From a virus, in the IMG/VR virus record IMGVR_UViG_3300029258_002040, positions 1 to 42,782 of that record: a DNA stretch of 42,782 bases. The stretch is one strand, 5' to 3'. The position numbers were made by a program, and so were the translations under genes. Of this stretch, positions 1 to 42,782 are shown piece by piece. Below the pieces are notes generated by a model. The model saw only the letters and a list, made by a program, of their open reading frames with translations. It had not been told where the DNA came from and did not search any database. Numbering within the stretch: the stretch's first letter is position 1; the number at the start of each line of letters is the position of its first letter.

Positions 1-122
1 TTGAACTTGATCTGCTTTGGCCTTCTGATTACGCGTCGATTACCTGACGGCGTTATGACGGCCTTAGAGCCCTTGAGGGTGATCTTGAGATTTTTATAAG
101 TCGAATGGAAAAACAGCGCCAT
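1..122 (-). CDS. Partial copy of the zinc-finger head protein gene (N-terminal 40 codons)
   Basis: This is the left-hand copy of the first 40 codons of the gene listed at 42098-42760, starting at the ATG at 120-122 behind the ribosome site CGGAGGTGG. It runs off the left edge of the window only because the circular genome was cut here. It should not be counted as a separate gene. On the circle it lies directly downstream of the major capsid gene, with a terminator hairpin (141-179) between the two. Confidence 0.9.
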   Translation of the reverse strand, partial: MALFFHSTYKNLKITLKGSKAVITPSGNRRVIRRPKQIKF

Positions 123-144
123 TTTGCCACCTCCGAATTGTTAA
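1..144. repeat. Terminal direct repeat, left copy (circular overlap)
   Basis: Bases 1-144 are identical to 42639-42782. Because a gene (42098-42760) begins inside the repeat and reads away from it, the simplest reading is that this is the overlap of a circular or circularly permuted genome, not two functional copies. A genuine short terminal repeat cannot be excluded from sequence alone. Confidence 0.95.
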
Positions 145-179
145 AACAGGACGGAGGACGCGACCAACGCCCCCCGCCC
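141..179 (-). terminator. Intrinsic terminator after the major capsid gene
   Basis: On the minus-strand transcript a 12-bp GC-rich stem (arms 168-179 and 149-160) closes a 7-base loop and is followed by TGTTTT. Three of the pairs are G-U, which pair only in minus-strand RNA, so the structure is oriented to stop transcription leaving the capsid gene. Expression of the downstream adaptor and tail genes must depend on read-through or on another promoter. Confidence 0.75.
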
Positions 180-201
180 GGATTAAGAAAGACGAAAGGG
201 C

Positions 202-1347
202 TCAGACGGTGAAATTCTTGATGATACCGTGTGAAGTATCATCGATGAACTTCAGCCCGACCTCAGCCTTGAGCTCGTGCATTGTCTCGTCGTCCTTCCG
301 ATCTTCAACATGCCGTCTCAGCATGACGTTCCGGAAGGCCTTGTACTTGAGATTGTTCAAGTCAAGGAGAATCCCGTAGGATCCATATGTGTTTCCCTTC
401 AGAAGCCGATGCATGAGCAGCTGGACCGTTCCGAACGGCGTCTCGTATACGTGGATCTTCATACCGAAGGTCCGTTCGCTCTGCTCGACGCGCAGCTTGT
501 CTTGAGCCCATCCGGTGATGGCCTGCATCAGATCCGGAGAAGCCAGGCAGAGACGGGTATCCGTATCGCCGTTCTCGAACACATCTTTAACCCATCCCTC
601 GAACACATCCGAGTCCAGGGTTGTACCGCCATTGTCCGTGACGTTGGTTGTGATCCACTGGATCAAACCGCCCGTCTGACGCATCGGCTTTCCGTTCGTC
701 CCGGTCGTGATATTCCTCTTTCCGAAGAAGAAGGAATATTCCATGTCCCGGGCAAACTCTTCCTCGCCCTTCTGAGTCTGGTAACTGTCGTCCTCCCCGC
801 CGCGCAGCTTTGAAAGCCGCTCGGTTTCGGTCATGTTGATCGTCTTTTTGTAAATACCGCAGTAGTTGTACTTGCTCTCTACCTGGGTACTTACCGGGTT
901 GGCGACGGTTGCGCCTTCCTCAAAGGTCGTGCCGATGTTGATCGCCTCCGCGTTATCCAGGATCGCCGAGCCTGCACCGACACCGCCGTAATTCCGGATG
1001 ACGGTAGCCTGATTCAGACTGTAGCTCACGGACGAAACGTAGACGTTTTCCCCGGTCGCCCCCAAATGAAGCACAACACCGGCGACGATGCTTGTCACAT
1101 CGTCAAAGGTGATTGTGGTTTCGCTGCCGAGCGGGAGAGCCCCGTTAACGGTCAGCGTATCAGGGAGAAGCTCATCCTCGAAGTGGTTGAACTTCGGGTT
1201 TGTCGCTTCCTCGTGACCGAGTTTGCTCAGCAGGAGGGCCAAGGGATTCTGATTGACTCGACGCATGTGAATACCGGTCCAATCAAAATCTCGACGATCT
1301 TGCTGAATATTAAGGGTGTCACGGCTTTCGTTATAGATATTAACCAT
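202..1347 (-). CDS. Major capsid protein (SU10-like)
   Basis: At 381 residues this matches the size of podovirus major head proteins. The C-terminal half, with an LMQAITGWAQDKLRVEQ-type helix followed by YETPFGTVQLL and a basic MLRRHVEDRK strand, resembles the Pfam family of phage SU10 major head proteins, which have the HK97 fold. An acidic, beta-rich N-terminal half fits the E-loop and P-domain part. It lies directly downstream of the putative scaffold, in the usual portal-scaffold-capsid order, and is followed by a strong terminator, as expected for the most abundant virion protein. The family call is from sequence pattern and context; capsid identity is much surer than the exact family. 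Confidence 0.88.
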   Translation of the reverse strand: MVNIYNESRDTLNIQQDRRDFDWTGIHMRRVNQNPLALLLSKLGHEEATNPKFNHFEDELLPDTLTVNGALPLGSETTITFDDVTSIVAGVVLHLGATGENVYVSSVSYSLNQATVIRNYGGVGAGSAILDNAEAINIGTTFEEGATVANPVSTQVESKYNYCGIYKKTINMTETERLSKLRGGEDDSYQTQKGEEEFARDMEYSFFFGKRNITTGTNGKPMRQTGGLIQWITTNVTDNGGTTLDSDVFEGWVKDVFENGDTDTRLCLASPDLMQAITGWAQDKLRVEQSERTFGMKIHVYETPFGTVQLLMHRLLKGNTYGSYGILLDLNNLKYKAFRNVMLRRHVEDRKDDETMHELKAEVGLKFIDDTSHGIIKNFTV

Positions 1348-1364
1348 CTTTAAGCTCCTCTATG

Positions 1365-2201
1365 TTACCGCACGCCGAAGAAATTCTTCTGCGTACGATC
1401 CTGTTGTTCTTTTCCAAACAGGGCTCTTTCGAGGAGTTGAGAGGCGTTTTGATCTGATACCGTTTTGTCCGGTAACGCCGCGTTGCCGCCGCTCACATCA
1501 ACCTGGGCTCGACGTTTCATTTCGAGCATGTCAGCGTTCGTTACCCTTGCATTTTGCGGAACTCGACTGTTTCCCGCCATCGCCGCCTGATCCGATTGGG
1601 ATCTCGGGGGATGCGGAATGACAAGTCTGCAAAGGTCCAGAAGCTTGACATTTGCATATCCAGGCTGGCTTGCCTTCGCAATCAGCTGATCGTAAAATTG
1701 CATATAGTCCGGATATTCATCCTCGACTCTCGCAAGCTCGCGATCAAAGGTCATTTCCTGGAGCCGATTGTTTATCGGCTGTGCCAACTGAGCGCCTCGA
1801 AGCTGCATGAGACGATCAAAGGCTTCAGCCGCTTTTGGCCCGACCTCTTCGGAAATGGTTTCGACAATGGACTTGATCTCGTCGTCAACCGAGGGCTGCT
1901 GTGGCGCTCGGTTCGCGATGATCTGATCCTTTCCTTTCTGCTGACGCGTCGCGTCAAGCTGTCTCTGCGATTCGTTTACACGAGATTCGAGATCGAGGAT
2001 ATAATTCTCGACCTCTTCATTCGTTGTAAACTTCGAGAGAACACTCTCGGGTTGCCCTGGCGGTGGATCTCCTTGTCCACCTTCGCCTCCCGCGTTGCCT
2101 TGAGGCGGTCCATCCACAACCGTCTGAGTCGGATCTTGTCCTGTCGGCTCTCCTGCACCCTCATCGGGCTCCGGTACACCGAAAAAATTATTACCAGGCA
2201 T
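1365..2201 (-). CDS. Putative capsid scaffolding protein
   Basis: 278 residues using the ATG at 2201; the ATG two codons upstream touches the AGGAGG, whereas this one is six bases from it. The first 60 residues are rich in Gly, Pro, Asp and Gln and look disordered. Residues about 60-170 are strongly helical and charged (coiled-coil-like), and a basic stretch follows, ending in FFGVR. Low complexity, helical content and position between portal and capsid genes are typical of scaffolds. No catalytic motif is visible. Function is inferred from context, not from a recognised domain. Confidence 0.7.
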   Translation of the reverse strand: MPGNNFFGVPEPDEGAGEPTGQDPTQTVVDGPPQGNAGGEGGQGDPPPGQPESVLSKFTTNEEVENYILDLESRVNESQRQLDATRQQKGKDQIIANRAPQQPSVDDEIKSIVETISEEVGPKAAEAFDRLMQLRGAQLAQPINNRLQEMTFDRELARVEDEYPDYMQFYDQLIAKASQPGYANVKLLDLCRLVIPHPPRSQSDQAAMAGNSRVPQNARVTNADMLEMKRRAQVDVSGGNAALPDKTVSDQNASQLLERALFGKEQQDRTQKNFFGVR

Positions 2202-2550
2202 TATCATCCTCCTCGCCGGATTCTCGTATCTCCTTGACCGTCAAAAGATACTCTTTATAGCCAAGCGCAATCCCGGTCAGCGTATCATGGATACGGTCAA
2301 CTGCCCGTGAAAGCGCGAACACTTTCGGATATTCATTCTCTGACAGCGGTTCAACGCCGTCAAAGGCCTGATTCCGGTTAAATTCCTGTATGCCCTCCAG
2401 GGTTTTCTGGAATATAGGCCAAAACTCAGACTCAACGATCGAGGCGATCGCCTCGGCATCCTCCAGATCGAGCCCCATAAGCGCTAACGTCTGGAGATAA
2501 TCCTGGCGCTCGATGACCTCTTCGGCAAGCACCGGATCGTCAAGCGGCAT
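2191..2550 (-). CDS. Small acidic protein between portal and scaffold
   Basis: 119 residues, acidic and predicted helical, with no domain I recognise. Its start overlaps the portal stop by 11 bases and its ribosome site (AAAGGAGGCG) lies inside the last portal codons. Its end overlaps the scaffold start by 11 bases. This tight coupling implies production together with the head proteins. Candidate roles are a minor head or scaffold-associated protein. Only the existence of the gene is well supported. Confidence 0.75.
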   Translation of the reverse strand: MPLDDPVLAEEVIERQDYLQTLALMGLDLEDAEAIASIVESEFWPIFQKTLEGIQEFNRNQAFDGVEPLSENEYPKVFALSRAVDRIHDTLTGIALGYKEYLLTVKEIRESGEEDDNAW

Positions 2551-4639
2551 TTACGCCTCCTTTTGTAACACCAGCCTGTCCGATAGCCTGACCGAGCGCG
2601 AGCTGTTGCGGATTCGCTGCTGCTGCCGGTCCTGGGATCTGAGCGGCCTGTTGCTGCTGGACGAGCTGCTGAGCCTGAGACTGATAGAAAAGCTCAAGAT
2701 GCTGCGAAATGTGATCTTCAAGGTTGATTTTCGTATCCTGCGGGAGACTCGGATAGTCATAGAGCTGCACATGCGCCGGGAGATGTTTCGTATGATCCTC
2801 ACCCGGCAATACGATGATCCGTTGACCATACATGAGCATCCGCTTGTTTTCGTCGTACGGATCCCGGAAATGACCTGGCATCGGTATCGGATGCTTCCGC
2901 ATGAATCGTTCTGTTCCGCGGATATTCGAGCGCTCCAGGAAGATCTTGACAACTTCCCGCGGCTCCAATTCGTTGAAAAGCGGAGGGATCTGTCCGAGCA
3001 CCTGGACACCGTTGACGAACTGCTGAAAATCGATCAGGCGGTTTCCAAGATAGCCGCCGAGCGTGAAATCGAACTCGTATTCGTCGTTGTAAAGCTGTGC
3101 CGAGGACCACCGATACCATTCTCCGGTTTCTCCCTGTACCTGGATTACCCGGTTTGGATCCTGGAATTGCTTGTTGAGGATATAGCGATCGCGATATTGA
3201 CGGCCCAACTCGACTTGAGCGACTTGAGCTTTCAGGTCGATCCGAAAACTCGCCCCTTGGGTACGGACAGAAACTTCCGTTGCTGTCGTATTGCTCTTAG
3301 TGCCCTCGCCGCGGCCGACTTCCGGATCGCCGTTGATATCGTCCATCTTCCGGATCGCCCGATCTTCTTCGATATACGCGTCAGCTGTTACGTTATTCGC
3401 CTCGAACCACTTCAGCTGATTGACATCGCGTACCTGATGAATACCGCCAGGTGTAAAAGTCAAACGACGCTGCTTGAGGCCAGCGCCGAATCCTGCGAAG
3501 ATCTGTTTGTGGACGATCCTGTGGACATTATCGAGCCTCTGGTTAAGGTGAGTATTTGCCTCATCTTCGAGATCCAGAACCGGCTCCATGCATCCCATTC
3601 CGACAAAAGAATCGTCAACGATCGTGCTGCGATAGAGATAAACCGGAAGGATGCCTGTGTCAAATGGATTGTCTCGATATCTGATCAGCTGATTCTCGCC
3701 AACAGCCATCAGATATTTGCCGTCCCAACGCTCGATAACGCGAACCATATTCTCGCCAGTATCGACAAACCTGGTCTGATTCGTTCGCTGCATCTCCCCT
3801 TCTTCACCGTAAAGCCCGTCCCTCATGCCGACGAGCTTATCCGTATTTTGGTATAAAGGGCTGTCCTGTAGATAACTGAGAGGCTTGAAATATTCTCGGT
3901 AAAAGTATCGAAAGTCCTCGAATGGATCTGTCGCGTCCGGGTTCCACCAGAAATGACGAACGTCAACGAACGTGTTAATAGCCCAATCCTTGATGATTTC
4001 ATTATCACTCTCGATCCTGGCAACACCGATTACCCTCCCCCTGTTGTCATACATCGGCTCTCTGCTTACTTTCGGACCTTCCTCGAACGCCCAGGACAGC
4101 AGCATAGGAGACAATCCGAGGCGTTCTCCCTGCTTTATCCAGCGTGTTACAAGCGTCAAAGCCTGCTGTTTCTGCGTGAAGCCATATCGGAGATCCTGCT
4201 GGATCGCCCGGGCCTTATATTCGGCCCATTCTGAATTTTGATCGTTCGGCCTTACCGAGACGGGAGGATCAAATCCAAGGACGGATGGAACGATTTTGGA
4301 AGTCTGGCTTTCGACTTGTTTGTAGGCGTGGCGAACCTTCAGGTTCGATCGCCAGCCTTTTTCGAGGTCCGTTGCTCGCAGCTGTTTCTTGACGCCGTAG
4401 TACGATTTATCACATTGTTTCCACATGTAGTCATAATACCCGGCTCGAAAATTCCTGCAAGCGGTGAACTGTCGATTGAAGCGGCCAACGAGCTCTCGCT
4501 CGAAATCTTCTCTTGTGCGGTATGCTATTTTTCCGAAAGGCGTGTCAGTATAGCGGAGTCGGCTCTGGAGCTTTTCATCTTCCATGAAGGCCGATACCCG
4601 GTTCTGGAACAGATTTGCTGTCGGAATCTGTAATCCCAT
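2540..4639 (-). CDS. Portal protein
   Basis: 699 residues. I place the start at the ATG at 4639, which has GGGAGG a few bases upstream; a longer frame from a TTG at 4699 lacks a ribosome site and overlaps the promoter. The protein has the length and layout of P22/podovirus portals: an N-terminal helical clip/wing region, a central segment containing DLEDEANTHLNQRLDN, and a Gln/Ala-rich C-terminus (QQLVQQQQAAQ), typical of the portal barrel end. It would form the dodecameric DNA channel and head nucleation vertex, and it sits between the terminase unit and the scaffold as expected. Confidence 0.87.
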   Translation of the reverse strand: MGLQIPTANLFQNRVSAFMEDEKLQSRLRYTDTPFGKIAYRTREDFERELVGRFNRQFTACRNFRAGYYDYMWKQCDKSYYGVKKQLRATDLEKGWRSNLKVRHAYKQVESQTSKIVPSVLGFDPPVSVRPNDQNSEWAEYKARAIQQDLRYGFTQKQQALTLVTRWIKQGERLGLSPMLLSWAFEEGPKVSREPMYDNRGRVIGVARIESDNEIIKDWAINTFVDVRHFWWNPDATDPFEDFRYFYREYFKPLSYLQDSPLYQNTDKLVGMRDGLYGEEGEMQRTNQTRFVDTGENMVRVIERWDGKYLMAVGENQLIRYRDNPFDTGILPVYLYRSTIVDDSFVGMGCMEPVLDLEDEANTHLNQRLDNVHRIVHKQIFAGFGAGLKQRRLTFTPGGIHQVRDVNQLKWFEANNVTADAYIEEDRAIRKMDDINGDPEVGRGEGTKSNTTATEVSVRTQGASFRIDLKAQVAQVELGRQYRDRYILNKQFQDPNRVIQVQGETGEWYRWSSAQLYNDEYEFDFTLGGYLGNRLIDFQQFVNGVQVLGQIPPLFNELEPREVVKIFLERSNIRGTERFMRKHPIPMPGHFRDPYDENKRMLMYGQRIIVLPGEDHTKHLPAHVQLYDYPSLPQDTKINLEDHISQHLELFYQSQAQQLVQQQQAAQIPGPAAAANPQQLALGQAIGQAGVTKGGVNAA

Positions 4640-4686
4640 GAGGCCCTCCCGCTGGAATATGGTGTTTATTACCAGAATCGGAGGGA

Positions 4687-4715
4687 AGAATAACTCCAAA
4701 ATGGAATGGTGTCAA
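4687..4715 (-). promoter_or_regulatory. Sigma70-type promoter of the head operon
   Basis: Reading leftward there is a perfect -35 box TTGACA (4710-4715), a 17-base spacer and TATTCT (4687-4692), which matches the -10 consensus at four of six positions. The predicted start of transcription lies about 40 bases before the portal ATG at 4639. This fits a dedicated promoter for portal, scaffold and capsid. Confidence 0.7.
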
Positions 4716-4752
4716 GAAAAAAACACACGGCAGGCGTTCCAAAATGGAACGG
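4696..4752. repeat. Pair of CCAAAATGGAAYGG repeats, candidate operator
   Basis: CCAAAATGGAATGG (4696-4709) and CCAAAATGGAACGG (4739-4752) are direct repeats 43 bases apart. The first fills almost the whole spacer of the head-operon promoter. The second sits in an inverted repeat, GTTCC/GGAAC (4736-4750), upstream of the -35 box. This arrangement suits a repressor or activator site, but no binding protein can be assigned. Confidence 0.45.
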
Positions 4753-4804
4753 CTTGAGGTATGCTACGTCATAACATTGTTAATAACAGCAAAATAAATT
4801 TTGT

Positions 4805-4827
4805 TTACCATTTGGTAATTTTTTTTT
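4805..4827. terminator. Weak AT-rich hairpin downstream of the packaging unit
   Basis: TTACC (4805-4809) pairs with GGTAA (4814-4818) and is followed on the plus strand by nine T residues. On the minus strand the same palindrome follows the stop at 4829 but is followed only by ACAAAATTTATTTT. It may act as a modest terminator between the packaging and head units, or against antisense transcription. The stem is short. Confidence 0.35.
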
Positions 4828-4828
4828 A

Positions 4829-5461
4829 CTATTCAAACTTAATTTGGGAATTGACTGTCTCATTGACAAACTTTATTCCCATTCGTTTAAGTGCAGGCCA
4901 CACAAATCCTTTGAGATAGTTACCGATCTCCTCGTAGTAATTATCCCATTTTGTTTGTATGGTGGCATCGATGTACTTGCCGGTGAGAGCGACGCCGCGG
5001 AGTCTTATCTCCTTCGGTCTTAACGCTGTCGCGATCGAGATAGCGGTGATGATCGTATACTTACGCTGATCGAGAATAATAGGCTGATCGAGCGTTGCTT
5101 TGAATACCTGGCCGAGCGGCCTATGATCGTAGATCCGGATACAATCCTCGCGGCATACCTTTTTGAGCTTCTTGAAACGATGGTCGAGACAGTATCGTTT
5201 CCAGATGAATTTATAGGTATGCGGAGATGTGTCTCCATGCATCCAGAAAAAGAACTTGAATGATTCGTCGAGCGTTACCCAATATGTCAGCTCCGAGCCG
5301 ACCTGTTCGGCGCGAAGATATGATTGATTGACACCGATCGTGATATTGTCGTCGAAGAACTTTTTATCTAGGCGCCTGAGATCCTCGGATGTCCCGAGAA
5401 CATAGATCGTCTCTGCCCGTGGATATTCAGTAGTTTGTTGAGCCCTCAAAGAGCGGGTCAT
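4829..5461 (-). CDS. Rossmann-like protein, possible glycosyltransferase/MptE-like (paralogue 1)
   Basis: 210 residues using the ATG at 5461, nine bases after AGGAGG; an ATG at 5467 is also possible. The N-terminus reads IYVLGTSEDL then IGVNQSYLRA, a nucleotide-binding-like strand-loop and the VNxSY motif. This is followed by YWVTLDESF and near the C-terminus by KEIRLRGVAL. The pattern is shared with the gene at 8620-9183 and recalls sialyltransferase-like or DUF115/MptE-like folds. That assignment is a resemblance only, and substrate and role are unknown. It overlaps the TerL stop by 35 bases, so it is co-translated with packaging genes. Confidence 0.7.
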   Translation of the reverse strand: MTRSLRAQQTTEYPRAETIYVLGTSEDLRRLDKKFFDDNITIGVNQSYLRAEQVGSELTYWVTLDESFKFFFWMHGDTSPHTYKFIWKRYCLDHRFKKLKKVCREDCIRIYDHRPLGQVFKATLDQPIILDQRKYTIITAISIATALRPKEIRLRGVALTGKYIDATIQTKWDNYYEEIGNYLKGFVWPALKRMGIKFVNETVNSQIKFE

Positions 5462-6908
5462 AATCATCTTCCTCCTCTTCCTCGTCTGACGGATTGATCG
5501 GAAATTCTCCTATGAAATGCTGCTGAGCCAGGGCATCAAGGATGTCGTCATCCTCGTCGCGTTTGAATCCCGTATAGTCTCTCGCCTGCTCCTCCAGCTC
5601 GAAATGCTCGTCCTTCTTTATGAAAAGACCTTCTCGCCTCCCGTATGGCTCAAGCATAGCGATTCTCTGGTATTTGCTTACGCGTGTTGTCGGAATGAAT
5701 TTATCGACCGGAGCCGATCCGAGTCCATGTTTTGTAAGCTCATTGAGAAGCAGGGTCCAGAATCCTTCGTCTTTGACGATCTCGACCGTGAGACGAAGAG
5801 GCCGGATCTCCACGAGCTCCGTTACGATCAACTCGACAAGGCTTTCCGGTCTGAGCTTCAAAGCCGTGAACCGAAATACGTAGACATCGCCGTAGATGCT
5901 GTCCTGTTTCACCGGCGTCCAGTAACATGTCATAACAACACTTTTGTTTGAATAGCTTTCTGTCGTTCCGGCCGGATCGACCGTTGTATAGAAAACGCCG
6001 TTCGGAGGCAGCGCATCGTAATACTTGAAAAAACCGATCGGGAAGAGTTTTTCCTTCCTGGCGATCGGCTCGTTATAATACTGGCATGTGTAGATATAAT
6101 CGTCGTTGATTATCTTCTTGCGACGCTTCAATTCCTCTTCATTGAATTTTTGCGGAAAGATGAAAACTTCCTTTCCGTTCTCATTTTTTTCCTTGACCTG
6201 GCGCCTGGAAACATAGAAGAGTTTCGAGTCGATGATTTCCCTGTATGTGTCGTGATAATCCCATCGAGTACCAACAACGAGAGTCTCTCCTCCTGGTTCG
6301 AGGATCGGCACGAGGAGGCGAAATCGCCTCTTGTTCTTCTCCCGCTGATCGTGAGTCTTTGAATTTTCCTCATTGACGATATCCTCGCATATGATCTTTT
6401 CGTAATGCTCGCCGACGACATTGACATCGATCCCGACAGCTCGCATCGTTCCCTCTGGAACTATATTCTGCCTATTGACAATGAAGTTATCTTTCTTCCA
6501 TCTTGTCTGAGAAAGATCCTCCGGGCGAACGTGCGGCCAGAAAAAGTTGAACTTTTCATTGACGAGAATGTTATCTGCGATTACTTTGAGCCAACCTTCG
6601 GCAACATCCTGAGTCGCGCTTGAGAGAAGGATTCGGATTGCGACGTTTTCCGCTATGTCGCGAAGAGATCCTCCGATGGTAAGGAGGGATGTTTTAAGAT
6701 GTCCACGCGGCCAGAGGTACAGCGCCCCTCTTACTCTTTTTCTGCGGTTCTCATCGACAATAGAAAGCTCGCGTCGATGGAATAGGTTATCGATATCTCG
6801 ATAACCCATGATCTCCCAATTAAATTTCCACAGGGATCCGAGAAAGATTCGCCGCAGGCGATCTTTCTTCTTTGACTGCATCCCGACATTAGGAGCTTTT
6901 TTTCCCAT
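5427..6908 (-). CDS. Terminase large subunit (TerL)
   Basis: 493 residues with a two-domain terminase layout. The ATPase has a Walker A-like loop LWPRGHLKTS (about 65-74), a Walker B KIICED (171-176) and the coupling motif VVGTRW (211-216). The RNase H-like nuclease has VDPAG with Asp311, Glu376, and the acidic DDDILDALA near 453-461. The C-terminus is very acidic. It would bind the portal, cut concatemeric DNA and pump it into the head. It starts 20 bases before the end of the KTSC gene and is followed by an overlapping Rossmann-like gene. Confidence 0.93.
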   Translation of the reverse strand: MGKKAPNVGMQSKKKDRLRRIFLGSLWKFNWEIMGYRDIDNLFHRRELSIVDENRRKRVRGALYLWPRGHLKTSLLTIGGSLRDIAENVAIRILLSSATQDVAEGWLKVIADNILVNEKFNFFWPHVRPEDLSQTRWKKDNFIVNRQNIVPEGTMRAVGIDVNVVGEHYEKIICEDIVNEENSKTHDQREKNKRRFRLLVPILEPGGETLVVGTRWDYHDTYREIIDSKLFYVSRRQVKEKNENGKEVFIFPQKFNEEELKRRKKIINDDYIYTCQYYNEPIARKEKLFPIGFFKYYDALPPNGVFYTTVDPAGTTESYSNKSVVMTCYWTPVKQDSIYGDVYVFRFTALKLRPESLVELIVTELVEIRPLRLTVEIVKDEGFWTLLLNELTKHGLGSAPVDKFIPTTRVSKYQRIAMLEPYGRREGLFIKKDEHFELEEQARDYTGFKRDEDDDILDALAQQHFIGEFPINPSDEEEEEDDYDPLFEGSTNY

Positions 6909-7143
6909 CGAATATCTTTCTGGCTTTGTGGAGATTCTTGATCTTGGAATGGAAAAAGCGGCCGATCGATTGCGAGAACATCAGCTGCTTGTGTTTTTCC
7001 TCTTCGACATCCTCGTAATGCCATATGGCGCCATTCTTGAACTCGATCTCAAGGATCTTCGATGTTGGCTCGTATCCGACAGCTTTTATCACTTCGGATG
7101 TGACCGGCACTCTGGGGTTATCAGTTTTTTCCTGGGGTGTCAT
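6889..7143 (-). CDS. KTSC-domain protein
   Basis: 84 residues, nearly all of it one KTSC domain: VTSEVIKAVGYEPTSKILEI, then a G-IWHYEDV strand, then SQSIGRFFHSKI. The family is common in phages and named after conserved residues; its biochemical role is not established. It has a good ribosome site (GATAGGAGGAG) and overlaps both neighbours. Its position immediately before TerL is notable but not proof of a packaging role. Confidence 0.82.
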   Translation of the reverse strand: MTPQEKTDNPRVPVTSEVIKAVGYEPTSKILEIEFKNGAIWHYEDVEEEKHKQLMFSQSIGRFFHSKIKNLHKARKIFDGKKSS

Positions 7144-7414
7144 TTTCTCCTCCTATCTTAGGCATCATTTTGACCTGTACTCCGAAAAGGGCCAGAAGCG
7201 TAACGAGACGACCGAAGATAATATCGTCCATGGCTTCGATTAGTTTTTTGTTCGCTTTGATATCGAGGAGAAGGCTTCGGCAGGCATCGAAGCGATCGTT
7301 CGCTGTCCTCAAGGCATGATCCGTCTGTTTCAGATTGTGAAGGATATACCCGTAATCCTCCCACTCCTTATCACTAAAGCTCAATGTTCTCTTGATCTTC
7401 TGTCGATTGCTCAT
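7121..7414 (-). CDS. Small protein upstream of KTSC gene, function unknown
   Basis: 97 residues using the ATG at 7414, which has GGAGGA nine bases upstream; an ATG at 7435 lacks a comparable site. The N-terminal half is basic and helical with conserved-looking YGYILHNLKQTDHALRTA. The C-terminal third contains a short hydrophobic helix (RLVTLLALFGV). I recognise no domain. It overlaps the preceding candidate TerS gene by 41 bases and the KTSC gene by 23, so it is a coupled member of the packaging unit. Confidence 0.7.
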   Translation of the reverse strand: MSNRQKIKRTLSFSDKEWEDYGYILHNLKQTDHALRTANDRFDACRSLLLDIKANKKLIEAMDDIIFGRLVTLLALFGVQVKMMPKIGGENDTPGKN

Positions 7415-8045
7415 CCTGCTCTTCCTCCAGGCCATCCTCGATCTCTTGGCTTATCTCGATATCGTCCGGGAGATCCTCCGGAGAATATCGTCGATTTCCC
7501 CGCTTGCGCTCTTTCTCAATGCGATGTTTTTTTGCCTCCTCCTGCGCTTTCATTTTTGCGACTTTCAGTTTGTGCTCCATGGCGTGTACGGCCTTTGCCT
7601 CATCAGTCTTATCGAGCTTAATAAGGCACTCCATAAACTTCGCGTAGTCGGCTGCGTTCTTTGCCTCATGCAGCTTCACATTCAAATCCATCATTCTGAA
7701 TATGACAGAGCTGTACGGAAGATCCGACAACTCCCATTGAGCAAGGCGCTTTTTGAGGACTTTCATAACCTTTTTCCGGTATTTTTCCTCGTAAAGATCC
7801 TGCTGATGTCCGATCCGATCGATCTTCTTTCTGAGCTGAGAAACGACAAGCTGAGATCCGGAGAAACGTCCGAGAAGATCGACATACTTTTCGAGAATCT
7901 CTTCAAGGGGCAGCTTCCGGAGGGATTTCTTAACATGCTCGAATGGAGCCCTGTTATTCTTTCGAGAATCCTGATTCTTATCGATTTCGATTTCGCGTTC
8001 GACTTCTTTATCTGTTATGGTCGTCCCAAATATTCCCTTTGCCAT
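7374..8045 (-). CDS. Candidate terminase small subunit (by position)
   Basis: 223 residues. The N-terminal 140 residues are helical and basic. Residues about 140-185 form a long, highly charged alpha-helix/coiled-coil (EHKLKVAKMKAQEEAKKH), and the final 35 are strongly acidic. The gene lies a short distance upstream of TerL in a coupled operon, where TerS normally sits, and its oligomerising, DNA-binding-like composition is compatible. No canonical HTH is clear to me, so TerS is an inference; a generic DNA-binding virion protein is the alternative. Confidence 0.5.
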   Translation of the reverse strand: MAKGIFGTTITDKEVEREIEIDKNQDSRKNNRAPFEHVKKSLRKLPLEEILEKYVDLLGRFSGSQLVVSQLRKKIDRIGHQQDLYEEKYRKKVMKVLKKRLAQWELSDLPYSSVIFRMMDLNVKLHEAKNAADYAKFMECLIKLDKTDEAKAVHAMEHKLKVAKMKAQEEAKKHRIEKERKRGNRRYSPEDLPDDIEISQEIEDGLEEEQDEQSTEDQENIEL

Positions 8046-8206
8046 TATTCACCCATTTCAAGATTATACTGCTCGACAGGGATATGATACTCCTCGTTGC
8101 ATCTCTGGCATTTGAAGTCAAGCCATGAATCGTCCCGCGGAATTTCAGAATAAGCCCTCTGAATAACCTGTTTACATATCTTGCATTTGTATGTTATGAT
8201 GACCAT
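8045..8206 (-). CDS. 53-residue zinc-ribbon protein
   Basis: Short frame from ATG 8206 to TAA 8045, overlapping the next ATG in the arrangement TAATG. The protein begins MVIITYKCKICKQ and has a second knuckle FKCQRCNEEY, so Cys8/Cys11 and Cys33/Cys36 can bind one zinc ion. AAGGG lies upstream at a usable spacing, just after a large stem-loop (8226-8293). Similar CxxC ribbons occur in several other small proteins of this phage. Role unknown; nucleic-acid or protein binding is plausible. Confidence 0.78.
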   Translation of the reverse strand: MVIITYKCKICKQVIQRAYSEIPRDDSWLDFKCQRCNEEYHIPVEQYNLEMGE

Positions 8207-8225
8207 CTTAAAACCCTTGTAAAAG

Positions 8226-8293
8226 CCCTCGACCGGGCAAAAGGATGAAGAGCACGAGGCTCTCTGGGGGAAGTCGAAAATCCCGGCCGAGGG
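8226..8293 (-). ncRNA. Structured RNA element or long-loop terminator (element A)
   Basis: Arms 8282-8293 and 8226-8237 form a 12-bp stem on minus-strand RNA with one G-U pair that would be an A-C mismatch on the plus strand. The 44-base loop holds an inner hairpin, AGAGC/GCTCT (8249-8263). The stem is followed by CUUUUAC and then by the ribosome site of the 8206 gene. It could be a terminator, an mRNA-stability element or a packaging site. A matching design is at 9819-9882. Confidence 0.55.
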
Positions 8294-8299
8294 AGGAAG

Positions 8300-8641
8300 T
8301 CATTCCTTGATCGTTGCAATATGCCAGCTCCTCGCGTCGATGACATCCGGATTTTTCTCGCAAACAGGACAACGCAACCGGCGTGTCAACATGGCGCGAT
8401 CGCCGCCGTTCGATTCGTATTTCTTCCGGATATCCGGATCACACTTGACGCACTTCCAGACAATCTCATCTTCATATAGAATCCGCATACAATGCTCCTG
8501 ACCGTCTTTAATCTTCAATGTTTTGGTTATCGTATCGCATACCTTGCACTTGAAGATTATATACTCACCGTCTCGATAAGTAAAGATATCCTTTGGCCTG
8601 TGGATGCATTGTTCGCGTCTTATTTTTTCTTCGGGATCCAA
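8300..8641 (-). CDS. Cys-rich zinc-binding protein, function unknown
   Basis: 113 residues from a TTG start at 8641 that follows GGAGGAG closely. Three CxxC pairs are visible: KCKVCD (about 32), KCVKCD (about 63) and RCPVCEK (about 91), with His12 and Cys12-region residues possibly adding ligands. This suggests two zinc-ribbon-like modules. It overlaps the preceding Rossmann-like gene by 22 bases. No specific family recognised; it could bind nucleic acid or act as a protein adaptor. Confidence 0.72.
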   Translation of the reverse strand: MDPEEKIRREQCIHRPKDIFTYRDGEYIIFKCKVCDTITKTLKIKDGQEHCMRILYEDEIVWKCVKCDPDIRKKYESNGGDRAMLTRRLRCPVCEKNPDVIDARSWHIATIKE

Positions 8642-9183
8642 AACTCCTCCTCGTCCGGTTCAAAGTTAAGCGTGCTGCTGTGAAAGGTAACGCCGTGCAA
8701 TTCCAGATCCTTGACCGTGTAACTCTTCCAGATCCGGTGTATATTGTCGTAAACGTGCTGTCCGTTGTTCGGACAACCCTCGTATCTGTTGTACAGGCCG
8801 TTCGGCCATGGCTTCAGGTTGATTCCGATACCGAGTATCTTCTTGCATCCGCGGCAGATCAGATAATGCAGCGCCGAAAACATCGATACCCCGTTCTTGA
8901 CGAGGAACGGTGGAAAATCGTTCATCTCCATGAAGAGCGACTCCGGGCCTCCCTTCGGAATAAACCGCATGACGATAAGATTCGTCGGCTTGCCGTCCTT
9001 GAAGAGAAAACTCTCGGGCGTGATCGATACCCAATACATCTTGCCGTTCCATTTGATCCGCTTGTACGATTCGTTGACACAGACCTTGACCGGGATCTTC
9101 CACTCCTTCGCCTGCTCCCATTCCTCTTCGAGGTCCGGGCCATTGCAAATCAGTAGGCCGTCGTATTCAGCCTTCTTCTTCAC
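8620..9183 (-). CDS. Rossmann-like protein, possible glycosyltransferase/MptE-like (paralogue 2)
   Basis: 187 residues from a GTG start preceded by AGGGAA. The order of motifs is the same as in the gene at 4829-5461: LLICNGPDL, then KVCVNESYKRI, then MYWVSITPESF, then NGVSMFSALHYL and CKKILGIGINL. The two are clearly related though divergent. The fold resembles phage proteins annotated as sialyltransferase-like or MptE-like, but I cannot name the substrate. It is embedded in the small-gene run leading to the terminase, overlapping both neighbours by about 20 bases. Confidence 0.72.
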   Translation of the reverse strand: MKKKAEYDGLLICNGPDLEEEWEQAKEWKIPVKVCVNESYKRIKWNGKMYWVSITPESFLFKDGKPTNLIVMRFIPKGGPESLFMEMNDFPPFLVKNGVSMFSALHYLICRGCKKILGIGINLKPWPNGLYNRYEGCPNNGQHVYDNIHRIWKSYTVKDLELHGVTFHSSTLNFEPDEEEFWIPKKK

Positions 9184-9388
9184 GATCGATTTCCCTGATT
9201 ACCTCGCGCTTGAGATAATCGATTTCAATGCTCATCATGCCGATCAGCGCGTCTCGATCGCCTCTATGCTTGCACATCGACGCGTCAGTATCCGGGTCGT
9301 GAAAGACAACGCAATAAACGGAGATTCCGCACTCATCGTCCATGAACGCATCGATCTTGTCCAGGAGCTCCTGCTGCATTTTGGTCAT
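9167..9388 (-). CDS. Small acidic protein, function unknown
   Basis: 73 residues, acidic, with a Cys/His cluster (DDECGISVYCVVFHDPDTDASM then CKHRGD; quoted in two parts) and a helical, highly charged C-terminus ending REIDREEEG. GAGGA lies upstream of the ATG at a usable spacing. The last codons overlap the next gene. I do not recognise a family; the Cys/His residues could coordinate a metal. Confidence 0.6.
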   Translation of the reverse strand: MTKMQQELLDKIDAFMDDECGISVYCVVFHDPDTDASMCKHRGDRDALIGMMSIEIDYLKREVIREIDREEEG

Positions 9389-9457
9389 GTTTTAATATCC
9401 TCAATAGCCGATGTTGATTTATGTGCCTTGTGCTCGTTCTCTGTAGGTATTGGTTCG

Positions 9458-9730
9458 TCACAGCACCATCTCGCGGATCGACACCTGGATCTCGGAGATC
9501 CTCTTCGCGAATCCGCGCAGGTCCGTCGAGATCTCCGACAAGAGCTGCGCCATATGACGGTTCGGACGCAGCGGGGCATCATACGGCTGCGCCTTGGTGC
9601 TATGATCGTCTCCGCAGATCTCCCCGCGTAACCTCTCCATCATCTCGACCGCCATTTCAAGATTATGAAGCGAATACTCGATCTGCGAGTTGCGATTCTC
9701 CTTGCATGTTGCCTCTCCTGTGATAGCCAT
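9458..9730 (-). CDS. Small helical protein, function unknown
   Basis: 90 residues, start chosen at ATG 9730 behind AAGGAGG. Two helical segments (about 17-38 and 58-90) flank a loop with His and Cys. It is the first gene after a strong terminator (9745-9786), so its expression depends on read-through or an unrecognised promoter. Family not recognised. Between its stop and the 9388 gene lie about 70 bases with a reading frame that ends in ATGA with the next start but has no usable start codon. Confidence 0.6.
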   Translation of the reverse strand: MAITGEATCKENRNSQIEYSLHNLEMAVEMMERLRGEICGDDHSTKAQPYDAPLRPNRHMAQLLSEISTDLRGFAKRISEIQVSIREMVL

Positions 9731-9744
9731 AAATCCTCCTTGTT

Positions 9745-9786
9745 AAAAACGCGCCGGCCGGCAAAGGCCAGTAAACCGGCCGACGC
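9745..9786 (-). terminator. Strong intrinsic terminator within the leftward small-gene unit
   Basis: On minus-strand RNA, bases 9776-9786 pair with 9751-9761 in an 11-bp GC-rich stem (one G-U pair that would be mismatched on the other strand), closing a 14-base loop, followed by GTTTTTAAC. It lies between the 9888 and 9730 genes, so it would separate the upstream small genes from the packaging genes unless antitermination or read-through occurs. Confidence 0.75.
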
Positions 9787-9818
9787 AGGGCCAGAACTAC
9801 TCTTTCGCCTTATTCAAA

Positions 9819-9882
9819 AGCCTAGCGGAAAGCCAATATTGCCCTCGTGGGAGGACACCAGTTTAAGGACCACCGCTAGGCT
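9819..9882 (-). ncRNA. Structured RNA element or long-loop terminator (element B)
   Basis: AGCCTAGCGG (9819-9828) and its exact complement (9873-9882) form a perfect 10-bp stem around a 44-base loop, the same loop length as element A at 8226-8293. The minus-strand stem is followed by CUUUUGA-type sequence, and the loop includes a small hairpin CCTC/GAGG. A 25-codon frame (9813-9890) whose ATG overlaps the stop of the preceding gene spans the same bases, so a coding role cannot be fully excluded. Confidence 0.5.
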
Positions 9883-9887
9883 TATTT

Positions 9888-10127
9888 TCATGCCAACCCC
9901 TCACCCTCATCCTGCAAAAGCCCGTTCACGCCGTCCCAGAAAAGCCGCTTCGCAATCTCGTCGTAATCCTCCCCCTCGTGCACCTGCTCGAAACGGCGCT
10001 TCAGAAATTCCCCAACTTCGCACGGCCGAAGCGTAACCCAGAAATGAAGCGATACCTTCCCGTGCTCCCCGAATCGATCCAGGTTCGTAAGAGTTATCGA
10101 ATTGACTGTCTCGATGTCGTCGCTCAT
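9888..10127 (-). CDS. Small acidic protein, function unknown
   Basis: 79 residues using ATG 10127; a TTG six codons upstream is less likely. The ATG overlaps the stop of the preceding membrane protein (ATGA), so translation is probably coupled. The sequence has a beta-like N-terminal half (VNSITLTNLDRFG, VSLHFWVTLRPCEVG) and a helical, acidic C-terminus. No domain recognised. It is the last gene before element B and the terminator at 9745-9786. Confidence 0.62.
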   Translation of the reverse strand: MSDDIETVNSITLTNLDRFGEHGKVSLHFWVTLRPCEVGEFLKRRFEQVHEGEDYDEIAKRLFWDGVNGLLQDEGEGLA

Positions 10128-10288
10128 AGCCCATCCACGAAACAAAACGAGGCTATCAAAATGATGAACATGAAAGAGGCCATGTCATTCTTCCCGACCA
10201 TAGCCAGGGCCACAAGACCACACACGATCGCGGTACGAAATATCCAGAGGCCCGTCACCCAATGCTTCTCATATTCCTCGTCGCTCAT
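10124..10288 (-). CDS. Small two-span membrane protein (holin-size)
   Basis: 54 residues using the ATG at 10288, supported because that ATG overlaps the stop of the upstream small gene (ATGA) and has GGGGAA before it. Two hydrophobic helices are visible, about residues 12-32 (IFRTAIVCGLVALAMV) and 36-52 (MASFMFIILIASFCFV), with a charged N-terminus. Size and topology fit a class II holin or another small membrane protein; there is no adjacent endolysin to support the holin reading. Confidence 0.6.
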   Translation of the reverse strand: MSDEEYEKHWVTGLWIFRTAIVCGLVALAMVGKNDMASFMFIILIASFCFVDGL

Positions 10289-10455
10289 GGTTTCCCCAAT
10301 TTCTTCCAAACAGGACATTCCTTCTCGCAGCACCTCCGCGTCCGAAAAGCCGTCGCGTTTCCGATCTTGCAAGAAATCATCTTCTGGCAGGTAATCTGCT
10401 TGAACCTGAGCTTGCAGTATTTGCTGAAGGTCTTGAAAGTTATCAGGCGCTTCAT
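10285..10455 (-). CDS. 56-residue Cys-rich basic protein
   Basis: Frame from ATG 10455 to TGA 10285. Both ends use ATGA overlaps with neighbours, which strongly supports it as a real coupled gene. The protein is basic, with Cys at about 14, 23, 29, 42, 43 and 47; the motif RRCCEKECPVW recalls phage proteins with a CCxxxCPVW-like signature. It may bind metal or nucleic acid. Too short for confident family assignment. Confidence 0.65.
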   Translation of the reverse strand: MKRLITFKTFSKYCKLRFKQITCQKMISCKIGNATAFRTRRCCEKECPVWKKLGKP

Positions 10456-10745
10456 ATCAGCACATTCCCATGTTTCCGGTTGAACTCATCGATGAGCTTT
10501 TTCAGCTCTTCTCGCGACGCTTTTGCGACGCTGAGACATAGAAAATCAAACAAATCCGGGTTGGTGAGATTATCAAGCCACTTATTCTTGAAGTAACGGA
10601 TCTCGTTGAGCAGGGTTATGATCCGAAGCGCGTCATTCAAAGCAGACATCGGCATATCGTACGCTTCCGTAGGCTTCTTCTTTTCATTCCGCATGACCTT
10701 ACTCCCGCAAAAATACCACTCCCCATTCCAGTAAATATGACTCAC
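10452..10745 (-). CDS. Hypothetical protein with GTG start, possible frameshift at its 5' end
   Basis: 97 residues from a GTG at 10745. The same frame stays open upstream to about 10803 and would encode NECIKQVFDPTGRPVSHIYW, which looks like real protein, but it has no start codon there. A well-placed ribosome site (AAGGAG) instead serves an ATG in another frame that gives a 14-residue peptide ending exactly on the GTG. So either a coupled leader or a single-base indel is present. The remainder is helical with YWNGEWYFCGSK near the start; function unknown. Confidence 0.6.
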   Translation of the reverse strand: MSHIYWNGEWYFCGSKVMRNEKKKPTEAYDMPMSALNDALRIITLLNEIRYFKNKWLDNLTNPDLFDFLCLSVAKASREELKKLIDEFNRKHGNVLI

Positions 10746-10786
10746 CGGCCGCCCGGTCGGATCGAAAACCTGTTTGATGCACTCAT
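10742..10786 (-). CDS. 14-residue upstream reading frame (leader or frameshift remnant)
   Basis: ATG 10786 lies eight bases after AAGGAG and encodes MSASNRFSIRPGGR, stopping at TGA 10742 so that the stop overlaps the GTG start of the next gene. It may be a translational-coupling leader, or the true 5' end of that gene before a frame change. No conserved signature is visible. Confidence 0.3.
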   Translation of the reverse strand: MSASNRFSIRPGGR

Positions 10787-10798
10787 TCCGTGGACTCC

Positions 10799-11173
10799 TT
10801 AACTTTCATACAGCATACCGGCATGAATAATGACATTCCCGTCGCGCATCTCGCCGGCCTCTGTTTTCCAAAAGCCCCGCTGCACATATAAAACGGGCTT
10901 CGCATGAGGCAATATCAGCCGAACAGCCATCAATTCGTTGGTCGCCGGATAGAACAGAACGCTACCCTGCTCCAGACCGTCAACGCGATCCAGCTTCACG
11001 ATATGATTATACGCATCGTAATCTCCAACGATCCTGTATTCGACCTCGACCAAACCGCAAGGTTCCGGGAAACGAACAAAATCATCCTTTCCGCTGCCAA
11101 CCCGTTTTCCATGCTTCATCAGAAAATCGCTCAATAGGGATTCGTGCTTCGACCGCTCCCGCTCCAGAATCAT
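10799..11173 (-). CDS. Hypothetical protein, function unknown
   Basis: 124 residues from ATG 11173, overlapping the upstream membrane/zinc-ribbon gene stop by four bases. A short helical N-terminus (ERERSKHESLLSDFLMKHGK) precedes a mostly beta-strand domain (VEVEYRIVGDYDAY, SVLFYPATNELMAVRLIL, KPVLYVQRGFW). I recognise no family. All-beta composition and small size fit an accessory protein; nothing shows its role. Confidence 0.62.
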   Translation of the reverse strand: MILERERSKHESLLSDFLMKHGKRVGSGKDDFVRFPEPCGLVEVEYRIVGDYDAYNHIVKLDRVDGLEQGSVLFYPATNELMAVRLILPHAKPVLYVQRGFWKTEAGEMRDGNVIIHAGMLYES

Positions 11174-11805
11174 GTCGTCGACCCCTCCGTCTCCGCAAGC
11201 CTCCGATACTCTTCAACACGGCATCCATCCGTATCCTTCAAATCGCAGTCCACGCAATACCCGGCCTGCAAATCGTCGCACCCCCTCCCCTTCGGTTCGT
11301 TAAGTTGAACACCAGCATCGACACGCATTTGGCAATCCCTGCAAATTTTTTCACCTTCAGACATCTTCTCACGCGCCCCCAACACAACAGGCTGGCCGCA
11401 AACAGCACAATCGTATACCTCCGGCCTACCCTCAGCAAAAGACTTAGGCCGCTCCACAATCGGCGATCCATCCTCCCTAATACCAGTAACAGAAATGTTC
11501 TCTCCAGTTTCCTCAGGCATCGCATGACAAACCGGAGATACATCATCCATTACCAAACGAACAGCACCATCCACCGCACCGCGGCCACACCGCCGATGGC
11601 GCACCAAAAACAAAATCGGAAACCAAAGCGGAAACGTCACAACGAAAAACAAAACCAAAAGAGACGCGCCAACTCCAAGCATCACCCGAAACAAAAATCC
11701 CCATATCTCAGTCGCAGCCGCCAGAAAATCTTGAAAACAGATTGGCTCAGCGGAGGGGTGTTTGGGAAGGAAAGGGGGGTTTTCACGATCTTCGGCCTTT
11801 TGCAT
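11170..11805 (-). CDS. Membrane-anchored zinc-ribbon protein, first gene of the leftward small-gene unit
   Basis: 211 residues from ATG 11805. A hydrophobic stretch around residues 37-70 (RVMLGVGASLLVLFFVV, PLWFPILFLV) makes one hairpin or two spans. The soluble C-terminal part has CxxC knuckles (DCAVCG, ICRDCQ, YCVDCD), typical of zinc ribbons. An ATG 30 codons upstream exists, but the best promoter in the area (11813-11840) would start RNA almost at the 11805 ATG, implying leaderless translation or a further downstream start. No ribosome site is visible. Confidence 0.6.
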   Translation of the reverse strand: MQKAEDRENPPFLPKHPSAEPICFQDFLAAATEIWGFLFRVMLGVGASLLVLFFVVTFPLWFPILFLVRHRRCGRGAVDGAVRLVMDDVSPVCHAMPEETGENISVTGIREDGSPIVERPKSFAEGRPEVYDCAVCGQPVVLGAREKMSEGEKICRDCQMRVDAGVQLNEPKGRGCDDLQAGYCVDCDLKDTDGCRVEEYRRLAETEGSTT

Positions 11806-11812
11806 GGAAAAT

Positions 11813-11840
11813 AGTCTACTCGCCGTCCATACTTTGTCAA
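11813..11840 (-). promoter_or_regulatory. Leftward sigma70-type promoter with TGTC/GACA dyad
   Basis: On the minus strand TTGACA (11835-11840), a 16-base spacer and TAGACT (11813-11818) make a reasonable promoter. The -35 box lies in the dyad TTGTC-TT-GACAA (11834-11845), similar to dyads at the promoters at 12267 and 22967. Transcription would begin near 11806, next to the ATG at 11805. Confidence 0.6.
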
Positions 11841-11915
11841 GACAAAAAAAATATTTGTTTGGGAAAGAGGGGATTTTGAAAATTTTTTGGCGCATTTTTG
11901 AGGGTAGTCTGATTT

Positions 11916-11951
11916 GGGGTCTTGGGTCAGCGGTTGGGGGGCCGGGTGGGG
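11916..11951 (+). other. G-quadruplex-forming motif
   Basis: The plus strand has four G runs, GGGG (11916), GGG (11924), GGGGGG (11936) and GGG/GGGG (11944-11951), separated by short loops. This satisfies the usual G4 pattern. It lies in the divergent regulatory gap, upstream of both promoters. No role can be shown. Confidence 0.5.
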
Positions 11952-12260
11952 TCGAAAAATGATCGCGTGTTCAATAATTCGGCCGGAACGTCCGATAATG
12001 CCTATTCGGTTGCATTGTTTTGGTCGGTGTATCGCCGTGACTATAACAGGTTTACATAAAAATAGGGCACAATCCGGCAATTATGGCCGTTTACCATAGC
12101 GAACGGTTCAGCCTGAGATCCGCTAAAACTGCACATTTTTCTGTGCAATCGATCCAGCCGGATGACGATGATAAATCACATTTCAGATCAAAAAGCAGTT
12201 TCCCGCTCACCGTCACGGAAAAAAGCCGGGCTTTCATTCCAGGATCAAAAAAATAAAAAA

Positions 12261-12294
12261 AATGTCTTGACATTGTTATGACAAGGTGTACACT
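12261..12294 (+). promoter_or_regulatory. Rightward promoter with overlapping operator
   Basis: TTGACA (12267-12272), a 16-base spacer and TACACT (12289-12294) form a sigma70-like promoter for the 12342-13372 genes. The -35 box sits in the perfect dyad AATGTC-TT-GACATT (12261-12274), overlapped by a second dyad TTGT-TATG-ACAA (12273-12284). The block ATGTCTTGACATTGT recurs with one change at 22955-22969, so one regulator probably acts at both sites. Confidence 0.65.
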
Positions 12295-12341
12295 GATCCA
12301 TGGAGTCAAGAGTTAATCTAATTTATTGGAACGGAGGTGAT

Positions 12342-12509
12342 ATGAGCAGGCTTGACGAAATGACTGATCAAGAGCTAACGAAGTTAACCCAGGACGCGGA
12401 GCAAGGGAGGAGGTTAAAACGCCGCGTGCTACAACTTGAACTCGCATGTAGCGCGTTCATGCAAATAACGCTTCTGATGGAGGATCAAGACAATGAAGGC
12501 CAGGATTGA
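12342..12509 (+). CDS. Small helical protein, first gene of the rightward operon
   Basis: 55 residues from ATG 12342, behind a near-perfect ribosome site (GGAGGTGAT). The sequence is helical, with LTQDAEQGRRLKRRVLQLEL suggesting a short coiled coil or basic helix. It is the first product made from the operator-controlled promoter at 12267. No family recognised; a small regulator or host-interaction peptide would fit the position, but this is a guess. Confidence 0.6.
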   Translation: MSRLDEMTDQELTKLTQDAEQGRRLKRRVLQLELACSAFMQITLLMEDQDNEGQD

Positions 12510-12678
12510 AAAGGGCAAGCTGATAATTGAGATTGAAGCCAACACCCAGAACCCGGAACCGAGCGCAAGCGGAAAAACCCTTGTTGTCGCCAGCTCCCGG
12601 GGCAACAAGAAAACCGAGTGTGAAGTGAACGGAAAGCCGGTCATTATCGGCTTGAACGCGTACATTAAGCGCGACTAA
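12493..12678 (+). CDS. Conserved small phage protein, function unknown
   Basis: 61 residues overlapping the previous gene by 17 bases. The layout, a beta N-terminus (KLIIEIEANTQNPEPSASGKTLVVASSR split as two strands) then GNKKTECEVNGKPVIIGLNAYIK, resembles a small conserved protein seen in many phages and mobile elements, whose function I do not know. The Ser-Gly-Lys-Thr run is not a real P-loop. Expressed with its neighbours from the promoter at 12267. Confidence 0.72.
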   Translation: MKARIEKGKLIIEIEANTQNPEPSASGKTLVVASSRGNKKTECEVNGKPVIIGLNAYIKRD

Positions 12679-12717
12679 AAAGGGGTACGATTCCGACTTT
12701 TATAAAGGGCCAGAAAA

Positions 12718-13116
12718 ATGACAACTGCACAACTGACAGAGGTTAAGACCAGGCGCAACGAAAAAGCCGAGGAGCTGCGCCAGGCGCTCCCGCAATTCAC
12801 CGGATCCACGGAGTTTTATCGCCATTGGTTAGGCTTCATTTACACCGAGGGTATCAAATATCTCGCTGAAAAGGCCGGGGCCTACTGGCTGATTGACGCC
12901 ATCGGGAGCCACCAGATCCGGCGCCAGGTCATGGACTGCCGCTTCCAGGTCTGGACGTTGACAGTATCCAAAGACCGGAGCGCTTACTTGACAATGCGCG
13001 AGGACGTAGGCGAGCCCTGCAAGGTGAGCCAAGAGATCCCATTCACCGACTTTCCGCAAGATTCTATCAAACTGCTCTTTATCGACGGTACGCTTCTCCT
13101 GCCGTCTGAATATTGA
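12718..13116 (+). CDS. DUF6876-like protein
   Basis: 132 residues. The run FTGSTEFYRHWLGF, YTEGIKYLAEKAGAYWLIDA and the following FQVWTLTV strand match my memory of the DUF6876 family, small proteins of phages and mobile elements with no known activity. The protein appears alpha/beta with an AYWLIDAI core. Its ribosome region (AAAGGGCCAGAAAA) resembles that of the next gene (TAGGAGGCCAGAA). It sits third in the rightward operon. Confidence 0.72.
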   Translation: MTTAQLTEVKTRRNEKAEELRQALPQFTGSTEFYRHWLGFIYTEGIKYLAEKAGAYWLIDAIGSHQIRRQVMDCRFQVWTLTVSKDRSAYLTMREDVGEPCKVSQEIPFTDFPQDSIKLLFIDGTLLLPSEY

Positions 13117-13129
13117 TAGGAGGCCAGAA

Positions 13130-13372
13130 ATGAGACAATTTTTTGAAGGCGACCGCGTTAGGGTTGCAATCCAGGAGCCGGAAGTCTGGGCCGATGGCCT
13201 AGCGGAACAGATCAACGGCCTGTCAGCCACGGTCGAGCAGATCCGCGAAGAAGCGCCTCCGTTCAATCCTGGGCGCTTCGTCTTTGCCCGGTTCGACTCC
13301 CCTCCTCCTGCCCGTTATTACGGCACGATGTCGGGCTTTTGGTTCAAACCTGAAGAGCTCAAGCCCTGCTGA
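13130..13372 (+). CDS. Small protein closing the rightward operon, function unknown
   Basis: 80 residues from ATG 13130 with TAGGAGG upstream. The sequence looks like a small beta-barrel: DRVRVAIQEPEVW, LSATVEQIREEAPP, GRFVFARFDSP, GFWFKPEELKP. This pattern recalls SH3-like phage proteins, but no specific family is recognised. It is followed 20 bases later by a strong terminator, so it is the last gene of the unit. Confidence 0.65.
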   Translation: MRQFFEGDRVRVAIQEPEVWADGLAEQINGLSATVEQIREEAPPFNPGRFVFARFDSPPPARYYGTMSGFWFKPEELKPC

Positions 13373-13391
13373 CCTATCTCCCCTCCCTCTT

Positions 13392-13421
13392 AGCCCGGAG
13401 CTAACCCCTCCGGGCTTTTTT
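13392..13421 (+). terminator. Strong intrinsic terminator of the rightward operon
   Basis: AGCCCGGAG (13392-13400) and CTCCGGGCT (13408-13416) form a perfect 9-bp stem with a 7-base loop, followed directly by a run of six T residues. It lies just after the 13372 stop. Confidence 0.9.
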
Positions 13422-13450
13422 ATTGGCCTGGGCTCCCTGGTTCGATCGCT

Positions 13451-13581
13451 GCCGCCTTCGGCGGCGCTACGTCCTTCGGCCGGGTTTCGCCCCTTCGGGG
13501 CGGTTTGCGGTAGGTTTGCGGTAGGTTTGAAAACCGCTGCGTCGTACTGGCGGGTTGATGGCGCGTTTCGGCCTTCGGCCG
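13451..13581. repeat. Cluster of GC-rich TTC-loop hairpins
   Basis: Three perfect hairpins with TTC loops, at 13451-13465 (6 bp), 13488-13502 (6 bp) and 13569-13581 (5 bp), plus a degenerate one near 13472-13484, lie between the rightward terminator and the end of the leftward operon. Two tandem copies of TTTGCGGTAGG (13504-13514, 13515-13525) lie among them. The layout recalls REP-like or transcription-blocking elements; reading frames crossing the region look artefactual. Confidence 0.6.
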
Positions 13582-13626
13582 GTTGATACCCGTGACCGGT
13601 TGTAAAATCGATTCTGACGCTGGATT

Positions 13627-13866
13627 TTAACTCTGAGAGCATGATTTCGACACTCGTCCCCTGTAAGGCATATACGCATACATCGGGCACTCCTCAATAC
13701 CGCAATCAAAAAGTCCGTCTGCGTAGTATCCCATGCAATCACAACACTTTGCGATCATCGCCTCTTTTCGTGTCAATTTTTTACCTCTGAGATACTTCAA
13801 AATCAACGTTTTTCCTGCTGATCCTTTTGCCACAGTTTCGATTTTTCTGATGATATCTTCACACAT
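13627..13866 (-). CDS. Cys-rich conserved phage protein
   Basis: 79 residues from ATG 13866 behind AAGGAGGAAA. The C-terminal half has CCDCMGYYADGLFDCGIEEC then PMYAYMPYRG, a pattern I associate with a small phage family in which conserved cysteines probably bind metal. The N-terminal half is a basic helix (AKGSAGKTLILKYLRGKKL). It is the last gene of the long leftward replication operon, directly after the initiator-like gene. Confidence 0.75.
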   Translation of the reverse strand: MCEDIIRKIETVAKGSAGKTLILKYLRGKKLTRKEAMIAKCCDCMGYYADGLFDCGIEECPMYAYMPYRGRVSKSCSQS

Positions 13867-13880
13867 CGCTTTTTCCTCCT

Positions 13881-14840
13881 TCAGAGGATCTGGTGGTTTC
13901 CGTTTTCCTGGTTCTCCGCTTTTTTGAGATCTTCGATCAGTTTTCTTTTTCTTCGTTGCTGGATCGATTCTTTGACGCGTTGGCTGCTGGCGGTCTTTGT
14001 GCTGTTCGATGCTTTGGCTGGATTGGCGAGTGCTGCTGCGACGTCGATGATGGTCCGTTCGATTGGCTGCTCGGTTGGCTGGTCGGTTGGCTCGGCTGGC
14101 GTTTGGCTGTCCTGTTCTTCGGCTTCCGGCGAGCCGGCCGGAGCGCCTTTTGTGGGCGCGTCCGTGGCGGCGGCTTTTCGCTGTTCCTTCGAGGTATTAG
14201 AGTATAACGTATTACCTTTATCTTCCTCTTCCTCTTCTATAGGGGCGCTAAATGACTTTTCGGGGGTACATCCAAGCGATTTTTGGCTTTTTGTATCTTG
14301 TTGGTCTGGCGGCTCTTCTGGATTTCGTCCTGTGTTTAATAATTGACTTTTGTCATTAATAATTATTGACATGTCGATGTCATGCCTGTGTCGTGCCTGT
14401 GTCATGCCTGTGTCATGCCCCCCCCCTAATAATTGACTTTTGTCAATAATTGATTGACTTTTGTCAATAATTCCGGATTCGTCGGGTATCTCGGCAGGTC
14501 GGCCGACCTTCTTGGGTACTTGAGTCCCCTTTTTCCATTCAATACGAGGGTGCTTACTCCGTACACCATATACCTTTATCCCATATTCCGTGATTTTTAC
14601 AAAATTGACTTTTGTCAATAATTCGAGGTTTCTGATGATCGTTCTGTAGCAACATCCGGTTTGACGGTGCATCCATGCATAATCATAGTCAAGCGGGAGC
14701 AAATCCCGGCCGCAATTCACCGCCGCTATCCATATCGTCACGTAAAGCAGTTTCGCATTTGGAGTCAAATTCAGATAGCGCGGATCGTGTAGGATGAAGT
14801 CGCACTCCAGCTTGGCGAACAGCCTAGTTCCCTTCGGCAT
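13881..14840 (-). CDS. Putative replication initiator with winged-helix domain
   Basis: 319 residues from ATG 14840, chosen because AAGGAGG lies upstream; longer starts lack this. Residues about 15-100 (HDPRYLNLTPNAKLLYVTIW, then TGCCYRTIIRNLELLTKVNFV) look like the N-terminal winged helix of phage replisome organisers. The remaining 200 residues are low-complexity, rich in Gln, Thr, Pro and Glu, with a basic helix near the end. The DNA for residues about 75-165 is packed with short dyads and tandem repeats, the lambda-O-like arrangement of an origin inside the initiator gene. It would load host replication proteins; no helicase or polymerase gene is present. Confidence 0.68.
   Translation of the reverse strand: MPKGTRLFAKLECDFILHDPRYLNLTPNAKLLYVTIWIAAVNCGRDLLPLDYDYAWMHRQTGCCYRTIIRNLELLTKVNFVKITEYGIKVYGVRSKHPRIEWKKGTQVPKKVGRPAEIPDESGIIDKSQSIIDKSQLLGGGHDTGMTQARHRHDIDMSIIINDKSQLLNTGRNPEEPPDQQDTKSQKSLGCTPEKSFSAPIEEEEEDKGNTLYSNTSKEQRKAAATDAPTKGAPAGSPEAEEQDSQTPAEPTDQPTEQPIERTIIDVAAALANPAKASNSTKTASSQRVKESIQQRRKRKLIEDLKKAENQENGNHQIL
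14343..14618. other. Candidate replication origin: iteron-like repeats inside the initiator gene
   Basis: Dyad TTGACTTTTGTCAA occurs intact at 14433-14446, 14454-14467 and 14605-14618, and with one change at 14343-14356. Two copies are exactly 21 bases apart. Four tandem 11-base units (TGTCATGCCTG and variants) fill 14378-14421, preceded by palindrome GACATGTC (14368-14375) and an AT-rich stretch (14335-14367). Since 11 is not a multiple of three, the repetition is kept at DNA level, not protein level. This is the classic make-up of an initiator-bound origin. Confidence 0.65.
14378..14421. repeat. Four tandem 11-bp units
   Basis: Units at 14378, 14389, 14400 and 14411 read TGTCATGCCTG, TGTCGTGCCTG, TGTCATGCCTG and TGTCATGCCCC. 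One unit per helical turn would display the same face to a bound protein. The last unit runs into a tract of nine C residues (14418-14426). Confidence 0.9.
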
Positions 14841-15057
14841 CTCCCTCTTCCCTCCTTCGGAAGCCATCGACAGACATCGATACATATGCATGATGACCGG
14901 TCGGAATCTTCGTCTCGATGACCCTCCGGATCTCCTCGGATGCGATCAAAGCGGCACGCCGCGGCTCGACCGGCATAAAAGAGAATCGCTCGAAGTCATC
15001 TAAAGGTTTGTGATCTATTCTGACGAGGATCTGGATGATCCCCTCTCCCGTGGACAT
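14824..15057 (-). CDS. Small protein upstream of the initiator, function unknown
   Basis: 77 residues from ATG 15057 with GAGGGAAGAGG upstream. Predicted alpha/beta: GIIQILVRIDHKPLDDFERF, then EPRRAALIASEEIRRVIETK, then HHAYVSMSVDGF. Its end overlaps the initiator start by 17 bases and its beginning overlaps the upstream zinc-ribbon gene, so it is co-translated. No family recognised. Confidence 0.65.
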   Translation of the reverse strand: MSTGEGIIQILVRIDHKPLDDFERFSFMPVEPRRAALIASEEIRRVIETKIPTGHHAYVSMSVDGFRRREEGDAEGN

Positions 15058-15448
15058 ACACCTCTTCCCTCGTTAATCTCATGGCCCGGTATCGTTTCTG
15101 GCGCTCTGTCAGGCCATGGTGCTCTGAATGTCTATAATGCTTGACCCATATCCTCCAGCAGGAATCGCAGAGATCCGCTTTGACCTTTGCGAGCTCCCGG
15201 GACAGCCTTTTCCCGCATATCGAGCAGCGAACAATCGGTATCCTTTTCGTGTGCTGATCTCCCGTTTTGTGCCGTCTCGGTTCTGTTCGGTGCTTTGCCG
15301 CTGGATGCCTGGAGACGTAGTATGCGGCCCCATATATGCGGTTGCACTCCCGAATGGCCTCCCCGGTGCAGTAATAGCCTCCCGGGGCTGTTTTTGCCTG
15401 TCTGAGAAGCTCTGGCGGCATCTCACGATTGCAGCGGTTGCACTTCAC
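14996..15448 (-). CDS. Zinc-ribbon protein with two Cys clusters
   Basis: 150 residues from a GTG at 15448 whose bases overlap the preceding stop (GTGA). The N-terminus has CNRCNREMPPELL with later YYCTGEAIREC, and the middle has RCSICGKRLSRELAKVKADL then CDSCW, so two four-Cys zinc sites are likely. The C-terminal third is Arg/His-rich and basic, suggesting nucleic-acid contact. Family unknown; HNH-like histidines are present but no clear HNH motif. Confidence 0.65.
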   Translation of the reverse strand: MKCNRCNREMPPELLRQAKTAPGGYYCTGEAIRECNRIYGAAYYVSRHPAAKHRTEPRRHKTGDQHTKRIPIVRCSICGKRLSRELAKVKADLCDSCWRIWVKHYRHSEHHGLTERQKRYRAMRLTREEVYVHGRGDHPDPRQNRSQTFR

Positions 15449-15675
15449 GTTGTCGTTCTCCTGATGATCTCCTGGGCCTCCTCGGTCAGCTCCCAGAGAT
15501 TGTCAAGAGGGGGATTTGGCTGCTTTTCGACCATCTGCATGACCTTATATCCCAGAACGCGCTCGATCGCCAGTTTGCCGACCCATGCATCCTTGTGCTC
15601 GATCCAGAAGAAAATACCGTACGCATCGATCAGAGCTCTCTGTTTGCTGTCTGACAGATCGTATGGATTCTTCAT
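15445..15675 (-). CDS. Small helical protein, function unknown
   Basis: 76 residues from ATG 15675, overlapping the upstream zinc-ribbon gene by four bases. Mostly helical with aromatic patches (AYGIFFWIEHKDAWVGKL, then LWELTEEAQEIIRR). No motif recognised. Its four-base overlaps on both sides show that it belongs to a chain of coupled small genes feeding into the initiator. Confidence 0.62.
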   Translation of the reverse strand: MKNPYDLSDSKQRALIDAYGIFFWIEHKDAWVGKLAIERVLGYKVMQMVEKQPNPPLDNLWELTEEAQEIIRRTTT

Positions 15676-15971
15676 CTCTTCTTCCTCCTTTTCCGCTTCT
15701 TCTTGGGCTTTGGAGGCGTATATCCCTCCGGGAGCCCGATAACCGAATATACGTTATCGCACATCCATCTTTCCCATTTATCCTCCTTGATCCAGCGGCC
15801 TTTCCATCCGCAGTCAATGCAATCGACGCGGCGCGAGGATCGGTTCTGTTCGCTCGTTCGCGTCTCCATTGTCAGATGGCTTCCGTCGCACCTGGGACAG
15901 CAGGCTATGACGGTTCCGGCCTCCTCCTCGATCTTATACAGCGGTCCGTAATTGATTCTCGCGGTTCTCAT
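15672..15971 (-). CDS. Zinc-ribbon protein with poly-basic tail
   Basis: 99 residues from ATG 15971, with TAGGAGGAGGAT upstream. Cys pairs CCPRC (about 24-28) and DCIDC (about 50-54) form a zinc ribbon with a GWKGRW loop, like the ribbons of primase and transcription factors. The last 14 residues are Lys/Arg-rich (PPKPKKKRKRRKKR), consistent with nucleic-acid binding. Specific function unknown. Confidence 0.68.
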   Translation of the reverse strand: MRTARINYGPLYKIEEEAGTVIACCPRCDGSHLTMETRTSEQNRSSRRVDCIDCGWKGRWIKEDKWERWMCDNVYSVIGLPEGYTPPKPKKKRKRRKKR

Positions 15972-15980
15972 ATCCTCCTC

Positions 15981-16418
15981 CTAAAACAAGGTTGGTTGCT
16001 CTTTGCCGGTCTTTCTGGAGAGCGATTTATGAATATATGCAGATATCTCTACAAGCTCTGGATATGATAAAATGTCGATCGATCGACAGATCTTCTCTAC
16101 CCGGCTCCGCTTGTTTTTGGATGGCTCGACCGGGAGACGGTCGGTTGTCGCCCACCATATCACGGTGCGGCCCGTTACCGGGCACGGTCCCTCCTTGACC
16201 TCCTCGACGCAGCCACGATCCCGGAGCTCGGTTATCCGGTTCCGGACCGTCTCCGAAGCCGGCTTTCTACCTCCCATGAACATCCGTTCCGCGACCTGGG
16301 CGCCTGTCATGGGGCCGTATAGATGCAGGATCTCGTAGACCTCCTGCCGCTTTTTCGACAGGAGGCCCTCCAATTTGATCTGCTCGTATACTTCAGCGCT
16401 CGTCTTTTTTACCGGCAT
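15981..16418 (-). CDS. Winged helix-turn-helix DNA-binding protein
   Basis: 145 residues from ATG 16418 behind GGAGGAG; an upstream ATG at 16466 lacks a site. Residues about 20-75 (SKKRQEVYEILHLYGPMTGA, VAERMF, then ETVRNRITELRDRGCVEEV) make a winged HTH with the recognition helix near RNRITELRD. A beta wing (TGRTVIWWATT) follows, then a basic helical tail. Likely a DNA-binding protein acting in replication or gene control; target unknown. Confidence 0.78.
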   Translation of the reverse strand: MPVKKTSAEVYEQIKLEGLLSKKRQEVYEILHLYGPMTGAQVAERMFMGGRKPASETVRNRITELRDRGCVEEVKEGPCPVTGRTVIWWATTDRLPVEPSKNKRSRVEKICRSIDILSYPELVEISAYIHKSLSRKTGKEQPTLF

Positions 16419-16605
16419 TTCTCCTCCATTTCTCGGCGTCCGGGCATGTGGCGAAATGCGAGACATACGTGTCCTCGATGCTCCAGACCCCGGTGGATGC
16501 GTTGAAAACCCACCGTTTCTCTGGTTTCTCGTCGAGGATCTGGTTCTTTCCGTATCCGTCCTGTACCCACCTGACCGGAGCTCCGCACGATCTACAAGTC
16601 GTCAT
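16393..16605 (-). CDS. Small zinc-binding phage protein
   Basis: 70 residues from ATG 16605 behind TAGGAGGAAAA. Motif order CRSCGAPVRWV, then RWVFNASTG, then VSHFATCPDAEKWRRN matches a recurrent small phage protein with CxxC plus His/Cys ligands for one zinc. It overlaps the winged-helix gene by 26 bases. Immediately upstream lies the pentanucleotide repeat region. Function unknown. Confidence 0.75.
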   Translation of the reverse strand: MTTCRSCGAPVRWVQDGYGKNQILDEKPEKRWVFNASTGVWSIEDTYVSHFATCPDAEKWRRNAGKKDER

Positions 16606-16639
16606 ATTTTCCTCCTAAAAATTGTGAATGTGCGAAGGA

Positions 16640-16850
16640 CTGCTTTGCTTGGCTTTGCCATCGCCTTGTTTGTCGGTGCGGCGCCTTAGCTTAGCTTCGC
16701 TTAGCGTAGCTTAGCCATCGCCGTGCTTCGCCTGGCTTGGCCCCCGCGTTGTATTGCTTCGCCTATGCACTACGTTGCTTCTCTTTGCTCTGGCGTTGCT
16801 CTGCTTCGCTTTGCCTCTGCCCTGCCCCTCAGCTCGCTGCTTAGCCGTCG
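16640..16850. repeat. Degenerate pentanucleotide (NNNGC) repeat region
   Basis: The gap between the 16605 and 16851 genes is filled with 5-base units ending in GC. Six consecutive units (TTAGC, TTAGC, TTCGC, TTAGC, GTAGC, TTAGC) lie at 16686-16715, with many TTCGC/TTTGC/TTGGC copies around. On the transcribed strand this is a GCNAA-like repeat. A frame across it (16711-16896 minus) codes only for low-complexity Lys/Arg/Ala and is not a convincing gene. Confidence 0.75.
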
Positions 16851-17441
16851 CTATTCCTCCTCCCACTCGAAGATACCTTTTCCCGAGTTTCTCCATTGTC
16901 CAAGGCCTCTAAGAGCTCCGTAGTCCAGCCACTCCTCGATGAGCGTTTCGAGCTCTTTTGCGAGCGAAATAATTTCGATCCGCATAACTGAGCCTGCCGG
17001 AACTGTTTCTGATCTCATGAGGGTGACTCTCTCGCCCTGGGGAGTATCGACCCTGGCTGGACGCTCGCACAATCCACTTTCCGGATCTCCCGGAAACTCG
17101 ACAAATATGAATCTTGGCTTGACGAAGATAAGACCGTCGATCTTTTTCTTGTATGCTGTCAGCTTCTTTGACAGCGTATTGTCTGCACTACGGAGAGACT
17201 TGCAGGCATCCTTGAAAAATCCCTTGATCTGATAATCGTAGATACCGATCTTTTCGGCTCCCTCCGGCCCATTCCGATGAAAAATGGTCGAGCCCTGTTC
17301 AGCCATGTGCTCGGCGGTCTCCAACTCGTCCTGCCGGAGATCCTCATCCGGACATTTCTTTCCGATGAAGTCATCGAAGAGCTTCTTGTTCGCCGGTTTC
17401 GTTCCTAGCATTTCCTCAAGTAATGTCAATTTCACCTTCAT
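16851..17441 (-). CDS. Putative Cas7/RAMP-fold protein
   Basis: 196 residues from ATG 17441 (AAGGAGG seven bases before). Sequence layout resembles RAMP/Cas7-type RNA-recognition folds: KVKLTLLEE at the start, YDYQIKGFFKDACKSLR (about 69-84) where Cas7 proteins have their LKG-R helix, ETVPAGSVMRIEI (145-157) like the pre-C-terminal strand, and a glycine-rich loop GLGQWRNSGKGIFEW (179-193). It overlaps the RuvC-like gene by four bases. No CRISPR array is present, so any role would be RNA or DNA binding in replication or recombination. Fold assignment is a resemblance by eye. Confidence 0.6.
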   Translation of the reverse strand: MKVKLTLLEEMLGTKPANKKLFDDFIGKKCPDEDLRQDELETAEHMAEQGSTIFHRNGPEGAEKIGIYDYQIKGFFKDACKSLRSADNTLSKKLTAYKKKIDGLIFVKPRFIFVEFPGDPESGLCERPARVDTPQGERVTLMRSETVPAGSVMRIEIISLAKELETLIEEWLDYGALRGLGQWRNSGKGIFEWEEE

Positions 17442-17908
17442 TTTCTGGCCTCCTTGTCGTAATAGTATGCGGCAACCGCGAAGGCCTGCCATATATCCCT
17501 TTTGAAGCCGTAGAACAGCCCGGGCTCCTTTTTCGAGCCCTTGCCCTTATTCGGCGCTCCAGGCGCGTATCTATCGATGAGAGCCTGGGTAACATTGGAA
17601 TCCTTGGCCCTTGCTGAGCCGCAGAAATAATTCTTGATATCGCCTCGGAATACCCGGTCATGGACTCCGAAGGCCTGGCAGAATCGGCCAATCCAGTAGA
17701 CAGTCTCGAAGATTGAGGCGCCGACCGGCATCCCGTAGCTTGCGACCATTTCGCATACCAGGATGTCGGCTCGGCTTTTCCTCTGAGCTGTGATGATCGC
17801 CCGGAGAAGCAGATTGTTCTCGTGGATACCGCAGCTGTGTATCCTCTCGCCGTCGTACAAAACGAAGGCCGATTCTGTAGTGCCTGGATCGATTCCTAAG
17901 ATCCTCAT
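17438..17908 (-). CDS. RuvC-like Holliday junction resolvase
   Basis: 156 residues, the RuvC size. GIDPGTTESAF gives the first catalytic Asp (Asp7), DILVCEM the Glu (Glu53), and the C-terminal FKRDIWQAFAVAAYYY carries the last acidic residue (Asp138). This is the RNase H-like nuclease core. It would cut four-way junctions and branched replication intermediates before packaging. Overlapping stops and starts tie it to the HD gene and the RAMP-like gene. Confidence 0.85.
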   Translation of the reverse strand: MRILGIDPGTTESAFVLYDGERIHSCGIHENNLLLRAIITAQRKSRADILVCEMVASYGMPVGASIFETVYWIGRFCQAFGVHDRVFRGDIKNYFCGSARAKDSNVTQALIDRYAPGAPNKGKGSKKEPGLFYGFKRDIWQAFAVAAYYYDKEARK

Positions 17909-18474
17909 TTCTTTGGGATCTCCGCTCTGCTCGCCTCGACCATATCTGCCGTATGCAGAGCGAGCGTGAACCGGGTATCATGCATCGCTTTTGACAGAGC
18001 CGACGTTGCGGCAAAATCGGTCAGACCATGAGCTCCCATATGCCACCGGATTGCCAGGATCTCCTCATCGGTCAGCTGGACGAATCGGGAGATGATGAAT
18101 ACGGACTTCTCACCGTGACCGGCCGGGAACTTGTCATCGACCGTATAGAAGTCGTAAGACTCCCAGTTACCCTGTTTGTTCTTGCGGTTTCGCTTTTCGG
18201 TGGTATAGAAATTGACCTTGCATACGTCATGGAAAATGCCCAGGAGGATAACCTGATCCCGGTCCATGCCGCACTCAAAGGCTTCGTTGAAGGTTTTAAG
18301 GTGTTTTGCGACACCGAGGCTGTGCTCGGCTAAGCCTCCTGGCTTGGAGCCGTGGTACTGCGTGGACGCTGGAGCGGTCCAGAAATCAGTACCGTCCAAC
18401 CAGGAGAGAAGATCGGAAACACCGGGCCGGCCGCAACTCTTGACGAGGTTGCGGATGTTGTCCTCGGCCGTCAT
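17905..18474 (-). CDS. HD-domain phosphohydrolase
   Basis: 189 residues. H51 in LAEHSLGV, the H82-D83 doublet in LGIFHDVCKVNFY, H120 in GHGEKSV and H145 in IRWHMGAHG are the metal-binding residues of an HD hydrolase, and YTVDDKFPAGH is typical of the phage and Firmicutes-like members. Substrates in this family include nucleotides. Likely cytosolic nucleotide or nucleic-acid hydrolase acting with the replication genes; the precise substrate is not visible. Confidence 0.85.
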   Translation of the reverse strand: MTAEDNIRNLVKSCGRPGVSDLLSWLDGTDFWTAPASTQYHGSKPGGLAEHSLGVAKHLKTFNEAFECGMDRDQVILLGIFHDVCKVNFYTTEKRNRKNKQGNWESYDFYTVDDKFPAGHGEKSVFIISRFVQLTDEEILAIRWHMGAHGLTDFAATSALSKAMHDTRFTLALHTADMVEASRAEIPKK

Positions 18475-18929
18475 ATAATAGTTTCTTCGCCTTCCTCTCC
18501 AGCAGGCTCCTCGGCTTGACCCGGCTCTTTCTTCTCCTGCTTCTCCGGATCCTTCTCCTCTCCCTCATGCTCCGGGAAGAGCTCCCCCTGGGTGTTCTGT
18601 ACGCTGATCGCGACGACGGCCTTTTTCCGGGCGAGCCGGAATAGATCCTCCAGCTGGCGGGGCGTTCCCTTCATCTCGGCAAGGCTCATCTTCGCGTTGC
18701 AGACCTCGAATGTCGCGATTTTTCCTTCGAGGACGACCTTATCCTGGGAGAGCTCCTCGGCGAGCTTCTGGATCGCCTCCTCGGATATCTTCTTCATCTG
18801 ATCGTAAGCATTGTTATAGAGCTTCTGGAGAGCGGCCGGATCTTTCGCCTTCTTGTTGACCATCTCCGTCGTAAGCTCGTTTTTCTTGAACCGCTTGAGC
18901 AGATTCACGACTAACTGATTCTGTGCCAT
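18471..18929 (-). CDS. Hypothetical protein with acidic tail
   Basis: 152 residues from ATG 18929 (AGGAGAAAGACGAA). Residues 1-115 are helical with a short strand (KVVLEGKIATFEV); the last 40 are Glu/Pro/Gly-rich and probably disordered. No domain recognised. It sits between the SMC-like ATPase and the HD gene, overlapping the latter by four bases, so it could be an accessory subunit of either. Confidence 0.62.
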   Translation of the reverse strand: MAQNQLVVNLLKRFKKNELTTEMVNKKAKDPAALQKLYNNAYDQMKKISEEAIQKLAEELSQDKVVLEGKIATFEVCNAKMSLAEMKGTPRQLEDLFRLARKKAVVAISVQNTQGELFPEHEGEEKDPEKQEKKEPGQAEEPAGEEGEETII

Positions 18930-18941
18930 TTCGTCTTTCTC

Positions 18942-20645
18942 CTATAATTTTTTGACTGTTCCGTTTTCGATCCAGTAATAGCTTGCGAATTTGCTGGATT
19001 TCATGTTTTCGACATCAGCCTTTCGCTTGGCTTGGATAAAGATGACCGGCCGGATCTTGGCGATTCTGGTCAAATCGGCGGTCAGGGACTTTTTGAGCTC
19101 GTCGGATATGATGAGATCCCCGCGGTCGATGAGACAGAACGGGAACTGGAAGAGCTCCAGGATGGCGCTTTGAAACACAATGCAGAGGCGATACTTCTCT
19201 GTATCGCTGAGCATCGGCATCGGACGCCCATGATAGGTGATGTTAAGATCCTCATCGATCTCGACATCCCCCGGGAGGATTGCCTGCTGCGAGATGATCT
19301 CCCGAAGCGGATCGATCCCGGACCCGATCGATTCCTTTTCGAGCTCCGGGAGCGTGTGGCATATCGTATTCCACCGCTCCCATGCCTCCTTGTTCGCCGC
19401 GTTGGAGGCTTCGCTCTTCCGGTGCTGTTCGAGCCGGGCGTTATACTCGATGATCTTATCGCGCATCTCTTTTCCCTTCTTGAGTCGATCGCGAAGATCG
19501 TCGATGTTTTTGGAGAGCTCCTGACGGACCTCATCCGGAGTATCGGCGAGCTCGATATCGTTCTCGATCTGAGACAGGCGCCGGATGAGCTCCTCCGAGT
19601 TTTGCGGAGGCTTCACTTCCTTGAGCTCGTTTCCGGCTTTTGTCGCATTTTCGAGCGCTTCTTCGGCCGTCTTGACCTTTTTCTGGATCTGCTCCATGGC
19701 GCCCTGATCGAAACTGGTCTTGAAGGCGACCTTTTTCCGGCAATCCTCGCAGAAATCGATATCCTTGAGCTGAGACAGGATATTCGTCGTTGTTTCCACA
19801 TTCCGGAGCTTTGACGCTTCCTGTTCCAGCTTGAGCTCTGCATCGCCGACAGCCTTGAGCAATACGTTCTTTTTCTTGAGATATTCGTCGTATCGCTCGC
19901 GCCGATCTTTCGCGCTATCGATCGATTTGCGGAGGCCGTCCATCTCCTCCATGAGCTCTTTTTTCTCCTCATCGGTGATGTTGATCGTGATCTCACCGTA
20001 TTTCTGGAGTTTGCTATCGAGCTCGGCCTGGACCTTCTCGATCGCGTTCTCGATCTTTTCCAGGATGCCGTCGTCGCTGCATCGGAGGACAGTCGGCTCC
20101 TCCCGCAAGATAACATCTTCGGGAGGACTTCCTTCGGTCTGTTTTCGAGATGCTCGCTCGGTTGCGGCATATTTGGCCGCTTTCTTTATATCCGAGTCGA
20201 TAAGCTCGTTGATCAGATCCGTGTATTCATCTCCCAGGCGCTCCCGGAGAGCCTGTTTCCAATCGAACTCCAGCTGGAGGACTTCCGAGAGCAATTCCTT
20301 GAGATCTGACGGATTTTTGGACCGAAGGATGTCCGGGTCCAGGCAGTACGGCAGCGCTTTTCTGCTGACGCCCAGGGCATCGGCCACGCTTCCGGCGTTC
20401 GGCGTCTGGCTGGAGCTGGCCTTGAACTTCCAGTCTTCTCCCTCCAGCTCCGTGATCCATCTGTCTCCCAGGATCTTTTTATCCTTTGCCTTGACTTCGC
20501 GAACCGTGAGGCCAAGACAAGCGAAGATCGAATCCCGGAGGGATGTCTTTCCGGCCGCGTTCTCACCCATGACGATAGAAAGTGGAGTCGTGAAGCTGAC
20601 TTCCGCTTCCTTCAAGCCGATGAAATTCTTCACTCTCAATTTCAT
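18942..20645 (-). CDS. SbcC/Rad50-like ATPase with zinc-hook motif
   Basis: 567 residues. Walker A is GENAAGKTS (27-35). Long coiled-coil arms flank a CxxC at FCEDC (Cys299, Cys302), the position of a Rad50 zinc hook. An ABC signature-like LSDTEK (479-484) and Walker B FCLIDRGD (503-510, with a non-standard RGD) close the ATPase head. It is shorter than cellular SbcC, and no SbcD/Mre11 phosphoesterase gene is nearby. It overlaps the gp3-like gene by four bases. Probably a DNA-end or recombination ATPase. Confidence 0.82.
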   Translation of the reverse strand: MKLRVKNFIGLKEAEVSFTTPLSIVMGENAAGKTSLRDSIFACLGLTVREVKAKDKKILGDRWITELEGEDWKFKASSSQTPNAGSVADALGVSRKALPYCLDPDILRSKNPSDLKELLSEVLQLEFDWKQALRERLGDEYTDLINELIDSDIKKAAKYAATERASRKQTEGSPPEDVILREEPTVLRCSDDGILEKIENAIEKVQAELDSKLQKYGEITINITDEEKKELMEEMDGLRKSIDSAKDRRERYDEYLKKKNVLLKAVGDAELKLEQEASKLRNVETTTNILSQLKDIDFCEDCRKKVAFKTSFDQGAMEQIQKKVKTAEEALENATKAGNELKEVKPPQNSEELIRRLSQIENDIELADTPDEVRQELSKNIDDLRDRLKKGKEMRDKIIEYNARLEQHRKSEASNAANKEAWERWNTICHTLPELEKESIGSGIDPLREIISQQAILPGDVEIDEDLNITYHGRPMPMLSDTEKYRLCIVFQSAILELFQFPFCLIDRGDLIISDELKKSLTADLTRIAKIRPVIFIQAKRKADVENMKSSKFASYYWIENGTVKKL

Positions 20646-21646
20646 ATAAGAACCTCCTCCTCCGGCTCATCGACAGCTGGCGCCTGCTCCTCCGGAGCTG
20701 GCTTCTGTTCTGTTTCAGCTGTGGGAGCCTTTTTGCCGAAATTCGCCTTCTTTTTGCTCGGCGGCGGTTCTTTGAGCTTCTTCGTCTTTGTATCAACGAG
20801 AGCCCCGCTTGCGTTTTCCTGGGTATCCGGATAGAACTCCTCCGGATCCGTCTCGGCGTCGTTATCGTCGAATACGTCCGTGAGGGCAAGCTCTTTCCTG
20901 GCCTTGGCCTCCGCATGTTCGATCTGGAGGACATCTTTTGCCTCCGTCTCGACATAAGCGAGGACTTCCTGGCGTAGATCGTGCATATTGCCATGATATT
21001 CGACGGAAAGAAAATACACCGTCTGCGCTTTTCCCTGGACCTGGGCGAGCGTCTGGTTGATCCGAAGATAAAGCGGAAGCCCGGCGATCTTGCCCCTCGC
21101 CGACAAGTGGATCAGCGCGAGCCCTCCCATAAGGGAGCTGATGCTGTTCCAGCTCGTTGTCCTAAATTTCGCTACCCCACCGAGTTGAGCATGTGGAAAC
21201 ATGACGCTCAAGATGCCGTTGGGCTTGCAGATCTTCCGCTTGAGAGCCTCGCAGCGCATCGGATCACATATCCCCTCAGGCAGCTTTCCGTCGCCGCAGC
21301 CGATCCGTTCCTCGCCGTTGCCCTTGCACATGCAGTCTCGGCCTTTATACATCCGATACGCCGTGTGCAGCACAAGGCTCAAATCGTTGTAGAGCGTGAC
21401 AACAGGACCGATAACGGTCGGCTTCTTCGGATCCCCGTCGATGAGCTCCGATCCGAGAGACTCCATCAGATCGAAATCCGGGATGAAATTGTCGTTCTCA
21501 TCCTTCTCTAAATTGCAGATCCGGATGTGATCGTATTTCACGGGGAGCCGGTATTCTCCTCCATCCTTTGATTTTCGCTTTTCTCCATGCCCCCCGATTT
21601 TGATCTTCCACCTTTCCGGGAGGCGTCCGGTTATGCCTCTTATCAT
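20642..21646 (-). CDS. gp3-like protein (recombination directionality factor family)
   Basis: 334 residues. The first 220 follow the order of the gp3-like RDF domain: basic KIKIGG start, GPVVTLYNDLSL, a Cys cluster (Cys105, 107, 117, 127, 132, 140), CKPNGILSVMFPHA, RTTSWNSISSLMGGL, KIAGLPLYLRI and TVYFLSVEY. Experimentally studied relatives reverse serine integrases; many others sit in phages without one, as here. The last 100 residues are a disordered, Lys/Glu/Pro-rich tail. Its role here may be DNA binding in recombination or replication. Confidence 0.7.
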   Translation of the reverse strand: MIRGITGRLPERWKIKIGGHGEKRKSKDGGEYRLPVKYDHIRICNLEKDENDNFIPDFDLMESLGSELIDGDPKKPTVIGPVVTLYNDLSLVLHTAYRMYKGRDCMCKGNGEERIGCGDGKLPEGICDPMRCEALKRKICKPNGILSVMFPHAQLGGVAKFRTTSWNSISSLMGGLALIHLSARGKIAGLPLYLRINQTLAQVQGKAQTVYFLSVEYHGNMHDLRQEVLAYVETEAKDVLQIEHAEAKARKELALTDVFDDNDAETDPEEFYPDTQENASGALVDTKTKKLKEPPPSKKKANFGKKAPTAETEQKPAPEEQAPAVDEPEEEVLI

Positions 21647-21651
21647 CTTTC

Positions 21652-21861
21652 TTAATCTCCTTTGGCCTGTAATGCGGCCAATACGACTTGATGCGCCATG
21701 AGCGCCTTATCGATATCGGCCTTTGTTTTTTCCCGCAAAGCCAAGAGACATTCTCTATGGACTTTGGACGAGATCTTTTCCGTAACCTTGACATCTCCGC
21801 TATTCGCATCCCGGCCACAGGCGGTCAGGTTGTCGCCGTTATTGCGATAGCACGGATCCAT
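21652..21861 (-). CDS. Small protein, function unknown
   Basis: 69 residues from ATG 21861, set by the excellent ribosome site AAAGGGGGTGAT. Longer in-frame starts overlap the nuclease gene and code for unlikely sequence. N-terminus MDPCYRNNGDNLTACGRDA has two Cys; the rest is a helix (ALREKTKADIDKALMAHQVV). Lies between the nuclease and gp3-like genes. Family not recognised. Confidence 0.65.
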   Translation of the reverse strand: MDPCYRNNGDNLTACGRDANSGDVKVTEKISSKVHRECLLALREKTKADIDKALMAHQVVLAALQAKGD

Positions 21862-21875
21862 ATTATCACCCCCTT

Positions 21876-22733
21876 TCATCTCAAGCAGATAAGATGTTCG
21901 TTTATCTCCGCTTCCGGGCTCGAATATCGATGAGGGAAGCAGAGAGGATGATACGGACAAAGCAGCCCGTAGGCCCCGATACAGCTGGCCGTATTCATCC
22001 TGTATTCGTTCGTTTTTTCGCATCTGCATATCGCGTCTGCCGTCTGCCGAAGCATATTAAAGACGGCGAAATGGTCGTCGTCGTTCATCTCAATCTCGAA
22101 TCGATCCAGGATCGGCTCTTTCTTGTGCTTCGTTATCACCAGGAAGGAGCCTTCGTTCTGTACGTCGTAACCTCCGCAGGCCTCGACGTATCGATATGTC
22201 TGCATCTGTTGAGATCCCAGAGCATCCTCCGGCTTCCATCGATTTCTGGATGTCTTGAGATCCGACATTATGAGTCTGCCGTCATAGCGCTCAAGCATAT
22301 CTCTCGTTCCGCAGATCTCGAATCTCTCCATATTCCCGGGAGTATCTCCAGTATCCGGATCTACTGGCGTAGCGTGTAGATATGTTTCGTGCTCCAGGAC
22401 ATCGATCTCCTCGGCCATGAGCCGGTTGTGCATCCGCTCGGCGAGCTGGATATCTGCCTCGATATCGCCTTCATCTCGATCAATAATCTTCCCCTCTGAT
22501 CCCTCATCAGCCGCCTCAAGAGTTCCGCGACGCCATTGAGTCTTAAAAGGTGTGAAGTTTCTGAATTGAAATGTTTGATGGAGGAGAATCCCGAAAGCAA
22601 GATTTTTACCCGTCTTTGCCTCACGCCATCCTTCGACATGCTTCCAGTAATATTTCTTTTCGCACTCAAGGATGAGGGAGAGCTTTATCCCGGACCCTCC
22701 TGACGGGCTGAACCGCAGGATGTCATTTTGCAC
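21876..22733 (-). CDS. PD-(D/E)XK nuclease, Cas4/RecB-like, probable Fe-S
   Basis: 285 residues from a GTG at 22733 overlapping the RHH gene. H52 in LLHQTF, D145 in GTRDML, the D158-L-K160 motif and Q176/Y180 (QQMQTYRY) match the RecB/Cas4 nuclease core. Cys24 (ILECEKKYYW) and Cys251, 259 and 265 (CIGAYGLLCPYHPLCF) fit the four-Cys iron-sulfur pattern of Cas4 and AddB. It would process DNA ends in recombination-dependent replication or host DNA breakdown. Confidence 0.83.
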   Translation of the reverse strand: MQNDILRFSPSGGSGIKLSLILECEKKYYWKHVEGWREAKTGKNLAFGILLHQTFQFRNFTPFKTQWRRGTLEAADEGSEGKIIDRDEGDIEADIQLAERMHNRLMAEEIDVLEHETYLHATPVDPDTGDTPGNMERFEICGTRDMLERYDGRLIMSDLKTSRNRWKPEDALGSQQMQTYRYVEACGGYDVQNEGSFLVITKHKKEPILDRFEIEMNDDDHFAVFNMLRQTADAICRCEKTNEYRMNTASCIGAYGLLCPYHPLCFPHRYSSPEAEINEHLICLR

Positions 22734-22902
22734 GCTTTTTCCCCTTTTTCACATACCCGGATAGGATCACTCTGACAAGGGTATCCCTGGGAATCTCTTG
22801 AGCCTCCGCAAGCACCTGTAGGGCATCCATTAACTCCTGCGGCATCCGGTGAGTATATGTCGTATCGCAACGTCGATTCCTTGTTTTTTTCTTTTTTGCC
22901 AT
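22723..22902 (-). CDS. Ribbon-helix-helix regulator (candidate repressor)
   Basis: 59 residues from ATG 22902 (CTGGAGGAG). After a basic arm (MAKKKKTRNRRC) comes TTYTHRMPQELMDALQVLAE then IPRDTLVRVILSGYVKKGKK. A short strand followed by two helices with a hydrophobic register is the RHH/CopG pattern. It is the first gene of the replication operon, beginning about 30 bases from a promoter with a strong dyad, so autoregulation and control of the 12267 promoter is the natural guess. The sequence is short; binding is untested. Confidence 0.72.
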   Translation of the reverse strand: MAKKKKTRNRRCDTTYTHRMPQELMDALQVLAEAQEIPRDTLVRVILSGYVKKGKKRAK

Positions 22903-22921
22903 AACTCCTCCAGAAAAAAGA

Positions 22922-22972
22922 TTGACAAAGATAGAACATGGGATAATATAAACAATGTCTTTACATTGTCAA
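22922..22972. promoter_or_regulatory. Bidirectional promoter with central dyad operator
   Basis: Plus: TTGACA (22922-22927), 16 bases, TAATAT (22944-22949). Minus: TTGACA (22967-22972), 18 bases, TATTAT (22943-22948), five of six consensus. The two -10 boxes are the same near-palindromic bases read on both strands. The dyad ACAATGT-CTTT-ACATTGT (22952-22969) lies in the leftward spacer and at the rightward start site. It drives 22902 leftward and 23006 rightward. Confidence 0.7.
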
Positions 22973-23005
22973 GTACAAAAATTTTTCCATTTTTTGGAGG
23001 CGGTC

Positions 23006-23446
23006 ATGGATCTCAAGCTAAACAGGCGAAAAAACGAGAATTTTTTTCGTACCGGAGTCTATGCTACGGGACCGGACTACAAAGAGATAAAGAGACAGCA
23101 GGAGATCGCTAAGCGAGTTCCGATAAAGGCCATTCCCAACCATAAAGAGATGGGCCTGGCCCCGACGTTGCACGAGCAGGCCTGGCGCGAAGTGCAGGCA
23201 TATATCCATAACTGCGCTCTCCGAATGGGGCTTCCGGATACAGTTGGAATGTATGGCCTGGCCGTCCCGAACAACATGAACGATAAGGCCGAATATATCT
23301 GCTCGCTGGATGTCAAGGAATCGAACCTGATAGATTCTGACGTTCCACCGCCTCCGAAGGTCGGAAAGGGTACTGGAATGGTTGAAGTTGATCAGAAGAT
23401 GGCTCGAAACAGGATGCTGCGAGATATGTATGGGAGGGGTCGTTAG
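23006..23446 (+). CDS. Isolated rightward gene, function unknown
   Basis: 146 residues from ATG 23006 (TGGAGGCGGTC upstream); an earlier in-frame ATG at 22955 lies inside the promoter. The N-terminus is basic (KLNRRKNENFF); the middle is helical (LHEQAWREVQAYIHNCALRM); the end is KMARNRMLRDMYGRGR. No recognised domain. It is transcribed from the bidirectional promoter and meets the late genes tail to tail with a four-base overlap. Confidence 0.65.
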   Translation: MDLKLNRRKNENFFRTGVYATGPDYKEIKRQQEIAKRVPIKAIPNHKEMGLAPTLHEQAWREVQAYIHNCALRMGLPDTVGMYGLAVPNNMNDKAEYICSLDVKESNLIDSDVPPPPKVGKGTGMVEVDQKMARNRMLRDMYGRGR

Positions 23447-23595
23447 CTCTTTTTCTTCGGCTTCCTGTTCCTGTTTTTCCACATTCCGTAACACTGGCCC
23501 TTGGCTTGAGCCGATGTTTTCCCCTCCTTGATTACATAGGGGATGCATCGGCTCATCCATTCTTTATAGCTCTCGCCTTTTCTTAGTGTCGGCAT
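23443..23595 (-). CDS. Small basic protein at the end of the late operon
   Basis: 50 residues from ATG 23595 behind AAAGAGGAAATA. MPTLRKGESYKEWMSRCIPY then KTSAQAKGQCYGMW resembles a small conserved protein found at the ends of phage structural modules, with two Cys and a basic tail (NRNRKPKKKS). A longer in-frame start is unlikely. Its ATG shares one base with the preceding stop. Confidence 0.65.
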   Translation of the reverse strand: MPTLRKGESYKEWMSRCIPYVIKEGKTSAQAKGQCYGMWKNRNRKPKKKS

Positions 23596-23777
23596 TATTT
23601 CCTCTTTTTGCTCATTTTTCTCAAGGTCTTGGCTAAAGCGCATTGTCTTTTCGTGCGCGTTGCCGCCTTTTTCGGGAGGCTCGCGCAAAATGCCGATACG
23701 CTTTTTCCCGCAGCCTTGGCCTTTCTGGTCAAAGCACCAGGCCGTTTGATCGCTGTCTTGATAAATTTCTTTGCCAT
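23595..23777 (-). CDS. Small, very basic protein
   Basis: 60 residues, about one third Lys/Arg. IKRPGALTRKAKAAGKSVSA is a pattern I associate with small DNA- or head-associated phage proteins whose function is not established; the rest repeats Lys/Arg-rich blocks with two Cys. It directly follows the giant internal protein gene. DNA binding or internal packaging into the virion is plausible from charge only. Confidence 0.65.
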   Translation of the reverse strand: MAKKFIKTAIKRPGALTRKAKAAGKSVSAFCASLPKKAATRTKRQCALAKTLRKMSKKRK

Positions 23778-23785
23778 GATATCTC

Positions 23786-26700
23786 CTATTTGTATATTTT
23801 CTGAAGGCGCTTACGCTCATCTTCTTCGAGCTCTCGGAGATGCCTTTCTATGACCCACTTATCGGTCAACTTATTTTTGGTCCGTTCTTCTGCTGTGACG
23901 ATATCGCGATTTATGGATCGTGCAATTCGTATAATCTCATGCTCAAGCTGCCGCATCTTGACGCGCTTCTGAGCCGGTTTCAATTCTCCCTTTCTGATCT
24001 GGCTTATCTCCTTCCGGATCTCTGACATTGATTTTGCGACGGCCGGGAGGATGTACCGTTCTCGACGTTTGACGCGTTCCTTCAGCTCCTCGGCGACCAG
24101 GAGATCATCTCTGTTTTTGAAGGCGAAATTCCGGGCTTCCCCTGGATCTGTTTTAAGAAGATGCCTATATGTTGCCCGGGCTGACGATATCTCCTTATAT
24201 CTGTCATAGAACTTCGCGACGCTTTCGGCATGTGTTGTCGGGAATCTGGCTACAAAAGCTCGAATAACAGGATAATCAGCCCAATCCTTCTCGGGCTCTT
24301 CAAATTTTTTCTCGCGGATCCCGAGAGCAACGGTTGCTTTGTCGGCAAGATTCAGAGCATGGCGACCCAGACCTCCGCTCAATCCGACTATTGTGTGTTC
24401 CAGCTTTGACGGACTGACATTGATTGTGGCGCCGATATCCTTAATGAGTTCATTTGTATATTCTCCCGCTTGATAACCAGGCATTAGCCTCTCTTTCGAT
24501 GGAGGGCTTATTCGGCGTTTATGAAAGAATGAATAATCGGTCCATGCCTCCAGGATCGTCCGGGCGCCGGTAGGTATAACCGGAGGAGCGAGAGATTCAA
24601 AGGCTGTCCCAAGAACATTTCTGACTTTTTCGCCACCCCGATCTTTATCGGCGATATAATCAGCAATACGCTCCGGAACGCTTCCAAAGATTATTCCGAT
24701 CTCGAATGGTTTCGGAAGCCTCAAGACAATCGGCTCGCCATCTTCGTATTCACCGACCTTCATAAGCCAGAATAGATTCTTTTGCCAATCCGGGATCTCC
24801 TGATACCATTCCTGATCGTGATTTTTCCACCAGAGCAAAAGTGATGGAATCGTAAACATGGAGAAGGCTTTCAGAAAGAACTTTAGGGGAGCTCTCTTCA
24901 TCTCGCGGGTTGCCTTGTCAACGCCTCTTATCTGAGCGTTCTGGAAAGCTGTCATTTGATTCAAAGCCCTGAGAGTCGAATCGAATCCTCGCATGGCAAA
25001 GTCGAGCGTGACTTCTCGTCCGGCGAACGCTGCCGACCTGATATTTTCAGGGCTGTATCCCGTTGCCTGGATAGCCTTCCGAAACTCTCCAACTCTTGTT
25101 GCTGATTCCATCGACGCGCTTATTATTCTGAGAGCCTCGATCGGAGATTTTATAATACCTTTGAGTTTTATCTTTCCCGTGCGAATGTCTTGGAGTCTCT
25201 TCTGTAGATTCTGCCGATCCAGTGACACAAGCATGGAATGATCCGCTCCGCTTCTTTTGAAATCACGATAATATTTGTCGTTCGAGAGGACAGAGAATAA
25301 TCCTCTGAACGTATCGACAACCGGTATAAAGTTGTTCCTGCTGAACATAAAAGCAGTCATGGTATCGCGAAGCGGATTCCGAAATGAGAACTCAGGAGCA
25401 AGCGTCGCGCCGGCACGAAGCAACCTGGCCGGTGTCTGCATGAGCTTCATAAGATGCCCGGATTCTCTCGGAGTGAAAGAATCCATCGCAGAAAACAGAA
25501 CGGGATCAACATGGAATAGCTTGATCTTTCCTCCGAACTTTACTGCCATGACGTTTTTCACTGGCGTGAAGAAATTCGGTCTAAATATCGTGATTGCGAG
25601 ATCCTTTATTTCATCGGGCATCTCTTCCATTAGCTCTTTGATCTCCGGATCTCGTATGCTGGATAAAGCCTCCGCAAGGGAGGCCTTCGCTATCTTAGAT
25701 CCGGGTGGTATTCTTTCAATGTATTTCCCTGATCCAGGAAGAGCGCTGAGCTTTGCGACATCCTGCGCGACCCGGTTCCGCTCAGCGATGTTGACGAACA
25801 TGTATGTATTCTTGATAATCGATTCGAGCGGATCGTGAATTTCTCTACCGGATCCCTTGATTCTTCGTACAGCCTGGGGAGTCCTGGCGAAGAGACTTCC
25901 TGCTGTTGATTTTACGCCTGCACTTTCCTCCATGATCCGATAGAACGGAACATAGTATTGATTCAGCTGCTTGATCTGTCGATATTGATCGTTTGAAACG
26001 ACGCCGCTCTTTACGAGATGCCGCAAGAGAGAATCCTGATAAGCATACAGCTCTGCTGCAAGCACTTTGAATTTTTTGTTTTGAACTTCATTCAATACGT
26101 TTTTTGCGTCCTGCGTCGTGATGCCGCTTACGATTCCTCTCCTGTTCAACTCGATCGCTCTTACCGATGTCAGAAACGCCCTAAAGTCATCGAGCTCCTT
26201 GTCGCTTTCGATTTCTGATAAGATCTGCTTTAGGCTGCTTCCTCTATCCTCAAAGGTTATGGGATCGAACATTTGATCCTCAAGCATGGCCTCGGCAATC
26301 CCTACAGAACCGGCGAACAGTCTCGCATTTCTGTAAGGTACAGTAACACCCTCTCGCGTCAACGGAAGTCCGAGATTCCTCGCTGCCAACTCGATAGGAT
26401 ATAGCGCGTCGATGTATCGAGAATACAATCCTGTAGCCGCGTCTCCGATTGGGCCTCGGATCGATCTCCATATTCCCTTTTGGATAAAGGCCTCAAGGCG
26501 CTGCCTGGACGTTCCTCCATAATGACCCGCGATCATTTGCTCTAAAAGATTGAGCTTTTCGAGGAGCTTCGGCTTTTGCGCGAGCCACTTTGTAAAGTAA
26601 TTGTAAAATGCTGGCGTCAACCGATGTGCTTCTGGGCGATTCGCGATGTATCTGCGAAGAAACTCGGCGAATCCCTCTGCATCGGGCTCGCCTGGCGTAG

Positions 26701-29700
26701 CGTATTGCGCGATCTCTGGGAGGAGCTGTTCTGGCACAACGAAATTGTATGTGTGCTGGATATGATGCCCGAGCTCGTGGGATGCGGTCTGTATCGCCTC
26801 GTGGATTTTTGTCCGGATAACTTCACTCGGATATTTATAGACACCGGCTGCTCGCGGCTTGACAATCTTTCCCGTGCGGATCGGAATATTGAACATCGTT
26901 CTCATGGCGTTTGCGATATCGCCTTTTGAAACGAACTTCTCGGCTGAACGACCTTCCGGGGATCTCCTGATCTCATAGGCCTGCGCTTCACCGATCGTGA
27001 GCGGAAACTGCCTTGCTTTCTTTTTCGGCTTCGCAGCTTTCTTTGGTTTCTCCTCGGCTGCTTTCGCGATTCCGAAGTCTGGTCTTACGATGAATTTAAT
27101 CCCTTTCTCTCGCATCAGAGGCATGACGACAGAATCCAGATTTCCGGGTTTCATGTTTCTCGTAACGATGAGAGGTTTCTCCGATGATATTCCGTATATC
27201 TTGGCTCCAGGGAATAATTTTTCCAACGCTTTTATGTACTGCATATCGGCGACGTATTGTTTCTCTCCGTCCGTTAAAATGACGTTCTGTCCCTTTGCGG
27301 TCAATTCCATATACTGAGGCGTAAGCTCCTTGTATTTCTTCAAATCCTTTTCAACGGCATCTATCACAAGGCTGAACTTCGGATTCCTTGCGGCGCTCTT
27401 TTTCGCTTTTTCGTCATTCCGCGTTGCCTCTATAGCATCTTTTCGCGTGGCGCCTTTTCTGACAAGAGCGTTGACTGTTTTGTTCCTCCAGTTATCCCAG
27501 ATTTGCTCTTTCACTTTTTCATTGGCTTCGGAGTTGATGATAAGAATATTTCCATTCGTCACCATATGCGTAACCATGCTCTCTCTCTGATCATTTATCA
27601 GATTGTTTCCCATCGTAACAAGATTCAGAGTCGGAGATCTTTTTACATTTTCAGAGCTTAAAGGAATCGAGATTCGCTCAACCTTTGGTGAGTCCTCGAC
27701 GAGCTTTTGTATCTGTCGAGGCGTTGCTTTTGTGAAAGATTTTCCGAGCTTCTCTTTCGCGAGAGTCTCAATATACAGCTGACCCGCCGATAGGCTGGCT
27801 TCAGCTCCAACCTTAACTTTCGGCGCTGGCTCTTTCGGTTTCGGAGGGGCTTTCTTTGGAGCTGGCTTTTTCTGAGGAGCTTTCTTCGGAGGCGCTGGTT
27901 TTTCGACGACCGGAGGAGAGGGCTCTTCGGCCGGAGGAGCTGCCTCCTCGACGATCCTGACCTCCTGCTCGGGGATTTCCTCGACCGGCCGCTCCGCTTC
28001 CTCCTGCTCCTCCATGAATTGATCGTAGCTGAGATCTCGCCGGAGTATGTCCTGTAGATCCTCCTTGCGGGTTCTGCGGATAAAGTCCATAGAGTAGTCG
28101 AGCGCTTGCAGCTGATCGATATCTTTCTGTGTGATCTCCAGGATCTCCGGGGCGACCGGAGCTGGCTTCGCTGTTGGAGCAGGCGCGGGCTCTTTGGCCG
28201 GTGGAGGAGTTGGCTCTTCAGATGGAGGAGCCTCTTCTGCTGCGGGTGCAAAAACTTTTTCGAGCTCCTCCGCTGTTGGCTCTATGACCATTTTTCCGGC
28301 TTCCTGTCCTCTGACCTTGAACAGGTTGATTCGGTCTGCCTGCTCATCGATCCGCTTCTGTAGAGATCCTGGCATCCGGAGAGGAGCTATAATAGCATCG
28401 AGAGCGATCTCAGATCCAAGATTGACCCCGAGACCGGCGATAAATGCCTGGGAAAAGAGTCTCTCGAAATCTCCTTCGCCTTTGGAGTTTGAGAGAGCGT
28501 ATGCAAGGGAATCGTTTATCGTCTCCCCAACGTCAAAGACGCGCTCTTCTCCAAAGCGCATAACGCCGGGAGAATACTTTGCAATCCATTTCTTAAAGGC
28601 CTCCGGAGCGACCGCTTCATATTTTGAAATCATATCTTTTCCGGTTGCCCTGGCCCCCTCCGGGAGCTGCCGAACAGCTGCCGGTCCTAACTTGAGGAAT
28701 TTTGTAAGGCCGTATCCCGTCAGATACATGCTCGTCCAGAAAGCTCCCGTCCTTGTGGCCTCCGAATTTTTCTTTCCGCGGATTTTCTCTGCCAGGAAAG
28801 CGTATGTTCCAGCAAGAACAGCACGACCGGACGCGGTGCGAGCGGCCGGAAAAAACTTTCCGATCGCCGCCATGTTCCCAAGGAATCCAGCTGCTTCCAT
28901 CAGGCCACCCATGAAGGCCCGGGTATTGCTGTCCTTCGTCATGCGATCGAGGGCTTCTTTCGTTTCCGGGGTATATTTTGATTCGTCAACGATGCCGCTG
29001 AATAGCTTGAGCATCATATACTGAGCTTCACGCTGGAGCTTCTCCGGATCGTCGCTGAACGGTATTCGTGGGATGCCTATTTCTGTTGCAACAGCCGCTA
29101 GGAGTTGTGCTGAATGGGCGACGCTTTGTTTCAGATCCACCCTCATTTGTTTCATTTCTGCCGCGATTCGTTCCGCTTCCTGCTCATCTCCGAGCATTTT
29201 TCCGGTTTCCCGGATACCGCTTTCATAGAAATCATAATCGCTCGCTGTCCTGCGATCGATCTCGTCTCCCAGGGCTGAAAAAAACATTCCCCACCATCCG
29301 TCTTTCGCTCGCTCCTGTATCTCGGTATTCTTTTTGTGCATCTCGCGCTCGACGAGCTGCCTGGCGTATGTGGGATCTCCCGTTATCCTGGCTGCTTCGA
29401 TAATCGTATCGCGACCGAATTTGAGGACTTTATCCTGCGTGATCTCTTTCTTACTGTTGTCCTTGAGAAAGTTGTTTATCTCGCTCTGGACGTATTGGAA
29501 GGCCCTCTGTCCCTTTGAGTTTCCCCTTTCCTCGAACGATATGGGATTCCCTTTTGCATCGGCATAGATCGGACCTGGATTATACGGAGTGAATTTGATC
29601 TTCTCCGCTCCATCCGGAACGGTGACGGGGATCTGTTCTGTGGGCTCTGGAGCTGTCTTTTTCTGTAAACGCTCTTTGACAAGCGCCTGGAGTTGCGTAG

Positions 29701-29770
29701 GCGCCTCTTCCGGCTCTTCCGCTTTTTGCTGAAATCGATTCCTGACAAGGGATCTCAGGTTCACACCCAT
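23786..29770 (-). CDS. Giant internal virion (polyvalent) protein with HExxH protease motif and LPD38-like region
   Basis: 1994 residues. Helical N-terminal 490 residues lead to Pro/Ala/Glu/Lys-rich linkers (about 505-545 and 605-655). A central domain follows, then HELGH at 998-1002 with Glu1036 downstream, a zincin-type metallopeptidase signature. Residues about 1450-1700 (FSFRNPLRDTMTAFMF, then KPFEIGIIFGSVPERI) resemble the LPD38 domain of phage polyvalent proteins, with one hydrophobic helix (IPSLLLWW). Such proteins are carried in the head and ejected with DNA. It sits with other internal-type genes. Confidence 0.75.
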   Translation of the reverse strand: MGVNLRSLVRNRFQQKAEEPEEAPTQLQALVKERLQKKTAPEPTEQIPVTVPDGAEKIKFTPYNPGPIYADAKGNPISFEERGNSKGQRAFQYVQSEINNFLKDNSKKEITQDKVLKFGRDTIIEAARITGDPTYARQLVEREMHKKNTEIQERAKDGWWGMFFSALGDEIDRRTASDYDFYESGIRETGKMLGDEQEAERIAAEMKQMRVDLKQSVAHSAQLLAAVATEIGIPRIPFSDDPEKLQREAQYMMLKLFSGIVDESKYTPETKEALDRMTKDSNTRAFMGGLMEAAGFLGNMAAIGKFFPAARTASGRAVLAGTYAFLAEKIRGKKNSEATRTGAFWTSMYLTGYGLTKFLKLGPAAVRQLPEGARATGKDMISKYEAVAPEAFKKWIAKYSPGVMRFGEERVFDVGETINDSLAYALSNSKGEGDFERLFSQAFIAGLGVNLGSEIALDAIIAPLRMPGSLQKRIDEQADRINLFKVRGQEAGKMVIEPTAEELEKVFAPAAEEAPPSEEPTPPPAKEPAPAPTAKPAPVAPEILEITQKDIDQLQALDYSMDFIRRTRKEDLQDILRRDLSYDQFMEEQEEAERPVEEIPEQEVRIVEEAAPPAEEPSPPVVEKPAPPKKAPQKKPAPKKAPPKPKEPAPKVKVGAEASLSAGQLYIETLAKEKLGKSFTKATPRQIQKLVEDSPKVERISIPLSSENVKRSPTLNLVTMGNNLINDQRESMVTHMVTNGNILIINSEANEKVKEQIWDNWRNKTVNALVRKGATRKDAIEATRNDEKAKKSAARNPKFSLVIDAVEKDLKKYKELTPQYMELTAKGQNVILTDGEKQYVADMQYIKALEKLFPGAKIYGISSEKPLIVTRNMKPGNLDSVVMPLMREKGIKFIVRPDFGIAKAAEEKPKKAAKPKKKARQFPLTIGEAQAYEIRRSPEGRSAEKFVSKGDIANAMRTMFNIPIRTGKIVKPRAAGVYKYPSEVIRTKIHEAIQTASHELGHHIQHTYNFVVPEQLLPEIAQYATPGEPDAEGFAEFLRRYIANRPEAHRLTPAFYNYFTKWLAQKPKLLEKLNLLEQMIAGHYGGTSRQRLEAFIQKGIWRSIRGPIGDAATGLYSRYIDALYPIELAARNLGLPLTREGVTVPYRNARLFAGSVGIAEAMLEDQMFDPITFEDRGSSLKQILSEIESDKELDDFRAFLTSVRAIELNRRGIVSGITTQDAKNVLNEVQNKKFKVLAAELYAYQDSLLRHLVKSGVVSNDQYRQIKQLNQYYVPFYRIMEESAGVKSTAGSLFARTPQAVRRIKGSGREIHDPLESIIKNTYMFVNIAERNRVAQDVAKLSALPGSGKYIERIPPGSKIAKASLAEALSSIRDPEIKELMEEMPDEIKDLAITIFRPNFFTPVKNVMAVKFGGKIKLFHVDPVLFSAMDSFTPRESGHLMKLMQTPARLLRAGATLAPEFSFRNPLRDTMTAFMFSRNNFIPVVDTFRGLFSVLSNDKYYRDFKRSGADHSMLVSLDRQNLQKRLQDIRTGKIKLKGIIKSPIEALRIISASMESATRVGEFRKAIQATGYSPENIRSAAFAGREVTLDFAMRGFDSTLRALNQMTAFQNAQIRGVDKATREMKRAPLKFFLKAFSMFTIPSLLLWWKNHDQEWYQEIPDWQKNLFWLMKVGEYEDGEPIVLRLPKPFEIGIIFGSVPERIADYIADKDRGGEKVRNVLGTAFESLAPPVIPTGARTILEAWTDYSFFHKRRISPPSKERLMPGYQAGEYTNELIKDIGATINVSPSKLEHTIVGLSGGLGRHALNLADKATVALGIREKKFEEPEKDWADYPVIRAFVARFPTTHAESVAKFYDRYKEISSARATYRHLLKTDPGEARNFAFKNRDDLLVAEELKERVKRRERYILPAVAKSMSEIRKEISQIRKGELKPAQKRVKMRQLEHEIIRIARSINRDIVTAEERTKNKLTDKWVIERHLRELEEDERKRLQKIYK

Positions 29771-30516
29771 TAGAGATTCTCCTGGAGATACTTCAAAACC
29801 TGTTCTTCCGTGGCCTTGGGATTCTGGGCCATATATTGATCCATCAGCTTATTTGCTCTTTGCACTTGCGCCTCTGTGAGTCTGCGGGGCGCAACGGATG
29901 TCGGCGCTGGCGTTGGGGCCTGTGCCATCTGTGGAGCTTGAGAAGGAACAGTACCGGGAGCGCCTGTGGCTCCCTGGACGAACGCCTGCTCGATCCGCTT
30001 GCTCCCCTCGCCTCTGACGATCTTCTGATAATCCTCCCAGGATTGAGCTCCGCGCAAGGCGATGAGACGCTGGCGCTTGTACTCGATCTCCTCGGCCGCT
30101 CGACGGATCTCCTTGTTTGTGGCTCTTCCACCCATAATCGATTTCATCTGAGCGAATCTCTCGTTGACCCTATCCTGATAATCCTTGAGCTGATCGGGAG
30201 GAAGGGATGCAAGGAAATTGCTTTCCTCTTCGCTTTTTTGGGTTGTCTGAAGCATTACTTTTCCACCAGGAGGAGTGCCCGGAGCTGCCTTTCCAGATCT
30301 TTTTGCCTCCATAGCTGATCTTTCAAGCGCCAGGTTGTCTTTGAGGTAATCAAGATAGTCAAGTTTGTACTGGATCTGAGCCCGATCAAGCTCTGATTCC
30401 TGTTCCCTCTCCAACTCCTGTCTCCGCTTTAGAATTTCGGTAAGCTGCTTATTCGCCTGACCGAGGGACGTTCTTCCGCGGATTCTTTCCGCGACTTGCT
30501 GCGGTATCATAACCAT
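29770..30516 (-). CDS. Putative internal virion protein, coiled-coil
   Basis: 248 residues from ATG 30516 (TAGGAGAATATC). Residues 20-65 form a strong coiled coil (RRQELEREQESELDRAQIQY), a Gly/Pro linker follows near 75-90, a second helical block spans 105-185, and a Pro/Ala/Gln segment precedes a helical C-terminus. No enzyme motif. Position between the giant internal protein and a Gln/Ala-rich ejection-like protein suggests an internal core or ejection component; this is by context. Confidence 0.62.
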   Translation of the reverse strand: MVMIPQQVAERIRGRTSLGQANKQLTEILKRRQELEREQESELDRAQIQYKLDYLDYLKDNLALERSAMEAKRSGKAAPGTPPGGKVMLQTTQKSEEESNFLASLPPDQLKDYQDRVNERFAQMKSIMGGRATNKEIRRAAEEIEYKRQRLIALRGAQSWEDYQKIVRGEGSKRIEQAFVQGATGAPGTVPSQAPQMAQAPTPAPTSVAPRRLTEAQVQRANKLMDQYMAQNPKATEEQVLKYLQENL

Positions 30517-30528
30517 GATATTCTCCTA

Positions 30529-31332
30529 TCAAACGGGCACGTATCTTCCTGTTTCCGGATTATAGATTCCCGTTGGTCCCGTTCGTTTTGGCTGTCCTCC
30601 GGTTCTGTTGAGAAGATCGAGCGTTGTCGGGACTTGCATAAGCTCGCTGCCGATCCGTCCAACGGTTGAGGCATAGGCGGGTTCATACATTTGAAGCGGT
30701 TGAGCCTGGGCCGCAGATCCTCCTATACCGAGCAGCTGCCCGATTGTTCCCGCCCTTTGACCGTGGATCGCTTGGAATGGCTGGAGATATGCCTGCTGCT
30801 GCGCTCCGATTATCCCGAGAGCTCCCTGGAGCTGCGCCATTCTTTGATTGAAATCCTGGGCCTCGAATTGCGGCCTTAGTTGCGCGATCATCTGCGCCGT
30901 CTGGAGCTGCTCTTCTGCCTGCTGAGCGGCCCTCGTCCGGTTCAAGGCCGCGGATGGACCGTAGGCTCCTGCCTCCTCTCTGAATTGACGGGCCTGCTCC
31001 GCACGGATCGGCGCTTGAGCCGCCACCGTGCTTTCGGCGATCGCCTGCGTCATCTGCTCCGGACTGAGCGTAGGAGCTGGAGACTCCAGAGCGGAGATAC
31101 GATTCTGGATCTGCTGAAACTGCTCCTGTAGAGACTGTCCTGTTGGACCTGCACCGAGTGTTTCGAGCTGTTGCTCGGCAGCTCCCAATCCGGTTTCAAG
31201 GGCCTGGATCGCCTGACCTGGAATTTGAACAGCCGGTCTGTCCTCGCCGCCTTTTCCTCCGGCGATATCGCCGAATATGCTGGCAGCGGTTCCGGCTCCA
31301 ACGAGAGCACCTGTTAGGGGATCAATGGGCAT
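30529..31332 (-). CDS. Putative DNA-ejection/internal virion protein
   Basis: 267 residues from ATG 31332 behind GAAGGAGG. A hydrophobic, Gly/Ala-rich N-terminus (GALVGAGTAASIFGDIAGG) resembles the membrane-inserting start of small podovirus ejection proteins. Then follows a long Gln/Ala-rich helical body, and a beta-like C-terminus (TGIYNPETGRYVPV). It overlaps the GNAT gene by 11 bases. The role, forming a channel for DNA entry, is inferred from composition and neighbours. Confidence 0.62.
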   Translation of the reverse strand: MPIDPLTGALVGAGTAASIFGDIAGGKGGEDRPAVQIPGQAIQALETGLGAAEQQLETLGAGPTGQSLQEQFQQIQNRISALESPAPTLSPEQMTQAIAESTVAAQAPIRAEQARQFREEAGAYGPSAALNRTRAAQQAEEQLQTAQMIAQLRPQFEAQDFNQRMAQLQGALGIIGAQQQAYLQPFQAIHGQRAGTIGQLLGIGGSAAQAQPLQMYEPAYASTVGRIGSELMQVPTTLDLLNRTGGQPKRTGPTGIYNPETGRYVPV

Positions 31333-31891
31333 TTTCTTTCCTCCTTCTGTGACCGAGAGTATACTTCTCAGGGGTATTGGCGAGCATAACCTTATTGATA
31401 AAATTTCCGTCCTGGAAATGAGCGTCCTTCATAGCACCCTCGATCTTGAATCCGGCCGCTTGAAGCGATTTGATTGCGGCCTCGTTATGGGCCTTGACAA
31501 TGGCATATATCCTGTGAAGCCCGAGCTGCCTTCTGGCCCAATCAACGACCGTTTCGATGGCGTCGATTCCGTATCCCTTGTTTCTGAGATCAACAGGACC
31601 GATGCCGCCCACGATCTCGGCCTTTCGGTTTTTCCAATCGATATTCGTGATTGCGACCATGCCGATCTTAACGGGGATTTCTTCCTGATTCTTAGATATC
31701 CTGGCCCCCATGAACAACCGGCCGTTAGGAGGAGAAAAGCGCTTATACATGCTGATAATATCGCTCTGGTCTTTGCCTCGGATCTCATCAGACATGACAT
31801 CATCGAACCAAGGATCTTGATGCCATGCTTCAAGAAGATTCCAATCAGCTGATGCATAAGGCAATAAAACAACTTTTTTCCCCTTAATCAT
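31322..31891 (-). CDS. GNAT-family N-acetyltransferase
   Basis: 189 residues. Motif A appears as GIGPVDLRNKGYGIDAIETV, with the acetyl-CoA pyrophosphate loop R103-NKGYG108, and motif B region has HNEAAIKSLQAAGFKIEG. This is the RimJ/RimL-like GNAT layout. GNAT genes recur among phage structural genes; the substrate is unknown and could be a virion or host protein. It is coupled by overlaps to the small fibre-like gene and the ejection-like gene. Confidence 0.83.
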   Translation of the reverse strand: MIKGKKVVLLPYASADWNLLEAWHQDPWFDDVMSDEIRGKDQSDIISMYKRFSPPNGRLFMGARISKNQEEIPVKIGMVAITNIDWKNRKAEIVGGIGPVDLRNKGYGIDAIETVVDWARRQLGLHRIYAIVKAHNEAAIKSLQAAGFKIEGAMKDAHFQDGNFINKVMLANTPEKYTLGHRRRKENAH

Positions 31892-32190
31892 ATTACGAAG
31901 CCTTTCACCGTCATAGCGTTTTCGGCCTTAATTGTGATCGTCGTTTCTGTTCTGGCCTCGACGATGATAGATCCGTATGCGTCCTGTCGATACGGTATGA
32001 AGCCTTGCGGAACGCGTCCGAGTTTATGATAAATCACATGGGAAGTGTCGGCAGCCATCGTTTCCTCAATCACTTCCCATTCGAGATTTCCAGCCTTTCC
32101 ATTGTCGTCTGGGAGAACATTGAGCCGGTTAAACAGCTCCTCGAAGTTCTGCCTCAAATTCTCCTCTATTGGTTCAATCGGTGTCGCCAT
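31888..32190 (-). CDS. Small tail/fibre-associated protein
   Basis: 100 residues. VIYHKLGRVPQGFIPYRQDA then GSIIVEARTETTITIKAENA is a short beta-rich domain common at the ends of phage fibre and tail operons (HKLGRVPxGF motif). A helical N-terminus (EENLRQNFEELFNRL) may trimerise it. No strong ribosome site; its start overlaps the preceding stop (TAATG), so it depends on translation of the upstream gene. Probably a virion component. Confidence 0.68.
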   Translation of the reverse strand: MATPIEPIEENLRQNFEELFNRLNVLPDDNGKAGNLEWEVIEETMAADTSHVIYHKLGRVPQGFIPYRQDAYGSIIVEARTETTITIKAENAMTVKGFVI

Positions 32191-33062
32191 TATTGAAACA
32201 TCTCAACCATAAAACTGTTGGCTGCTCCTGGGCCTGTCAAGGTGATAGTGCTTTTGTCGGCCGCGACCGTGAAGGCTCCGACATACCCGGCAGGACCGAA
32301 ATTCATAACAACGCCTGGCGTAAAAACACCGCTTTGCGTATTGCATTGATTCGTGAGAGACCCGGTATAAGCCCAGGCGATATTGTATTGGTTGACCGAT
32401 GTGATATCAACCAGAAGCCTTCCCCTCAGATTGCCTGTCGGAAATGTCGTAACGGCGAGAGGAGTCAGTCCCTCGAATTGGATCGCTAGAATCTTCGTGT
32501 TTGCTGCGATTGCGACTGCACCTCCGGTCGTAACACCGTATCCTGTATGTGCCTGAGAAATGCCGCCTCCGGCCGGGAGATCGGCAATCGTAGCGAACAC
32601 ATTCGTACCGCTAGGCGAAGCTGCGCCGGTGATAGCATCGAGATCGTTCTGTCCGAGATCCCCGCCGCCCTTTGTAACGAACGGCTGTGAGCTGCTCGGG
32701 CCGTTCGCGGCCACCATCGCATCGACAAAGGCCTGGATGATCGCGTCCAGAGCAGCTTTATTCGAGTGTTTATGCCAATCCCCGACAGCCGGATCCAGAG
32801 CGCCGCCTGCATCAAAGATTTTCGTCTTTATGAAATTCTTCGTGACTGCGACTTGGAGATCTGTACTGTCTGTCAGAGTTCCGTCCGGATCAAGGAGCTC
32901 ATCGAGCTTGACGTTTCCCCAGAGGAACTTGTTTGAGGATCGATCCAGATTGTCCTTGTCCAGCTGATTGATAACGGCATATAGCGCGTTTATTACCCGC
33001 TGGAGCGCGGCAGCGTCGATCAAGCCGCCTGTAATGATGTCTGATTGCGTGATCTGAGGCAT
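32190..33062 (-). CDS. Putative tail fibre-type virion protein
   Basis: 290 residues from ATG 33062 (AGAGGAGAGAATA). Helical N-terminal 60 residues, a segment with DWHKHSNKAALDAIIQAFVD, then a Gly/Ala/Thr-rich, beta-strand C-terminal half (GGAVAIAANTKILAIQF, NLRGRLLVDITSVNQYNIAW). This resembles trimeric fibre or knob-like proteins. It is adjacent to a tail hub gene and a small HKLGRVP protein, supporting a receptor-binding or adaptor role. No enzyme motif. Confidence 0.6.
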   Translation of the reverse strand: MPQITQSDIITGGLIDAAALQRVINALYAVINQLDKDNLDRSSNKFLWGNVKLDELLDPDGTLTDSTDLQVAVTKNFIKTKIFDAGGALDPAVGDWHKHSNKAALDAIIQAFVDAMVAANGPSSSQPFVTKGGGDLGQNDLDAITGAASPSGTNVFATIADLPAGGGISQAHTGYGVTTGGAVAIAANTKILAIQFEGLTPLAVTTFPTGNLRGRLLVDITSVNQYNIAWAYTGSLTNQCNTQSGVFTPGVVMNFGPAGYVGAFTVAADKSTITLTGPGAANSFMVEMFQ

Positions 33063-34702
33063 TATTCTCTCTCCTCTTTGTAAAAGCCTCTCGGAAGAAA
33101 ATAGACCGTATAGTTTTCGAGACGAAATGGATCTCCGGTAGTCGTGTAAAATCGTAACGATATCATATATCCGGTCGAGGCCATGGGGAGCTTGAACATC
33201 GTCTGATAGATCGGGATTCTCTCGTATTCGTCCACGCCGTAATAAGCCTGATTGTAGAGCGGCCTTGGATCGATCGATGTTTGCAGATTCTCGAAAAGGG
33301 CTCCGTCGATTTCAGCATCTACAGCAAGAACGGCCTCGGCACATTTGTAATGAACGGCCACTTCATACCATGTTTTCTCCTGGCTTTTCGATCCGGCATC
33401 CAGATACGGGGTAATCATCTCGATCTCGAAATCCTCTCCTCCTGTTCCATCGGATTCGAGGCGTCTCATCCCGCTTCGATTGAACTCAATGATATCTGAG
33501 CTCGTCGGTGTTTTGATGAGAACATCCTGCGTTTCTCCCGGACGGGCGGGATCCGTGATAGCCGTTGTCGTTTCCTTGTATTGGTTATCCGCTGCTATAA
33601 AAACAGAGCTCAATCCACCTATCCAGGAGAAGGCTCCAAAGTTGTCATCGCGCTTTCCCCATGCGTCCAGATCCATATCATAAACGAGAGTTTCTCTGCC
33701 AAGAGATAGAACATAGTAGCGATCCTTGTAAACTCCGGATCTGACAAATTCCTTCGGTCCCATCTGTCCGAGAATATCGTCAACCCGCGGCCTGCTGATG
33801 TTGATCGGCGCCCCCCCCGTGTATTTCCAGATTCCGCTCGTCGGGTTATGCATGAATATGATCCCGGCCCGTGTCCTTTGGACGGATTGGGGCACTTCGC
33901 TCCCGATATCCTCCGAGATCGGGATAGCCCGGTACTGTAGAGAGCTCATCCCGACCATGCGGTGTAACGACTGATTCTTGAAAATGATGAGATCCGGCGT
34001 CCATTCTGCCATGGTTGTAATCTCGTCCGATGTGGCTCCGGATGCCGTATCGTCGCCTCCAACCGATCGCCAGTTGAGATCCGGGAGCGCCCCGGTCCCG
34101 ATGTCGTAAAAGATATTCGTGAAACTCTTGGAGAACAGAACAGTATTTCTCCATTCTCCGATCCCGGCAATCCACAATGCATTGAAATGAATGACAGGAG
34201 CTATTCCTCTGACCGGAATATAGAGCTCTTCATCTCCTCCGTTCGCGAGAAACCAAGTCTTATTCACATCGTCGAGATCCGCGATATCTTTCGTCGATGC
34301 ACTCTTGTAATAAAGAGCCATGTTTCCGGTGAAGAAATAGGGCTCATTAAGAAAAGAGATATACGAGACGGGATATTTGTCGAAATGCTTGCTCCCGACG
34401 CTCGCAGGGAGAGATTTCTCGGTCCAGGTTCCGCTTTCGCAGACCTTCATTTTGTAGTCAGATCCCTCCAGGCCTGTAGCGAGGAGGACTGAATTTGCTT
34501 CCTTATGCCAGAAAAGAGAATAAATCTCGTCGAAACTGTGTCCTTCGTAGATTTTCTTCGTGCCCCATGACTTCTCGATATAGCCGTCATCGGTCATCAG
34601 GAAGTTCTTTCCACCGCGCATAAATTGAGGCAGATTTTTCGTCTTTGCCTTTTCATGCAACCCTAGAAAATTGGTAGCTTCGAGCGCCTGTCTGCGTCTC
34701 AT
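33062..34702 (-). CDS. Tail nozzle/hub-like protein
   Basis: 546 residues from ATG 34702 behind GGAGCTGATAGC. Starts MRRRQALEATNFLGL, then a MRGGKNFLMTDDGYIEKSWG segment and repeated beta-strand blocks with W/F-rich turns (LNWRSVGGDD, WTPDLIIFKNQSLHRMVG, GIIFMHNPTSGIWKYTGG, AFSWIGGLSSVFIAADN). This propeller-like build is typical of podovirus tail nozzle or stabilisation proteins that cap the portal. It is flanked by fibre-type and membrane genes. Confidence 0.7.
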   Translation of the reverse strand: MRRRQALEATNFLGLHEKAKTKNLPQFMRGGKNFLMTDDGYIEKSWGTKKIYEGHSFDEIYSLFWHKEANSVLLATGLEGSDYKMKVCESGTWTEKSLPASVGSKHFDKYPVSYISFLNEPYFFTGNMALYYKSASTKDIADLDDVNKTWFLANGGDEELYIPVRGIAPVIHFNALWIAGIGEWRNTVLFSKSFTNIFYDIGTGALPDLNWRSVGGDDTASGATSDEITTMAEWTPDLIIFKNQSLHRMVGMSSLQYRAIPISEDIGSEVPQSVQRTRAGIIFMHNPTSGIWKYTGGAPINISRPRVDDILGQMGPKEFVRSGVYKDRYYVLSLGRETLVYDMDLDAWGKRDDNFGAFSWIGGLSSVFIAADNQYKETTTAITDPARPGETQDVLIKTPTSSDIIEFNRSGMRRLESDGTGGEDFEIEMITPYLDAGSKSQEKTWYEVAVHYKCAEAVLAVDAEIDGALFENLQTSIDPRPLYNQAYYGVDEYERIPIYQTMFKLPMASTGYMISLRFYTTTGDPFRLENYTVYFLPRGFYKEERE

Positions 34703-34974
34703 TTCGCTATCAGCTCCTTCAATTCCTTAAACTCATCTTTTATGTTATTCTTGAGCTCCTGCTGAGCTGCGCTAATATTCTCAAGTTTCGTCTCCATGAC
34801 TGCGATTGATTTATCGTTCCGTTTTATGCCGCTTTCTGCCGAACGGAACAGCGCCCAGGAGGATGAAACGGTTAAGCCGATACATACGAATATCGTGCTG
34901 CACACACCGAAAAAGAAGTTTCGCCAAAAATAGAATTTACCTTGCTTGACCGGCCGCTCATTGTCGTCTGCCAT
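34699..34974 (-). CDS. Single-span membrane protein with coiled coil (holin/XhlA-like)
   Basis: 91 residues. A basic N-terminus (NERPVKQGKFYFW) leads into one transmembrane helix (about 20-43, FFFGVCSTIFVCIGLTVSSS) and a charged coiled coil (ISAAQQELKNNIKDEFKEL). This is the XhlA-like or holin-associated topology, in reverse order of classic XhlA. It overlaps the fibre stop by one base and the nozzle-like gene by four. Lysis function is possible but unproven; no endolysin was recognised anywhere. Confidence 0.6.
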   Translation of the reverse strand: MADDNERPVKQGKFYFWRNFFFGVCSTIFVCIGLTVSSSWALFRSAESGIKRNDKSIAVMETKLENISAAQQELKNNIKDEFKELKELIAK

Positions 34975-37900
34975 CAGAGAAGTCTCCTGTATTTGAGCTC
35001 GACTTCGACATTTCGAGCTGCTCCGCTTGTTCTTAGATCCTCTATCTTAACCCAGAATGTTGAGTTTTGCTTCTTGTCGATCTGCGGATTCGCTATCTGC
35101 GGGACGCCGCTGTGGTCCGATTCATAGCATCCCCTGTTGTATGGATAAACACGTATGCTCTGCTCGTTGTCGTAAGCGTTCGCTGTACCATCAGCAGACT
35201 GATACGCCGGACTGTCCGATCCTATATGATAGTCCACGCAATATTCATCGAACAAAGGATCCGCTTCAAGTCCGTTCACTTCCTCTGCCGGATACGCCGC
35301 CTGCATGGCGGCAAGGCTCGCATAACTGAGCGTAGGCGAACCGATACTACCTGACACAAACAGATACATCTGAGTAGACGTTCTGAAGTGATACAGATTA
35401 TTCTCCATCTCGTCCAAGTCATCCGGTGTCCAATCGTTCGTCGAAAAATACCATGCGGCAAAGTAGGTACATTCGATGAGTTCATCACCGTCCATGTCGA
35501 AGATATTATTCTTGCCTTTTACCCATCCCTTGTTGGAAGATGAACCATCATACTGTATCGCTTCCTGATTCTTGACAAAGGTGTTGTAGTAGCTGGTGAA
35601 GTTTTCGTTGTATGTAGAACCGCCGTTTACAAACTGGATACCTGCTTTACCCCAACGCCGGAACAGACAGTTACGAACAAACAGATGTCCGGCATAACCA
35701 GATTGATTCGTGTTCCAGTAGATACCCTGTTGCGGATAATAACCGTTACCCCTGAAGTCACACCGGTCAATCACAATCTCATCAATGTTGTTTCCGTCAA
35801 TGTCAATGCCATGACGCGAATCGTCCAATGCTTCCTCTCGCTCAAACTCGATATCGGTAATCGTAACCTTCTTCATAGCCTGAATCGTCAGAAGGTAGCC
35901 AGCCGTGGTGGCATGGAATAGGGTTGTCTTGCCGGTACCGGGAACACCTTCATCCCCAAGCCCGTCGATCGTCAATATGAATCCGTTGGTGTCCACACCG
36001 GACAGCGTATTCACTTCTTCGTATCGTTCCCGGTCAAGGAAGAGGATTGATGCGTCTGCAATAAGCGTAGCTGGCAGAGCGGCAATAGCGGCGGCGAGAG
36101 TTGTGTAGAACGCCGTTCCATCCTTCTTGATAAGGTAATCGAAAGTCCAGTTAGTGTTATTCCCCAGGTCACGGCAATAGGAACTTCCACCGTCAATAAT
36201 CTCGAATGATCCGGTAGCATCGTTATCAATAACATCAAGGTACAGAAAGTCGTAAGAAGTGGCAATAACCAGAGTCCAATCCGAAGCAGGCGTATCGCTC
36301 TTGAATCCTCTGAGGTTATCGAGAGCGAGTCCTTTGGCAACAATGTTCGGTGAGTTGAAGGTAATCCCTGCGGTTCCGATGATGTCATCTGTCCTCTCTC
36401 CAAGGTCGAGATCCGCTGTGCCGTCCTCCATGATCTCGAATGTGCCTGTGCCGCTTGAGTTGTCAATCGGCTCAACGCTCTTGCCGTCCAGCTTGATAAA
36501 CTGATCCTCACCGTCCATCGTGATAGAGCCTGTTCCCTTTGTGACGGTAAGGCCGCCTACATTGTCGTCCGACACCTCAAGGCCGGTTCCGGTTCCACCT
36601 ATGCGAAAACTCGGATTGTATTTGGAATTATCCAATTCACCGGCAGTCGTCGTATTATGCCGGAAATGAATACCCTGTTGAAACCAATGTTCACCGGCTC
36701 CGAGATACAGTTCTTCACTCCACCCCCATGTAAACTCGAATGGAGATTCCCATGTCAGAGCAGGCCAGTTATCTTTACCGGCAGACGCTTTGATATAGGA
36801 CGCATTTATCGCAGCGGCTTTCTGTGTCGGATTGCCACCACAAACCGGACTCATAATCGCCGTACCGATATCAATAGGACTATCCGCATCCTGATCAAGC
36901 ACTCCCCAGTTGCCCAATGTAATATCCGGGCTTGTTATCGGAGAATTTCTCAATGTCAAACCGTTACAGGCGTTCATGTATTCAAGATACAACGGAGCAT
37001 CAGTAGCCTTGATGTGACCAAGCCGTTCATTCCATGACATATAGGTATGTCGCATTAAATGCTGTGTAGAGCCATCACCGGTTATAACAAGACTAACCGT
37101 AGACGGCATGACCCATGTGTCCGCATCTTCAATGAACCAATTCGTACCAGTCCAGTTGAAATCGCAGTTAGCTCCCCAGTTAAAATGTGGAGCGGCATCA
37201 TCGCCCTTGACGGATATCGGTCCTCTGATTGTGATGTCCTTGTTGTTGACGGAATTGTCCACCGTACCGGTATAATTCCAATCAGCAGCCATTCCACCCA
37301 CGTCAACATCAACGTCAATCGTGCAGTCGGTTACATCGGTTCCGTTGAACAGGATGTAATCCGTAGATGTCGGTACGCTGTCACCGGTCCAGCATGTCGC
37401 CGTATTGTAGTTGCCGTCCATGCTTGAACCGCCGCCCCACACCTTCCACTTCGTATTGTCAATGGCCTGGTCAGCACCACAGTCCATCGGAAAAAATCGT
37501 GGGTATCCGTCAACGTCATAGAAGTTCTCATAGTCCGGTGAGAATGACCTTCTCCCTGCTCCCTTGGCAACCGTGTCCGTCAACGAAAGGTGAAAGTCTT
37601 TCGCCGCCGCATTGACGAATAGTACGCTTCCGGTAATCGGGTCGTTGCCAGGAGCCGTACCATCATCGGACAGATTGTTATAGGAGGTTGCATTGAAATC
37701 ACCATAATAATTATCGCCTGTCGTATTCTGTACGACATTATTATAAGCATATCTTCGACTACCGAGACTGCCTATGCCACTTCCGCAGTTGACAACCGTG
37801 TTGTTATACATGTAATTGTAAATGTAAGTCGGTCCAAAAGCAGGAAGTTCATGCGTACCTGTCTGGTCTTTCCAATCGTAAATAATATTGTTCGTGATAT

Positions 37901-38414
37901 ATGTTCTAATAGTGGTGTTTGTTCCAACCAGCGAAACAGCTTGTTGTGATGAATCAATCGTGCCACTTTCGTTTAACCGTATCAAACACCGGTTGAGATA
38001 CTGACGCTTGTTAGCAACATTACCACCAAGGACAACCGATTCCTGTATATTGGTATCCGTGGTGACTGTTTCAAGCTGTATCCCTTCAATCTTGATATCA
38101 ACATCCGATATGATATTCTTCTGGTTGTTGTTGGGCTGCTTGACATACTTGGTGGCATCCCACACTCCGGCATGTTCCTGACCTGCATACGGCCTGATAT
38201 GAATGTACCGCGTGGAATCGGTCGTCCAGTTGGCCGAATCGAAATCCACTTCATTCGTCTTGTCGGGCGTACCGGAAGAACGGACTTCGGCCACGGCAAT
38301 CTCATCAGCCGCCACAAGGTCACGGCGTTCCCCGGCTTCAAAAGCCAGCAGGCTTAAATAGTCGGTTCCCGGCCCATTGTCCGGGTCTACAATTTTTATG
38401 ACTTCTGATGCCAA
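34974..38414 (-). CDS. Large beta-helix tail fibre/spike
   Basis: 1146 residues from a TTG at 38414 (AGGAGATAATCC upstream). Repeated short strands rich in Asn, Asp, Gly and Thr (YIYNYMYNNTVVNCG, YAYNNVVQNTTGDNYYG, IVIDRCDFRGNGYY, FVRNCLFRRWGKAGIQF) indicate right-handed parallel beta-helix domains, probably two, around 120-320 and 860-1060. Such proteins bind or cut surface polysaccharide. GATC is much sparser here than in neighbouring genes, hinting at recent replacement or transfer of the receptor-binding gene. Confidence 0.75.
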   Translation of the reverse strand: MASEVIKIVDPDNGPGTDYLSLLAFEAGERRDLVAADEIAVAEVRSSGTPDKTNEVDFDSANWTTDSTRYIHIRPYAGQEHAGVWDATKYVKQPNNNQKNIISDVDIKIEGIQLETVTTDTNIQESVVLGGNVANKRQYLNRCLIRLNESGTIDSSQQAVSLVGTNTTIRTYITNNIIYDWKDQTGTHELPAFGPTYIYNYMYNNTVVNCGSGIGSLGSRRYAYNNVVQNTTGDNYYGDFNATSYNNLSDDGTAPGNDPITGSVLFVNAAAKDFHLSLTDTVAKGAGRRSFSPDYENFYDVDGYPRFFPMDCGADQAIDNTKWKVWGGGSSMDGNYNTATCWTGDSVPTSTDYILFNGTDVTDCTIDVDVDVGGMAADWNYTGTVDNSVNNKDITIRGPISVKGDDAAPHFNWGANCDFNWTGTNWFIEDADTWVMPSTVSLVITGDGSTQHLMRHTYMSWNERLGHIKATDAPLYLEYMNACNGLTLRNSPITSPDITLGNWGVLDQDADSPIDIGTAIMSPVCGGNPTQKAAAINASYIKASAGKDNWPALTWESPFEFTWGWSEELYLGAGEHWFQQGIHFRHNTTTAGELDNSKYNPSFRIGGTGTGLEVSDDNVGGLTVTKGTGSITMDGEDQFIKLDGKSVEPIDNSSGTGTFEIMEDGTADLDLGERTDDIIGTAGITFNSPNIVAKGLALDNLRGFKSDTPASDWTLVIATSYDFLYLDVIDNDATGSFEIIDGGSSYCRDLGNNTNWTFDYLIKKDGTAFYTTLAAAIAALPATLIADASILFLDRERYEEVNTLSGVDTNGFILTIDGLGDEGVPGTGKTTLFHATTAGYLLTIQAMKKVTITDIEFEREEALDDSRHGIDIDGNNIDEIVIDRCDFRGNGYYPQQGIYWNTNQSGYAGHLFVRNCLFRRWGKAGIQFVNGGSTYNENFTSYYNTFVKNQEAIQYDGSSSNKGWVKGKNNIFDMDGDELIECTYFAAWYFSTNDWTPDDLDEMENNLYHFRTSTQMYLFVSGSIGSPTLSYASLAAMQAAYPAEEVNGLEADPLFDEYCVDYHIGSDSPAYQSADGTANAYDNEQSIRVYPYNRGCYESDHSGVPQIANPQIDKKQNSTFWVKIEDLRTSGAARNVEVELKYRRLL

Positions 38415-38451
38415 GGATTATCTCCTGCGTTTCGGCTGTCTCGATGTTCCG

Positions 38452-38580
38452 TCACTTACTTCCTTTCGGACACTTCTGACCGGCCAGCTTCCGTCTGCCG
38501 CGACTCCCGGTCTTTTTCCGCTGAAATGAACCCTTATACGGCCCGTCACCAGTTCTCACGCCTCTTGCATTTCTTCCCAT
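38452..38580 (-). CDS. 42-residue basic protein
   Basis: Frame from ATG 38580 to TGA 38452, preceded by TAGGAG. MGRNARGVRTGDGPYKGSFQ then KKTGSRGRRKLAGQKCP is Arg/Lys/Gly-rich and resembles short basic proteins seen in phage structural clusters. It lies in the gap between the fibre and the 38827 gene. Charge suggests nucleic-acid or capsid-interior binding; function unknown. Confidence 0.65.
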   Translation of the reverse strand: MGRNARGVRTGDGPYKGSFQRKKTGSRGRRKLAGQKCPKGSK

Positions 38581-38581
38581 T

Positions 38582-38827
38582 TCAATCTCCTATCGCAACA
38601 AGTTCCGTTGGATTCTCTATGTCGTTGACAGCCCGCCTGCCAGCATCACATAGAACGACTTCATCTCCGCTGATATCCAGCGTGAAGTATCCGAAGATAA
38701 CCGGCCATCCCGTCTTTGCCAGCTCGCGTTCCGAGAACTGGAAATCCGGGTTCTTGGCATTGATCACCTTGCCGACCATCCCCGGCCGGTGATCGTTTTG
38801 TTTGACGTATTGAATGAGTTTAATCAT
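38582..38827 (-). CDS. Small beta-rich virion-module protein, function unknown
   Basis: 81 residues from ATG 38827 with GAGGAGA upstream, overlapping the previous stop by four bases. Mixed strands and helix: MIKLIQYVKQND, GKVINAKNPDFQFSERELA, GWPVIFGYFTLDISGDEVV, then AGRRAVNDIENP. No family recognised. It may be a small tail or head completion protein, by context only. Confidence 0.62.
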   Translation of the reverse strand: MIKLIQYVKQNDHRPGMVGKVINAKNPDFQFSERELAKTGWPVIFGYFTLDISGDEVVLCDAGRRAVNDIENPTELVAIGD

Positions 38828-39210
38828 ATTCTCCTCACAAGATCGAGGGTCAGCGTGACAACATCGGCCGGTGTACCGGTAATCCGGCCCCATATATTAC
38901 TTGATCGATCCCGATCCGTAACAACGATGAGCTTTTCGTTTTCGTCGATAGAATCGTAATTGCCGATAATCGATCGAGACTGCCAGCATAGATCGTCGTC
39001 GAGCCTCGTTTCCTTCGAGTAGAATGTTATCTGATAGCCGTTGCTGCTTGGATTAACGGCTCGAAGCCTGTATATATCATTTATGACGCCTGCACCTATC
39101 TCGAAGTCTCCGATTCCGTTTGCGTCGATCATGACGGCTTCATCATCAGGTCGGAAGTCCCAATCACCATTGAAGTATGGATCCCTCCTTTGATCGATCT
39201 TCTCAACCAT
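38824..39210 (-). CDS. Beta-rich virion-module protein, function unknown
   Basis: 128 residues from ATG 39210 (TAGGAGCTTACC). Predominantly beta: DWDFRPDDEAVMIDANGIGD, YRLRAVNPSSNGYQITFYSK, NEKLIVVTDRDRSSNIWGRI, DVVTLTLDLVRRI. The composition fits a small structural protein such as a head decoration or tail accessory domain. It is coupled to the 38827 gene by a four-base overlap. Identity is not recognised. Confidence 0.62.
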   Translation of the reverse strand: MVEKIDQRRDPYFNGDWDFRPDDEAVMIDANGIGDFEIGAGVINDIYRLRAVNPSSNGYQITFYSKETRLDDDLCWQSRSIIGNYDSIDENEKLIVVTDRDRSSNIWGRITGTPADVVTLTLDLVRRI

Positions 39211-39219
39211 GGTAAGCTC

Positions 39220-39537
39220 CTAGAACGTAAAAGTGGCGAGCGCGAGCTCCTCGTCGTCGTTTGTGTAGACTGTGACACGAATATCCGTAACATTACATTC
39301 AGCGCCGACGAATAAACCGAATTGACCAGGGCCTCTGTATCGCCTGCTAACCGATGCTCCCTGGGCGAACTCTTCTTCGTTAAACTCGATTGTTGCGAAT
39401 TGATTCTCCTGTGCCGGAAGCATATGGAAAAACTCTTTTTGCGCCTCATCTCGTTCTCCGGCGCCTGCTTTTCCTCCCATGCCATCCGTTACCTGGCTTG
39501 CGAGATCCATTCCATCGACTAGGAGCCTTTCTGCCAT
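39220..39537 (-). CDS. Putative tail/virion protein, function unknown
   Basis: 105 residues from ATG 39537. The first 40 residues are Gly/Asp-rich and flexible, the remainder is a compact beta domain (FATIEFNEEEFAQGASVSRR, QFGLFVGAECNVTDIRVTVY, ELALATFTF). It overlaps the upstream small frame by 19 bases and stands 9 bases from the next gene. No family recognised; a small structural or accessory protein is likely. Confidence 0.6.
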   Translation of the reverse strand: MAERLLVDGMDLASQVTDGMGGKAGAGERDEAQKEFFHMLPAQENQFATIEFNEEEFAQGASVSRRYRGPGQFGLFVGAECNVTDIRVTVYTNDDEELALATFTF

Positions 39538-39707
39538 CTCTTTCTTTCCTCTTCAAGCATAGTGTCCCGGGCCTCAAGCATCCCGTCTATCTCCGCTTGC
39601 AGCTGAGCGGCACCGCCGTCATTGTACTGTTCTGCGGCAATCGCGACGTTTGCCTTAAAAGTCCCGAGTAAAGCCGAGATTGATAGTAGGACGGCCCTTT
39701 GCATCGA
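39519..39707 (-). CDS. Small protein with hydrophobic N-terminus, out of frame within the upstream gene
   Basis: 62 residues from ATG 39707, nine bases after GGAG; the frame stays open from further upstream, but the N-terminal part there looks artefactual. MQRAVLLSISALLGTFKANV looks like a signal peptide or membrane anchor; the rest is helical and acidic (AAQLQAEIDGMLEARDTMLE). Its start lies inside the 3' end of the membrane gene (39655-39999) in another frame. This overlap recalls spanin pairs, but the lipobox Cys is absent. Confidence 0.45.
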   Translation of the reverse strand, partial: SMQRAVLLSISALLGTFKANVAIAAEQYNDGGAAQLQAEIDGMLEARDTMLEEERKRWQKGS

Positions 39708-39999
39708 TCTCGGCTCCGACTTTGAACTTGTTATTAGCGAGACGCATCTCCTTGTGAGCTTCAACAATAGGAGTAACAACGTGAGAAATACCAGCTTCGT
39801 GAGCGAGCTCGCGCAGCTTGCCGCGTTCAATACCAGGATTCTCAGTCTTTGGAATCTGGTGAGAGATCCAGTTGACGAGCTCTGAACATGCTTTTGCATA
39901 ATCCTTTTTCTCCTTGACGAGCTTATAAATCTTCGTGAAGGTCGGGATCCCTCCAACGATCGCAACAATAACAGCTATAATGATCTGAATCGTTGTCAT
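39655..39999 (-). CDS. Single-span membrane protein (holin-like)
   Basis: 114 residues from ATG 39999 with AAAGGAGC upstream. One N-terminal transmembrane helix (IQIIIAVIVAIVGGIPTFTK, about 4-22) precedes a cytoplasmic-type helical domain with ISHQIPKTENPGIERGKLRE and HEAGISHVVTPIVEAHKEM. Resembles phage holin-like/membrane proteins, yet length and soluble domain are unusual for a holin. Located among structural genes; function not assigned. Confidence 0.62.
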   Translation of the reverse strand: MTTIQIIIAVIVAIVGGIPTFTKIYKLVKEKKDYAKACSELVNWISHQIPKTENPGIERGKLRELAHEAGISHVVTPIVEAHKEMRLANNKFKVGAEIDAKGRPTINLGFTRDF

Positions 40000-40001
40000 T
40001 T

Positions 40002-41012
40002 TCAGCTCCTTTCGCCTCTCTCGGTTATGTTATCGTTCGCGTCCCTCGTGATATCGTGCGTCCCGAGGAGCGTCGAACCGTCGGCATCATAGATTTCTTC
40101 GTTGTCGCCGTTGTTGATCATCTTCCGCTTGCCTTCGATGTGGCCGCGGAGGTATTTCAAGGTCCGGCCGTATGTCGATGCGGTGTTGTGGTCGTCCGGA
40201 TCTTCATCGTAAATACGATCGACGATATCATCCTTGTCCGATGTTGACAAGGAGATGTTCGTCGTCGGATATGACTTAATCGCGGATGTGACGAAATTCA
40301 TCAGATCGGTCTTTGCCTTGACTTGATTAACGGCCGTCTGAACGGCTGATATGGCTCCGTCCAGCTGCGTCTTGAGCCAGTAGCCGATCCCGGAGGTGTC
40401 CGTGATATTCCCGCGGTTGTATTCCCAGATATCGTCTACAGAGGAAGTCCCAAGGCTTGTCAAGGTTCTTGATCCAGCTGTCCATATGCTCGTCAGAAGA
40501 TCATTTACCCACTTTCCGAAACTTCCTGCGTTTGTGAATCCCGCTATAGTCGCGTTGAATACGGCGCTCCTTGCGAGGTCAACAAACGATGAGGCAAACG
40601 CTCCAGATCCGAAAGCGTTTGCCGCGACGGAGGAGCTGTCAACCGCGTTGTTCTGTAGGTCCACCTGGACGGCGCCAGACGCAAGATCGTCGTACAGATC
40701 CTTTGCGGTCGTATCAAGATAGAAACGAATCACATTCCGATCCAGACCGGCTCCGGAAACGATAACGACATTCGCCCCTGCGTTTGCAGCTGAGACAGCT
40801 GGACCGCTGAGCGCCAGGTTGTAATGATTTTCGCCGTTTTCCGCAAGGGAATACGATCCGGATGCGATCGACGCGAGAGCCGCGCCGTTTACGGCCTTCT
40901 TGATAAGATCGATGTCTGCTTTCACCTTTCCAGCAGCGCCGAGATCGATCTGGAGATTTAGCGTTTGCCCGATCCGAAACGGGAACGCAACATCGGTCTT
41001 ATTCGTAGACAT
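40002..41012 (-). CDS. Putative structural/fibre protein, Ala/Ser-rich
   Basis: 336 residues from ATG 41012 (GAGAGGTGAGAT). The N-terminal strand block FPFRIGQTLNLQIDLGAAG and NHYNLALSGPAV leads into a long Ala/Ser/Asn-rich helical middle (TASIASG..., SGAFASSFVDLARSAVFNAT) and an acidic-to-basic C-terminus (STLLGTHDITRDANDNITER). The layout is like tail fibre, collar or neck proteins of podoviruses. It lies immediately after the adaptor gene. Specific role unknown. Confidence 0.58.
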   Translation of the reverse strand: MSTNKTDVAFPFRIGQTLNLQIDLGAAGKVKADIDLIKKAVNGAALASIASGSYSLAENGENHYNLALSGPAVSAANAGANVVIVSGAGLDRNVIRFYLDTTAKDLYDDLASGAVQVDLQNNAVDSSSVAANAFGSGAFASSFVDLARSAVFNATIAGFTNAGSFGKWVNDLLTSIWTAGSRTLTSLGTSSVDDIWEYNRGNITDTSGIGYWLKTQLDGAISAVQTAVNQVKAKTDLMNFVTSAIKSYPTTNISLSTSDKDDIVDRIYDEDPDDHNTASTYGRTLKYLRGHIEGKRKMINNGDNEEIYDADGSTLLGTHDITRDANDNITERGERS

Positions 41013-41022
41013 ATCTCACCTC

Positions 41023-42132
41023 TCAATCAATATCGTCAGTTAAGGCCTCATGCCGAACGGGATCCGGCTGGACGCTGAACGGATACATTTCGGACAAAGG
41101 ATCGTCCGTTCCCATCATATTAAAAAGCAGCTGCTCGTATGCTTTCGAGTGCCAGCTTATATCTGCCGCGTCGCTGTTCTCCATCAGGCCGTAAAGCATC
41201 GTTGCTTTATGCACGAGAATTGCGTGCCATCTCTGCGGGATGATCGGCGTTGCATAATTCCCCATCAGGTCTGTATGGCCTGCCATATAATCTATCGTGA
41301 TAACGAGATCGTCCTCGGTAGGCACGGGATATATTTTGAGTACCTGGACGCCAGCCGGATCGATTTCGTAGTTATCCTGAATTGAAAAGCTAAGATCCGT
41401 TCCTTCTCCGTTGTTTGAATCTGCGGTCAACATAATGACCTGGCGAAGCTCATCCACACTTTGAATTATGTCGGTCGCTGTCGCCGAGCCGATCTGCATC
41501 CGATGTCCGATCATGTTCTCCGTGAAGTTTGTTACGTGGACATTTCCGACAACCCGGTCGAGCGCATCGGAATAGATGTTGATCGTCCCGCCCTGAGATT
41601 TGCCTGCGAATTTTTGGGAAAGCTCGATGTTCTTGCTATCGGTATAGCTTCGGATTCTGTAGGACTGTGCGTCTCGCTCTGCCTTGAAGTATCGACCGAC
41701 AACCCTTGTGTCAAATGCGGTTCCGACGCCGAGAATCGCTTTTGCTCCGAATACAGGAAGGACATATCCCTGGTTTGCAAAGGGGCTCTCGGTCAGCCCG
41801 AGAATAGTGAAAACAGTATCCGATATGCTTGCCGATGTGGTGTATTGACGGATGAATTTGTAATAATTATCCGGATTGATCGCTACGAGAGCCCCGCCAT
41901 CGATATCTGCCGCCGTGATAGAAACAGCGTCATATGGCAACGCGTAGTTATCTTCATCTGCCTCCGTGAGAATACGCGCCGTTTTACGCAGAAAAGCCCA
42001 CTCGGTTTTTGCCGAGAGGACTTCCTGTTGAGCCATATTGATATAAAGTCTGACGGCTTGTAGCCGATGCGAGTCGCTGATTGCGACCCGATGATTGTTA
42101 CAGACTAACCTCGCTATCTCCAGTACGTTCAT
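41023..42132 (-). CDS. Head-to-tail adaptor/tail tubular protein
   Basis: 369 residues from ATG 42132 (GAGGAGGGCCTTG). Helical N-terminus with RLQAVRLYINMAQQEVLS, a central beta region, and a C-terminal IIPQRWHAILVHKATMLYGL then ADISWHSKAYEQLLFNMM. This order matches podovirus adaptor/tail-tubular proteins that dock under the portal. It follows the capsid and zinc-finger gene in circular order, as expected. Size is larger than T7 gp11 and nearer to SU10-like adaptors. Confidence 0.7.
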   Translation of the reverse strand: MNVLEIARLVCNNHRVAISDSHRLQAVRLYINMAQQEVLSAKTEWAFLRKTARILTEADEDNYALPYDAVSITAADIDGGALVAINPDNYYKFIRQYTTSASISDTVFTILGLTESPFANQGYVLPVFGAKAILGVGTAFDTRVVGRYFKAERDAQSYRIRSYTDSKNIELSQKFAGKSQGGTINIYSDALDRVVGNVHVTNFTENMIGHRMQIGSATATDIIQSVDELRQVIMLTADSNNGEGTDLSFSIQDNYEIDPAGVQVLKIYPVPTEDDLVITIDYMAGHTDLMGNYATPIIPQRWHAILVHKATMLYGLMENSDAADISWHSKAYEQLLFNMMGTDDPLSEMYPFSVQPDPVRHEALTDDID

Positions 42133-42760
42133 CAAGGCCCTCCTCGTCCTCGTCGTCGGCGAGATGCTTATCGATCGCCGCGATGATTTGAGCGTTCTTC
42201 AACCGGGAAATGTTTCCCGGGATCGGAATCTCATTTTCTTTGACGAAGGCCATAAGCTCGTTGCGGGAATACGTGCGATAATCATCGTCATCCGATTCCT
42301 CTTCTTCTTTGGACTCGGAATCGATAGGCTGATCTTCCTCTTCCTCTGGATCGATGTTATCCTCGATATCCTGCTTGATTACGAGCTTTGTAGCCTCTGC
42401 GTCAGATAGATTGGAGGGGTTCTTGGCGCAAGCTGGAATGTGAACAGCGAAATCGGCTTTTGTCTCAAACTCACCGTCGCAAAAGGGGCAGATATGGAGC
42501 GTCGGAATCCCCTCCGCGATCAATCTGTTTCTGGCCTCGTGTGCATCTTTGTCGATTTCAAAGAGCTGCACATTATAGTCCTTGTGAGCTCTGAGCTTTT
42601 TGATGATGTATTCATCATCAGTCTCGAATCGGCCGCCCTTGAACTTGATCTGCTTTGGCCTTCTGATTACGCGTCGATTACCTGACGGCGTTATGACGGC
42701 CTTAGAGCCCTTGAGGGTGATCTTGAGATTTTTATAAGTCGAATGGAAAAACAGCGCCAT
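42098..42760 (-). CDS. Zinc-finger/SAP-like protein between capsid and adaptor
   Basis: 220 residues from ATG 42760, inside the terminal repeat. N-terminus is beta and basic (KITLKGSKAVITPSGNRRVI). CPFC (Cys91, Cys94) with His107 and Cys111 is a C2HC zinc finger. An acidic linker (EEEEDQPIDSESKEEEESDD) precedes YSRNELMAFVKENEIPIPG and a KNAQIIAAIDKHLAD helix, like a SAP/HeH module that could bind DNA or the portal. Position suits a head-completion or adaptor-associated protein. Its 3' end overlaps the adaptor start by 35 bases. Confidence 0.68.
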   Translation of the reverse strand: MALFFHSTYKNLKITLKGSKAVITPSGNRRVIRRPKQIKFKGGRFETDDEYIIKKLRAHKDYNVQLFEIDKDAHEARNRLIAEGIPTLHICPFCDGEFETKADFAVHIPACAKNPSNLSDAEATKLVIKQDIEDNIDPEEEEDQPIDSESKEEEESDDDDYRTYSRNELMAFVKENEIPIPGNISRLKNAQIIAAIDKHLADDEDEEGLDERTGDSEVSL

Positions 42761-42782
42761 TTTGCCACCTCCGAATTGTTAA
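42639..42782. repeat. Terminal direct repeat, right copy
   Basis: Identical to bases 1-144 and contains the start and ribosome site of the gene at 42098-42760. See the left copy. The exact match without any difference favours an assembly overlap of a circular molecule. Confidence 0.95.

Follow-up and report, generated by a model that had tools for sequence, protein, structure and literature searches.

The virus DNA analysed here very likely carries an intragenic iteron-type replication origin within its own winged-helix initiator gene, working like lambda O and the RepA_N plasmids. We use the term window for the whole stretch studied, the 42,782 nucleotides of IMG/VR record IMGVR_UViG_3300029258_002040. 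This reading rests on direct results: the repeats themselves, which exceed anything the protein sequence requires, and a layout that is found again in related initiator genes. The layout is already known in kind, and the window adds a new and diverged case which places a likely replication origin in an otherwise unannotated phage.

Dyads and direct repeats inside an initiator-like gene

Four TTGAC-TTTT-GTCAA dyads, one of them with one change, lie inside a winged-helix ORF on the minus strand, together with an 11-bp tandem array and an AT-rich stretch. The features are as follows, in window coordinates and with strand where one is assigned:

13881-14891, minus strand: initiator-like ORF (P0001, 336 aa), with a predicted N-terminal winged helix (approximately residues 40-119) followed by a long low-complexity linker and tail
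14605-14618: dyad 1, exact TTGACTTTTGTCAA, in the winged-helix coding region, read as LTKVN in frame 0
14454-14467: dyad 2, exact TTGACTTTTGTCAA, read as IDKSQ in a frame other than that of dyad 1, with 21 bp in common with dyad 1
14433-14446: dyad 3, exact TTGACTTTTGTCAA, 21 bp from dyad 2
14378-14419: array of 3.8 tandem 11-bp units (consensus TGTCATGCCTG, 93% match), read in all three frames, possibly functional
14343-14356: dyad 4, one change, TTGACTTTTGTCAT (..GTCAT), read as NDKSQ
14319-14387: AT-rich stretch, adjoining the 11-mers and surrounding dyad 4, up to 82% AT per 40 bp

The first-pass annotation of this DNA had described the same four dyads and 11-bp units in the initiator-like gene, and our searches recover them there. 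Dyads and array are both absent elsewhere in the probably complete genome; outside the four dyads, the sole further match in the window is at position 3953 and has 3 mismatches. We shuffled synonymous codons within the gene 20,000 times, keeping the protein and its codon usage, and never obtained three exact dyads, nor four dyads when up to one mismatch was allowed. As had been described, two dyads, those starting at 14433 and 14454, are exactly 21 bp apart, but the remaining spacings of 90 and 151 are not whole helical turns. The AT-rich stretch reported beside the repeats is real: positions 14330-14369 are 80% AT, equal to the genome's 99.9th percentile per 40 bp (80%; median 50%), and the longer stretch at 14319-14387 is a candidate unwinding element.

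Probable constraint on the DNA rather than the protein

The annotation had argued that the repeats must be constrained as DNA on the grounds that 11 is not a multiple of three. This argument fails on its own because tandem slippage yields the same out-of-phase pattern, and the 21-bp dyad spacing is divisible by three. Better evidence for DNA constraint comes from dyads 1 and 2, which are identical over the 21 bp GAATTATTGACAAAAGTCAAT while being read in differing frames (LTKVN versus IDKSQ), and from the excess of repeats over synonymous shuffles. We measured this excess with an off-register test, which counts identical 9-mers recurring inverted or in another frame and compares the count with synonymous shuffles. 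The initiator-like gene has 61 off-register repeated pairs versus about 2 in its shuffles, by far the strongest signal among 35 window ORFs. Lambda O, the proven case to which the annotation had likened this gene, served as positive control and scored in the same test (22 versus 1.6, p=0.005). The test is blind to purely in-frame iterons such as those of locus L020, and several short-iteron plasmid relatives (L260-L266) were not significant.

These results bear on whether the repeats could be protein-level or slippage repeats of a disordered linker that have no DNA function. Dyads 2-4 do share one frame (I/N-D-K-S-Q), and slippage would be expected to leave tandem units such as those of 21 bp and 11 bp seen here. 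Dyad 1, however, lies in another frame within the predicted folded domain and keeps the 21-bp identity; the off-register excess and the recurrence in relatives likewise speak against such an origin of the repeats, which we regard as very unlikely.

Less settled is the 11-bp array, which may be a second class of site or else a product of slippage. The period-11 score of the gene is significant versus synonymous shuffles (p = 0.0006). We consider it an even call whether the dyads alone are functional and the array is a slippage-made minisatellite next to the origin. Its units are near-identical and head to tail, it abuts a slippage-prone run of nine C, and no parallel to it was noticed on an unsystematic inspection of the relative loci. 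Against this, the units have TGTC(A/G), which resembles a half-site, as their core, are one helical turn apart and have the dyads and the AT-rich stretch on either side. A more elaborate possibility, which we think unlikely, is that the gene holds two site classes, inverted A-tract dyads (one within the code for the DNA-binding domain) and 11-bp direct repeats that are in helical phase and have a related core half-site. The direct repeats might then be recognised by another form of the initiator, much as dimers bind operators and monomers bind iterons in Rep_3 plasmids. The nine-C run itself (14418-14426; nine G on the coding strand, Gly-Gly-Gly) lies between dyad 3 and the 11-mers, and slippage there could shift the frame of the initiator ORF.

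The same layout in HTH_36-type initiator genes

We asked how often this layout occurs in related phage initiator genes. The query alignment (A1) comprised L020, which had been found via its dyads, and four phage matches to L020 not chosen for repeats. It retrieved 80 viral loci, 61 of them non-redundant and none selected for repeats. Off-register repeats at p <= 0.01 were found in 52 of these 61 relatives versus 1 of 120 control ORFs without overlap with an initiator gene (Fisher p about 1e-34), although the relatives share ancestry and hence do not represent 61 independent events. An earlier control set, with 11 of 150 positive, was dropped as it could include antisense ORFs across the initiator gene. 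The repeats in the relatives cluster directly behind the winged helix. Their phrogs matches are to replication initiation protein, O-like and DnaD-like families, and several adjoin a gene for a DnaB helicase, a DnaC loader or a DnaA-annotated replication protein. A search of the available literature found no paper on internal iterons across HTH_36 phage initiators, which does not prove that none exists.

In most of loci L179-L258, AGTAATACA-like DNA directly follows the iterons. Codon choice at this element is strongly skewed, with Asn written AAT in 110 of 128 cases (205 of 679 elsewhere) and Thr written ACA in 91 of 105 (74 of 747 elsewhere). The skew suggests a conserved AT-rich element, which may be an unwinding element common to the origins of HTH_36 phages.

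A second search used a DNA pattern only, paired TTGAC-N-AAAA-N-RTCAA, and returned 23 viral stretches, of which 20 fall within HTH_36-type genes (E 8e-16 to 2e-25). The iteron copies in these 20 genes are mostly spaced 22-24 bp apart, and in 12 of them the same iteron DNA is read in more than one frame, typically as IDKKIN and LTKKS. The IDKSQ and LTKVN of the window correspond to these two frames, its spacer being shorter by two bases (4 bp versus 6 in the commonest relatives). The window gene has the internal A-tract TTGAC/GTCAA iterons of these genes, at or after the winged helix and readable in two frames. The proposal that the origin lies within the initiator gene is supported by both searches, and judging from sequence the dyads most probably serve as iterons, at which the product of the surrounding gene would bind to an intragenic origin.

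The dyads might instead be operator or partition (centromere) sites of a DNA-binding protein, with no role as a replication origin. TTGAC-N4-GTCAA pairs in the bacterial genome contigs that we scanned are mostly at non-initiator sites, several of them adjoining genes judged by eye to be TetR regulator-like, and the window encodes a second wHTH regulator-like ORF (15981-16466). However, the window dyads lie deep in a coding region with none near another promoter, no ParA/ParB-type match was found among the window ORFs scanned, and the layout recurs in replication initiator genes. We therefore consider operator or partition sites very unlikely. A negative-control pattern, TTCAG-N4-CTGAA, was not clean, as its pairs also fall in phage wHTH genes (L147, L149, L151, L152, L162, L165-L167 and L170, with repeats LQNPEG, VQPTER and VQPAE). 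By their sequence these matches appear to be other iteron types with the same layout, the iteron sequence being variable.

The diverged putative initiator, a proposed model for the origin and the genome setting

P0001 itself appears far diverged from the HTH_36 family, to which its sequence ties it weakly. HTH_36 (PF13730) was the only Pfam family found to E 0.1, below threshold at 16.4 bits (curated cut-off 25, E=0.008), and there was no match to RepA_N (PF06970). Neither an hhalign profile comparison (E=0.066 at 0.8% probability) nor a comparison with a subfamily profile (E=0.75, small database) was significant. A single-sequence structure model failed (pLDDT 40), and an AF2 model whose input alignment consisted of other initiators had a mean pLDDT of 69, high in the helices and about 75-91 across residues 31-100. 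The best PDB fold matches of the AF2 model are RepA_N NTDs, with the DnaD NTD also near the top (E=4e-3 to 0.015, TM about 0.5, the model having drawn on other initiators), which is suggestive only of a winged-helix fold at the N-terminus. We found no homologue of the exact window gene, and no close relatives of it or of a neighbour in IMG/VR or the phage collection. These data suggest that an origin placed inside its initiator gene, even down to the type of iteron, may persist where the protein is nearly unrecognisable, and that the off-register shuffle test could offer a simple route to phage origins from sequence alone.

Under the origin reading, gene 13881-14891 would encode a winged-helix replication initiator with the origin in its own coding sequence. 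We infer binding, dimers, melting, helicase loading and active-origin status as follows. Each TTGAC-AAAA-GTCAA iteron, with its two inverted half-sites joined by an A-tract, would be bound by the initiator, probably as one dimer per dyad; these sites lie within and directly behind the part of the gene that encodes the DNA-binding domain. The initiator would then wrap or bend the DNA so that the adjacent AT-rich stretch opens, and the replisome would be loaded via the host helicase, directly or through an unrecognised loader.

Lambda and Stx O genes carry iterons and an AT-rich tract in mid-gene (PMC7466680). Like ori-lambda, with dyad-symmetric iterons and an AT-rich tract after the DNA-binding domain, the window has both elements within its initiator gene. 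The iteron sequence differs from that of lambda, one window dyad lies within the winged-helix coding part, and the 11-bp array is additional. Lambda also has its P loader gene next door, whereas no replicative helicase, loader or primase was recognised among the window ORFs scanned; several relatives have such a neighbour. RepA_N plasmids carry Rep boxes within rep, whose linker part is dispensable as protein (PMC5703833), and their iterons are described as inverted repeats with a poly-A tract at the point where they meet (PMC7145576). The window resembles pSK41 and pTZ2162 in its in-gene sites, inverted repeats that meet on an A-tract, and may resemble them in fold, the RepA_N NTD being the best solved match of the model; the differences are that these are plasmids rather than phages, that P0001 lacks a RepA_N Pfam match and that the C-terminal domain is not comparable. 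In plasmid pPR9, which replicates, both the RepA_N domain and the origin region are replaced by a pfam13730 (HTH_36) N-terminus of Rep (PMC5703833). With the group of HTH_36 phage initiators and pPR9 Rep the window shares TTGAC-A-rich-RTCAA iterons (read as IDKKIN and LTKKS in the HTH_36 genes), internal in most of the family sampled; the differences are the mostly 6-bp spacer of that group and the far divergence of the window protein.

The window is probably a complete genome: positions 1-144 and 42639-42782 form an exact direct terminal repeat, and because of this 144-bp repeat at both ends a genome of about 42.6 kb is very probably complete. The IMG/VR-type record is nonetheless classed as without end repeats. 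GC skew, which the annotation had offered as a check, gave no origin signal and is uninformative because nearly all window genes share one strand. Searches of the window for RNA families and tRNAs returned none. The window encodes an SU10-like capsid protein, a portal, a terminase and a 1994-aa ORF. Recombination-type genes occupy 17438-22733 (Holliday junction resolvase, SbcC-like ATPase, Gp3-like and PD-(D/E)XK exonuclease), and a strong terminator-like hairpin with a T-run lies at 13392-13416 on the plus strand.
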